In this document: piece by piece, positions 1-32,933 of the stretch | How positions within the stretch are numbered: position 1 is the stretch's first letter | Layout of the letters: every line of letters begins with the position of its first letter | Source: Synechococcales cyanobacterium bin31.maxbin.ball.101 | GTDB lineage: Bacteria > Cyanobacteriota > Cyanobacteriia > Leptolyngbyales > Leptolyngbyaceae | Length of the DNA stretch: 32,933 bases | Direction: 5' to 3' | NCBI GenBank assembly: GCA_013298165.1 | Contig: JAAFJU010000044.1 | Location: 1-32,933, forward strand | Program-made: the position numbers and the translations under genes | Notes under the pieces: model-generated | Seen by the model: the letters and a program-made list of their open reading frames with translations, nothing else | Database searches by the model: none | Told to the model about the DNA's origin: nothing

Positions 1-64
1 TTACTATAGCAGTCAGGGCTTTGGGATGGGGGGTACGGGTTTCATACTTTTTAGGGTGATGGCG

Positions 65-997
65 ATGGCAATGCTTCCTACGTTTTTTCCTGTTTTTTAC
101 AGCGATGCCTTTTTAAAACATGACACAGGGAATGGGCATCCGGAATGTGCGGAACGATTGGTTGCAATTAAAGCGGCGTTAGAAACTTCGCGTTTTGCAG
201 CGCAATTAGAATGGCGATCGCCGACACCTGTGGCCGATCGGCCTATGACGGAGATTTTATTAAAGGTCCATTCGGCGAAGTATATGGCGCGCTTGGTGGC
301 CTGCTCGGCGATGGAGCGCAGTGAATTTGAATCGACGGCGCTTTGTAAGGATAGTGAGTGGGTGGCTAGACTGGCGCTGAGTGCTTGGCTGGATGGCATG
401 GAGACGGTCTTGAAAACCGATCGGCCCGCCTTTGTATTGGCGCGTCCACCGGGACATCATGCCTTGCCGGATGAGGCCATGGGCTTTTGTTTGTTTGCCA
501 ATGCGGCGATCACGGCGATTGAGGCGGTGGAGCGGTTTGGGTTGACGCGGGTGGCGATTTTGGACTGGGATGTGCATCATGGCAATGGCACGGAGGCGAT
601 CGTCCGACAGCATCCAAAGGTTCATTATTGTTCGTTACATCAATTTCCCGCTTATCCCATGACGGGTTCTGAGGCGGGATTGGTCGGCAATATTCTCAAT
701 ATTCCCCTCAGTCCTGGCAGTACGGCGGCGGACTATGATGCGGCGTTTGAATCGCAGGTTTTGCCCTGGCTCCGATCGCTGTCGCCGGACCTGTTAATTG
801 TCAGTGCGGGCTATGATGCGATGGAGGTGGATCCCTTGGCTCGGATGAGTTTGGGGGCGGTGGATTATGGACGGTTTACGCGGTGGTGTCTTGAGGTGAC
901 GCCGAGGATTTTGTTGGGGTTGGAGGGGGGGTATGACTTGGAGGGGTTGTCGGCGGCGGTGGTGGAGACGATTGGGACCTGTCTCGATCATGCGTAA
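65..997 (+). CDS. Histone deacetylase family protein (acetylpolyamine/protein deacetylase-like)
   Basis: Zinc-dependent amidohydrolase of the HDAC/AcuC/acetylpolyamine amidohydrolase superfamily, predicted to remove acetyl groups from lysines or small amines in the cytosol. The whole fold is present in about 310 residues: N-terminal GHPECAERL, the paired histidines in RPPGHHA (about residues 127-133), the metal-binding DWDVHHGNGT, then SAGYDA and the closing LEGGYD. The true substrate cannot be read from sequence. In-frame ATGs lie at 26, 59, 65 and 71. I chose 65 because AGGG at 53-56 sits 8 bases before it and the family motif starts soon after; 59 is almost as good. The gene is followed by a 140-base gap containing a long stem-loop. 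Confidence 0.9.
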   Translation: MAMLPTFFPVFYSDAFLKHDTGNGHPECAERLVAIKAALETSRFAAQLEWRSPTPVADRPMTEILLKVHSAKYMARLVACSAMERSEFESTALCKDSEWVARLALSAWLDGMETVLKTDRPAFVLARPPGHHALPDEAMGFCLFANAAITAIEAVERFGLTRVAILDWDVHHGNGTEAIVRQHPKVHYCSLHQFPAYPMTGSEAGLVGNILNIPLSPGSTAADYDAAFESQVLPWLRSLSPDLLIVSAGYDAMEVDPLARMSLGAVDYGRFTRWCLEVTPRILLGLEGGYDLEGLSAAVVETIGTCLDHA

Positions 998-1062
998 ATT
1001 GCGCGTAAACCGTAGATTTGCATAATGTTTGGACAATCTCTGCATAGGTCTCAATCCAGTTG

Positions 1063-1123
1063 AGGTAGGGAATCGCATCCTCGTAAGAAACTTGGTAAAG
1101 CTTGCGATCGACGTTCCCTACCT
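1063..1123 (+). promoter_or_regulatory. Long inverted repeat before a secreted-protein gene
   Basis: AGGTAGGGAA (1063-1072) and TTCCCTACCT (1114-1123) are perfect 10-base complements. TCGCA at 1073-1077 and TGCGA at 1103-1107 can extend the stem across a one-sided bulge. The structure ends 16 bases before the ATG at 1140. No T-run follows it, so it is not an obvious intrinsic terminator for the upstream gene. It could be a leader structure or a relic repeat. Confidence 0.45.
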
Positions 1124-1139
1124 GAAAATTTGGACTCTA

Positions 1140-1709
1140 ATGATGCAATTTTTAAAAACCCCGGTTGTTTTGATGGCAGGTCTAGTGCTAGGCACGACAG
1201 CATCCACGCTCATCCTGACGCCTCAAGCGCAAGCCAACACGGTCAAACTCCGTCAGGCCGCACCGATCGCAGTTCCCAGCTATCCGAACGAAAATCCCAC
1301 CTGTTACATTCAACTCCCTGGGCAAGCTCGTCAAACCTTGGATAAAATCTGCGGGACTAACGATCCAAAGACCCCACGGAAGCGCGATCGCAATGAACTC
1401 GATCGGGATGGCATTCCCTTTGTTTTGAAAGAGAATTTCCGAGCCATGCAAGAAGCCCAGCGCAAGCTTCAGGAGGCTTCCGCGAAAATGGAACGGGAAA
1501 TGCCTGTTTCGGACAATGTGTTGCGACTTCGAGCGGAACAGCAGCAGCTTTCTCAGCAATACATGAATGCGAAGACAAACCAAGAACGCGAACGGCTTCA
1601 AAAACAAATCGAACAAACCAGTCGCCAATTGCAAGCTGACCCCACCCTCCAAAAATCCTACGAGATGATGCGCAAGCTCTACCAATCGAACCGTGGCTTT
1701 GGGTTTTAA
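1140..1709 (+). CDS. Secreted coiled-coil protein of unknown function
   Basis: Function is not recognised. From the ATG pair at 1140/1143 the protein starts with a clear Sec signal peptide: a lysine, then a hydrophobic stretch, ending in AQA before NTVK. The export target is therefore the periplasm or beyond. The mature N-terminus has a pattern common in small cyanobacterial exported proteins, CYIQLPG followed by LDKICG, with two cysteines that could pair. Residues about 90-180 are rich in Q, E, K and R with heptad-like spacing and look like one or two long helices or a coiled coil. Reading further upstream in frame would need a TTG start and would bury the signal peptide, so I rejected that start. 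Confidence 0.7.
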   Translation: MMQFLKTPVVLMAGLVLGTTASTLILTPQAQANTVKLRQAAPIAVPSYPNENPTCYIQLPGQARQTLDKICGTNDPKTPRKRDRNELDRDGIPFVLKENFRAMQEAQRKLQEASAKMEREMPVSDNVLRLRAEQQQLSQQYMNAKTNQERERLQKQIEQTSRQLQADPTLQKSYEMMRKLYQSNRGFGF

Positions 1710-1717
1710 ATTGTCAT

Positions 1718-1754
1718 TCCCTCAGTGATTGATTAAACCACAGTCCCTGAGGGA
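1718..1754 (+). promoter_or_regulatory. Hairpin covering the ribosome binding site of the FAD oxidase gene
   Basis: TCCCTCAG (1718-1725) pairs perfectly with CTGAGGGA (1747-1754). The right arm contains the purine-rich GAGGGA just before the ATG at 1757. Folding would hide the likely Shine-Dalgarno. TCCCTGAGGGA (1744-1754) is also a palindrome by itself, so a competing small fold is possible. Confidence 0.4.
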
Positions 1755-1756
1755 TA

Positions 1757-3118
1757 ATGAGCAACCCCTACTTCTGCAAGTTCATGACGACCTTACTGAC
1801 TAAGCTCCAAACCGAACTGCCCAATCTAGAGTGCATCACCGACGCCTCTCAAGTCCTGAAATTGTCGCAGGACTACTACCATTTCAGTCCAATTTTGCAG
1901 CCGATCTTTGCGGATAAACGAGCGATCGCCGTCGTCCGTCCCATCAATGAAACCGAAGTCCTCGCGATCGCCAAATTCTGTGTCACCCACCAAATTCCAT
2001 TGACCGTTCGCGGTGCAGGAACTGGCAACTACGGCCAATGTGTGCCTTTAAATGGCGGACTCGTGCTGGATATGACTCGCATGAATGCTTTACTCTGGCA
2101 GAAACCAGGCATTGCTTGCGTTGAACCGGGGATAAAACTCGCGGCGATCGATCGCCTCACCAAACCCAACGGCTGGGAAATTCGTATGGCTCCCTCAACC
2201 TATCGCACAGCCACGATCGGAGGCTTTATTGGCGGGGGCAGTGGCGGAGTCGGGTCTATTACCTATGGGCAACTGCGCGATCGAGGCAATTTACGATCGG
2301 TGCGTGTCGTGACACTAGAAGATGAACCGCAGGTTTTAGAACTTCGGGGAGAAGCGGTTTATCAGGTGGCCCATGCCTACGGGACTAACGGCATCATCAC
2401 CGCCTTAGAAATCCCGCTGGCTCCGGCTTACGAGTGGGCAGAAGCGATCGTCACCTTTCCTGAATTCATGCAGGCCGCGCGATTTGGGCAAGCCTTAGGC
2501 GATGCGGATGGCATTGTGAAAAAGCTCGTAACCGTATTCGCTGATCCGATTCCTCAATATTTTACTGCTGTACGATCGGTGATTCCAGACGGCCTAAGTG
2601 CCGCATTTATTCTGGTATCCGAAGACTGTTTAGAACCGTTTCAGGATCTGGTGGCAGACATGGGCGGAACGATCGCACAATGTAAGACGGCGATCGAAGC
2701 CAGTAAAGGAACCCCGCTCTACGAATACACCTGGAACCATACAACCCTCCATGCCCGTGCAGTCGATCCAAACCTGACCTATTTACAAACTCTGTTACCC
2801 GGAGATCAAGATTTAAGCTTAGTCCAGCATTTTTATGAATACTTTGGCGATGAAGTGCTGATGCATTTAGAATTTCTGAGCGTGAATGGCCGATCGACCC
2901 CTGGCGCGTTGCAATTGGTGCGCTATTCGACGCCAGAACGATTGCAGGAAATCATTAACTACCACGAGTCTAAAGGAGCGCTCATTTTTAATCCCCACGC
3001 TTACACCATTGAAGACGGTGGCATGAAACATATTGACTTCGCGCAGTTAAACTTTAAAAAACAAGTCGATCCCTACGGACTCTTAAACCCTGGGAAGATG
3101 AAGGGCTGGACGGCATAA
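1757..3118 (+). CDS. FAD-binding oxidoreductase (GlcD / PCMH-type)
   Basis: Flavoprotein of the vanillyl-alcohol-oxidase/glycolate-oxidase subunit superfamily; such enzymes oxidise 2-hydroxy acids or related alcohols using FAD. The FAD-binding half has the typical TVRGAGTGNYGQ loop (about residues 80-91), then GGLVLDMTRMN and IGGFIGGGSGGVGS, where the pyrophosphate sits. The C-terminal part ends in DPYGLLNPGKM, the usual closing motif. At about 453 residues it is full length. Two starts are possible, 1757 and 1784. Only 1757 has a purine-rich site in front (GAGGG), though at unusually short spacing. No cysteine cluster for Fe-S is seen. The substrate is not predictable, and no neighbour suggests a pathway. 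Confidence 0.85.
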   Translation: MSNPYFCKFMTTLLTKLQTELPNLECITDASQVLKLSQDYYHFSPILQPIFADKRAIAVVRPINETEVLAIAKFCVTHQIPLTVRGAGTGNYGQCVPLNGGLVLDMTRMNALLWQKPGIACVEPGIKLAAIDRLTKPNGWEIRMAPSTYRTATIGGFIGGGSGGVGSITYGQLRDRGNLRSVRVVTLEDEPQVLELRGEAVYQVAHAYGTNGIITALEIPLAPAYEWAEAIVTFPEFMQAARFGQALGDADGIVKKLVTVFADPIPQYFTAVRSVIPDGLSAAFILVSEDCLEPFQDLVADMGGTIAQCKTAIEASKGTPLYEYTWNHTTLHARAVDPNLTYLQTLLPGDQDLSLVQHFYEYFGDEVLMHLEFLSVNGRSTPGALQLVRYSTPERLQEIINYHESKGALIFNPHAYTIEDGGMKHIDFAQLNFKKQVDPYGLLNPGKMKGWTA

Positions 3119-3185
3119 GCTAGCCTGACCATTACGATCGTCATACTCATCCCTGACCAATGCATCTGGCTCAGCAAATTGAATC

Positions 3186-3206
3186 TCACTACAATTAGAG
3201 TAGTGA
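3186..3206. promoter_or_regulatory. Perfect 7-7-7 dyad before devB, candidate operator
   Basis: TCACTAC and GTAGTGA are perfect inverted arms separated by seven bases, ending 13 bases before the devB ATG. TACAAT (3190-3195) inside the dyad resembles a -10 box, so a protein bound here could control transcription. NarL-type regulators often bind such short inverted heptamers, and one is encoded at the end of this gene cluster. The link is inference. Confidence 0.4.
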
Positions 3207-3219
3207 TTTGGTTTATGAC

Positions 3220-4431
3220 ATGCGATTGTCCCTTATTTCAGGGTTGCTGCTGAGTTGTGCGATCGGAGGCTGCGCAGCTCCCAATACTTCTGGACAAGCA
3301 GCACCCACGCCTACCCCCGCGATCGCCGCTCAGCCCAATGCCGTCTTGACCTTAGGACGGCTTGAACCGGAAGGAGAAGTGATTAAACTCTCAGTTCCTA
3401 ATGCTCAAGATAGTCGAGTCGATCGAATTTTAGTCAAGGAAGGCGATCGGGTTCAGGCGAATCAAGTGATTGCTATTCTACAAGGTATCGATAGACGGCA
3501 GGCAGAAGTGCGCGATGCCCAAGCCGAGGTAGATCTGCGCCTTGCTGAACTCGAAAAAGTGGAGCAAGGTGAAGCTAAAAAATCACAAATGATTGCCCAA
3601 ACTGCAACCATAGAAAGACTAGAAGCTCAATTAGAAAATAGTGTCCGGCAACGTCAAGCGGCGATCGAAAGTGCCAACGCTAAACTCCGCAATGCTGAAC
3701 AGGATTATAAACGCAAAAGTCAACTCGTCAGTCAAGGTGCGATCGCCCGATCGGAACTCGATAAATCCCAAGAAGAACGGGCCACCGCGATCGCCGTCCT
3801 GGCAGAACGACAGGCCGAACTAGACCAGACCCGCGCCACTGTCGCCGCCGAAATCCGTCAGGAAACCGCCCGCCTAGCAGAACTTAAAGAAGTACGGCCC
3901 ACGGATGTCGCGATCGCCCGGGCGCAGCTTGACAAAGCCAAGATTCAAGTGGAACAACGCAATGCCAATTTGCGCGATGCAGAAGTGCGAGTGCCGATCG
4001 CAGGTCAAATTCTAAAAATTAATACCCGCGTTGGAGAACAGGTGAGTACTACCCAAGGCATTGTGGAATTAGCGCAGACGAATCAGATGTATGCGATCGC
4101 CGATATTCCCGAAATTGATATTGGTAAAATCTACAAAGGTCAACCTGCGGTGATCACCAGTGAATATGGTGGATTTGAGGGGGAATTGCGGGGGGAAGTG
4201 ACTCATATTGGATTGCAAGTGGGACGTAAAAGCACTCAAGATGCCGCAGGGAGCAATCCCACCACCGACCAAAATTCCCGTGTGATTAGCGTTAAGGTTC
4301 GCATTAAGCCGAGTGACAGCAATAAGGTGGCTAAATTTACGGCGATGCAGGTGAGAGTTAAGCTAGAAGTCAATCCTAATAAAAATTCAATTAAAAATTC
4401 AGCTAAGATTGCAAGGGTGGTGAACTCATGA
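3220..4431 (+). CDS. devB: DevB-type HlyD family membrane fusion lipoprotein
   Basis: Periplasmic adaptor of a DevBCA-type ABC exporter; it should link the inner-membrane DevC/DevA pump to a TolC-like outer-membrane channel. The N-terminus is a lipoprotein signal with lipobox IGGC at about residues 15-18. A biotinyl-lipoyl-like strand follows (RILVKEGDRV), then a long charged helical hairpin (about residues 95-250), then the second lipoyl half (VPIAGQILKINTRVGEQV) and a beta-barrel domain. Total length of about 403 is normal. The frame opens with a TTG at 3208, but the ATG at 3220 gives a proper signal peptide. The stop overlaps the devC start by four bases. The outer-membrane partner gene is not in the window, and the substrate is unknown; in Nostoc the prototype exports heterocyst glycolipid. 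Confidence 0.87.
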   Translation: MRLSLISGLLLSCAIGGCAAPNTSGQAAPTPTPAIAAQPNAVLTLGRLEPEGEVIKLSVPNAQDSRVDRILVKEGDRVQANQVIAILQGIDRRQAEVRDAQAEVDLRLAELEKVEQGEAKKSQMIAQTATIERLEAQLENSVRQRQAAIESANAKLRNAEQDYKRKSQLVSQGAIARSELDKSQEERATAIAVLAERQAELDQTRATVAAEIRQETARLAELKEVRPTDVAIARAQLDKAKIQVEQRNANLRDAEVRVPIAGQILKINTRVGEQVSTTQGIVELAQTNQMYAIADIPEIDIGKIYKGQPAVITSEYGGFEGELRGEVTHIGLQVGRKSTQDAAGSNPTTDQNSRVISVKVRIKPSDSNKVAKFTAMQVRVKLEVNPNKNSIKNSAKIARVVNS

Positions 4432-5582
4432 AACGTTTCGATCGTCCCCTCGCTTGGGCACAGCTTTCCCACCAAAAGATCAGACTTGGCGTTGCCATGG
4501 GCGGCATTGCTTTTGCCAATGTTTTGATTTTTATGCAATTGGGATTTCTGACGCTATTTAATGAAGGCGCAACGACCTTTCCAGAAAAGCTAAAAGGGGA
4601 TTTGTTTTTACTCGAAGCTCAAGCTAAATCCACGGATTCCAAGGGATTCGATCGGATTCGACTGTATCAAGCAGGCTCGATCGCAGGCGTCACAACGGTG
4701 ATTCCGGTCTATACTCGCTATGCTTCGGTGGCCTTTAATAAAGAAGAGTTCTCACCCATTACGCGCATTATTGCTTACGATCCCCGAGAGCGAATTTTAG
4801 ATCTCTCTGAGATTGATGCAAAACGAGATCAACTCAATCGACCTAAAGCGTTTCTATTCGATCGGATTGCGCGGGGACAGTTAGCACCGATCGTCCCACG
4901 TCTGGAAAAACAATCTCCCCTCCCCGCCATGCTGGATAATAAACGGGTGGAACTCGTGGGTCTATTTACCCTTGGAAATTCAATGATCTTAGGCGGAGAA
5001 GGCAATTTAATCACCACGCCATCTACCTATGCAGACTTGTTTGGAGAACAATCGTTAAGCACCGTTAGCCTTGGTATTCTGAAGGTGGAACCAGGGGCAA
5101 ATATTCAAGCGATTCAGCAGGGAATTCGCAAGATGGTGCCGGGAATTCAGGTGATGACCCATCGGGAATTTATTGAAAAAGAACTGGTCTTTCAACAGGA
5201 AAACCCCACGGGCGTTATTTTCGGCTTTGGGGTGATTATGGGATTTGTGGTGGGGATTGTGGTGGTTTATCAGGTGCTCTATGCCGATGTCAGTGACCAT
5301 TTAGCAGAATATGCCACTCTCAAGGCCATGGGCTATTCCGATCGATCGTTGTCCTTCGTAATTTTTCAAGAAGCCAGTATTTTGGCTATTTTTGGTTATA
5401 CACCTGGTTTTGGGATTTCGGTCTGGATGTATCAAGTGATTTCTGGGTTAACGAAATTACCATTAGTCATGGTTCCAAACGTTGCAATTCTAGTGTTTCT
5501 ACTAACCTTTCTAATGTGCATCTGTTCTGCATTTATCGCCTCTGGAAAACTCCGATCGGCTGACCCCGCTGATGTCTTCTAA
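4428..5582 (+). CDS. devC: DevC-type ABC exporter permease
   Basis: Inner-membrane permease of the MacB/FtsX-like class (DevC family). One transmembrane helix lies at the N-terminus (about residues 22-45), a large periplasmic domain follows, and three helices lie in the last 130 residues, including GFGVIMGFVVGIVVVYQVL and the closing stretch before SADPADVF. Its 384 residues match DevC proteins. The ATG overlaps the devB stop as ATGA, which implies translational coupling. The matching ATPase starts 173 bases downstream, beyond a foldback repeat. The role is coupling ATP hydrolysis by DevA to export through DevB. Confidence 0.87.
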   Translation: MKRFDRPLAWAQLSHQKIRLGVAMGGIAFANVLIFMQLGFLTLFNEGATTFPEKLKGDLFLLEAQAKSTDSKGFDRIRLYQAGSIAGVTTVIPVYTRYASVAFNKEEFSPITRIIAYDPRERILDLSEIDAKRDQLNRPKAFLFDRIARGQLAPIVPRLEKQSPLPAMLDNKRVELVGLFTLGNSMILGGEGNLITTPSTYADLFGEQSLSTVSLGILKVEPGANIQAIQQGIRKMVPGIQVMTHREFIEKELVFQQENPTGVIFGFGVIMGFVVGIVVVYQVLYADVSDHLAEYATLKAMGYSDRSLSFVIFQEASILAIFGYTPGFGISVWMYQVISGLTKLPLVMVPNVAILVFLLTFLMCICSAFIASGKLRSADPADVF

Positions 5583-5612
5583 CCCCAAATCAAACTAGTC
5601 ATTGCCACACAT

Positions 5613-5711
5613 CCAGCCCCCTAACCCCCAATTCTGGGGGGACCGAAAACTGAATTTGGCTCTGGCTCCCCCAGAATATAGCCCTTACGGGCATCTAAGA
5701 AAGGGGGCTGG
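5613..5711. repeat. 99-bp nested inverted repeat (MITE-like foldback) between devC and devA
   Basis: Outer arms CCAGCCCCCT (5613-5622) and AGGGGGCTGG (5702-5711) are perfect complements. Inner arms ATTCTGGGGG (5631-5640) and CCCCCAGAAT (5668-5677) are also perfect. A third small hairpin, GCCC-TTAC-GGGC, lies at 5681-5692. The C-rich start and G-rich end are typical of small interspersed repeats in cyanobacterial genomes. It has no coding capacity. Lying within the operon, it may lower or process the downstream message. Confidence 0.75.
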
Positions 5712-5755
5712 GGGGCCGTTCGCCAGTGTCTACTTAACATCATCCCAAACTTCTC

Positions 5756-6451
5756 ATGAACTCCATCATCAGCATTGACAATCTAAATCATACCTACGGC
5801 ACAGGAGCCTTACAAAAACCTGTCCTCAGCTCAATCACCTTAACGATCGAACCCGGTGAAATCGTACTGCTCACAGGTCCATCTGGCAGTGGAAAAACGA
5901 CATTGCTAACCTTAATGGGGGCGCTTCGATCGGTCCAAGACGGCAGTCTAAAACTTTTTGGACAAGAGCTTCGGGGAGCGGGTAAAAGTAAACTGATTCA
6001 AGTTCGAAGTCAGATTGGTTTTATTTTTCAAGCCCATAACTTGCTAAAGTCCCTGACCGCCTGGGAAAATGTCAACATGTCCCTCAAATTACACAAACTC
6101 TCTAGACAAGAGCGCTACGATCGATCCATTGCTATGCTGCAAAGTGTGGGACTCGGCGATCGAACCCACTACTACCCCGAAAACCTTTCCGGCGGTCAAA
6201 AGCAGCGGGTCGCGATCGCACGAGCCTTGGTCAGTCAACCTAAACTAATCCTGGCCGATGAACCCACTGCCGCATTGGATAGTAAAACGGGACGCGATGT
6301 CGTGACACTGATGCAAACCTTGGCCAAAGAGCAGGGCTGTGCGATTTTGCTTGTGACCCATGACAACCGAATTTTGGACATTAACGACCGGATTTTAAAA
6401 ATGGAAGATGGCTGTTTAGTGCAAGATAGACCCAATCAGGTGACAGCATGA
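5756..6451 (+). CDS. devA: DevA-type ABC exporter ATP-binding protein
   Basis: Cytoplasmic ATPase of the exporter whose adaptor and permease lie just upstream. Visible motifs are Walker A GPSGSGKTT (residues 41-49), the Q-loop around IFQAHN, signature LSGGQKQR, Walker B LILADEP followed by TAALD, and the switch histidine in LVTHD. At 231 residues it is the usual LolD/MacB/DevA size. The ATG at 5756 is the first in frame. The end overlaps the histidine kinase gene by four bases (ATGA), so exporter and sensor are made from one message. Confidence 0.9.
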   Translation: MNSIISIDNLNHTYGTGALQKPVLSSITLTIEPGEIVLLTGPSGSGKTTLLTLMGALRSVQDGSLKLFGQELRGAGKSKLIQVRSQIGFIFQAHNLLKSLTAWENVNMSLKLHKLSRQERYDRSIAMLQSVGLGDRTHYYPENLSGGQKQRVAIARALVSQPKLILADEPTAALDSKTGRDVVTLMQTLAKEQGCAILLVTHDNRILDINDRILKMEDGCLVQDRPNQVTA

Positions 6452-7629
6452 GATTCTCACTCAACAATCCCCGCGCTATTTACAAAACCTTTCGATCGAT
6501 CGATTTGTTGCTGATTGCCATTACGATCGGCACAACCTTTGTCTCTGGTGCTTACCAGATGCCTGCACTTCCAATGTGGCAATTTCATGGCATTTTGCTA
6601 ATCTTTGCACTGACCACTTTCTGGAATCCCTATGAGAAGTCTTTAAAGCATAAACGGGTCTATGTATTTTTCAATTTTCTTTTGATCGTAATCGCAAATT
6701 TCTTACTTACGAGTGTTGATCTACAGTTTTATTGGGTTATCATAAAATCCTGCTTTTTATTGCCGCTGTCTGATGTTGTCATTGCTTTAACGATCGTCGG
6801 CATGTCCCAAATCATTTCACTTCATCTGAATTATGCCTATTTAGTCGAAGTGAATCGGAGCATAGGGGGAGAGCTACCAAAAGACCCGAAAGTTTTGATT
6901 CTGGGTAGCTTGAGTTACTACATTAGCAGTACTATTTTTTGTGTGATTCTGAGTTCAATTTTAATATCAGAACGGGAAAGTCGAATGCGGGCTGAAAACC
7001 TATCCCAAGAAGTCGAGACCTTAGCGGCTAATATCGAGCGCAGCCGTATCGCACGGGAAATCCACGATTCTATGGGACATTTGCTGACGACCTTGGATAT
7101 TCAGCTCGAAGTGGCGCAAAAACAATACGATCGCGATCGTGACCAAACCCGTCGAGCGATCGACTCTGCGAAAGAATTGTCAACCCAATGTCTCCAAGAA
7201 GTTCGCTATGCAGTACAATCCATTCGAGATTCGGAATTTAACCTCAATCAATCAATCTTAACCTTGCTCGATCGAATGCCCAACACCTGGAAAATCCAAG
7301 CCGACTGCCGATTTCCTCCTCTACCGCTACAAATGAGCCACCAAATCTATTGCATCACCCAAGAGGCCCTCACCAATGCCCAAAAGCACGCCCAAGCGAC
7401 CGAAGTGAAGCTGTCAGGTTACAGTGATGATCAGACGATCGTTCTACGCATGAGCGATAATGGCATGGGATTTGACCTGAGTGAACCGCGATCGGGGTTT
7501 GGGTTGCGGGGCATGGAGGAACGGGTTCAACTCATGGGAGGAACGATTACAATGGAGTCGAATATCTCATCGGGTGATGGTACACGGATTCACGTTTGTA
7601 TTCCTCGCAATGCTATTCAATATGATTAA
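6448..7629 (+). CDS. Membrane sensor histidine kinase (HisKA_3 / NarL-partner class)
   Basis: Two-component sensor of the DesK/NarX-like subfamily. About six hydrophobic helices fill residues 15-175 with little extracytoplasmic sequence, so the signal is probably sensed in or at the membrane. A coiled-coil linker leads to the phosphoacceptor motif REIHDSMGH with His206. The ATPase domain has the N-box region EALTNAQKHA and the G-boxes DNGMGFD and GFGLRGMEER. The start overlaps devA by 4 bases, and the end overlaps the response regulator gene by 8. This suggests that the kinase monitors the exporter's state or substrate. No PAS, HAMP or GAF domain is seen. Confidence 0.88.
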   Translation: MRFSLNNPRAIYKTFRSIDLLLIAITIGTTFVSGAYQMPALPMWQFHGILLIFALTTFWNPYEKSLKHKRVYVFFNFLLIVIANFLLTSVDLQFYWVIIKSCFLLPLSDVVIALTIVGMSQIISLHLNYAYLVEVNRSIGGELPKDPKVLILGSLSYYISSTIFCVILSSILISERESRMRAENLSQEVETLAANIERSRIAREIHDSMGHLLTTLDIQLEVAQKQYDRDRDQTRRAIDSAKELSTQCLQEVRYAVQSIRDSEFNLNQSILTLLDRMPNTWKIQADCRFPPLPLQMSHQIYCITQEALTNAQKHAQATEVKLSGYSDDQTIVLRMSDNGMGFDLSEPRSGFGLRGMEERVQLMGGTITMESNISSGDGTRIHVCIPRNAIQYD

Positions 7630-8248
7630 AATCTTACTCGTTGATGATCAAGATCTTTTCCGTCAAGGATTGGCGGTTCTATTGGACTTAGAAGCCGATT
7701 TAACCATTATTGCCCAAGCGCGGAATGGCCAAGAAGCGATCGATCTAGCTGTACAGCACCAGCCGGATGTAATCCTGATGGATGTCCGAATGCCGCTGTG
7801 CAACGGCGTTGAGGCGACGCAGCAGATTCATTCCCAGTTTCCTTGGATTCGGATTTTGATGCTGACGACCTTTGATGAGGATGAATATATTTGGCAATCC
7901 CTTCAGGCAGGTGCATTGGGCTATTTGCTTAAAAATACCCCATCAGGACAGCTTGCCGATGCCATTCGCACCTTGCATCAGGGCCATAGTCAACTCGGAC
8001 CCACGATCGCCCCCAAAGTCTTTGCCCAAATGAATCCACCGCAGCCCTCAGTCTCCGTGAAATTAAGCGATCGGGAACTAGAAGTCCTTGACTATCTCAA
8101 AAAAGGCCACAGCAATCGCGAAATTGCCCAAGCCTTATTTCTCACCGAAGGCACCGTCAAAAATCACGTTTCGCAAGTGTTAAACAAGTTGAATTTGCGC
8201 GATCGGACTCAAGCGGCGCTTTGGGCACAGAAGCATCTTCCAGATTAG
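7622..8248 (+). CDS. NarL/FixJ-family response regulator
   Basis: DNA-binding response regulator, partner of the kinase just upstream. The receiver domain starts at once (KILLVDDQ), with the phosphoacceptor Asp54 in LMDVRMP and the conserved Thr and Lys in LTTFD and LLKN. A LuxR-type helix-turn-helix fills residues about 140-205 (LSDRELEVL, SNREIAQALFLTEGTVKNHV). The frame is open further upstream, but the ATG at 7622 places the receiver at the N-terminus as the family requires. The likely targets are its own operon and perhaps the dyad before devB; that is inference. At 208 residues it is full length. Confidence 0.92.
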   Translation: MIKILLVDDQDLFRQGLAVLLDLEADLTIIAQARNGQEAIDLAVQHQPDVILMDVRMPLCNGVEATQQIHSQFPWIRILMLTTFDEDEYIWQSLQAGALGYLLKNTPSGQLADAIRTLHQGHSQLGPTIAPKVFAQMNPPQPSVSVKLSDRELEVLDYLKKGHSNREIAQALFLTEGTVKNHVSQVLNKLNLRDRTQAALWAQKHLPD

Positions 8249-8373
8249 AGCGAATCGGAGTTGGACCATTATATGTATATGGCTGCGGTTAGTACGTTAT
8301 GGTAGTCAAAGTCATAGAGTCAACAGTCCGTACAGATCTTAGTACAGGATAAAAAGGTTGAAAGTTTTTAGGA

Positions 8374-8414
8374 GAGGGAGTCTTAGGAGTAACGACTTAA
8401 CCTAAGGCTCCCTC
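8374..8414. terminator. Strong stem-loop between converging genes, candidate bidirectional terminator
   Basis: GAGGGAGTCTTAGG (8374-8387) pairs with CCTAAGGCTCCCTC (8401-8414) over 14 positions, with one G-T type pair and a 13-base loop. It lies between the response regulator (ends 8248) and a minus-strand gene (ends 8555). There is no clean T-run on the plus side. On the minus side a TA-rich, T-containing tract follows after a few bases. The rest of the 306-base gap (8249-8554) shows no gene. Confidence 0.5.
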
Positions 8415-8554
8415 ATGAATGAGATTATCTTAATGTTCAATTTAATTTGTGCTGACGTATTTATCGGGCTATCCCAAAGTGCGCAGTTACGATGGCTCTT
8501 GGAATGAATGGAGTCGTCCACCCCAGACATCCATTGAATCATAAGGATTGACGG

Positions 8555-8947
8555 CTACGTTGGGGACTTGTATTCGATCGAAGCTACGGCGAGTTGAAAC
8601 GCATCTCCTTGCCCTCGCCAGTCCATTTTGAAGATGACGCGGCTCACATCAGCGAAATGTTCTAGTTTCCGCGCGATCATCTCATCCATCATTTCTCGAA
8701 TCCCGTCTTCGGAAATTCCATGTTTGGGTAATCCTTTTAGAAAAAGTGCGATCGCCTCACCGGATTTCGGTGGGGGCAAGAGTGCCGCATTCCAAGCCGC
8801 AGCGGCAACGGTGACGATTTTTTCGCGGTCATAATGAGTTTCGACCGTTTCCAAGTAGGGTTCGATAAATTTCTCTAAGATGGCGGTCATCGGATCACCG
8901 CCCTTTCCTTTTGACCCCTGAACAGGGATACCAAAGCCTTTTGCCAT
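8555..8947 (-). CDS. Small soluble protein of unknown function
   Basis: I do not recognise this 130-residue protein. It starts with a glycine- and lysine-rich tail (MAKGFGIPVQGSKGKGG) and continues as a largely helical, acidic, soluble protein with no signal peptide or membrane segment. The frame is open seven codons further upstream. I chose the ATG at 8947 because AGGAG stands at ideal spacing before it. The gene is flanked by a perfect 13-base inverted repeat (8378-8390 and 8954-8966), the right copy of which includes that ribosome binding site. Neighbours give no functional hint. Confidence 0.7.
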   Translation of the reverse strand: MAKGFGIPVQGSKGKGGDPMTAILEKFIEPYLETVETHYDREKIVTVAAAAWNAALLPPPKSGEAIALFLKGLPKHGISEDGIREMMDEMIARKLEHFADVSRVIFKMDWRGQGDAFQLAVASIEYKSPT

Positions 8948-8953
8948 AGTGAC

Positions 8954-8966
8954 ACTCCTAAGACTC
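8954..8966 (-). promoter_or_regulatory. Ribosome binding site that is complementary to the gene's own 3' flank
   Basis: On the minus strand this reads GAGTCTTAGGAGT, containing AGGAG seven to eight bases before the ATG at 8947. The exact 13-base sequence also occurs on the plus strand at 8378-8390, beyond the gene's stop. A minus-strand message reaching that far could pair its 3' end with its own ribosome binding site. Confidence 0.4.
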
Positions 8967-9214
8967 AAATGATTAATCCGATCGACGACTTCTTCCTGCT
9001 ACCATCATACCATTCTCGCTCTTTTATCGAATTACGATCGTTACGCACTAGGGCTGGGCGATGGTAGCAGACAAACGTCCATACCTTGAATCAAGCCATC
9101 CGCATCGTTTGCGGAATCCTGATTACGTTATCAGAACATATTGAAGCAACTGCAAAAGTTCTATACATTGGGTTGTGTCACCCATAACTAATTTGTTCGC
9201 AGGAGTCATTCCCC

Positions 9215-9573
9215 ATGATCATTGAAGATAATAAAGCACTCGTTCTCCAGTTCTATCAGTCATTTGACGATCGGAAAATGGAAGAGGCGATGAACTTACT
9301 GGCACCGGATTTTACGGCTTATATGGCGGGTGTGCCGAAGCCGTTGGATAGTGGCACCTGGGTGAATTTCAGAGATTGCCCCCGACCGGGAAACGGATTA
9401 CGTTATCGATCATGCATATCGATCGCGTGGAGAATGGCAAGATTGTAGAACATTGGGGACAAGGCGATGCACTGGGCTTGATGCAGCAATTGGGGATTAT
9501 CTTTTTGCCAGGACCAACATTGTTGCCGGGTATTTTGAAGGGTGCTGTGTCAAAAATTTGGAAGAAGACGTGA
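9215..9573 (+). pseudogene. Broken SnoaL-like ester cyclase (internal deletion and frameshift)
   Basis: The first frame (9215 to about 9370) reads like the start of a SnoaL/NTF2-like polyketide-cyclase-type protein: KALVLQFYQSF, then LLAPDFTAYMAGVPKPLD. From about 9377 another frame carries the typical family C-terminus: PPTGKRITLSIMHIDRVENG, then IVEHWGQGDALGLMQQLGI. The middle, about 40-50 residues in family members, is missing, and the two halves are out of frame. A good AGGAG site precedes the first ATG, so the gene was once expressed. No intact product is possible. Confidence 0.75.
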
Positions 9574-9574
9574 G

Positions 9575-9903
9575 CGTTATCGTCAGCATCAACATACGAT
9601 TTTTACGCTGTTTGGATCAGATATTAGCGAGTTCTGAGAATCAAGGTTGTCCTTTCTTAATTGTGGCGAGTGAGTTTCCGGAGATGGGCTATCGGGGACG
9701 TCAGGTGGCGATAGCCCACTAGCCTGCACGATCGGTTGGTGGCGATCGTGCAGGCTAGTGGAATTCAGCAAGCGGAGGAATTGAGTGCTGGATTGATGGT
9801 ATTGATCGATGGGGCGTTTATACAGCGACGGTTATATCAAGCGCATCGGGTAAATTTACAGCAGTTAGCCATGCAGTATATTGCTAGCTACACAGCGACC
9901 TAA
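9575..9903 (+). pseudogene. Remnant of a TetR-family regulator, C-terminal half only
   Basis: One frame reads LDQILASSENQGCPFLIVA, then SEFPEMGYRG and QVAIAH, and stops at 9721. This resembles the ligand-domain stretch (GCPF..ASEFP) of TetR/AcrR regulators. A second frame, from 9760, continues with QQAEELSAGLMVLIDGAF and ends at 9903, like the last helix of the same family. The DNA-binding N-terminus is absent, and the join is filled by a perfect hairpin. Together with the broken ester cyclase just before it, this looks like a decayed cyclase-regulator pair. Confidence 0.6.
9685..9761. repeat. Two adjoining palindromic hairpins inside the tetR remnant
   Basis: The first hairpin has arms TGGGCTATCG (9685-9694) and CGATAGCCCA (9709-9718). 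The second has perfect 19-base arms at 9716-9734 and 9743-9761, with an 8-base loop; the inner ends are CGATCG on both sides. Both loops end in GGTGG just before CGAT, so the two units share a plan. The second hairpin replaces part of the regulator's reading frame, as expected of a small inserted palindromic repeat. Confidence 0.7.
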
Positions 9904-9927
9904 TCGTGGGCATCGACAGGATGCGGC

Positions 9928-10656
9928 TTACCAATTGATTGCACCATTTTCATCAAAGAAGCCACCATTGGGACCATCGTTGGGCAGCGTTGCCAGTTGC
10001 ACAATAATGGTTGCTCCTTCCTGAACAGTCCGTGGCGCAGCGGCTGTACCCATATCCGTTTGAACCCAGCCAGGGCAGGCAGAATTAATTTTAATGTTTG
10101 TGCCTGTGAGTTGCTTGGCGATTTGGACGGTTAATGCGTTGAGTGCCGTTTTGGAAGAATTATATCCGGCAGTATTCACGGGATAATAAGGGGATTCAGG
10201 ATTGGATTGCTCCGTGAGAGAACCCAATGATGAGGAAGTATTGACGATGCGGCCTGCTTCCGATCGACGTAACAATGGCAGGAATTCGCGAATCATCATA
10301 AACGGACCAAATACGTTAGTTTGATAAATTTGCATCATCAAGTCCAACGACATTTGTTCAAAACTAAAAATGCCTTGACCGAATTCGGGATGAATTCCGG
10401 CGTTGTTGACCAGAATATCGAGTTTGCCGTAGCGATCGTTCACCGTTTGCGCCGCTTGTTTAATACTGGCTTCATTACTGACATCCAAGGCGATGAAATC
10501 AGCTTTATAGCCTTCCGCTTGCAGCTTCTGGGCAGCAGCTTGACCATTAGCCGCATCACGAGAACCAATCAGAACGTGAATGCCTTTAGCGGCGAGTTGG
10601 CGGGCGGTTTCGAGACCGATGCCTTTGTTTGCGCCAGTGATGAGTGCGATCGTCAT
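9928..10656 (-). CDS. Short-chain dehydrogenase/reductase (SDR)
   Basis: Classical NAD(P)-dependent SDR oxidoreductase, cytosolic, 242 residues. The Rossmann motif TGANKGIG is at residues 7-14, NNAGIH lies in the middle, and the catalytic serine is followed by the active-site pair in YNSSK. The close of the fold (CPGWVQTDMG) is intact, ending in ENGAINW. The frame extends 26 codons upstream, but the ATG at 10656 has GGAGA in front and begins directly with the Rossmann strand. It is divergent from a LysR regulator 102 bases away, which probably controls it. The substrate is unknown; close relatives are annotated as carbonyl reductase-like. Confidence 0.9.
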   Translation of the reverse strand: MTIALITGANKGIGLETARQLAAKGIHVLIGSRDAANGQAAAQKLQAEGYKADFIALDVSNEASIKQAAQTVNDRYGKLDILVNNAGIHPEFGQGIFSFEQMSLDLMMQIYQTNVFGPFMMIREFLPLLRRSEAGRIVNTSSSLGSLTEQSNPESPYYPVNTAGYNSSKTALNALTVQIAKQLTGTNIKINSACPGWVQTDMGTAAAPRTVQEGATIIVQLATLPNDGPNGGFFDENGAINW

Positions 10657-10728
10657 AACCAATCTCCAATGTGAATTGCTCGATGAATCTAAGATAGTCT
10701 GTGTGCTAAGTGAGAAAAAGGGGCTAAA

Positions 10729-10747
10729 CTGCAAATCAGTTATGCAG
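10729..10747. promoter_or_regulatory. Dyad CTGCA-N9-TGCAG before a LysR gene, candidate operator
   Basis: Perfect 5-base arms separated by nine bases, 11 bases before the ATG of the LysR gene at 10759 and within the divergent interval shared with the SDR gene. LysR regulators commonly autoregulate from such sites. The match is short, so it is only suggestive. Confidence 0.35.
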
Positions 10748-10758
10748 AAAACGCAAAG

Positions 10759-11676
10759 ATGGATAAGCTCAAGAGTTTGATGATATTTCTGCGATCGGCT
10801 CAGCTTCAGAGCTTTTCTGAGGCAGCACGGCAGTTGAGTATGTCACCTTCGGCGGTGAGTCGGGCGGTGGCGCGGCTGGAGGATGATCTGGGGATTCGGC
10901 TGTTGCAGCGGACGACGCGGAGTTTGACGCTGACGGAAGATGGGACGAAGTTTTATCAGCGCTGTCAGCAGATTGTCGATGAACTCGAAGCAGTGGAGCT
11001 GGAGGTAAAGCAATCGCAATCGAAACCGAAAGGGACATTGCGACTAAATTTCTCCATAGCATTGGGGAAAATGTACATTGCACCTCGATTAGCTGAATTG
11101 GCTCAGCAATATCCTGATTTGGTGTTTAGCGTTTCCTTTAGCGATCGGCTCAGCGACATCATTGAGGAAGGCATTGATGCAACGGTGCGGGTGGGGACGG
11201 GGAGTGATAGTCGGTTGGCAATGCAAGTGCTGGGAAAGACCTATCCGATTACCTGTGCCGCTCCGAGTTATTTAGCGCAGGCGGGAATCCCGCAAACACC
11301 AGAAGCGATCGCGGATCATCGCTGTGTGAATTTCATTTTGCCGCAGTCGGGGCGGGAGATTAGCTGGAAGTTTGAACGGGATGGGGTGGGGATGCTGTTG
11401 CCGATCGTCAGTTATTTGCAGTTTGATTATGCGGAGGCGTTATTGATGGCGGCGATCGGCGGGGCGGGAATTATTCAAGCGCCGAAATTCATTGTGGCGG
11501 AGGCGATTGCTCAGGGGAAGCTGCAACCGATTTTGACGGATTATGCAACAAAGGAAACAACGCCGATCGCGATCGTTTATCCGCAAAAGAAGTATTTGTC
11601 CGCGAAGGTGCGGGTGTTTATTGAATTTATGGCAGGGTTGATGAGGGATTTGCAACGGGAGGGAATTGTGGATTGA
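10759..11676 (+). CDS. LysR-family transcriptional regulator
   Basis: Full-length LTTR of 305 residues. The winged helix-turn-helix is at residues 1-60 (SFSEAARQLSMSPSAVSRAVARLE, shown here only in part as SFSEAARQLSMSPSAV). The linker helix follows, and then the periplasmic-binding-like effector domain (LRLNFSIALGKMYI onward). The sequence is of the AaeR/PecT-like type (motifs LLQRTTRSLTLTEDG and VRVGTGSDSRL). It is divergent from the SDR gene, the usual arrangement for a LysR regulator and its target. The ATG at 10759 begins the canonical N-terminus MDKLKSL; the ribosome binding site is weak (AAAG). Confidence 0.92.
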   Translation: MDKLKSLMIFLRSAQLQSFSEAARQLSMSPSAVSRAVARLEDDLGIRLLQRTTRSLTLTEDGTKFYQRCQQIVDELEAVELEVKQSQSKPKGTLRLNFSIALGKMYIAPRLAELAQQYPDLVFSVSFSDRLSDIIEEGIDATVRVGTGSDSRLAMQVLGKTYPITCAAPSYLAQAGIPQTPEAIADHRCVNFILPQSGREISWKFERDGVGMLLPIVSYLQFDYAEALLMAAIGGAGIIQAPKFIVAEAIAQGKLQPILTDYATKETTPIAIVYPQKKYLSAKVRVFIEFMAGLMRDLQREGIVD

Positions 11677-11746
11677 GCGATCGCATTGCATAACCTGATC
11701 CTGTCCTGAATTATGCTAACTGGGTTTGAAATTAGTGAGCGATCGA

Positions 11747-12778
11747 ATGATGCCTATTCCGTTGAATGATTCCAAACGATCGGGCTTAAGTCGCCGTCAA
11801 TTTATGGTTGGTGGGTTGAGTAGTCTGAGTGCTGGCGGCATGATCTTGGGTGGCTGTGGGCGATCGACGACGCAAGCGCACCTTCCGTCTGTGGCAACGC
11901 CTCTCAGTCCTGTAGCGTTTGATTCAATGGCATCCTTTGAGTTTGAAACTGTAACCACGGGTGAGCGGGGTCAAATTGTCCGTAAAACGTCAAAGAAAGC
12001 CCGTTATTTTACCGAACTGCTGGAGCCATCGAAATTTCTTGGCATTTTTGAACAACCGAAGGTTCCTCTGGAAATGATCGAAATCCCGGCAGGCGAATTC
12101 CTTATGGGATCGCCCAATAATGAACCCAAGCGCGATCGTTCAGAAGGTCCCCAACATCGGGTTAAAGTGCCGCGTTTTTTTATGGGGCGATTTGAAGTGA
12201 CGGAAGCGCAATGGCTGAGTCTGATGGATCATGACGTTCTATTTCCTAAAGGTCCAAACTTCCCGGTCGGCAGTATTACCTGGGGTCGCGCACAGGAATT
12301 TTGTCGTAAGTTGAGTCAACAAACGGGGCGGAATTATCGGTTGCCCAGTGAAGCGGAGTGGGAATATGCTTGCCGTGCGGGGACGACGACTGCATTTTAT
12401 GATGGACCCACGGCAAATCGATCGATCGCAAGCCATGCTAAATTTGCAGAAAAAGCGAACAAACTCGATCGCTACACGGCACCTGTCGGTTGTTTCCGAG
12501 CGAATGCGTTTGGGTTACATGATCTCCATGGGAATGCTTGGGAATGGGAATGGTGTGCGGACGATTGGCATGATGACTATAAGGGCGCACCAACGGATGG
12601 CAGTGCTTGGGTGAATCCAGTTGCAGCCGAGGTTCCCTTACATGTGGTGCGGGGTGGTACGGATACCATTGTTGAGACGGAGACTTGGGTGCCCTCTTGG
12701 GAGGTGCGATCGGCAGCCCGAACAAAGAGACAACTCAGTGTTGGGAGTGCCTGTTTTCGGGTTGTTTGTTCAGCTTAG
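11747..12778 (+). CDS. Tat-exported lipoprotein with formylglycine-generating-enzyme (SUMF1) domain
   Basis: The N-terminus carries a twin-arginine motif (LSRRQFMVGG) followed by a hydrophobic stretch and lipobox LGGC. The protein is probably folded in the cytoplasm and anchored as a lipoprotein. From about residue 110 it has the FGE-sulfatase domain: IEIPAGEFLMGS, FEVTEAQW, RLPSEAEWEYACRAG, GLHDLHGNAWEW and VVRGG. Members of this fold make formylglycine in sulfatases or bind sugars, and many bacterial copies are not true FGEs. Odd points are a tandem WE giving NAWEWEWC, and about ten extra residues after VVRGG where family members have SW. No sulfatase gene is nearby. The frame opens with TTG at 11726; I chose the ATG at 11747. 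The 3' end overlaps the convergent cupin gene by 9 bases. Confidence 0.83.
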   Translation: MMPIPLNDSKRSGLSRRQFMVGGLSSLSAGGMILGGCGRSTTQAHLPSVATPLSPVAFDSMASFEFETVTTGERGQIVRKTSKKARYFTELLEPSKFLGIFEQPKVPLEMIEIPAGEFLMGSPNNEPKRDRSEGPQHRVKVPRFFMGRFEVTEAQWLSLMDHDVLFPKGPNFPVGSITWGRAQEFCRKLSQQTGRNYRLPSEAEWEYACRAGTTTAFYDGPTANRSIASHAKFAEKANKLDRYTAPVGCFRANAFGLHDLHGNAWEWEWCADDWHDDYKGAPTDGSAWVNPVAAEVPLHVVRGGTDTIVETETWVPSWEVRSAARTKRQLSVGSACFRVVCSA

Positions 12779-13102
12779 GCATTGAGGTTGCTTTTCAGGG
12801 TAGAAGATAAATAATGTGCAGCCGATCGTTGATTGGGGAATGTGGCTGGAGCCGATCGGATGATGGATAAAGGTTCCAGCCGGATAATCGCGAATGCCAT
12901 CATTGAACACGCCACGCATCACCAACACTTCCTCAGAATTATCATGATGGGCATCAACACCGTCCCATTGAGCACCCGGTTCAATGGTCACGATAACCGC
13001 CTGCGCGCCATGTTCACCTTGCCATAGCTGCCGCGCACTAATTCCATGGGAAATGCTCTGAACCGGGCGATCGTGCCCGTCTGACCAAACGATATCACTC
13101 AT
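12770..13102 (-). CDS. Small cupin-domain protein (ChrR-like)
   Basis: Single-domain cupin of about 110 residues. The metal-binding first motif is visible as DAHHDNSEEVLVMRG (two His and one Glu) and the second as HHPIGSSHIP. Such proteins bind Fe, Mn or Zn and act as small dioxygenases, isomerases or anti-sigma-like sensors; nothing decides between these. The ATG at 13102 is preceded by AAAAAGGAG; a GTG at 13129 would include that site in the protein. It is divergent from a LysR gene 98 bases away, the likely regulator. Confidence 0.8.
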   Translation of the reverse strand: MSDIVWSDGHDRPVQSISHGISARQLWQGEHGAQAVIVTIEPGAQWDGVDAHHDNSEEVLVMRGVFNDGIRDYPAGTFIHHPIGSSHIPQSTIGCTLFIFYPEKQPQCLS

Positions 13103-13170
13103 GACACTCGGCTCCTTTTTGTTCGTCACTGAAGCCTAACCTGCTAAAATCTATTTGTCAAAATGAACTT

Positions 13171-13189
13171 ACTGAACTATAAATTCAGT
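13171..13189. promoter_or_regulatory. Dyad ACTGAA-N7-TTCAGT, candidate LysR operator
   Basis: Perfect 6-base arms with a 7-base A/T-rich spacer, ending 11 bases before the LysR ATG at 13201 and inside the interval shared with the cupin gene. It resembles the short interrupted palindromes that LysR proteins bind when they repress their own gene. Confidence 0.4.
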
Positions 13190-13200
13190 TCTACTGATAT

Positions 13201-14088
13201 ATGGAATTTCGTCATTTGCAAACGTTTCAATCGATCGCCCAAGAAGGAAGCTTTTTGAAAGCGGCGGAGAAACTTCAATATGCACAATCCACAATTACGT
13301 TACATATTCAACAACTCGAAGCGGAACTAGGCGTAAAACTGTTTTCTCGTCGCGGTAAACGAACAGAACTCACCGTTGCGGGGAGAACCTTGATTGAACA
13401 GACCGATCAGCTTTTATATCGTGCCGCCAACTTGCAGCAAACCATGACGGATCTCGTTGCGGGCGAAGCAGGACATTTACGAATTGCATCGATCGAACCT
13501 GTTGCCAGTATCAATTTACCTGTGATTTTGGCACAGTTTTGCCAGGAGCATTCCAAGGTTCGGTTAACGCTCGAAGTGGGCGTGACGCAGGTCATTAGTC
13601 AGCGCGTTGCGGCTGGATTGCTGGATATGGCGCTTTGCTCACCGCCTAGTGCAAATCTCGGTTTAACGTTTGAATTGCTATTTTACGATTCGATCGCACT
13701 GCTGCTACCAGACACCCATCCTCTTGCCAAATTCGATGAGATTTCGGTATCTTCATTGAGTCAAGAGCGGCTGATTTTAACTGAGGAACATTGTCCCTAT
13801 CGCGATATCTTTGAGAAGGCATTACTGGCTGAGGGTATCAATCCGTTCTCTGGCATTGAAGTAATGAGCCTGGAAGCACTCAAGCAAATGGTACGCCATG
13901 GGTTAGGCATTGGGATTATTCCAGCAGCAGCGATCGCACCTCCGCCACCTAATACGATCGCTCGTAGCATTTCAGGGATAGATCTGAAATTACCCGTTGG
14001 CATTGCATTTCAGGCAGAAACCTGTTTCCCCGGTTCAGCCCTGTACAAATTAGTTTCATCGTTGAGAACTTGTTTAAAGAAACTATGA
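13201..14088 (+). CDS. LysR-family transcriptional regulator
   Basis: LTTR of 295 residues with the DNA-binding domain at 1-60 (FLKAAEKLQYAQSTITLHIQ). A linker follows, and then an effector domain from about residue 90 (GHLRIASIEPVASINLP) with the RD-I/RD-II folds apparently complete. It is of the CynR/CysB-like branch rather than the type of the other LysR gene at 10759, so the two are not recent duplicates. It is divergent from the cupin gene and probably controls it and itself. Its stop overlaps the convergent SRPBCC remnant by six bases. Confidence 0.92.
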   Translation: MEFRHLQTFQSIAQEGSFLKAAEKLQYAQSTITLHIQQLEAELGVKLFSRRGKRTELTVAGRTLIEQTDQLLYRAANLQQTMTDLVAGEAGHLRIASIEPVASINLPVILAQFCQEHSKVRLTLEVGVTQVISQRVAAGLLDMALCSPPSANLGLTFELLFYDSIALLLPDTHPLAKFDEISVSSLSQERLILTEEHCPYRDIFEKALLAEGINPFSGIEVMSLEALKQMVRHGLGIGIIPAAAIAPPPPNTIARSISGIDLKLPVGIAFQAETCFPGSALYKLVSSLRTCLKKL

Positions 14089-14394
14089 TTCAGCAATCTG
14101 TTTTACGTTCTCCATGATGCTTGGCAGGACTGCTTTAAATTGCCGTCCTAGCAATAGACCAAACAACCATCCCAGCAATCCATTAAACGACACTTCATGG
14201 GTGAAATAGGTGCCATCGGGCTGCACTTGAAGATAGCGATGGATATTCAAGCGACTCAATGGCAAGCTCACCGTAAAGGTATAGCTTTCTTTGGGATTCA
14301 GTTGTGAAATTTTAAAGGTGGCAACCTGTCCTTTTTTCGGGGTGAGCTTGCCGATCGCACCAATATCAAGATGGGACGTATGGCTAACTATCAT
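14083..14394 (-). pseudogene. SRPBCC (polyketide cyclase-like) gene missing its 5' part
   Basis: The protein from about 14360 down to the stop reads as the last two thirds of an SRPBCC/START-like protein: GKLTPKKGQVATFKISQL, SYTFTVSLPL, then a long C-terminal helix GRQFKAVLPSIMENVKQ. The family's first 40 or so residues (strand and helices of the helix-grip fold) are absent. Upstream, the frame runs antisense through the first codons of the TetR gene, where no such sequence is found. The gene therefore looks cut at the junction. An ATG at 14394 could still start a 103-residue fragment. Confidence 0.65.
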
Positions 14395-15000
14395 CACGGC
14401 GACTTGCGGAACACGCTGATTACGATCGCGATCGAGCTTTTGGCGGACGAAGGCGTTCATGGGCTGAGTCTGCGCAAGATTGCCCAGCGTGCCGGGGTGA
14501 GTCACAATGCACCCTACATGCACTTTGCAGATAAAGAGGCGGTGCTAGCGGCGATCGCGGAGCACGGGTTTCAGCAATTGGCGACGCAGGTTAAAGGAGC
14601 GATCGCGCAAGCGGAGGACAGCACCCGTCAACAGTTGATTGTGGCGAGTCGGACCTATGTGGATTTTGCAATTCATCATCCTCATCATGTCCAGGTGATG
14701 TTTCGTCCGATGGATGTGACACAGTATCCGACGCTAGCTGAAGCGTCCCAGGCGTCGCTCAATCAGCTTTTTGAGATTGTTCGATCGGGGCAGGTGAAGG
14801 GTGAGTTGGCTGCTGGTGACACACACTGTATGACGAAAGCCGTATGGGCAATGATGCATGGTGTGGCAATGATTTCGATCGCCTATGGTGCGGAAGCTGG
14901 CTCAACGGGGAAGACGGCGATCGAGGATCAGGTGTCGGTTTTTGTTAGCTTTTTATTAGATGGATTAGCAATGGGCGATCGGATTGTGGATTCAGATTAA
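14380..15000 (+). CDS. TetR/AcrR-family transcriptional regulator with WHG-type C-terminus
   Basis: TetR repressor of 206 residues. The helix-turn-helix is at about residues 9-55 (LSLRKIAQRAGVSHNAPY, then MHFADKEAVLAAI). The ligand domain contains the WHG-like region AVWAMMHGVAMI near residue 155. The common start MANYHHG points to the ATG at 14380; 14371 is the alternative. Its 5' end lies head to head over the truncated SRPBCC gene, its possible former target. Nine bases after its stop comes a stray copy of the Rieske gene's tail. Confidence 0.88.
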   Translation: MANYHHGDLRNTLITIAIELLADEGVHGLSLRKIAQRAGVSHNAPYMHFADKEAVLAAIAEHGFQQLATQVKGAIAQAEDSTRQQLIVASRTYVDFAIHHPHHVQVMFRPMDVTQYPTLAEASQASLNQLFEIVRSGQVKGELAAGDTHCMTKAVWAMMHGVAMISIAYGAEAGSTGKTAIEDQVSVFVSFLLDGLAMGDRIVDSD

Positions 15001-15007
15001 TCTGACG

Positions 15008-15092
15008 ATCTAGAGTCGCGATAAATTCGGTTCAGCCACCGCCGGGAAACTCGCAAAATTGCGGCGAACCCAGTCGAGTCCGACTTCATTAT
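15008..15092. repeat. Second copy of the Rieske gene 3' end (85 bp)
   Basis: Positions 15008-15092 match 15415-15499, at the end of the Rieske gene, with three mismatches in 85. On the minus strand the copy keeps the frame: it reads EVGLDWVRRNF, then PAVAEPNLSRL and the TAG stop, with one amino-acid change (Lys to Asn). The two direct copies bracket a 322-bp segment holding a small membrane-protein gene. Confidence 0.85.
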
Positions 15093-15105
15093 ATTGACGG
15101 CGGTA

Positions 15106-15312
15106 TTAGGGTTTACGGGAACGTGAGTTGTACCCTAAGGCGATTCCCATGACTGAACAGGAAATGCCCACGATCGCACCAACGATACCCAGCGACGGAC
15201 CCACCCTCGCCGGATCAGCCTGCGACATTGCCCCTGTGATTCCAAAGTAGGCTCCAGCCGCAAGTCCGAAAATCCCACAAGCTAAGCCAGCCAAAGATAA
15301 CCATGATTTCAT
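15106..15312 (-). CDS. Small two-helix membrane protein of unknown function
   Basis: A 68-residue protein with two hydrophobic, glycine- and alanine-rich helices (about residues 6-28 and 44-62), separated by a short polar loop (SQADPARVG). It has a basic tail (NSRSRKP), so the C-terminus is probably cytoplasmic. The ATG at 15312 has GGAGG at good spacing. The gene lies between two direct copies of the Rieske tail and so was probably brought here, or trapped, by the rearrangement that made them. The function is not recognised. Confidence 0.65.
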   Translation of the reverse strand: MKSWLSLAGLACGIFGLAAGAYFGITGAMSQADPARVGPSLGIVGAIVGISCSVMGIALGYNSRSRKP

Positions 15313-15416
15313 ACCAGCCTCCATTAGCGTCTATTGTGAGTATATTGATTATCCGGTTAGACAACAACCTACAATCTCCGGTTTTATCAGGTTTGAAATC
15401 ATCACACCGATCGTAT

Positions 15417-16397
15417 CTAGAGTCGCGATAACTTCGGTTCAGCCACCGCCGGGAAACTGGCAAAATTGCGGCGAACCCAGTCGAGTCCGACTTCGTTATT
15501 GAGCTTAATCTTTTGAGGACGATCGGAATAGAGTTTTTCTAAAATAGCCCCGTCTTGTTCTAAGACCGTCGTCGTTAAATCCAGGACGTTTTGCTTCATC
15601 AACTTGAACAGTGGGTGATTTGATTTGCCGTAGAGGAGAACGTAGGTGCGGCTCTGAGTGGGCGATTCGGGAATCATGACATGAACTTGGCGAATGCTAC
15701 CGATCGGGGTTTCACCACGAAAAACCACCAACGTTGGAAAGTGATTTTCTAAATGCGCGTTGATTGTTTTAGGCATGAACAATACCGCAGGATTTTGCCG
15801 AATTTCCGCAAAACTGGGCTGACTACGCGGCATATCGTAATAGGCATGGGATTGCAAACCGTTATCGATGAATTGATTAAATTCAACGGATTCGATGCGA
15901 AATAACGATCGATGGGTGCCGTTTTGATGATTGTAATCATGCATGATCAGCAGCAGATTGAGTAAATCTGTTTTGATACTCATATCAGCGGAGATGCCGA
16001 GAAATTCGTAATCCTGGGCGATTTCATTCGCGATCGTCGGAATTGGAATCGCAGGCACCGCACCGCCATAGCTCCAAATGAAATCGCCTTGAATGATCAG
16101 TTCCAAAGGTTTCAACTGCGGCAACGTCGGCTTATTCGATCCCGGCAATACCGTACAGCCCGCCCCATCAAACGCTAAGGCATGGTAAGGACAAACGACC
16201 TTTCCCGCTTCACACCAGCCCTCAGACAGCATCGCACCCATATGCGGACAGGCATTTGGCAAAGCTTGAATCGTCCCATTCTCATCCCGCCACAGCACAT
16301 AATCCTGCCCCAGTAATGAAATTCTCATGGGCTGATTAGGTTTCAGCATCGATTTATGGGCGACAAGCCAAGGCGCACCGGGCAGCATCGAGTCCAT
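15417..16397 (-). CDS. Rieske non-heme iron oxygenase
   Basis: Oxygenase alpha-subunit-like protein of 326 residues. The Rieske [2Fe-2S] ligands are Cys50-x-His52 (ACPHMG) and Cys69-x2-His72 (CPYHAL). The mononuclear iron site is the exact D-x2-H-x4-H motif, Asp154, His157 and His162, in HDYNHQNGTH. It should hydroxylate or demethylate an organic substrate using electrons from a ferredoxin; the substrate is not evident. The frame is open 26 codons further, but GGAGA before the ATG at 16397 and the family N-terminus decide the start. The divergent TetR gene is the likely regulator. The 3' end is duplicated at 15008-15092. Confidence 0.88.
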   Translation of the reverse strand: MDSMLPGAPWLVAHKSMLKPNQPMRISLLGQDYVLWRDENGTIQALPNACPHMGAMLSEGWCEAGKVVCPYHALAFDGAGCTVLPGSNKPTLPQLKPLELIIQGDFIWSYGGAVPAIPIPTIANEIAQDYEFLGISADMSIKTDLLNLLLIMHDYNHQNGTHRSLFRIESVEFNQFIDNGLQSHAYYDMPRSQPSFAEIRQNPAVLFMPKTINAHLENHFPTLVVFRGETPIGSIRQVHVMIPESPTQSRTYVLLYGKSNHPLFKLMKQNVLDLTTTVLEQDGAILEKLYSDRPQKIKLNNEVGLDWVRRNFASFPAVAEPKLSRL

Positions 16398-16399
16398 AG

Positions 16400-16434
16400 G
16401 GATTCTCCGAGGATGATACGATAATGAGGAATCC
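16400..16434. promoter_or_regulatory. Interrupted palindrome in the Rieske/tetR divergent interval
   Basis: GGATTC (16400-16405) and GAATCC (16429-16434) are perfect inverted arms around an A/T-rich centre, between the Rieske ATG at 16397 and the preferred TetR ATG at 16451. It could be the TetR operator. The arms are only six bases, so confidence is low. Confidence 0.3.
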
Positions 16435-16450
16435 GTCGTGTTTTCAGAAT

Positions 16451-17272
16451 ATGACACAATCCTCACGATCGTCAACTAGCCAGCCGTCAACTAGCCAGCC
16501 GTCAACTAGCCAGCCGTCTTCAAATCTCCGCCGTCAACCCAAACAGCAACGTAGTAAGGAGCGAGTTGAATCGATCCTCGATGCAGCGGCGGCGGTGTTC
16601 GATCGGGTCGGTTATGATGCTGCAACGACACATTTGATCGCGATCGAAGCGGGCACAGCGATCGGATCGCTCTATCAGTTTTTCCCAGACAAAGCGGCGA
16701 TTTTCAATGCCATGGAATTGCGGCATTGGGAGCGGGTGCGGGCAATGTGGTCGCAAACGGATGTAGCAGCGATCGCGCAGTTGCCCTTGCGGCAGATGAT
16801 TCATGGGCTGGTGGCGGGGGTTTCGGAGTTGTTTGAGCAACCTGTATCGCGGGTGGTGTTTATTCAGTTTTTTGTGGCGCGGCAGATTTTTCAGTCGATC
16901 GATGAAAGCATGACCCAAGAAGCGATCAACTTCATGGCGAGCATTTTGCGCCAGCGTCAACCTCAGTTGTCTGATGCGAAGTTACGGCGGCTTGCTGAGG
17001 TCTGTGTCACAACGAGTAATGCGCTGATTTTATCGGTCTTACGCAATCCCGATGTCACGTACCAACAGGCAATGACTCAGGAAATCGAAGACTTAATCGT
17101 CGCCTATCTGGAACCGCACATGGGGGATACGATCGGTCATAATGTAATGAAAGTAATGAAATGTCCCCATTGCCGATCGGTCCAAATGTCTAAAAATGGC
17201 TATCGTCGCGGCAAACAATGTTATCTCTGCAAAGATTGCGGGAAGCAATTTGTACAACCTGATGACGAGTAA
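16451..17272 (+). CDS. TetR-family regulator fused to a C-terminal zinc ribbon of transposase (InsA/IS1) type
   Basis: The N-terminus has a low-complexity arm with three exact STSQP units. A TetR helix-turn-helix follows at about residues 28-80 (SILDAAAAVFDRVGYDAATT, then SLYQFFPDKAAIF), with a ligand domain to about residue 225. The last 37 residues are unrelated: MKCPHCRS, then NGYRRGKQCYLCKDCGKQF. This four-cysteine ribbon is typical of the N-terminus of IS1 InsA-like proteins. No further transposase is seen downstream, so an IS fragment seems to have supplied a new C-terminus. The start may instead be the ATG at 16424, which would add nine residues and overlap the palindrome. The Rieske gene, divergent 53 bases away, is the likely target. 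Confidence 0.8.
   Translation: MTQSSRSSTSQPSTSQPSTSQPSSNLRRQPKQQRSKERVESILDAAAAVFDRVGYDAATTHLIAIEAGTAIGSLYQFFPDKAAIFNAMELRHWERVRAMWSQTDVAAIAQLPLRQMIHGLVAGVSELFEQPVSRVVFIQFFVARQIFQSIDESMTQEAINFMASILRQRQPQLSDAKLRRLAEVCVTTSNALILSVLRNPDVTYQQAMTQEIEDLIVAYLEPHMGDTIGHNVMKVMKCPHCRSVQMSKNGYRRGKQCYLCKDCGKQFVQPDDE
16471..16515 (+). repeat. Three exact 15-bp tandem repeats in the tetR 5' end
   Basis: The unit GTCAACTAGCCAGCC is present three times without mismatch at 16471, 16486 and 16501. It encodes STSQP three times in the flexible N-terminal arm. The unit length is a multiple of three, so copy-number slippage would keep the frame. Confidence 0.9.
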
Positions 17273-17456
17273 TCCAAGCAAACCTCCTTCAGTTTGTGTT
17301 ATCTCAGATCTCGCTAAACCATACAGGCTTCACTGTGGCATGGGCGATCGTCGCCGTTTCCTTTGTATTCGACTATCCTAATCAGTAGTGATTATTATCC
17401 CGTCCATAAACGCAACCTAGGTATGCGATCGTCTATCCCTATATGTGAATCTACCC

Positions 17457-19190
17457 ATGCTTGAATCTCCTCGTTCATCCCAATCACGCGCACCCAAGTA
17501 TTTTTCACTTCAGTGGATACTGGTCAATAGCCTTGGTGCAGGAGTGGGCATTGGCTTGCCGATACTGATCGGCGATCGCTTATCTGATGCGCCCTATGGA
17601 CTGATGGTGGGCATTATTGGAGCGTTATTGGGGTTTTGGCTAGGATTGGTTCAATGGTGGTTCCTACGGAAATCCCTGCCGCTCCCCAGCAAATGGATAC
17701 TAGTAACAGGTTTTTCAGCGATTGGGACGATTTTTGCAGTCAGTCTACTCGTCCAGATTGCAGTCCCGCTAGTCTTTTTACTCTTCATTCTTTACCCACT
17801 CAGTGTCAGCCTAAGCCAGTGGTTCATCCTACGATCGGTAATTCGACCAAGCTGGGGGTGGAGTATTGTCAGTTCGATCGCGATGTTCATGGGTGGAATT
17901 ATTGGGTTAATCCTAGGGATCATTGCCCATAAAATGGACCTTTCTCCAGGAATAACCGCGACGATCGGAGGCTTTAGTTATGGACTGGTCTATGGATTCA
18001 TTAGCCACTTTAGCCTCAAGCGACTTGTTCAAAAAGAACCGATCGCTCAACCCCAAAAAACAGGACTGGATCTACCACCGGATCAATCATCTTGGGTTAT
18101 TTGGAGCTTTCAAATCCTTTCAGGTCTCTCTTTGCTCTTACTGATCGGGTTATGGATCAAACTGTTTCCGATGCCGAACAGCTTACGGCTTGGCTCTCCA
18201 AATCTAGTTCTGTTTGGAATTGCGATGTTAATGTATTCCCCCTTATCTATTTTAATGCATGAATTAGGTCATTTGTTTTTTGCTCAATCGCAACAGTTTG
18301 ATTTGCAAGCGATCGCCGTCCGGCGTATGGTGTGGATTCGTCAAATTCAGGGTTTTAAGTTGCAGCGGGCAAGACGCACCTTTGCTGGTGGGTTTGTTTT
18401 ATCTGTGCCACAAACCTTTGGACGTATGAATCAGCGACTTTTTATGATGATCTTGGGTGGTCCTGTGGGATCATTGATTTTCGCAATAGTAGGAATGTTG
18501 CCCTGGTTTTTGCAATCGTGGATTGGCAAGAGTCCTCTAGCGTGGGGAATGGGGCTATTGTCCATCATCAGTCTACATATGGCAATTCTCAATGCCCTCC
18601 CTCTAAAAGTTGGTTACTTAAGAACGGATGGTCGGCTGATGCTTGATCTCTTCCAAAATAATCGACAAGGGCAACGATTCAATGGAATGTATACCTACAA
18701 TGCAAGTCTCTATCAAGGCATCCGTCCGCGTGATGTTGATCCAGCTTTGCTCGATCGCTTGCTAGCCCTACCTGAAAAATCTTCTAATCATGTTTTAGCA
18801 CTCCTCACTGCCTATCAAGTTGAACTCGATCGAGGTGCAATTCCACAGGCTGCCAATTATTTAGACGAAGCTCTTGCAATGCATTTGTACATACCTGAGC
18901 TATTTCGAGCCAACCTATTGTTAGAAGGGGCTTATTTTGAAGCGATGATTCGCGATCGGGCTGATATTGCGCGTGATTGGTTCAACCAAATTCAAGAAAT
19001 GGTCATGACTTCTCGCATTTCCCTGTTGCGGGCAGAAGCGGCTGTCTGTTTTGCTGAAGGGCAATCTTCGATCGCTCTTACCAAAGCACAAGAAGGACTA
19101 ACACTAGCAGAAGAGACCGATCGTTTTATAGTTGGACATACGATCGCTGAGGTCGATCGATTACAAGAAATTATCGCTAAAGCGTCCTGA
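17457..19190 (+). CDS. Multi-domain membrane protein with M50 (site-2 protease-like) metallopeptidase core
   Basis: A 577-residue protein in three parts. Residues about 20-190 hold roughly six transmembrane helices with repeated QWWFLR/QWFILR motifs, a pattern seen in other cyanobacterial membrane proteins of unknown role. Residues about 215-400 are an M50-like intramembrane protease: the zinc site HELGH is at 268-272, GGPVGSLIF follows, and the third ligand is probably the Asp in the LRTDGRL stretch near residue 391. Residues 400-577 are soluble and helical, TPR-like. Such enzymes cut membrane-bound regulators; the target is unknown. A GTG at 17445 is an alternative start, and neither start has a clear ribosome binding site. 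The 170 bases before it hold no gene. Confidence 0.78.
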   Translation: MLESPRSSQSRAPKYFSLQWILVNSLGAGVGIGLPILIGDRLSDAPYGLMVGIIGALLGFWLGLVQWWFLRKSLPLPSKWILVTGFSAIGTIFAVSLLVQIAVPLVFLLFILYPLSVSLSQWFILRSVIRPSWGWSIVSSIAMFMGGIIGLILGIIAHKMDLSPGITATIGGFSYGLVYGFISHFSLKRLVQKEPIAQPQKTGLDLPPDQSSWVIWSFQILSGLSLLLLIGLWIKLFPMPNSLRLGSPNLVLFGIAMLMYSPLSILMHELGHLFFAQSQQFDLQAIAVRRMVWIRQIQGFKLQRARRTFAGGFVLSVPQTFGRMNQRLFMMILGGPVGSLIFAIVGMLPWFLQSWIGKSPLAWGMGLLSIISLHMAILNALPLKVGYLRTDGRLMLDLFQNNRQGQRFNGMYTYNASLYQGIRPRDVDPALLDRLLALPEKSSNHVLALLTAYQVELDRGAIPQAANYLDEALAMHLYIPELFRANLLLEGAYFEAMIRDRADIARDWFNQIQEMVMTSRISLLRAEAAVCFAEGQSSIALTKAQEGLTLAEETDRFIVGHTIAEVDRLQEIIAKAS

Positions 19191-19240
19191 TCCCATTGAA
19201 TTTTAGGGTTAGTAGCCGAGTTTTTTGAGGAATTAATAAA

Positions 19241-20017
19241 TCATTCTGCCGATCGATCGATCACCTGTTTCACCCAATCGAGATCCGCCGCAGATAGATC
19301 CGTCAGAGCTGATTGGTAATTAATTTGTAAATCAAAACAACCTTGCTCGTAAACATCTTGCAGAAGGTGTGCCAAATCGAGCGAAATCAGTTCATCTTCA
19401 GGTTGCAGCGGAATCCTAAAGGCGGGAATTGGGTCTTGGAGATTGAAGCTATAGAGATCCGCTTCAGGACGATCGCGAGAATCACTGACGAGGATGTGAT
19501 AGTGCGATCGAGGGATGGGGTCCATGACAGGCATGGGGGAGAAGGCTCGAAGCAAATCAATCTCGACAAAGTGAGTGGCACTTTCTAGGATGGTTTGTCG
19601 TTTTTTAAGATAAATCTTTCGTCCTTCACTGCGTTTATTTTTAGGTGAGAGCACTTCGATCGCAACAATGACTTCATGCGTTCCGACCTTACGGATTTCG
19701 AGATAACGTTCTTTAATTTCGATCGGTTCTACAAGCCGAACCCGTTGCGGTTGAGAAACCGTTAGCGTTGCAGTGGTTGCGACGCGAGTGGGAACGTCTG
19801 TTTTAGCGGCATTAAAGACGATCGCATCTGGAATTCCGACGAAGATGCTGCCCTCATCATCATCGAGATAAGTTCGCGTTTCGATCGCGGCATAATATTT
19901 CGGGCGCAGCTTTGCACCCAGTTCATTGGAAAGTGCCACAATCAAACGGCTGTGAACTTGGTGCCAAAAGAAGGGATCTTCTAGAAATGGGTCCATTCCC
20001 GGAAAGGGCGATTTCAT
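19241..20017 (-). CDS. DUF4058 family protein
   Basis: A 258-residue member of a family abundant in cyanobacteria, recognised by the opening SPFPGMDPFLEDPFFW, the stretch RYLEIR, and VIVAIEVLSPKNKR. The E-x-L-S-P-x-N-K pattern resembles a PD-(D/E)xK nuclease-like core, but no activity is established for the family. The ATG at 20017 has GAGG at suitable spacing; the TTG at 20023 is unlikely. It stands alone between a plus-strand peptidase gene and cbiD, with no operon partner. Confidence 0.85.
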   Translation of the reverse strand: MKSPFPGMDPFLEDPFFWHQVHSRLIVALSNELGAKLRPKYYAAIETRTYLDDDEGSIFVGIPDAIVFNAAKTDVPTRVATTATLTVSQPQRVRLVEPIEIKERYLEIRKVGTHEVIVAIEVLSPKNKRSEGRKIYLKKRQTILESATHFVEIDLLRAFSPMPVMDPIPRSHYHILVSDSRDRPEADLYSFNLQDPIPAFRIPLQPEDELISLDLAHLLQDVYEQGCFDLQINYQSALTDLSAADLDWVKQVIDRSAE

Positions 20018-20122
20018 TGACAAACCTCATGACTCGGCTTCTATTTCTATTGTGCCATGGGACTTTGAAATTATGATGTACAACTGAATTCAATTGTAAT
20101 CTCCATAGCTTCAGGTTGGGAA

Positions 20123-21235
20123 TTATAGTTGGGCCTCAAACGGTGTGATCAGATTGCCCAGCCGATCGAATAGCGTCGTCTCAACCGTCATCTTCACGTT
20201 GGCATATTTTTCCACGTAGCGTTCTGACTTTTGATTAATTAGCATAACTAAATACTCAAACACAGGATCTACAAATCCCACCGATAGTAAAAATCGATAG
20301 GCTTCATCGGCTGTTTTGCAATTGAGAACGCTAGCGGCAATAGAGCCATCGCCCCCACATTGAATCACCGCCGCACTGAGAATTTCTAGCTTGGCATCCG
20401 CGAGATGACTGGAGGTATTGAAAATCCCCCCGGCTAATTTAATCAACTTACCTTGATAGCCTAGCAAATGAACCGATCGCACCCCTTGCACCCCCGCCTC
20501 AGCCAGCAATGCCCCTACCCAGTTCCCTGTCTGAACCACTCGATCAGCATTAATGCCCAACCGATCGGCCACCTGCATTCCATTACTGCCAATACAAAAG
20601 ACTAAATTCTTGGAATCCGCCGCCTTCGATCGCAGACTTTGCTGGAACTGTTCAAAGTGGGACTCCGACGACAGCGGTTTTGAAATGCCGCTGGTGCCCA
20701 GCAGGGACAAGCCTTCGACAATGCCAAAGGCCGCATTAGAAGTCCGCGCCGCCAGCGATCGCCCCTCCGGCAACACGATCGTCACCGTCGCACAGTATCC
20801 CTCCGGTACCCAAGGCTCCACATTCGCCGCAAACAACCGCCGCGCATACTGATAAATCGCAGGTTCCCCCGACTCCGATCGTCCCAAGCCTTCTCCGCCT
20901 TGCAACACTAGCCCCTCTCCCGGTCCTAGGCTCACTTCCGCCCAAAGGGGCATATTTCGAGTCAGGTCCAGATTGTCTCCCGGATCACTAACCGTGATCG
21001 CCAACGCCCGTTGGCAGAGCCTCTCGGAACGGGACTCGTCCTCCAACCGGGCAAATTGTTCCACAGGGATCCTGACGGGACTGGCTTCATCGAGTAGATT
21101 AATCAAAACCGATCGATCAACCAGCTCCTCCTCCAACGCTAAAAGATGCATCAACGCCGCCTTTGCCGCCGCCACCGCAAAAACTGGCAGAGTATAGCCA
21201 GAACCAGACATTGGAGCAAGATACGATCGGGGCAT
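20123..21235 (-). CDS. cbiD: Cobalt-precorrin-5B (C1)-methyltransferase
   Basis: CbiD of the anaerobic (early cobalt insertion) vitamin B12 pathway, which methylates C1 of cobalt-precorrin-5B with S-adenosylmethionine in the cytosol. The start SGSGYTLPVFA is the usual cyanobacterial CbiD opening. It also has DPGDNLDLT, EGYCATVTIVLPEG, SNAAFGIVEGLSLLGTSGI, VVQTGNWVGALL and LLGYQGKLIKLAGGIFNT, all characteristic of the family. At 370 residues it is full length. The ATG at 21235 starts MPRSYLAP; the frame extends upstream without support. It is divergent from a P-type ATPase gene 74 bases away. No other cobalamin gene is in the window. Confidence 0.92.
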   Translation of the reverse strand: MPRSYLAPMSGSGYTLPVFAVAAAKAALMHLLALEEELVDRSVLINLLDEASPVRIPVEQFARLEDESRSERLCQRALAITVSDPGDNLDLTRNMPLWAEVSLGPGEGLVLQGGEGLGRSESGEPAIYQYARRLFAANVEPWVPEGYCATVTIVLPEGRSLAARTSNAAFGIVEGLSLLGTSGISKPLSSESHFEQFQQSLRSKAADSKNLVFCIGSNGMQVADRLGINADRVVQTGNWVGALLAEAGVQGVRSVHLLGYQGKLIKLAGGIFNTSSHLADAKLEILSAAVIQCGGDGSIAASVLNCKTADEAYRFLLSVGFVDPVFEYLVMLINQKSERYVEKYANVKMTVETTLFDRLGNLITPFEAQL

Positions 21236-21309
21236 AGATGATAGACCTTCAAACGATAAGAACAGATATAGAATTAAGTTTTCCTCACTCTCCAATCACC
21301 CCTCTACCA

Positions 21310-23757
21310 ATGCCTCATCCCACCGGACTCCACCCAGAAGAAGTACTCCGCCGCAGAGCCGCAGGACAGGGGAATAATATTAAAATCCAGACTAGCCGAT
21401 CGTACCGTGAAATCTTCCAAGAGAATTTCCTCACCTTCATTAACATGGTGTTCTTTTCTCTGAGCGGCATCATGGTGGCCTTACGACGGTACAGCGACGC
21501 CATCCTGGTGGCCGTGATTATCCTAATTGGGGTGATTATCGGGATTGTTCAGGAAATCTGGGCCAAGCGAAAATTGGACGAAATTGCCCTGCTTCAACGC
21601 CCCACCGCTACGGTGATTCGAGGCGGACAGGAGTTGGAAATCACGCCGGATCAACTGGTCTTGGGCGACGTGATCGTGCTGGTTTCAGGGGATCAAATCC
21701 TGGTGGATGGTGTGATTCTGGGGGATGGTAAGGTCGAAGTGGATGAATCACTGCTCACAGGCGAATCCGATTTGATTGCCAAAACGAGTGGGGATGAGGT
21801 GTTTTCTGGAACTATTTGCGTCAGTGGGACGGCCTACTTTGAAGCGACTCAGGTGGGGGTCAACACTGTGGCCTATAAGCTGATTTCCGGTGCCCGATCG
21901 TTCCGCAAAATTCTCACACCCCTTCAGCGAGAAATCAATCTGATCATTCGGGCCTTGCTGCTGGTCTCCTGCTTCCTCTGGCTGCTGGTGATGATTAGCT
22001 TCTTCAGTCGGACCTACAGTTTTTCCGACGTGGTGCAACATGCGGCGGTCGTTGCAGGCTTAGTTCCCGCAGGACTCCTGATCGCGATTACGGTCGCTTA
22101 CGGGACGGGTGCGCTGCGGATGTTGGGTGAAGATGTGCTGATTCAGCAAGCCAATGCCGTGGAGTCCCTCAGCCATGTGGATGTCCTCTGCGTCGATAAA
22201 ACCGGAACCCTCACCGCAAACCAAATCAACCTCCAGTCCCTCCATCCGATCGGTCTCCCCGAAACCGAACTGCAACAAATCCTCGGCGACTACGCCCACA
22301 ACACCACCGCACCAAATCGCACCTCCGAAGCCCTCGCCCAAGGCTGTCCCGGCAACCCAGCGGAGGTGATGGCCGAGATTGCCTTTTCCAGTGCGCGCAA
22401 GTGGAGTGCGATCGCCTTGAAGCGTGCGGATCACCCCGAACCCCGCAGCTACGTCCTCGGCGCACCGGAAATGTTGGAATCGGCCTTAACTTTGACGCCG
22501 GAAATTCGATCGGTCCTACAAGTTGGAACGGCCCAGGGCTTGCGCGTCTTGATCTTTGCGATGGCAGCGGGGACGGACTGGATGCAGGACGGCGCGATCG
22601 AATTGCCCTTATTAAAACCCTTGGGGATCATTTACTTCAGCGATCAATTGCGGACCAATGTGTCTGAAACCCTACAGCAGTTTCGCAGCGCAGGTGTTCA
22701 GCTTAAGGTCATCTCTGGAGATAACCCCGAAACCGTGGCGTCTCTAGCGCGTCAAGCGGGTTTAAGCGTGGATGGTGATCTGCAAGTCGTGTCCGGTTTG
22801 GAACTAGCCAAAATGTCCCCCGCAGAATTCGATCAAGCCGCCAAAAACGCCACCGTCTTCGGTCGCATCACCCCAGAACAAAAAGCGGCACTGGTCAAAT
22901 CCCTGCGCAGTCAGCAGCGATATGTGGCGATGATCGGTGATGGGGTCAATGATGTCCTGTCACTGAAACAAGCGAATCTGGGCATTGCCATGGAAAGCGG
23001 CAGTAAAGCCACCCGATCGGTCGCGGATATCGTCCTCCTCAAAGATTCCTTCGCCTCCTTGCCCCACGCACTCCTTGAAGGTCAGCGGATTCAAAATGGC
23101 ATTCGAGATTCCCTCGCCCTTTTCCTGGTGCGGGCGGGCTGTGTGACCATGTTGATTTTTTCGATCGCCATGGTGACAGACAGTTTCCCAATTCTCAATA
23201 AACAAAGTGCGATGTTAGCCCTCTACGGCGTGGGTCTAACCACCGCCATGTTCCCCATTTGGGCCAGACCCGGAGCCATTCCCAAAAACCGTAAAATCGT
23301 CCGATCGCTGCTGCATTTTGTGATTCCGGCGACGATCACCATGACGATCGTGGCTCTATTCACCTATTTATTGTTCCTCATGAGGGCAATTCTGGATCTT
23401 CCACCGGGATTACAGGTCAGTGACGTGGATTATTCCTTACCTCGCACCGCATTGGTCACAGTATTGATCTTCTGTCATTTATTCCTGCTCCCCTTCCTAA
23501 AACCCCCCACCCGCCATTGGGTTGCAGGTGCCCCTTTAAGTGGCGATCTGCGCTACTCAGCCATTGCCTTAATTATGGCAGGCGTCACATTGCTGTCACT
23601 GATGGTGCCGCTGCTGAGAGATTTCTTTGAACTAGCGACGTTGAGTGGTCGGGACATTTTATTTTTAATGGCGGTTGCGATCGAATGGGCGTTTATTCAA
23701 CGGGCGCTATGGCGCAGTCGATTTTTTGACAATTTCCTAGGCGTTGACCTCCGTTAG
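21310..23757 (+). CDS. P-type cation-transporting ATPase (CtpE-like)
   Basis: Inner-membrane pump of about 815 residues with no N-terminal metal-binding domain. The actuator loop is SLLTGES. The phosphorylated Asp296 is in VDKTGTLT, and the hinge GDGVNDV has Asp544. Helices lie at residues about 35-80, 215-260 and 560-810. The layout resembles mycobacterial CtpE and related HAD-IC calcium-type pumps rather than heavy-metal P1B pumps, since no CPC motif is seen. The ion is therefore more likely Ca2+ or Mg2+ than Co2+, although it is divergent from cbiD. I chose the ATG at 21310 (MPHPTGL) over 21238, because the longer start lies three bases from the divergent cbiD start and adds an unconserved tail. 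Confidence 0.85.
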   Translation: MPHPTGLHPEEVLRRRAAGQGNNIKIQTSRSYREIFQENFLTFINMVFFSLSGIMVALRRYSDAILVAVIILIGVIIGIVQEIWAKRKLDEIALLQRPTATVIRGGQELEITPDQLVLGDVIVLVSGDQILVDGVILGDGKVEVDESLLTGESDLIAKTSGDEVFSGTICVSGTAYFEATQVGVNTVAYKLISGARSFRKILTPLQREINLIIRALLLVSCFLWLLVMISFFSRTYSFSDVVQHAAVVAGLVPAGLLIAITVAYGTGALRMLGEDVLIQQANAVESLSHVDVLCVDKTGTLTANQINLQSLHPIGLPETELQQILGDYAHNTTAPNRTSEALAQGCPGNPAEVMAEIAFSSARKWSAIALKRADHPEPRSYVLGAPEMLESALTLTPEIRSVLQVGTAQGLRVLIFAMAAGTDWMQDGAIELPLLKPLGIIYFSDQLRTNVSETLQQFRSAGVQLKVISGDNPETVASLARQAGLSVDGDLQVVSGLELAKMSPAEFDQAAKNATVFGRITPEQKAALVKSLRSQQRYVAMIGDGVNDVLSLKQANLGIAMESGSKATRSVADIVLLKDSFASLPHALLEGQRIQNGIRDSLALFLVRAGCVTMLIFSIAMVTDSFPILNKQSAMLALYGVGLTTAMFPIWARPGAIPKNRKIVRSLLHFVIPATITMTIVALFTYLLFLMRAILDLPPGLQVSDVDYSLPRTALVTVLIFCHLFLLPFLKPPTRHWVAGAPLSGDLRYSAIALIMAGVTLLSLMVPLLRDFFELATLSGRDILFLMAVAIEWAFIQRALWRSRFFDNFLGVDLR

Positions 23758-23814
23758 AAGACGGCATCACGACTCTGCTTTTGATGATTGACCACACTAT
23801 TTACCGCACGACCC

Positions 23815-24447
23815 ATGACCCAAGCCTCTGAACCCAAACCGCCTTCGACTGAACCCAAAACCGACTGTGTTCATCTCTTTGAAATCAGCGCGATTAGCCT
23901 GGGGGCGATCGCCCTCATCGGAGCCGCCGTCCTAGGTCTAGTCAATAAGCTCACCACCAATATGCAGCAACCGAAACGAGCTGAAAAGATCGCTAAGCAT
24001 TTGATTAATTACCAGTTCCCGGACCGTTCCGTCGGTCAACTGGGCCTGAGTATTGGTGCAGAATCCTTTGCGGTGGTGAGCGATCGTCAGCAAGATCCGT
24101 CCCTCAGGCTCTTTGTGCAGGCATCCCCGGTGGACTGGGTAGAGCGGACCTCACCCTTGGTGCGAGAATATGCCCTAGGTGCAGGCTGGCGAGGAAAGTG
24201 GGATGCTGTCACCGAGGAAAATAAAAGCTTTCGCTATTGCAACCAAGTCGTCAATTTAGAAGTGAGTCGGGGCTTTTGGGCGATCGATGACAACACGCCT
24301 GCCCTCAATGCGATCGAATACACCTTAGATGTCACCGTCAACGACTACGACCAAACCATTCGAATTCTAGCCACCGGACTCAACGCCGAAACCCGCGCAA
24401 AACAGCTCCTCGATAGCATTCAATGTCGCCAAAAGATGAAGAACTGA
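23815..24447 (+). CDS. Single-pass membrane protein of unknown function
   Basis: A 210-residue protein with a proline-rich, charged cytoplasmic N-terminus (EPKPPSTEPK). One transmembrane helix lies at about residues 25-50 (ISLGAIALIGAAVLGLV), and a soluble domain of about 155 residues follows, probably outside the membrane. That domain has two cysteines (YCNQ and IQCRQ) that could form a disulfide. It follows the ATPase gene by 57 bases on the same strand and may be co-transcribed, but no functional link is known. The TTG at 23788 opens the frame; the ATG at 23815 is better. The 272-base gap after it shows no gene. Confidence 0.7.
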   Translation: MTQASEPKPPSTEPKTDCVHLFEISAISLGAIALIGAAVLGLVNKLTTNMQQPKRAEKIAKHLINYQFPDRSVGQLGLSIGAESFAVVSDRQQDPSLRLFVQASPVDWVERTSPLVREYALGAGWRGKWDAVTEENKSFRYCNQVVNLEVSRGFWAIDDNTPALNAIEYTLDVTVNDYDQTIRILATGLNAETRAKQLLDSIQCRQKMKN

Positions 24448-24719
24448 TTTTCGGTGAAACGCATTATCTTCTGCCCGCGATGATTTCAGATTGTTACGAA
24501 ATTAGGTGTTGCGATAATCTTGTGACACATTTCTTAATATTCAGCCCTGCTGTTACTCAATTCCTGTAACTTAACCTGGATAGTCTTGTCCTTAAAAATG
24601 ACTATTGACTGAATCGTTTTGATTCCGTGAATTGGATTACATCTCGTTCGATCGAACACTCAATTTTTGATAATCATTGATTTTTACTTAGAAAACCTGA
24701 ATCTCTCGAAGATTTCTCC

Positions 24720-25916
24720 ATGAAAATTTTGGTTCTGACTTGGGAATTTCCACCTCGCATTGTTGGCGGGATTGCTCGTCATGTTGCTGAGTTATATCCA
24801 GAACTGCGTCAACTGGGCCATGACATTCATCTTCTCACCGTGCAATTTGGGGATGCGCTTCCACAGGAACGGGTCGATGGCATTGAGGTGCATCGCATTG
24901 CTGTGGGGGAAGGCCAAAACTTTCTGCAATGGATTGGCAAGATGAACGAATCTCTGGGGGAATATGGTGGGAATTTAATTTTAGCGCAACCCTCTGAGCA
25001 GCCATTTGATTTGATTCATGCCCATGATTGGCTGGTGGGGGATGCGGCGATCGCCCTCAAAAATCGCTTTCAACTTCCCCTCATTTCGACCATTCACGCA
25101 ACGGAGCAAGGTCGCAATAATGGTCTCTATACCGATCTCCAGCGCTACGTCAATCAAAAGGAGACTTGGTTAATCTATGAGTCTTGGCGGATCATCGTCT
25201 GTACTCACTATATGAAACGTGAACTTCAACGGACATTTCAGGCTCCGGCGGATAAGCTGGATGTGATTTTTAATGGCATCTATCCTGATAAAAAACGGAT
25301 TAATCCGGCGATCGATCGGGTGGCATTGCGGCGGCGCTTTGCGGACGATCACGAAAAGATTGTTTATTATGTCGGACGGATTACCTATGAAAAGGGGATT
25401 CGGCAATTGTTAGATGCGGCCCCTCAGGTGATTCACGCTTTGGAGGGACAGGTGAAATTTGTCTTGATTGGGGGCGGGAATACGGAGGCGTTGCAGCAGC
25501 AGGCCATGAGTTTGGGCATTTTCGATCGCTGTCTATTTACAGGCTTTATGCCAGACGATGAACTTGACCAATTCCAAACCATTGCCAACTGTGCGGTCTT
25601 TCCCAGTTTGTATGAACCCTTTGGCATTGTGGCCTTAGAGAGTTTTGCGGCGCGGGTTCCGGTGGTGGTGTCGGATACGGGGGGAATGCCGGAGGTGGTG
25701 AGTCATGGGAAGACGGGGGTTGTCACCCAAGTGAATAATCCCGATTCGATCGCCTGGGGGATTTTGGAAATTCTGAGAAATCCCGACTATTCTCAGATGC
25801 TGGTTGAGAATGCCTATGCGGATCTTCAGGTCCGGTTCCGGTGGTCGCAGCTTGCGGTGCAGACGGCTGAAGTGTATGCCCGTGTCATTCAAGAACGATC
25901 GCAGGTCGAGTGGTAG
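24720..25916 (+). CDS. Glycosyltransferase family 4 protein (GlgA-like)
   Basis: A 398-residue GT-B glycosyltransferase. The N-terminal domain starts with LVLTWEFPPRIVGGIARHV, a glycine loop of starch/glycogen-synthase-like GT4 enzymes, and includes HAHDWLVGDAA. The nucleotide-sugar domain contains YVGRITYEKGI and the E-x7-E motif EPFGIVALE, with SDTGGMPEVV following. It transfers a sugar from an NDP-sugar to a glycan or small acceptor in the cytosol. Whether it makes an alpha-glucan, exopolysaccharide or glycolipid is not clear. The gene ends two bases before the ribonuclease III ATG, so the two are likely translated from one message. Confidence 0.87.
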   Translation: MKILVLTWEFPPRIVGGIARHVAELYPELRQLGHDIHLLTVQFGDALPQERVDGIEVHRIAVGEGQNFLQWIGKMNESLGEYGGNLILAQPSEQPFDLIHAHDWLVGDAAIALKNRFQLPLISTIHATEQGRNNGLYTDLQRYVNQKETWLIYESWRIIVCTHYMKRELQRTFQAPADKLDVIFNGIYPDKKRINPAIDRVALRRRFADDHEKIVYYVGRITYEKGIRQLLDAAPQVIHALEGQVKFVLIGGGNTEALQQQAMSLGIFDRCLFTGFMPDDELDQFQTIANCAVFPSLYEPFGIVALESFAARVPVVVSDTGGMPEVVSHGKTGVVTQVNNPDSIAWGILEILRNPDYSQMLVENAYADLQVRFRWSQLAVQTAEVYARVIQERSQVEW

Positions 25917-25918
25917 CT

Positions 25919-26593
25919 ATGACAAAATTCAAAATTCCTAGTTTTAGTAACCCCGCCTTATTTGAACAGGCCATGACCCATCGATCCTATGCCCATGAAA
26001 AAGGAAACGTCGGCGGTGATAATGAGCGGCTGGAATTTTTGGGCGATTGTGTATTGAATTTTGTGAGCGGTGATTTTCTCTATGAGTATTTCCCAGAAAA
26101 GGCTGAAGGCGAGTTAACGATGTTGAGGGCGGCGATGGTGAATGAGGCGCAGGTGGCAGCCTTTGCTCAGGCGATCGATCTGGGTTCTCATTTAAAGCTG
26201 GGTAAAGGGGCAGAACGCGATCGTGCCCGCGATCGGCCTAGTGTTTTAAGTAGTACCTTTGAGGCGTTGATTGGGGCGTACTATTTAGATTGTGAGGGGG
26301 ATGTTGAATCGATTCGGATTTATTTAGAGCCAGTGTTTGAGGCGGTGATTCCCACGTTGGCGAATACGGCGGCGCAGGTCAATTACAAAAGTCAATTACA
26401 GAACTGGGCACAGGTCAATCATCAACAGACGCCTGAGTATCGAGTCATTGGGAGCAGTGGTCCCGATCATGCCAAGGTGTTCACGGTAGAAGTCTGGGTG
26501 GCAAACCAGGCGTTGGGGCGTGCTGAGGGTCAAAGTAAGCAGGTTGCGGAGAAGCTGGCGGCGATGCAGGCACTTAAGGGGATTGCGAGTTAG
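25919..26593 (+). CDS. rnc: Ribonuclease III
   Basis: Double-strand-specific endoribonuclease that processes rRNA precursors and structured messages. The catalytic signature NERLEFLGD is at residues 35-43, the second acidic pair is in STFEALIGAYYLD, and a dsRNA-binding domain fills about residues 150-222 (NYKSQLQNWAQ to EKLAAMQALKG). Its 224 residues are complete. A GTG at 25910 is also in frame and overlaps the glycosyltransferase stop; I preferred the ATG at 25919. Some cyanobacteria have more than one RNase III-like gene, so this may not be the only copy. Confidence 0.92.
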   Translation: MTKFKIPSFSNPALFEQAMTHRSYAHEKGNVGGDNERLEFLGDCVLNFVSGDFLYEYFPEKAEGELTMLRAAMVNEAQVAAFAQAIDLGSHLKLGKGAERDRARDRPSVLSSTFEALIGAYYLDCEGDVESIRIYLEPVFEAVIPTLANTAAQVNYKSQLQNWAQVNHQQTPEYRVIGSSGPDHAKVFTVEVWVANQALGRAEGQSKQVAEKLAAMQALKGIAS

Positions 26594-26608
26594 CTTCGAT
26601 CGCAATTC

Positions 26609-27208
26609 TCAACCCTTAAGTCTCTGTTTAAAGGTTTTGATGGCGAGGGGATGATTGTCGATCGCAAGACATTCCTGTAGCAGATCGAGATCGAGCGTTG
26701 GGAATAGGCGGGATTGGAGGATGGGTTCGTAACCGCTACGATCGTCTTTGAGAAAATGGAGGGAAATGCGATCGGCTTGCCAAAACCAGACTTCGGGGAT
26801 TTGGAGTTTTTGGTAGGCGGCGAGTTTGTTTAATCCGCCACTGGTGACGACTATTTCGATGGCTAGATCAGGGATATTGAGCGATCGGGTTTCGGAGTTG
26901 CTCTCGATTTCGTAGGAAAGATCGGCTTCGCGGCGAACGTTTTCGAGTTCGTTTTCTAAGGTCATCGATCCGGTCGGCGTATGGTCGATTTCTGCAAATT
27001 CTAGAAACGCATCCAGTAATGTAGACAGTCGTTGCTTTACCGTTTCATGCTTTTTCCCAGGCATTCGCCGAATCTCCAACGTGTCATTTAAAAAGGAAAG
27101 GCGCACACCGGGGACATCCAGCCAGCGTTCCATCAGCTTGAACTGTTCCCAGGTTAAATCTGGAAAGAGAAGCGGTTCATCAGTGGGACGATCGAGGAGC
27201 AACGTCAT
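26609..27208 (-). CDS. Uma2 family (DUF820) PD-(D/E)xK nuclease-like protein
   Basis: A 199-residue Uma2-type protein, a family present in many copies per cyanobacterial genome. Typical marks are LTWEQFKLMERWLD, the RREADLSYEIES and IPDLAIEIVVTSGG stretches (the acidic active-site region of the nuclease fold), and IPEVWFWQ. A nuclease role is inferred from fold and not shown. The start ATG at 27208 is clear. It stands alone, convergent with rnc 15 bases away. Confidence 0.85.
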   Translation of the reverse strand: MTLLLDRPTDEPLLFPDLTWEQFKLMERWLDVPGVRLSFLNDTLEIRRMPGKKHETVKQRLSTLLDAFLEFAEIDHTPTGSMTLENELENVRREADLSYEIESNSETRSLNIPDLAIEIVVTSGGLNKLAAYQKLQIPEVWFWQADRISLHFLKDDRSGYEPILQSRLFPTLDLDLLQECLAIDNHPLAIKTFKQRLKG

Positions 27209-27373
27209 GGGTTTGAGTAGGGCAGGAGGTTCTTAGCGTTGGATGAAGGTTCTAAACATTGTAGCGATACGAAGGATTCGATGCAGATTATTTACAACCA
27301 AAACGTTGAGCTTACGGAATCCAGGGGAAACCTGTTGTTATTACTGCTGTAGATTCCTCAACGCCCTACCCTT

Positions 27374-27889
27374 ATGCTAGACCAGTCCGTCATGACCCGC
27401 CAAGACGCCCTCGATCGCCTCCGGGACTTTAACATTCAAGGTGAAGATGTCTATCTCATCGATCTCATTCCGCTGATTGAAATGATCTGGTCTGATGGAC
27501 AGGCTCAAGCCAGTGAGGTCGGGCTTTTCAAGGATTATTTGAATCAGCATGTCGCCAAAGTCAATCAGATGGCGGGCTACAAAATGTTGACTGTGGAAAA
27601 GGCCGAACGGTTCATCAGCCGATTCCTCAAGGAGCGCCCCTCCAGCCAGCTTCTAGAAACCCTCCGATCGCTCATTCCCCCGCTGCGCCTATCCAGTTCA
27701 GACAGTGAAGCGAACGAGGAACTCCGATCGTCTTTGCTTCAAGGCTGTCTCGACATTGCCGCGAGTTCTGTCACCCAGTATCCCTACGAGTCGATGGAGC
27801 GTTTTTGTAGTTCCGAGAAAAAGTGCTGGTTCGAGATTTTTGAAACCCTCCACGGAACTAGTCAGCCACAGGCGGTTGGGTCTAACTGA
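27374..27889 (+). CDS. TerB-like helical protein of unknown function
   Basis: A 171-residue, mostly helical soluble protein. The stretch IEMIWSDGQAQASEVGLFKDYL resembles the metal-binding helical pair of TerB/tellurite-resistance-like proteins (an acidic D-G-x-x-x-x-x-E pattern). The rest is poorly conserved to my eye, and the last 40 residues have two close cysteines. The ATG at 27374 has an in-frame ATG seven codons later (27392) as an alternative. The palindromic repeat cluster starts directly at its 3' end. Confidence 0.6.
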   Translation: MLDQSVMTRQDALDRLRDFNIQGEDVYLIDLIPLIEMIWSDGQAQASEVGLFKDYLNQHVAKVNQMAGYKMLTVEKAERFISRFLKERPSSQLLETLRSLIPPLRLSSSDSEANEELRSSLLQGCLDIAASSVTQYPYESMERFCSSEKKCWFEIFETLHGTSQPQAVGSN

Positions 27890-27921
27890 GGTCAGGCTTT
27901 TGCTGACGCAACGCTGCGCGA

Positions 27922-28139
27922 ACGGCTCCGCTCAGCCTTCGATCGTCGTGCGAGAGTCGCGGGGTGAAAGGGCCAGGGTTCGACTCCGCTCACCCTTCGA
28001 TCGTCGAGGGCTGAGCGGATCAGATTTTCGTGGGCTGAGCGGAGTCGAAGCCCAAACCCAACCGACCCGATCGTCGTAAAAGAGTCGTAGGATGAGCGGA
28101 TCGGAACCAACAGTCGCGGGGTGAGCGGAGCCGAACCCC
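27922..28139. repeat. Cluster of six palindromic repeat units (TGAGCGGAGTCGA core)
   Basis: Between the converging TerB-like gene and lpxB lie six related units with the core TGAGCGGAGTCGA. Two are inverted (27924-27937, 27976-27995) and four forward (28008-28023, 28032-28053, 28090-28108, 28118-28139). Three units form stems with different but matching arms: GGGCT/AGCCC, GGGGT/ACCCC and GGGT/ACCC. A second motif, CGATCGTCGT-NNN-AGAGTCG, occurs at 27940 and 28069. These look like REP-type interspersed repeats. They may also end or protect the converging transcripts. Confidence 0.8.
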
Positions 28140-28141
28140 AA

Positions 28142-29308
28142 CTAAAACAACCCAAAAATCTCCGCCGCCGCCCGATCGCACACCCCAGTCTCCCCCAGCC
28201 CCGCTTGGACCTCTTGATAATCTCGCAGCACCTTCTCCCGATCGGGACCCTCCAGCAAAGCTAGGGACTCCTGCGCAATCCGATCGGCATTGGCCTCCTC
28301 CTGCAACAACTCCGGCACCACCAACCGCATCGGCACCAAATTCACGGGCGAGGCAAAGACAATTTTGACCTTAAGAATATTACGCCCCACCCAAGCCGTG
28401 AACTTACTAATCCGGTAAATCACCACCTGCGGCACATTTAACAGCGCCAACTCCAAATTGATCGTCCCAGACTTCGTAATCGCCAAATCCGCCGCCGCGA
28501 TCGCCGTTTGGCCGTCTTCTTTGGGAATCAGTCTGGCATTGAGACCATAACTTTGAACAGCCGCTTCAATTTCACTGCGATACCGATCGAGCGCCAACGG
28601 AATATAAAACTTGGCCTCCGGAACCTGGGCTTGGATCTGTTGGGCCGCTGCAAAAATCTCAGGCATCAAAAACTTTAATTCCTGCTTGCGAGACGCAGGC
28701 GAAAGGACGATCGCCTTTTCTTCAGAGGGAATGCCTAAACTAGCTCGGGCCGTTTCCCGGCTGGGTGCTGCCTGAAGCCGATCGACCAACGGATGCCCAA
28801 TCCACTTCACCGTCGCCCCTTGACGTTCGTAATACCGCGCCTCTTCCGGAAAAATTGCCAATAGCCGATCGGTAATATCGACAATTTGATGGGTGTTGCG
28901 ATCGTTCATCGACCAGACCCATTCCTGGGGCGCAATGTAATAGACGATCGGCACCTTGGGAAACTGCGATCGGATAAACTTGCCCATGGATAAGTTCGCA
29001 CCGATGTAATCAATCAAAATCACCAGATCCGGTGGATTGTCCCGAAGCTGCTGCTTGGCATAGCGCTGCATTTTTAACGTCGGGAGAATGTAAGGCACCG
29101 CCTCCAGTAACCCGATCGAACTCAACGCAATCGTATTCCCCAACAGCTCAGCCCCCGCCTCCGCCATCCGATCGCCCCCCAGGGCAACAATCTTCAGGTC
29201 CAGGTCTTCGGCCTTCGCTCGATTGAGCAACGCCGTCACCAACAGAGAACCTTGAAGATCGCCCGACACTTCCCCGGTACTGATAAAAATCCGCTTCTTC
29301 ACTTGCAC
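28142..29308 (-). CDS. lpxB: Lipid-A-disaccharide synthase
   Basis: Peripheral inner-membrane glycosyltransferase (GT19) that joins UDP-2,3-diacylglucosamine and lipid X. The opening IFISTGEVSGDLQG is diagnostic, followed by VALGGDRMAEAGAELLG, PDLVILIDYIGAN, YYIAPQEWVW and KSGTINLELALLNVPQVV. At 388 residues it is full length. The start is GTG: either 29308, directly after the lpxA stop, or 29302. The latter is better spaced from GAGGA. It is the last gene of the lpx operon. Confidence 0.93.
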   Translation of the reverse strand: MQVKKRIFISTGEVSGDLQGSLLVTALLNRAKAEDLDLKIVALGGDRMAEAGAELLGNTIALSSIGLLEAVPYILPTLKMQRYAKQQLRDNPPDLVILIDYIGANLSMGKFIRSQFPKVPIVYYIAPQEWVWSMNDRNTHQIVDITDRLLAIFPEEARYYERQGATVKWIGHPLVDRLQAAPSRETARASLGIPSEEKAIVLSPASRKQELKFLMPEIFAAAQQIQAQVPEAKFYIPLALDRYRSEIEAAVQSYGLNARLIPKEDGQTAIAAADLAITKSGTINLELALLNVPQVVIYRISKFTAWVGRNILKVKIVFASPVNLVPMRLVVPELLQEEANADRIAQESLALLEGPDREKVLRDYQEVQAGLGETGVCDRAAAEIFGLF

Positions 29309-30133
29309 TTATCCTCGACCTGGGATGAGACCCCGTCGTCCTGGAAGTTGAGACAGACGGAGAAATTGACTCAGATGTTTGACATAGTCATTGTCATTGA
29401 GACTGTCATGGACCGTTAATGCCTCTAGCTTCTCAAGGGCTTCCGCAAAGGTATGATCCGATCGGTACAACAGCCGAAACGCTTGCTTGAGCGATCGCAA
29501 CACCTCACCATCCTGAAGCTCACCCACGCCCGCTCGCTTGAGACCGATTAGATTCAACGCTCGGACCCGCGAAGGATTGCCCTCAATCATGGTGTAAGGT
29601 GGCACATCCCGATCGATTCGAGTCATTCCGCCCACCATCGACAGCCGCCCAATATGGACAAACTGGTGAACCCCCAAGACGCCACTGATTCTAGCGCCGG
29701 ATTCCACATGGACGTGACCCGCCATGGCCACGGAATTGGCAATGATGACGTTGTCTTCCAGGATGCAGTTGTGGCCGATATGGGTGTAACCCATAATCAA
29801 ATTGTTATTGCCGATCATCGTCACTTCATCGCCTTTCGTCGGGCGGTGAACGGTCACATATTCTCGGATTTGGTTGCCATCGCCAATTCGAACTGGACCG
29901 ACAGAACCGTCGTACTTTAAGTCCTGTGGCTCTAGTCCGATCGCCGCCCCCGGAAAGAGTTGGTTTCGTTCGCCAATGTGGGTATCTCCGTCCAAAACCA
30001 CATGGGGCGCAATGACCGTGCCTGCGCCGACTTTGACCTTAGGACCAATGACGGCGTAGGGTCCGACTTGTACAGTGGGATGAAGTTCAGCGCCGGAATG
30101 AATGACAGCAGTTGGATGAATCAGGGTTGCCAT
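29309..30133 (-). CDS. lpxA: UDP-N-acetylglucosamine acyltransferase
   Basis: First enzyme of lipid A synthesis; transfers a hydroxyacyl chain from acyl carrier protein to UDP-GlcNAc. Hexapeptide repeats of the left-handed beta-helix run from residue 3 (IHPTAVIHSGAELHPTVQVG) to about 190. The catalytic histidine lies in the MGYTHIGHNC region, and a helical C-terminal domain follows. At 274 residues it has the family length. The ATG at 30133 has AGG in front and starts MATLIHPT. It directly precedes lpxB; the 275-base gap up to fabZ shows no gene and may hold its own promoter. Confidence 0.94.
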   Translation of the reverse strand: MATLIHPTAVIHSGAELHPTVQVGPYAVIGPKVKVGAGTVIAPHVVLDGDTHIGERNQLFPGAAIGLEPQDLKYDGSVGPVRIGDGNQIREYVTVHRPTKGDEVTMIGNNNLIMGYTHIGHNCILEDNVIIANSVAMAGHVHVESGARISGVLGVHQFVHIGRLSMVGGMTRIDRDVPPYTMIEGNPSRVRALNLIGLKRAGVGELQDGEVLRSLKQAFRLLYRSDHTFAEALEKLEALTVHDSLNDNDYVKHLSQFLRLSQLPGRRGLIPGRG

Positions 30134-30408
30134 AGAACCTATCGCAGGGTGTGATTGCCTGACAAACATCAGTAGTGAGCCACGGTTCCAAGTCAGTCAA
30201 ACAGAGGGCATAATGCGCGCTGTTCAACGATTGTTCACACAAGCTGACGATCGTGTAGGCGGGATTGAGTGAATGAGGACGGTGTGTGAGGAGAGGAGGC
30301 AATTCCAAAATGAATATAGACATTAGACCACAGAGTCTCTTGCTAAGATGAGTCGCAACGAACTTCACGGTAAAAAATCTACTTCATTGGATGGATTCCA
30401 TGGAGAAA

Positions 30409-30918
30409 TTACTCGACTAAGGCAAACATTAAGTCTCCCTCGCAAGCAAGCTGACCATCCACCTCAGCACGACCTTTCATCTTCCCAAAACGACGACCCC
30501 GCAGGGAAATCAGTTCCACAGTCATGATTAATTGGTCTCCAGGAACGACAGGACGGCGGAATCGCACGTTGTCAATCCCCGCAAACATGAATAGACCGTC
30601 CGGAATATCGGGCATTTGTCTGAGCACAACCCCACCGACTTGAGCCATGGCTTCTACCATCAAGACACCCGGCATGATGGGCCGACCGGGAAAGTGTCCT
30701 TGAAATTGCGGCTCGTTAAATGTGACATTTTTCAGACCCACGGCCAGTTTGCCAGGGACAAAGTCGATGATCCGATCGACTAGCGCAAAGGGAAACCGAT
30801 GGGGCAACATCTGATGCACTTCTTCAGCGCTGAAGGTCGTCTTGATCGGGGCCGTATCGGGGGCGGTGTCGGACGCGGGAGCCGTGTCTTCAGGAGCCGG
30901 AATGGTGGTAGAGGTCAT
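30409..30918 (-). CDS. fabZ: 3-hydroxyacyl-[acyl-carrier-protein] dehydratase
   Basis: Hot-dog-fold dehydratase of fatty-acid elongation. It removes water from 3-hydroxyacyl-ACP and so competes with LpxA for the same substrate, the usual reason for the shared operon. The catalytic pair is His75 in FQGHFPGRP and Glu89 in [11 protein letters not shown]. The N-terminus has about 25 extra residues rich in T, A, P and D with a near-repeat ([13 protein letters not shown]), probably disordered. The ATG at 30918 is chosen over the TTG at 30930. It lies 31 bases downstream of lpxC. Confidence 0.94.
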
Positions 30919-30949
30919 GGGCGAATCCAATACAGGTTAAAGATCATCA

Positions 30950-31786
30950 TCAAGTCGCAAGTTGCGTTGCGAGCTGGGTATGGAGGCGGTGGCTGGCTTT
31001 GTAGGCCAGGTAATGAGCGATCGGCAACTCCCCCACCAAACTCAAATCACCGATTAAGTCTAAAAGTTTATGACGAACGGGTTCATTTGGAAATCTTAGC
31101 GGTGGATTAATCCAGCCGTCCGCGCCACAAACCAAGGCGTTGTCTAGGCTGCCGCCTTTGATCAGGCCCGCTGCTCGGAGTTGAGCAATTTGGTGTTCTA
31201 GGCCGAAGGTGCGGGCGGGGGCGATCGCTTGGGCGAATGGCTCCACCTCGGGGGACCAGCTATGCCACTGATTCCCGATCGCGGGCAGATCAAAATCAAT
31301 GCCATAGCTAAAGCGCAAGTCCGGCGACGGTAAGGCCGCTACGAACATATCAGCCTCACGAATCCAAATCGGTTCGGAAAGAACAGGACGATCCTTAGGC
31401 TCATCCTGGGGTTCATCCAGAGATTGAATCCCTGCCCTTTCGATCGCCTTGACCCATTCCAGGGCCGATCCATCCAGCAGCGGCAGTTCGCCACCATCGA
31501 TTTCAATGCGCGCGTCGGTAATCCCTTGACCCCACAGGGCCGCCAAAAGATGCTCCACGGTGCGCACCTTGGCCCGATCGGTGACAAGCTCCGTCGAAAG
31601 CATGGTTTGTTGGACGATGGCGATGTCGGCTGGAACCTCTGGGGACTCCGGCAAATCCACTCGCACGAAGACAATCCCTGACTGCGACGGCAAGAGCTTT
31701 ACCGTCGTCACATCCCCCGAATGTAAGCCCACGCCTTGACAGGTGATGGCCTGTCCCAGGGTGGCTCGCTGGATCAGCTTGCTCAT
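30950..31786 (-). CDS. lpxC: UDP-3-O-acyl-N-acetylglucosamine deacetylase
   Basis: Zinc deacetylase, the committed step of lipid A synthesis. Zinc ligands are His79 in RTVEHLLAA, and the histidine and aspartate of HKLLDLIGD. The first-domain opening [11 protein letters not shown] and the C-terminal [10 protein letters not shown] (catalytic region) are also present. At 278 residues it is slightly shorter than the enterobacterial enzyme, as is common in cyanobacteria. Its ATG overlaps the stop of the upstream omp85 gene as TAATG, so translation is probably coupled. Confidence 0.94.
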
Positions 31787-32933
31787 TAGAAGCGCTCACC
31801 AATCCCGAAGTGGAATCGGCTCTGACCCCGATCGCCAAATCCATAGTCAATCCGAATCGGACCTAATGGGGATTGGATCCGAACGCCTAGACCGTAGCCA
31901 ATGCCGCTACCGGGTTTATTCCGAAGTCCAGCGGGATTGCCTTTAATGTCTTTACCCGTTCCAAAATCCGTCCCAGCATCCACAAACAGCGCTCCCGAAA
32001 TCACGGAGAACACAGGGAATCGGTACTCTAGAGTCGCCTGAAGGAAACTCTTCCCGGCTGCGACATCGCCTTCTTCATAGCCGCGAATGGAGTTACTACC
32101 ACCAAGCGAAAACGCTTCGTAAGGCGGCAAGGTTCCCAGGGCGGTCCCGGCTTGAATGTTAAAGGCGAAGCTTTGAGGGCAATCGGGCTTTTGGGCTTTG
32201 TCACGACAGCCGGGGGAAAGTTTCAACAGTCGGGTGGGGATGTACTGGCTGTAACTCCCGCGCAAACGGTTGAAGAAGATGCTGCCATTCCCCACGGGAA
32301 TCGACTGCTCTGTCCCGAACCGCAACAAGGATCCGCTAGTGGGTCGCAAAGCGTCATTCCGCAAATCTCTTACGAAACCAAGCTGAACGGTCAGCAAGTC
32401 ATCTCGGCTAGTTCCACTGGTACTAAGGGCATCACCATTCACGCCTGTGGCGATGTTATACAAACCACTGACCGGATCGCGGCGGAATTGGGGTGCGGAC
32501 GGATTAATTAAGGTGCCGTTGCCATCCTGGACCCGAATGCTTTGGTACTGGAAACCTAGGGAGCCACTCCAGGGCGATCGTTTAAAGACATCTTTCGAGA
32601 GAGGCCGCGCAAAATTCACGCCTAACCCCGTGCGGACGATGTAAGGTACATCCGCATTGGTCCCACCTGTGGAGACGCGAACGGGTTCACCCCCGTCGTA
32701 GATCAGAGACAAACTGCGACGACGGAAACCATTGACGGTATAGCTGGTGCGGTACGGGTCGCCTGCAATCCAAGGATCGGAGAAGTTGGCATCGAAAAGC
32801 AATTCTCGAACCCCGAGCTGAATTTCTGCGCCGAGTTTTTGGTTATTTCCGCCGAGGTTTTGTTGCTGGTAGCTGACGGTTCCGAAGAGTCCACTGCTGG
32901 AACTGACCCCGGCACCCGCTGCGATCGATCCAC
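31786..32933 (-). CDS. Omp85/BamA-family outer-membrane assembly protein (C-terminal part, cut by window edge)
   Basis: The frame runs without a stop from the lpxC junction to the right edge, so the POTRA domains and start lie outside. The visible 382 residues are the 16-strand barrel. Near the cut end is [20 protein letters not shown]. It also has [19 protein letters not shown], the lid-loop motif in [14 protein letters not shown] (the conserved RGY), and the last strand [10 protein letters not shown] ending in phenylalanine. It inserts beta-barrel proteins into the outer membrane. Linkage to lpxC-fabZ-lpxA-lpxB is the common cyanobacterial order. Whether this is the main BamA or a second Omp85 paralogue cannot be told. 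Confidence 0.9.

Follow-up and report, generated by a model that had tools for sequence, protein, structure and literature searches.

The gene at 16451-17272 of the DNA analysed here (the window, the whole 32,933-nucleotide stretch) is best explained as encoding a TetR repressor, divergent to a Rieske oxygenase gene, whose C-terminus is a domesticated InsA front end that would provide an accessory nucleic-acid contact. We put the probability of this reading at roughly 55%.

Architecture of the fusion protein

The features of the gene itself are as follows.

16451-17272, plus strand: tetR-ribbon fusion gene, 273 aa; the ribbon is included in the alignment of 64 of the 74 strong matches from 388 genomes
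Within 16451-17272, plus strand: TetR_N, residues 42-88; TetR_C_15, residues 112-220; linker, residues 226-237
17162-17254, plus strand: IS1/InsA-type four-cysteine zinc ribbon, residues 238-268 (C238, C241, C260, C263), from the IS1_IS1595_Zn match, invariant cysteines and dN/dS
17144-17159, plus strand: junction direct repeat GTAATGAAAGTAATGA, encoding VMKVM, with fixed GTA and a synonymous-conservation peak

The preliminary description had read a single open frame in which a complete TetR protein continues into a four-cysteine ribbon of the IS1/InsA type, with no further transposase sequence behind it, and the domain profiles bear this out. The frame is uninterrupted; TetR_N and TetR_C_15 exceed their cut-offs with 50.8 and 72.3 bits, and the NCBIfam model IS1_IS1595_Zn matches residues 238-269 in the same frame with 45.9 bits against a cut-off of 28; the Pfam model Zn_ribbon_InsA scored 11.0, below its cut-off of 26.1. 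The tail cysteines are paired (C238/C241 and C260/C263). The protein terminates 4 residues past residue 269, with no HTH after the ribbon, and the InsB catalytic part was not found in the frame, which stops after the ribbon. An alternative in-frame ATG at 16424 would make the protein 9 residues longer; the ATG at 16451 is conserved in 31/31 aligned rows of the window's clade.

From 51 sequences, AlphaFold2 predicted the fusion protein with a mean pLDDT of 87.6 and a pTM of 0.72. The tail was modelled as a three-stranded ribbon (residues 241-270, block pLDDT 92-93), and the block values were 87-98 for the TetR body and 70-78 for the less certain linker. Foldseek matched the predicted fold to solved TetR structures, for example 2oer, EthR2 and Rv0078, and the 50 best PDB matches span 185-212 columns, a length that fits the TetR body. 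A PDB sequence search with the tail returned mostly tandem zinc-finger look-alikes, which we set aside.

When the tail was searched against its own genome, the sole other match below E 0.2 was a second TetR fusion. This paralogue (L002), located on contig C105 of the same genome (G000; L126:3474-4430, minus strand), carries a whole InsA unit of ribbon and HTH and is divergent to a cytochrome P450 gene (4470-5855, plus strand; Pfam), with a similar operator between them.

Distribution and conservation of the tail

The preliminary description had suggested looking for TetR homologues with the same tail in related genomes, and they were found there. At E <= 1e-45, 70 of the 388 genomes of the class (42/160 genera) have a match to the fusion protein, and 64 of the 74 matches listed, from 61 genomes and 35 genera, run at least as far as residue 267; because this threshold favours tail-bearing members, 64/74 is not the true tail share of the family. 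In other genera among 58 relatives, the protein including its tail is 48-73% identical, and the three other genomes of the window's genus gave no match at E <= 1e-45. A scan of named genomes yielded at least 78 loci, 77 of them labelled cyanobacterial; three with broken frames (L101, L103 and L104) were removed from the 78 before counting. Alignment A2 omits six ribbon-bearing loci (L046, L048, L049, L067, L073 and L080) to reduce the number of close relatives. We also observed that the copies in two metagenome-assembled genomes labelled Gloeobacterales (L058) and Gracilibacteria (L069) resemble those of other cyanobacteria, which may reflect horizontal transfer or a binning error.

All four tail cysteines are invariant in 51/51 aligned fusions, as they were in 17/17 of an earlier set. 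With the 23 closest of 465 pairs taken together, the ribbon had a dN/dS of 0.063, compared with 0.141 in the ligand domain and 0.028 in the TetR HTH region. By this measure, the ribbon is kept under strong purifying selection in many lineages.

These results also bear on the suggestion that the tail is a read-through scar, or an assembly error, without function. Part of that suggestion stands, in that the fusion began as read-through of an IS end, as described below. However, a scar present only here is refuted by conservation: the tail occurs in 35 genera with every cysteine invariant and a dN/dS of 0.063, so the scar reading is not supported and we regard it as extremely improbable.

Origin of the tail from an IS1-type element

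In 87 aligned rows, the TetR body carries one of four tail states: ribbon, ribbon+HTH, an SRRTLQRDL domain, or no tail. The ribbon+HTH tails end where the InsA part ends. The SRRTLQRDL tail, carried by L022-L025, L084, L087, L089, L090, L094 and L098, is unrelated to the ribbon and has no cysteine pairs. It is probably a winged helix, the indication being a weak DeoR-type HTH match in L090 (18.3 bits, below the cut-off of 21); L022 gave no match. Where tested, TetRs with this tail have the same operator, and they stand mostly beside the same Rieske gene.

In the tree, every tailed row falls into a single clade of 76 rows with a support of 100/100, and 11 tail-less rows form the outgroup. Three tail-less rows (L065, L095 and L100) are placed inside the clade, and the ribbon-only rows L079 and L082 are nested within ribbon+HTH rows. 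The tree requires 13 tail changes, whose direction it does not fix. One ribbon protein cut by a contig end (L060) is labelled as tail-less in the tree and in the matrix operator test; the junction box counts and divergent-gene counts use its corrected label.

Two ribbon+HTH tails, those of the paralogue and of L064, match positions 1-81 of the 199 in the IS1 transposase model with 91.0 and 84.7 bits (cut-off 100). For comparison, L123 and L125 are IS1 elements of relatives with InsB motifs downstream, and 19 and 18 of 25 bases pair between their ends. The two elements start with GGCGTTGCACAAT and GGCGTTGCATAAT, so that their terminal repeats open with GGCGTTGCA(C/T)AAT, a start that reads ALHN when translated in the frame of the ribbon. 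By eye, GGCGTTGCA also lies upstream in 3/8 further IS1 loci with a readable ribbon (L136, L141 and L143), and the other five have different ends.

The terminal-repeat motif TGCA(C/T)A (TGCAYA) is present at the junction in 14/17 ribbon+HTH fusions, read in frame as (L/M)H in 13 of them and in another frame in L076; one such junction is TTG CAC AAT AAA GTA ATG, encoding LHNKVM. The window's own paralogue has the variant TTGCCCAAT, which likewise precedes L115, and L114 has CTGCCCAAT. With the variant included, the IS-end motif occurs in 15/17 ribbon+HTH rows versus 1/42 ribbon-only rows, the single case (L102) looking like chance. The window junction retains only GTAATGAAAGTAATG, and its IS-end stretch is gone. 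Loss of the HTH and loss of the IS end mostly go together in the expected direction, but with 3 or 4 independent contrasts the association is not significant.

Given relatives that keep ribbon and HTH and that read TGCAYA in frame at the junction, we conclude that an IS1-type element inserted into the 3' terminus of a tetR gene was taken over, in the simplest case a single time, and shortened afterwards; the longer members thus have a linker that derives from an IS1-type left end. The claim that the tail is a captured IS1/InsA-type module is accordingly supported by the junction motif and the IS1 terminal repeats. In the proposed course of events, an ancestral tetR received an IS1-type element at its 3' end, and the left terminal repeat and leader of the element came to be translated in frame as the linker (L/M)HNxVM(KVM). 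The start methionine of InsA turned into an internal residue, with the InsA ribbon and HTH retained and the catalytic part lost. Several lineages, including that of the window, probably dropped the HTH later and kept the ribbon alone. The tail states of the whole clade are most simply read as a single ribbon+HTH capture, after which the HTH was lost more than once and the SRRTLQRDL domain came in as a replacement. HTH remnants 3' of ribbon-only genes were also sought: among the best 25 by score, only L061 exceeded the best of its 40 shuffles (43 vs 38). No HTH remnant having been seen there, we infer the loss of the HTH from the tree.

Intact IS copies beginning with the ribbon, which the preliminary description had considered for this genome, did not turn up: at E <= 1e-30, IS1 transposases are absent from the window's own genome and present in 31/39 genomes of the family. 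Cyanobacterial InsA-like genes (L114-L122) encode 94-136 aa counted from Met. They resemble the longer tails in having the same ribbon and HTH with no evident InsB part, and mostly lack an InsB motif downstream; unlike the window protein, they are not fused to a regulator. TGCACA directly precedes the start codon in 5/9 of these genes and the CCC variant in two more. They may be domesticated repressors. In two of the nine (L119 and L120), a short InsB-like motif can be read in a different frame, so IS remnants may be among these genes.

The putative operator and the divergent oxygenase gene

The following features lie between and beside the two divergent genes.

15417-16397, minus strand: Rieske oxygenase, divergent, the likely target; Pfam Rieske 69.1 bits; start at 16397 taken from the conserved N-terminus M..MLPGAPWL
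16419-16449, plus strand: putative TetR operator site 1, 27 bp ahead of site 2; its sequence in the window is degenerate and scores 12.7 bits
16446-16476, plus strand: putative TetR operator site 2, extending over the start codon and first codons of tetR; from the motif alignment over 58 loci, the cross-class test and the synonymous peak
16446-16475, minus strand: promoter-like site for the Rieske gene, TTGACG, 16 or 18 nt, then CATATT or TATTCT, inside site 2

The adjoining gene had already been named as a Rieske oxygenase, and the Pfam score agrees. Its orthologue is the immediately divergent gene in 58/76 loci: 40/42 with the ribbon, 12/16 with ribbon+HTH, 4/6 with the SRRTLQR tail and 2/12 without a tail. 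No other cluster of neighbours occurs in more than 13 loci. The non-Rieske divergent neighbours include P450-like and FAD-monooxygenase-like genes, named by resemblance; those called P450 (cluster c5) were so called from their resemblance to the Pfam-identified P450 of the window's own genome.

Between tetR and the divergent gene, we found the intergenic motif AAAATATGAC-N-TTCATATTTGTCAAG, which has dyad symmetry of the AAATATGA-N-TCATATTT type. It is double in 47/58 loci with a spacing of 26-35 bp (40 in L039), and in the window's clade the start codon of tetR falls within site 2. Since the matrix over 58 loci was refined on those same loci, a 29-site matrix from the window's clade served as the independent test. 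Applied to 45 other loci, it found a site of at least 12 bits between -700 and +60 of tetR in 29, and 0 matches of at least 12 bits in the rest of the 698 kb. The site was found in ribbon (10/10), ribbon+HTH (10/16), SRRTLQR (6/6) and tail-less (3/13) loci, the 13 tail-less ones including the cut ribbon protein L060, which has no upstream DNA; 6/16 ribbon+HTH loci missed the threshold. The operator site of the own paralogue scored 13.9 bits. By eye, seven tail-less outgroup loci (L105, L107-L110, L112 and L113) have a similar motif with one base fewer inside and one T more before GTCAA. In the window's own genome, a strict operator pattern with one mismatch allowed gave 1 site, beside the paralogue, and 1 reversed-control match, and it missed the window's own site.

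Because the same operator accompanies the ribbon, ribbon+HTH, another domain or no tail at all, the tail does not choose the operator, and the proposal that it could change operator choice is not supported. The sequences suggest an operator that predates the tail and is unaffected by it. The TetR part alone would select the operator, and through the operators between the two genes TetR probably represses both the Rieske gene and its own. Two promoter-like sites for the Rieske gene were found vs a mean of 0.3 in shuffles, from consensus matches only. With the promoter-like sequence contained in site 2, occupation of that site by TetR should obstruct transcription of the Rieske gene. Release induced by a ligand is usual for TetR repressors and would be expected here.

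In the window, positions 16470-16518 hold three exact 15-bp tandem units, encoding STSQP repeats in the TetR N-terminus and starting inside operator site 2; these units are absent from 16 aligned relatives.

The operator results also affect two other views of the ribbon. It might be a metal or redox switch, in which loss of zinc or oxidation of cysteine alters the TetR dimer and frees the oxygenase promoter. The four invariant cysteines and strong purifying selection would fit such a sensor, as would oxygenases as likely targets (Rieske in 58/76 loci, P450 beside the paralogue). However, tails without cysteine pairs keep the operator (6/6) and mostly the target (4/6), which fits a sensor less well, and we consider a switch unlikely. 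Zinc ribbons often mediate protein contacts. The ribbon could thus be a contact or folding module for a dimer or higher-order assembly with no nucleic-acid role, and an operator that is defined without need of the tail agrees with this. Yet the alternative tails, an InsA ribbon+HTH and a domain with a sub-threshold DeoR-type HTH, point to DNA binding, and a protein module leaves the fixed DNA at the junction unexplained; we hold it to be very unlikely.

A fixed repeat at the junction

The direct repeat GTAATGAnnGTAATGA lies inside 57/64 ribbon fusions. The fixed pattern is GTAATGA-NN-GTAATGA with both spacer bases variable, and the codons of V232 and V235 are GTA in 31/31 rows of the window's clade. 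In the 31 genes of this clade, synonymous conservation exceeds 0.34 at two places only, codons 1-12 (operator site 2) and codons 227-238. The best junction window reaches 0.513 vs a TetR-body mean of 0.104 (sd 0.059, maximum 0.336, 191 windows), and the ribbon is at background (mean 0.103). Judged by this synonymous constraint, the fixed junction repeat inside the coding sequence is a new element. Both boxes are present in 39/42 ribbon-only rows and 6/16 ribbon+HTH rows.

Several simple accounts of the repeat were rejected. As a regulon-wide site, the pattern gave 91 matches in the 388 genomes, only 34 of them outside fusions vs about 66 for a reversed-pattern control (hand count). Eight of the 34 outside stretches were examined: one (L155) belongs to a split tetR-ribbon copy and the other seven have no ribbon. 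As a further TetR operator, the junction scored -19.3 on average with the matrix, and elsewhere in the gene the best value was higher, at -13.0. An overlapping frame is likewise not indicated, with +1-frame runs of 3-17 codons upstream and no long second ORF. The copy in L155 (644-2937), from another genome, is a second tetR-ribbon gene split by a transposase gene shortly before the junction.

Another view is that the old InsA start still works, making the junction a translation start region from which a free ribbon or InsA-like peptide is produced besides the fusion. At least 90% of 51 rows keep M233 and M236, and the junction mRNA is weakly structured (-3.8 kcal/mol per 41 nt, where the gene averages -6.4), although 23% of gene windows are weaker. 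Against this, the fixed bases are the GTA before each ATG, which other InsA-like gene starts mostly do not share, and by eye no conserved Shine-Dalgarno sequence lies upstream. We consider an internal start rather improbable.

Possible role of the tail

In IS1 of E. coli, InsA acts as a repressor and needs both its zinc finger and its HTH for repeat-specific binding of the ends, according to one report (PMC12428005). By analogy with InsA binding to IS1 ends and repressing, the captured tail most likely serves as an accessory nucleic-acid contact, and it might strengthen occupancy or cooperativity at the operators or touch the junction repeat in its own gene. However, E. coli InsA depends for binding on an HTH that the window protein does not have, so its ribbon by itself may be unable to bind DNA. 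Further points against the overall reading are the absence of the tail from clade members L065, L095 and L100, the presence of two boxes in only 6/16 ribbon+HTH rows, a junction repeat unlike the TetR operator, the ribbon+HTH loci that missed the operator threshold, and the IS1 loci with different ends.

A more specific version would be that TetR captured an IS1 DNA-binding unit together with its target, and that the tail still binds the IS end, or a derivative of it, in the junction codons, forming a self-anchored loop or a roadblock. Loss of the HTH would then accompany loss of TGCACA, with the GTAATGA repeat remaining. If true, one end of TetR would hold on to the promoter and the other to the tetR gene itself, about 690 bp downstream. 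We regard this version as doubtful.

Relation to known systems

The window protein resembles the TetR family in its HTH and ligand domain, dyad operator, divergent likely target and fold matches, and differs in the added C-terminal ribbon of the InsA type. With InsA, the IS1 repressor, it shares the type of ribbon, and the related fusions also keep the HTH and the IS-end motif; InsA is itself a repressor in IS1 (PMC12428005). Unlike InsA, the window tail is fused to TetR and has neither the InsB part nor the HTH. Among the titles listed from open-licence literature, no TetR-InsA or TetR-zinc-ribbon fusion appeared.

Among animal transcription factors, host regulators have gained transposase DNA-binding domains by transposase capture. 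Here, in contrast, the capture is bacterial and on a TetR repressor, with its birth still legible, since the terminal-repeat motif of the element can be read in the linker of the longer members. Four tail states with one operator, and usually one target, constitute a natural experiment on the addition of a second module to a repressor, and the fixed repeat inside the coding sequence offers a new element that may be tested directly.
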